The notes beneath the pieces were generated by a model. It did no database searches, had not been told where the DNA came from, and saw nothing but the letters and a program-made list of their open reading frames with translations. From Candidatus Helarchaeota archaeon (GTDB lineage: Archaea > Asgardarchaeota > Lokiarchaeia > Helarchaeales > HEL-GB-A), in NCBI GenBank assembly GCA_016840125.1, contig JAEOSY010000078.1, positions 1 to 7,525 on the forward strand: a stretch of DNA of 7,525 bases, written 5' to 3'. Below are positions 1 to 7,525 of the stretch, in pieces (positions within the stretch are counted from its first letter, which is position 1; each line of letters begins with the position of its first letter). Made by a program: the position numbers and the translations under genes.

Positions 1-995
1 TCGATATTGATTTAATAAATGATCCATTAGGTATAGATTCAAATGATAAGTTAGTTTATTTGAAAGACATTTGGCCGAAGCGAGAAGAAATTTCTAAACT
101 AATAAAAGAATATGTTACCTCTAAAATGTTTAAGGATGAATATTCAGAGGTTTTTGAGGGAACCCAACTTTGGAAGGACCTAATTATTCCAGATGGAGAA
201 ATTTATGATTGGAATTCAAACTCTACTTATATTCAAGAACCTCCATTCTTTATAGGTTTGCCTATTACCCCTTCAGCCAGCCAAAACATAAAGAACGCCC
301 GTGTTTTAGCATTACTTGGTGACACTATCACAACAGATCACATTTCACCAGCGGGAGCTATCCCTTCAGCTGATCCAGCAGGAAAATATTTAATCTCCAA
401 AGGCATCCAGCTAAAAGATTTCAATTCATTTGGATCACGACGAGGAAATCATGAAGTGATGATGCGTGGGACGTTTGGAAATATCCGCCTTAAAAATCAG
501 TTAACTCCCAATAAAGAAGGGACTTGGACAAAATACTTTCCGAGTAACGAGATCATGGCAATTTATGATGCAGCTATGCGATACAAAAAGGATAATATCC
601 CATTAATTATTCTAGCAGGTAAAGAGTATGGTACGGGAAGCTCTAGAGATTGGGCTGCTAAGGGTACTTATCTGCTAGGAATAAGAGCAGTAATCGCTGT
701 ATCTTACGAAAGAATTCACCGGAGCAATCTAGTAGGAATGGGAGTACTTCCATTACAATTTATAAATGGCGAATACTCTGAGAAATTGGGTTTAACAGGT
801 GAAGAAATTTTCGATGTTTATGGAATAGACGATATGGAACCAGCTAGTATACTCGATGTAATTGCAAAAGATAAGGAAGGAGTTGAAAAGATTTTTAAAG
901 TCAAATTACGTCTGGATACTCCTGTTGAGGTAGAATATTACCGAAATGGGGGAATTCTCCACACAGTCCTTCGAAATATGATCAAAAATACATGA
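1..995 (+). CDS. acnA: Aconitate hydratase (AcnA/IRP1-type), C-terminal part, 5' truncated by window edge
   Basis: This is the C-terminal third of aconitase, which isomerises citrate to isocitrate in the TCA cycle. The reading frame is open from base 3, and the first residues (DIDLINDPLG, then VYLKDIWP) already match the family, so the TTG at 60 is an internal Leu codon and not a start. About 330 residues are visible; AcnA-type enzymes are about 900. The swivel domain shows TTDHISPAGAI (from about 330), the substrate-binding arginines in GSRRGN (nt 432-449) and MRGTFGNIRL (from about 462), and the GTGSSRDWAAKG loop (from nt 630) with the catalytic serine and arginine. The C-terminus, VEYYRNGGILHTVLRNM, is typical and complete. 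The [4Fe-4S] cysteines lie upstream of the window. No damage is seen. The stop TGA (993-995) overlaps an ATG at 992-994, an ATGA arrangement of the kind seen in coupled operons; the following gene is a relic. Confidence 0.96.
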   Translation, partial: DIDLINDPLGIDSNDKLVYLKDIWPKREEISKLIKEYVTSKMFKDEYSEVFEGTQLWKDLIIPDGEIYDWNSNSTYIQEPPFFIGLPITPSASQNIKNARVLALLGDTITTDHISPAGAIPSADPAGKYLISKGIQLKDFNSFGSRRGNHEVMMRGTFGNIRLKNQLTPNKEGTWTKYFPSNEIMAIYDAAMRYKKDNIPLIILAGKEYGTGSSRDWAAKGTYLLGIRAVIAVSYERIHRSNLVGMGVLPLQFINGEYSEKLGLTGEEIFDVYGIDDMEPASILDVIAKDKEGVEKIFKVKLRLDTPVEVEYYRNGGILHTVLRNMIKNT

Positions 996-1007
996 ATCCT
1001 TTAGGTT

Positions 1008-1184
1008 TTGGACGGTGAAAGTTGGCACGTTGAAGAATTTAATACCACCATAGTAGGCGGTGACCTTAGGGGATTGCGTGTATGATTAGAATTATGAAGT
1101 AAATGGAATGTAGCAGTTATTAGTAAATCTTTTCTGGTTAGAAGTCACTCTGATGCAGCTCAATGGGGTGTATTTACCGATTGA
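1008..1184 (+). pseudogene. Decayed N-terminus of succinate dehydrogenase/fumarate reductase flavoprotein subunit
   Basis: This is not an intact gene. Translating the frame that starts at 1008 gives EEFNTTIVGGDLRGLRV, stop, LEL, stop, SKWNVAVISKSFLVRSH, SDAAQWGVFTD, stop. It aligns without gaps to the SdhA/FrdA N-terminus, which has the form DVVIVGGGLAGLRAALEA, then VAVISKxxPTRSH, then xAAQGG. The third glycine of the FAD-binding GGG motif is Asp and the AG is RG. The AAQGG motif, whose neighbouring His normally carries covalent FAD, reads AAQWG. In-frame stops lie at 1083-1085, 1095-1097 and 1182-1184. The original start is uncertain: an ATG at 992 overlaps the aconitase stop but is in another frame, and a TTG at 1008 is in frame. 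Only about 55 of roughly 570 codons remain. The identification rests on motif recall, not on a search. Confidence 0.82.
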
Positions 1185-1193
1185 TAAATTTTT

Positions 1194-1215
1194 AATACAA
1201 TTGATATATTGTATT
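1194..1215. repeat. Perfect 8-bp inverted repeat at the sdhA/sdhB relic junction
   Basis: AATACAAT (1194-1201) and ATTGTATT (1208-1215) are perfect reverse complements separated by six bases. The element lies where recognisable SdhA sequence stops and SdhB sequence starts, inside or beside the inferred deletion join. It could be a deletion-prone hairpin, an operator or an AT-rich coincidence. No function is assigned. Confidence 0.5.
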
Positions 1216-1445
1216 GTTTGTGGAACAAAGACTATTTAGGACCTGCGGCATTAGCGAAAGCCTACCGTTTTATCGTAGATTCTCGAGTAGCAAAATAGCA
1301 TCGTGAGGAATGTTTGAAACGATCTACACAGAGCGATGTTGTACCAGCCTATGAAAGGATATTCGCCGGTAATGCCGTATATCCCAAGGGTGTAAAACCC
1401 AGCACAGCAATTGCGTTAATCCGTAAAAGAAGTGAAGAAAAATGA
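1206..1445 (+). pseudogene. Decayed C-terminus of succinate dehydrogenase/fumarate reductase iron-sulfur subunit
   Basis: In the same frame as the SdhA remnant, this segment reads WNKDYLGPAALAKAYRFIVD, SRVAK, stop (1296-1298), HREECLKR, then AYERIFAGNAVYPKGVKP and STAIALIRKRSEEK. This matches the SdhB C-terminal helical domain, WNPDxxxGPAxLxxAYRFxxDSR, and its cluster motif CxxIxxCxxVCPKGxxPxxAI. The three cysteines of that motif are replaced: Tyr at 1350-1352, Gly at 1368-1370 and Tyr at 1380-1382. The two Cys-to-Tyr changes fit single G-to-A transitions. The final TGA (1443-1445) overlaps the fumarase ATG, which shows that sdhB was once translationally coupled to fumarase. A functional product is very unlikely. 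About 80 of roughly 240 codons survive. Confidence 0.87.
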
Positions 1446-2833
1446 AAGGTATCACTAGAAAAGAAAAGGATTTCCTAGGCGAAATAGAGGTCCCTATAGC
1501 CGCCTATTGGGGAACAACAACTCAAAGAGCTATTCAGGATTTCCAGATCAGCGATAAAAAATTTCCAACTGCCTTTATCTTAGCATTAATCACTGTCAAG
1601 AAAGCCTGTCTTATGGCGAATCTTGAAATTGGCAATATAGACAAGGAAGAAGCACATGCCGTTTTTCAGGCACTCGAAGAAATCCTTGTAGAAAATAAAT
1701 ACCTTGACCAATTCCCAATTGATGTTTTTCAAACCGGCTCAGGAACCCAAATTAATATGAATGCTAATGAAGTCCTTGCTAATAGGGCAAATGAGTTACT
1801 TGGAAAACCACTAGGCACTAAATCTCCAGTGCATCCAAATGACCATGTGAATAAATCTCAATCATCAAATGACGTGATTCCCACAGCAATGCATCTTGCA
1901 GTCATATCTCAAATGCACAAACGCCTTTTCCCTGCTTTAAATAACTTGAGTGAGGCACTCGAACAGAAAATCGACGAATTCAAAGATATTATCAAAGTTG
2001 GTCGAACGCACCTTCAAGATGCAGTTCCAATCCCAATGGCTACTGAGTTTGAAGTTTATTTACGGCAAGTCGAGCTTAATAGGGATCGGTTGGATGATGT
2101 TCGCGAGGAATTATTGTTGATCCCTATTGGTGGAACGGCACTAGGAACCGGTATTAATGCAGATAAGAAGTTTGGAGAATTAGCTGTTTTATATCTCCAG
2201 GATCTCACGGGATTACCTTTCAATCTTAATCCTGTTAAAGCCGAAGGGATTGCATCCCACAATGTATTAGTTAATGCAAGCGGGAATATGCGTCTAATAT
2301 CACTCTCACTTATAAAAATGGCAAATGATATTCGTTGGATGGGAAGTGGTCCTCGAGCGGGCTTAGGCGAATTAATACTCCCTGTAAATGAGCCAGGCTC
2401 ATCAATAATGCCCGGGAAAGTTAACCCAACTCAAGCAGAAGCACTAATCCAAGTGTGTCTTCAAGTTATAGGAAATGATACAGTTCTCGCATATGCCGAA
2501 GGATTGAGTAGTATCCTTGATCTAAATGTAGCAAAACCAGTTATGATTGTTAATCTACTTGAATCAATCAAGATTTTATCAACCGGAATCAATTCTTTTG
2601 TGGAGAAGTGTTTAATTGGTATACAAGCTAATTTTGATCAAATTAATGCTCAGTTAAATAGAGTTTTAATGATTGTAACAAATCTTGTTCCTCTAATCGG
2701 ATATGATAAAGCATCAGAGATTGCGCAGATCGCCTATAAAACAGGGAAAACGATAAAAAGCGTTATTCAAGAAAAAGGGCTCGAAATTGAGGGGGATTTA
2801 GATGAACTCCTCGACCCCAAGAAAATGGTCTGA
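1442..2833 (+). CDS. fumC: Class II fumarate hydratase
   Basis: This enzyme reversibly hydrates fumarate to L-malate in the TCA cycle; it is a cytosolic, iron-free homotetramer of the aspartase/fumarase superfamily. Its 463 residues match the family length. Visible motifs are GSGTQINMNANE (99-110), HPNDHVNKSQSSND (131-144), GRTHLQDA (187-194) with the general-base His190, GGTALGTGIN (230-239), GSGPRAGLGEL (301-311) and the signature GSSIMPGKVNP (319-329) with the catalytic serine loop. GSGTQ, the His in GRTHLQDA (Gln in aspartases) and NPTQAEA after the signature favour fumarase over aspartase. The segment NPVKAEGIASHN departs from the usual NKFEALAAHD. The ATG overlaps the stop of the upstream sdhB relic. 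The only Shine-Dalgarno candidate is weak purine-rich sequence in 1427-1440, so this gene probably depended on coupling. Confidence 0.93.
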   Translation: MKGITRKEKDFLGEIEVPIAAYWGTTTQRAIQDFQISDKKFPTAFILALITVKKACLMANLEIGNIDKEEAHAVFQALEEILVENKYLDQFPIDVFQTGSGTQINMNANEVLANRANELLGKPLGTKSPVHPNDHVNKSQSSNDVIPTAMHLAVISQMHKRLFPALNNLSEALEQKIDEFKDIIKVGRTHLQDAVPIPMATEFEVYLRQVELNRDRLDDVREELLLIPIGGTALGTGINADKKFGELAVLYLQDLTGLPFNLNPVKAEGIASHNVLVNASGNMRLISLSLIKMANDIRWMGSGPRAGLGELILPVNEPGSSIMPGKVNPTQAEALIQVCLQVIGNDTVLAYAEGLSSILDLNVAKPVMIVNLLESIKILSTGINSFVEKCLIGIQANFDQINAQLNRVLMIVTNLVPLIGYDKASEIAQIAYKTGKTIKSVIQEKGLEIEGDLDELLDPKKMV

Positions 2834-2881
2834 TTTCTTTTCTTTAATCTAGCAAATCTGATATCCAAGGAAATTGACACT

Positions 2882-4084
2882 ATGCGAGTAGTAATAATCG
2901 GTGGGAATATCGCTGGAAGTAATGCAGCTGATATTATAAAAAGAGAAAATCCAGAAGTAGAGGTAGAAATCTACTCTGATGAATCTTATTTCAATTATAC
3001 TAGAATAAAATTACCAGCTTTTCTTTGTGGAATGTGTAAACAGGAGGAACTGACTACTTGTACTGCTCAATGGTATAAAGACAGAAATATTAAGTATAAT
3101 AGGAATTATCGTGCGACTAATATTCTACCAGATAAGAAAATAGTTCAATTTCAGAATGGCGAAGAAACAAGTTATGATAAATTACTTTTAAGTATAGGAA
3201 GTAAAAGTAATATCCTACCAATACCAGGCGCAGACGCAAAAGGTTTATTTACATTAAAAACTTTGGATGATGCCTTTAAAATTCGTTCCTTTGCAAGGAA
3301 CAAGCAGACGGCAATTATTATAGGTGGAGGGCTTTTGGGTCTAGAAATCGCGAAAAGTATTAGTGATCTGGGACCCACTATTACCGTTTTAGAATTTTTT
3401 CCACGATTGTTACCTAGGCAACTAGATGTTGAAGGAGCTGAGATGTTACAAGAAATCCTAGGTGATTTCAATATTCAAGTAGGTTTGAATGCTAGTACAA
3501 ATGAGATTGATATTGATGAGAAATTAATTGTAAGGTTAAAGGACAACAGGGAATTTGTAGCAGATATGGTTATAATGGCAGTGGGAGTGAAACCCAATAC
3601 AAATCTTGCCGCAGAATCAGGAATAGAGATTAATAGAGGAATAATTGTAAATGAACATATGGAGACAAGCATTAAAGATATCTTTGCAGCAGGAGATTGC
3701 GCGGAGTTTAATGGGCGCGTCTGGGGAATAATCCCCGTTGCTTTTGAACAATCTAAAATAGCCGCATTGAATATGTTAGATAAAAATATCAGCTACAAAG
3801 AGGTCGTACCTTCGAATACACTCAAGATCGTTGGTATAGACCTCACTTCAATAGGAAGGGTCACTCCTGAGGAAGATTTACCTGAGGAAATACGGTCTAT
3901 TGACAAGAACAAACGAACTTATAAGAAACTCGTACTTGAAGATAACCGAGTGGTTGGCGCTATTTTGTTGGGAGATCGAACCAACCAATCCACAATAATG
4001 AAGTTAATAAAAGATGGAACTAATGTATCTAAATTCAAGCAAAGAATCTTAGATCACGGTTTTGACTTGAAACAATTTCTTTAA
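2882..4084 (+). CDS. FAD/NAD(P)-dependent oxidoreductase (NirB/NADH oxidase-like pyridine nucleotide-disulfide family)
   Basis: This is a 400-residue flavoprotein that probably moves electrons from NAD(P)H to an unidentified acceptor in the cytosol. It has the two-dinucleotide-fold layout: an FAD motif GGNIAG (7-12), a LLLSIGS strand (102-107), a second Rossmann motif GGGLLG (148-153) ending in an acidic residue at LEFFPRLLP (Glu171 region) that suggests NADH, and the FAD-contacting IFAAGDCAE (267-275). A C-terminal domain of about 100 residues follows. It lacks the catalytic cysteine near residue 43 of CoA-disulfide reductases and NADH oxidases (the segment is YTRIKLP), which points to the NirB or rubredoxin-reductase branch. 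Unusually, a CGMC pair sits at 49-52 with another Cys at 60. AAGGA (2867-2871) is a good ribosome binding site before the ATG. It starts 48 bp after fumarase and is probably in the same operon. Confidence 0.85.
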   Translation: MRVVIIGGNIAGSNAADIIKRENPEVEVEIYSDESYFNYTRIKLPAFLCGMCKQEELTTCTAQWYKDRNIKYNRNYRATNILPDKKIVQFQNGEETSYDKLLLSIGSKSNILPIPGADAKGLFTLKTLDDAFKIRSFARNKQTAIIIGGGLLGLEIAKSISDLGPTITVLEFFPRLLPRQLDVEGAEMLQEILGDFNIQVGLNASTNEIDIDEKLIVRLKDNREFVADMVIMAVGVKPNTNLAAESGIEINRGIIVNEHMETSIKDIFAAGDCAEFNGRVWGIIPVAFEQSKIAALNMLDKNISYKEVVPSNTLKIVGIDLTSIGRVTPEEDLPEEIRSIDKNKRTYKKLVLEDNRVVGAILLGDRTNQSTIMKLIKDGTNVSKFKQRILDHGFDLKQFL

Positions 4085-4105
4085 ATGTTTCAAAACTTGA
4101 AACAT
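4067..4105. repeat. Three copies of TTGAAACA, two forming a perfect 9-bp inverted repeat
   Basis: ATGTTTCAA (4085-4093) and TTGAAACAT (4097-4105) are perfect reverse complements with a 3-bp spacer, directly after the TAA stop of the oxidoreductase. A third copy of the core, in the direct 10-mer ACTTGAAACA, occurs at 4065-4074 and again at 4095-4104, exactly 30 bp apart (about three helical turns). The layout suits an operator for the downstream glutaredoxin/FTR pair. The upstream copy is inside coding sequence (Leu-Lys-Gln), so chance is possible. There is no T-tract that would make it an intrinsic terminator. Confidence 0.5.
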
Positions 4106-4119
4106 GATGCAACAATTAC

Positions 4120-4160
4120 AGTTACTTAAAAGTTAAATAATACCCTTAAATAAATAGATT
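4120..4160 (+). promoter_or_regulatory. Possible promoter region of the glutaredoxin-FTR pair
   Basis: The gap of about 100 bp before the glutaredoxin gene holds two AT-rich TATA-like stretches: TTAAAAG around 4126-4132 and CTTAAATAA at 4145-4153. They lie about 55 and 35 bp upstream of the ATG, a plausible distance for an archaeal TATA box and a short leader. This is only composition and spacing; readthrough from the upstream operon is equally possible. Confidence 0.3.
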
Positions 4161-4185
4161 AATTCAATTTATAGGAGAATTAAAG

Positions 4186-4473
4186 ATGACCCTCAAAACG
4201 GTTGAAGGTAAGATTGCAACGCATAAGGTGAAACTTTATACGCTTAGCACTTGTATTTGGTGTAAGCGCTTGAAGAGCAAACTAAATGAGAGGGAAATTA
4301 CATATAGCTATGTCGATATTGATTTAGTTCCCTATGTGGAGAAGGAAGCTTTAAAAAAGGAACTGCGCCAAATAAAACCGCGTTTGGCATTCCCCATGAT
4401 GTTTTTGGATGAAAATTACATTCCAAATATGGAAATTAACCAAAAAATTGAGGAATTAGTTCGGGATGGATAG
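4186..4473 (+). CDS. Glutaredoxin-like protein (NrdH-redoxin type) with CIWC active site
   Basis: This is a 95-residue thioredoxin-fold thiol-disulfide oxidoreductase, probably cytosolic. The strand VKLYTLSTC leads into the redox motif C23-I-W-C26 at the start of helix 1. A conserved cis-proline follows at AFPMMF (Pro70), after ITYSYVDID, the usual second strand of glutaredoxins. The GG glutathione-binding signature is replaced by IPNME, so glutathione is unlikely to be its partner and an NrdH-like role is preferred. AGGAG (4173-4177) sits 8 nt before the ATG. The next gene, an FTR-type disulfide reductase, starts 22 bp downstream with its own strong ribosome binding site. The pair probably functions together, with the glutaredoxin as the disulfide substrate of the ferredoxin-linked reductase. 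That partnership is inferred from gene order; from memory, a similar reductase/NrdH pairing exists in methanogens. Confidence 0.86.
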   Translation: MTLKTVEGKIATHKVKLYTLSTCIWCKRLKSKLNEREITYSYVDIDLVPYVEKEALKKELRQIKPRLAFPMMFLDENYIPNMEINQKIEELVRDG

Positions 4474-4495
4474 TTAATAATTGGAGGAGTAGAAT

Positions 4496-4828
4496 ATGCC
4501 AGATGTTGAAAAGACGCATAAATATGTTATAATGGTTGCTGATCATCGAGGATGGGTTCTAGTTCCGGATAAATTTTTCTTAGATGGGCTCGTTGAAGGT
4601 TTAGCAATTAATCTGGAGCGATTTGGATATCGAGCTTGCCCCTGCCGGGAAGCTTGGGAAGATAAGGAGAAAGATCGGGATATTATCTGCCCTTGTGCCT
4701 ATGCAGAGCCTGATATCGATGACCATGGTCATTGTTACTGTAACTTATTCTTTTCTAAAGATTACATCGCAAAAGACGGACAGCCGAAACCAATCCCAGA
4801 GCGGCGTCCTCTTGAAAAAATTCCATAG
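4496..4828 (+). CDS. Ferredoxin-thioredoxin reductase catalytic-chain family protein (ferredoxin:disulfide reductase)
   Basis: This is a 110-residue iron-sulfur protein that takes electrons from ferredoxin and reduces a disulfide on a small redoxin. It carries the family cysteine pattern CPC-CPC-CxC: C48-P-C50, C65-P-C67 and C80-Y-C82. By homology C48, C65, C67 and C80 bind a [4Fe-4S] cluster, while C50 and C82 form the redox-active disulfide. The spacings (14 and 12 residues) differ from the plant/cyanobacterial X16 and X8, and the CHC histidine is Tyr, with a His just before (GHCYC). The N-terminal half is helical, as in the family, and the C-terminus is a Pro/Lys-rich tail. GGAGG (4483-4487) gives a strong ribosome binding site. 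No variable (beta) chain is visible nearby, consistent with archaeal and anaerobe-type single-subunit reductases. Confidence 0.9.
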   Translation: MPDVEKTHKYVIMVADHRGWVLVPDKFFLDGLVEGLAINLERFGYRACPCREAWEDKEKDRDIICPCAYAEPDIDDHGHCYCNLFFSKDYIAKDGQPKPIPERRPLEKIP

Positions 4829-4858
4829 GTTCTTTCTTTTCTATTTTTTTTCAATCAA
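4829..4858 (+). terminator. T-rich tract after the FTR gene
   Basis: Directly after the TAG stop there is a pyrimidine-rich run with several T clusters, ending in eight consecutive T (4844-4851). There is no preceding GC hairpin. Oligo-T tracts of this kind are typical of archaeal intrinsic termination, and the position before a convergent gene fits. The opposite strand here is A-rich and offers no matching signal for the ZIP gene. Confidence 0.55.
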
Positions 4859-4883
4859 TTCGATTCTTTCACCTTTGTTTAAG

Positions 4884-5792
4884 TTAAACCTGAAAGACTA
4901 TCGTTAATAATAGCATTAAAATTAAACCGATCATTAGTCCTATTGTTGCCTGATGTTCAAATCCATGTTTATGTGATTCAGGAATTAGCTCATCAGATGT
5001 AATATACAGCATTGCACCGCCTGCAAAAGCCAGAAAGAAGGCAAGTACTGCCGAAGAAACGCTCTGCAGTAGGAAAATAGCTACCACACACGCGATGGGC
5101 TCAGCCATCCCTGAGAGGAAGGTTATAATAAGAATCCGTTTTCGAGAGTATTTACCTTGCAATAAGGGGACCGCAATTGCCAAACCCTCGGGGATATTAT
5201 GGAGGGCAATAGCAAAAGTCATACTGAAACCCAATCCTGCAGCCGCTAAAAACCCGACACCTAAGGCAATTCCTTCAGGTGCGTTATGCAAGGTTAAACC
5301 AATTACTAGAAGAATCCCAGAATATCTCATTCGCTTTTGAAAATCGAGAACTTTAGGACAGGCACATCCACATTCTGCGTTACACATTTCATCTTCCAAA
5401 TAGGGGCACTCAAACCACTTATCCTTATTCGGGCATTTGCACTCACGAGCACAAATGAGTTCCTTACACTCCTCTTTTCGATCTTGAGATGGTGCAAGCA
5501 CGTGAAGGTGGGGAAGTACTTTATCAAAAATTAGGAGGACTAACATCCCTGCTCCTACACCAGATATAATTATAAGAGCAATAACATAGACTTCATAACC
5601 CCCATTTAATAAAATCATACCCTCATCAATTAATCCGAAAGTGGCTACAGCTATCATCACTCCAGCGGCAAAGCCGACAGCCATATCAAAGTATTTCATC
5701 GAAAGTTTTTTATAAATCCCAATTAATCCACCGATACCAGTTGCAGCTCCTGCGATCAAACTAAGGATAATGGGTGTAACAAAATCAACCAT
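4884..5792 (-). CDS. ZIP-family metal transporter (GufA-like) with cysteine-rich cytoplasmic loop
   Basis: This integral membrane protein probably imports divalent metal such as Zn2+ or Fe2+. Its 302 residues show about eight hydrophobic segments. The paired metal-site motifs are HNAPEG (169-174, TM4) and HNIPEG (198-203, TM5), followed by the conserved GGAMLYITSDELIPESH (258-274). The TM3-TM4 loop (about 95-150), normally His-rich in ZIPs, has nine cysteines at 109, 114, 118, 120, 129, 137, 141, 143 and 145, plus an HLH. The start is set at the ATG at 5792: AAGGAG on the minus strand (5802-5807) lies 9 nt upstream, and the N-terminal hydrophobic segment begins right after it. An in-frame TTG at 5828 would add 12 residues that contain the ribosome binding site, so it is rejected. 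It converges on the FTR gene and diverges from iorA. Confidence 0.9.
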   Translation of the reverse strand: MVDFVTPIILSLIAGAATGIGGLIGIYKKLSMKYFDMAVGFAAGVMIAVATFGLIDEGMILLNGGYEVYVIALIIISGVGAGMLVLLIFDKVLPHLHVLAPSQDRKEECKELICARECKCPNKDKWFECPYLEDEMCNAECGCACPKVLDFQKRMRYSGILLVIGLTLHNAPEGIALGVGFLAAAGLGFSMTFAIALHNIPEGLAIAVPLLQGKYSRKRILIITFLSGMAEPIACVVAIFLLQSVSSAVLAFFLAFAGGAMLYITSDELIPESHKHGFEHQATIGLMIGLILMLLLTIVFQV

Positions 5793-5835
5793 ATTAAAAC
5801 GCTCCTTTTCAGCTAAAAAATTCTGCAATAATTAC

Positions 5836-5850
5836 ATAAATATTTTTCAA
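5836..5850 (-). promoter_or_regulatory. Possible TATA box of the ZIP gene
   Basis: On the minus strand TTGAAAAATATTTATG runs from 5850 to 5835, an AT-rich element preceded by a purine-containing BRE-like stretch. Its centre is about 48 nt from the ATG, which would place a start site near 5814 and give a leader of about 20 nt containing the AAGGAG. The call rests on spacing and composition only. Confidence 0.35.
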
Positions 5851-5858
5851 CCTTTTGA

Positions 5859-5881
5859 TATCTAATCTCATTAATAAGATA
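5859..5881. repeat. Imperfect inverted repeat in the divergent ZIP/iorA promoter region
   Basis: TATCTAAT (5859-5866) pairs with ATAAGATA (5874-5881) with one mismatch across a 7-bp spacer. It sits between two divergent genes, upstream of the candidate ZIP TATA box and just before the iorA ribosome binding site, so it could be an operator for either. AT-rich sequence makes chance dyads common. Confidence 0.3.
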
Positions 5882-5898
5882 AAGGTTTTACGTCCACT

Positions 5899-5904
5899 GG
5901 AGGT
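5899..5904 (+). promoter_or_regulatory. Ribosome binding site that fixes the iorA TTG start
   Basis: GGAGGT lies 6 nt before the TTG at 5911. The frame is closed by a TAA at 5875-5877 and the first in-frame ATG is about 58 codons into the conserved domain, so this TTG is the only sensible start. Confidence 0.8.
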
Positions 5905-5910
5905 GGAATT

Positions 5911-7525
5911 TTGATTTCAGACGTTATATCGGATGAAAAATCGCAAGCATTCCTTTTTTGCAATGAGGCAATAGTACGGGGTGCTTTAGAGGCAGATGTC
6001 AAGGTTGTAGCATTTTATCCAGGATCACCCATATCCGAAGTTTTAGATACGTTCTATAAAATTTCAGATAAATTTGGAATTAAGATGGAAATTACAGCGA
6101 ATGAGAAAGTAGCTCTTGAAATTGTGGCGGGAGCTTCGATGGGAGGTCAGCGATCTTTGACAGCTCTAAAAAGTGTTGGGCTTAACGTAGCATCGGATGC
6201 TTTTTTTAGTTTAGGTTATACAGGCATAAATAAAGGATGTGTAATGGTTGTAGCAGACGATCCCTTTTGCCATTCATCTCAAAGCGAGGAAGACGGACGT
6301 TTTTTTGCACCCAATGCATATATTCCCATGCTAGAACCAACTGACCCAGTTGAAGCGAAGCAGATGGTGAAGGATGCTTTTGAAATCTCTGAAAAATATC
6401 AAACAATAGTGTTGATTAGAACAACCACTCGAATCAATCACCAATCCACTATCGTGCCTTTAGAGCCGATAAAAAGAACACCCTTTAAACCAAGTAGTTT
6501 TCGGGCATCTAATAAAAATTACTCTACTGTTGGCTCAAAAGCAAGGGAATTAAAACTTAAAATGTTAGATAGAACAAAAAAAATTTCATCAGAATTTGAG
6601 AATTCGCCATATAACTCCATTCATAAGGGTTCCTCTGAAATTGGTGTAATCGTGTCAGGAGTCTCTTATAATTATGTAAAGGAAGTCACGGAGAAATTGG
6701 AAATCAACCCAACTATTCTAAAACTAGGAACTACCTACCCATTACCTAAAGAACTTATCAAAAAGTTCATTAAAAACCTACAGAAAGTTATTGTAGTCGA
6801 AGAACTTTCTCCATATCTAGAACTTCATGTTAAGGCCTTAGCCAAAGATATGAATCCAGACCTTATAATCTTCGGTAAGGAGAGCGGACATTTTAGCGAA
6901 GCTTTTGAATATAACGTTCCAATAGTTCTTGAAGCTTTTTCAACAGCGCTCGGAATTGGAACTGAATTTGATTACAATAAGACTTTAAAAGAGGCAAATG
7001 ACTTAAAATCAATTTTACCCATCCGAATCCCTGTTTTCTGTCCTGGATGTCCCCATCGGGCAACATTTTGGGCACTTCAAAAAGCGCTAGCAGGAAAAGA
7101 AGGCAAAATCGCGTTGATGAATGATATTGGATGTTATTCAATGTTATTATTAAATAAAAAAATTTACTCTAAGATCCATTCTGACGATTTACTGATATGT
7201 ATGGGTGCGTGTTTAGGAACGGGGAGTGGAGTATCTCTCGCTGCGGAAGAAAAAGTCATCTCCCTAATTGGAGATAGTACGTTTTTCCATGCAGGATTGC
7301 CAGGAATGGTCAACATATGCAATAATCACGAAGATGTAGTAGTCTTCATCTTAGATAATTCTGTGACTGCGATGACTGGGCAGCAGCCTAATCCCGGCAC
7401 AGGTTATGGTGCAGGCGGGATTAAAAAAGCAAAAATAGATATCGAAAAGGTAGTAAAGGGTATTGGAATCAAAAATCTTCTAGTTGTTAATCCATTCGAT
7501 ACTAAAAAAGCAATCCCCCCTTTAA
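5911..7525 (+). CDS. iorA: Indolepyruvate:ferredoxin oxidoreductase, alpha subunit (3' truncated by window edge)
   Basis: This enzyme oxidatively decarboxylates indolepyruvate and related aryl-pyruvates to acyl-CoA, reducing ferredoxin, in the catabolism of aromatic amino acids; it normally works with an IorB subunit. The frame is open for 538 codons with no stop before the edge. The N-terminal pyruvate-ferredoxin-type domain shows NEAIVRGALEA (18-28), FYPGSP (35-40), ANEKVALEIVAGAS (63-76), SVGLNVASDA (88-97) and ADDP (115-118) with SSQSEEDGR (122-130). A middle domain spans about 240-350. The TPP domain has FCPGCPHR (376-383), NDIGCYS (404-410), GDSTFFHAG (454-462) and DNSVTAMTG (482-490), the thiamine-diphosphate/Mg2+ site. 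The C-terminal 2x[4Fe-4S] ferredoxin domain expected near residue 580-640 is beyond the window. No iorB is visible; it may follow. No defect was found. Confidence 0.94.
   Translation, partial: MISDVISDEKSQAFLFCNEAIVRGALEADVKVVAFYPGSPISEVLDTFYKISDKFGIKMEITANEKVALEIVAGASMGGQRSLTALKSVGLNVASDAFFSLGYTGINKGCVMVVADDPFCHSSQSEEDGRFFAPNAYIPMLEPTDPVEAKQMVKDAFEISEKYQTIVLIRTTTRINHQSTIVPLEPIKRTPFKPSSFRASNKNYSTVGSKARELKLKMLDRTKKISSEFENSPYNSIHKGSSEIGVIVSGVSYNYVKEVTEKLEINPTILKLGTTYPLPKELIKKFIKNLQKVIVVEELSPYLELHVKALAKDMNPDLIIFGKESGHFSEAFEYNVPIVLEAFSTALGIGTEFDYNKTLKEANDLKSILPIRIPVFCPGCPHRATFWALQKALAGKEGKIALMNDIGCYSMLLLNKKIYSKIHSDDLLICMGACLGTGSGVSLAAEEKVISLIGDSTFFHAGLPGMVNICNNHEDVVVFILDNSVTAMTGQQPNPGTGYGAGGIKKAKIDIEKVVKGIGIKNLLVVNPFDTKKAIPPL

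Follow-up and report, generated by a model that had tools for sequence, protein, structure and literature searches.

Complex II (SdhA/SdhB or FrdA/FrdB) and the thiol:fumarate reductase TfrAB of methanogens, which has SdhA- and SdhB-type subunits, are the described enzymes closest to the locus analysed here. A related phenomenon is the deletion-type operon pseudogene of prokaryotes, in which the ends of two adjacent genes are kept around a deletion, point decay has set in and the neighbouring genes are intact. For the Asgard archaea, the MK-D1 report includes an SDH flavoprotein subunit among the propionate-fermentation genes whose phylogeny was examined (PMC7015854), a study on Hermodarchaeota mentions a cytoplasmic fumarate reductase as well as SDH/FRD subunits (PMC8163825), and Heimdallarchaea have a complete TCA cycle according to a 2026 review (PMC12993045). 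No report of sdh pseudogenes or relics in Asgard archaea was found by title or by the start of the abstract, in a search that had most subscription papers outside its range.

The window, a stretch of 7,525 nucleotides from a Helarchaeota archaeon, carries a relic between its aconitase and fumarase genes whose ends match SdhA and SdhB models. Unlike complex II, the relic is interrupted, consists of the ends only, lacks the tail cysteines and is not an enzyme. TfrAB differs in another respect, since the relic-related SdhB frames of Lokiarchaeia comprise 253-291 aa and are without the long C-terminal extension. The locus shares the features of the deletion-type pseudogenes; here they are found in a Lokiarchaeia-like genome, at a locus of TCA genes, and other sdhA relics occur in genome G001 and probably in G063. 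We conclude that positions 996-1441 are almost certainly a pseudogene scar, namely an acn-sdhA-sdhB-fum run from which around 2 kb, between sdhA codon ~53 and sdhB codon ~156, has been lost. This conclusion is based on the homology at both ends, the missing middle, the stop codons, the lost tail cysteines, the gap in the Fe-S motif and the intact gene pairs of relatives.

The acn-fum locus

The window starts within acn (3..995, + strand), an open frame for the C-terminal 330 aa of aconitate hydratase (NCBIfam NF006757, 4.8e-143), the 5' part of which lies before the window. The class II fumarate hydratase gene fum (1442..2833, + strand) is an open frame of 463 aa, whose best NCBIfam match, TIGR00979 (2.2e-167), stays under the curated cut-off. 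An apparently empty stretch of 446 bp had been noted between the two genes, and this is the distance found between the end of acn at 995 and the start of fum at 1442. The GC content is even (acn 0.37, gap 0.39, fum 0.39). Both flanks are Lokiarchaeia-like, and G006 is the nearest for each among the five proteins compared per flank; the identity of the window's acn is 65% to G006, the highest of the five, 61% to G004, 60% to G026 and 55% to G002. Among the matches listed for fum in the named genome collection, the closest are two Lokiarchaeia records with 67% and 65% identity, and the other 78 fum loci listed are 45-50% identical and nearly all bacterial by title. These matches, together with acn, point to a Lokiarchaeia archaeon as the source of the window.

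Downstream of fum follow genes for a NirB-like FAD oxidoreductase (2882-4084), a glutaredoxin (4186-4473), the catalytic chain of a ferredoxin:thioredoxin reductase (4496-4828), a ZIP transporter on the opposite strand (4884-5828) and the alpha subunit of an indolepyruvate ferredoxin oxidoreductase, which runs past the end of the window (5911-7524). The frame at 4496-4828, which adjoins the glutaredoxin gene, is a weak match (57 bits, with a cut-off of 160) to FtrB, a double-selenoprotein family. A ferredoxin:thioredoxin reductase/glutaredoxin-like pair is also located about 8 kb or less from fum in G029 and G030.

Remnants of sdhA and sdhB

Two profile HMMs were built from intact Lokiarchaeia proteins, A1 from 12 SdhA and A2 from 13 SdhB sequences, with the window in neither, and both were searched against 67 sequences. 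A1 matches 1026-1172 (iE 1.8e-14) across two stops and A2 matches 1224-1430 (iE 6.8e-19) across one stop; one mononucleotide-shuffled version of the 67 sequences gave no match at 0.01 with either model. Searches of NCBIfam returned SdhA models for the first half, the best being TIGR01812 (8.9e-7, 27.7 bits, residues 15-56, profile 3-45 of 568), and SdhB models for the second half, the best being NF004616 (1.2e-11, profile 163-232 of 238). Homology to SdhA (TIGR01812) and to SdhB (NF004616/TIGR00384) is therefore present; a full-length SdhA is not, as the 27.7 bits stand against a curated cut-off of 567.3 and about 52 of some 570 residues are covered, with two stops. Scores far below the NCBIfam cut-offs are expected for fragments. 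The SdhA/SdhB similarity anticipated for a profile search was hence seen with NCBIfam and with the Lokiarchaeia HMMs but not with Pfam, which yielded no family for the gap read through or for either half; we take this null result as insensitivity to short fragments, because the other models match. In BLAST searches of the fragments against the open reading frames of relatives, identity reached 65% for SdhA N-termini and 55% for SdhB C-termini. At the DNA level, alignments of the two pieces to G006 score 93 and 90, and the shuffled controls (500 each) reach at most 42 and 40; the match to the G006 sdhA gene spans 1030-1182. No similar DNA was found in the plasmid collection.

The Lokiarchaeia SdhA HMM, the alignments and the G006 DNA match place the relic of the sdhA 5' end at 1023..1179 (+ strand; SdhA residues ~1-52, end approximate), where it is co-linear with its relatives and ungapped over about 50 residues. 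The alignment to G006 puts the large-deletion junction at about 1177..1183 (+ strand), without fixing the exact base. A second frame takes over at about 1180 and reads IDKFLIQLIYCIVCG, the counterpart of which is LIYCILCG in the SdhB of G006 and LIYCILCGLCW in relatives; this piece of the SdhB Fe-S motif region occupies 1180..1224 (+ strand, left end approximate). A second deletion of about 31 nt within SdhB lies at 1223..1224 (+ strand; precise to a few bases in the alignment), between TGTGG and AACAAAGACTAT, with which the rest of the CxxCxxC motif was lost and the frame shifted. Downstream of it, SdhB resumes in the first frame as NKDYLGPAALAK, and the relic of the sdhB 3' end (1224..1445, + strand; SdhB residues ~183-255 by the Lokiarchaeia SdhB HMM) runs to the TGA at 1443-1445. 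About 50-52 N-terminal residues of SdhA and 70-90 C-terminal residues of SdhB are thus retained.

The original prediction described an SdhA N-terminus followed by an SdhB C-terminus in a single frame, that of position 1005. Both ends are there, and every peptide that it quoted lies in this frame; however, the motif at 1180-1224 is in another frame, so that the relic is not all single-frame and SdhB is split over two frames. The term sdhA-sdhB fusion is apt in that the ends of both genes are joined, but the locus is a deletion scar and not a fused gene. The size estimated for the missing part, about 2 kb, agrees with the roughly 2,027 bp that the retained ends (SdhA ~codon 53 to SdhB ~codon 156) enclose in G006, in the place of which the window has the junction.

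At the right end of the relic, the ATG of fum overlaps the final TGA of the relic frame as ATGA. An 8-nt overlap of sdhB and fum (ATGAATGA) is present in G031 and G032, and G009 has no overlap of this kind. To judge from this arrangement, the 3' end of sdhB may persist partly for containing the translation start region of fum.

Intact SdhAB pairs in related Lokiarchaeia

The class of G002, the Lokiarchaeia, was surveyed with 83 genomes. A fumarase of the same type, 60-71% identical to that of the window, is encoded by 47 of them (a 42% match in G005 is excluded), and all 13 genomes with a relic-related SdhAB pair fall within these 47. SdhA is complete in 12 of the pairs and is cut by a contig end in G055. 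In G006, genes for an FMN enzyme and a citrate synthase-like protein are followed by acn, sdhA and sdhB, with fum on another contig, and G031, G032 and G009 have an intact sdhA-sdhB-fum arrangement. Intact orthologues therefore stand at a comparable place, and the proposed large deletion and point decay of sdhA-sdhB between acn and fum fit the tests. Of the intact acn-sdhAB-fum cluster expected in relatives, the two halves acn-sdhA-sdhB and sdhA-sdhB-fum were recovered, but the four genes were not seen as one run in any neighbourhood examined. The ancestral order at the locus of the window would have been acn-sdhA-sdhB-fum.

The run in G031 comprises the genes for a 2-oxoacid:acceptor oxidoreductase beta subunit, sdhA, sdhB, fum, an FMN-dependent lactate-dehydrogenase-like enzyme, citrate synthase and acn. 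The next upstream open reading frame (609 aa) matches no NCBIfam family at 1e-10, and the gene at the same place in G008 and G009 is a weak match (24-25%) to the indolepyruvate oxidoreductase of the window; an alpha subunit is therefore likely at this place, and the frame in G031 may encode one. A divergent succinyl-CoA ligase beta-like gene, just below its cut-off, stands next in G009. Within the clusters of G031, G032 and G009, the stretch from the 2-oxoacid oxidoreductase beta gene through sdhA and sdhB to fum has no intervening open reading frame of at least 70 aa that could encode a membrane anchor. The G006 proteins match PDB 1nek_A (6.6e-158) and mitochondrial SDHB chains (best 2.6e-40). 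In the intact SdhB of L129, L147 and other loci, the Fe-S motif reads CILCGLCWACP (CILCGLCWTCP in G006), which is one residue shorter than that of solved SDHB, CILCACCSTSCP.

A different SdhA (39-40% identical) together with a 526-aa SdhB-like open frame is found at L150, L151, L152 and L153. To judge from the length of this frame and from the nature of TfrB, the pair might be of the TfrAB kind. The scar could be a true fossil and still be uninformative about the cycle of the organism if another sdhAB or such a thiol:fumarate-reductase-like pair existed elsewhere in the genome, an alternative that we consider unlikely, though it deserves weight. The 526-aa frame and its SdhA partner occur in four of the 83 genomes (G019, G028, G029 and G049), SdhA homologues of about 600-640 aa are present in several genomes including G031 and G032, and G032 has both an intact pair and an sdhA fragment on another contig; yet none of the 13 genomes with an SdhAB pair contains a second A1 match above 300 bits. 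Under the preferred reading, by which the pair was deleted at this locus, the SdhAB enzyme would have been lost and not moved.

Decay of the remnants

There is no long open frame in the gap, and key residues are lost, as expected of a pseudogene. As predicted, the frame of 1005 is interrupted by five internal stops (TGA 1083, TGA 1095, TGA 1182, TAA 1185 and TAG 1296) ahead of the TGA at 1443, and a tandem TGA-TAA stands at the large junction. One glycine of the GxGxxG run of SdhA has been replaced by Asp (G16D, A1 column). In the SdhB tail, three cysteines that are invariant in 13 relatives, and which we take to be ligands of the Fe-S clusters, are substituted (C228Y, C234G and C238Y, A2 columns); they align with cysteines of solved SDHB chains. 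The full set of Fe-S cysteines of an SdhB is not retained, with the tail positions substituted, the CxxCxxC motif cut and the N-terminal part with the first cluster absent. The SdhA relic has Trp where 11 of 12 relatives have Met, and an in-frame TTG lies five codons upstream at 1008. The sdhA gene of G006 also lacks ATG, GTG or TTG at the usual start, and the missing start codon of the window is therefore weak evidence that was not used as proof. This G006 gene (L147, G006:C12, near 9156, - strand) is otherwise open and has only CTG or ATT at the usual start.

Altogether, 14 of 55 invariant columns are altered in the window (9 of 30 in SdhA and 5 of 25 in SdhB), the three cysteines included. 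When each relative was left out in turn, 8 of 12 SdhA rows and 9 of 13 SdhB rows altered no invariant column, and the maxima were 5 of 35 for SdhA (G006) and 3 of 28 for SdhB (G006 and G008). As G006, with an sdhA open over 571 codons, departs to this extent, part of the change in the window may be divergence. Over 122 codons, the relic differs from G006 at codon positions 1, 2 and 3 by 0.33, 0.25 and 0.57; the corresponding values between window and G006 are 0.27, 0.13 and 0.60 for fum and 0.29, 0.16 and 0.60 for acn, which the relic exceeds at positions 1 and 2. For the same sdh segments, comparison of G006 with six intact relatives yields 0.28-0.33, 0.21-0.25 and 0.47-0.60. The pattern of the relic is inside this range and does not discriminate, neither proving nor dating a loss of constraint; it shows that most of the relic's divergence retains the mark of coding sequence. 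A dating of recent decay by codon positions was dropped, as values like those of the relic are also seen among intact sdh pairs.

A 2-kb drop-out during assembly would yield a join of this size, and for this reason it has to be weighed whether the contig holds a collapsed or misjoined version of an intact sdhAB operon. Such a misjoin would bring intact pieces together at one point, whereas the window has stops in both pieces, cysteine substitutions and a second small gap; moreover, the even GC content and the common nearest relative of both flanks speak against it, and we regard an artefact as very improbable. Least credible of all is a living gene with stops recoded as selenocysteine or pyrrolysine, or a short functional product, protein or RNA, derived from the two sdh ends, since, even though selenocysteine recoding is reported for all Asgardarchaeota classes and pyrrolysine for one (PMC9723677), TAA is among the stops and in the tandem at the junction, the catalytic middle, part of the Fe-S motif and the tail cysteines are all gone, and no Rfam family matches the window at the gathering threshold. 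The preferred reading of a deletion scar would involve this loss of about 2 kb together with point decay, and the order of these events can be proposed only provisionally.

Probable losses of SdhAB across the class

Two fumarase trees were computed with the window and 46 of the 47 fumarase genomes, omitting G064 with its fumarase fragment; G005 was added as a distant row in the first tree only. The window groups with G004 and G006 in both trees (support 100/96 in the first and 99/99 in the second), with G004 as its sister (97/82 and 96/49). By path length, the nearest to the window is G006 in the first tree and, by a hair, G047 in the second; the highest fum identity, 71%, belongs to the partial row G044. 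In G004, no A1 match above 272 bits and no A2 match at 1e-7 was found; its acn is on a separate contig without adjoining sdh, and its fum contig begins 142 bases before fum.

Changes of SdhAB were counted on the second fumarase tree, with every row lacking SdhAB taken as the other state. The carriers of the pair, 13 genomes, are scattered and require 10 changes, seven of which are forced by well-supported branches. With shuffled labels the mean is 11.6 changes, and 73 of 500 shuffles get by with the observed 10 or fewer. The distances of SdhAB and Fum agree in 12 genomes (66 pairs) with a Mantel r of 0.87, a value that none of 2000 permutations attained; this favours inheritance of the two together, followed by loss, over repeated gain. 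Against this reading, quick trees of SdhAB and Fum are not identical, as G031/G032 and G043 are placed differently. The patchy occurrence of SdhAB and the matching Fum distances suggest repeated loss of SdhAB, to which incomplete draft assemblies add false absences. G045 is essentially one contig of 3,343,605 bases (genome listed as 3.3 Mb) and has fum; no A2 match was found in it at 1e-7, and its single A1 match (241 bits, a 526-aa frame) is taken to be a putative L-aspartate oxidase, since most genomes have one match of similar length and score.

Further relics are found in the class. L118 (G001:C214, 9123-9293) is a relic of the sdhA 3' end (HMM 514-570) with TGA and TAA near its start and the last 52 residues open. 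It is located 53 bp from a long open gene that by eye resembles the gene after sdhB in G002, and G001 has no SdhB match at 1e-7. L182 (G063:C24, 10004-10072, - strand) is a 23-residue SdhA-like piece (iE 3.5e-4 among 67 sequences, 8.8e-6 among three). It adjoins an alpha/beta-hydrolase-like gene, named by eye, of the kind next to sdhB in G055; the piece is short and probably an sdhA relic. A second, diverged sdhA fragment of 60 residues with a TAA lies at a contig end in G032 (L179, G032:C148, 6131-6310, - strand), which also has its intact pair. L174 (G054:C48, 1356-1700, - strand) holds what is left of an acn C-terminus (residues 757-890, 66% identical, two stops) in the vicinity of fum and an alpha/beta-hydrolase-like gene, so that a further TCA gene is eroding at a fumarase locus.

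Biological meaning of the scar

The scar is real and belongs to a familiar category, gene decay. It is of value as direct evidence for a loss at a defined locus, and as one among several scars pointing to a repeated dismantling of SdhAB in Lokiarchaeia. An absent gene in a draft genome may be an assembly gap, and a scar with both ends shows the loss at the locus directly. The step between succinate and fumarate has been removed at this locus in one Lokiarchaeia-like lineage. Together with the relic in G001, which is clear, and that in G063, which is probable, the scar makes it possible to count and order the losses within the class.

On a broader view, an SdhAB without a membrane anchor at its locus, where genes for 2-oxoacid:ferredoxin oxidoreductase, fumarase, citrate synthase and aconitase once belonged to the same run, might be ancestral and in the course of being dismantled in Lokiarchaeia by many independent losses, with scars in several genomes including the window; we put the chances of this at about even. 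If such a dismantling is indeed under way, the opening of the TCA cycle in this lineage, which stands near the origins of eukaryotes, would become mappable genome by genome.
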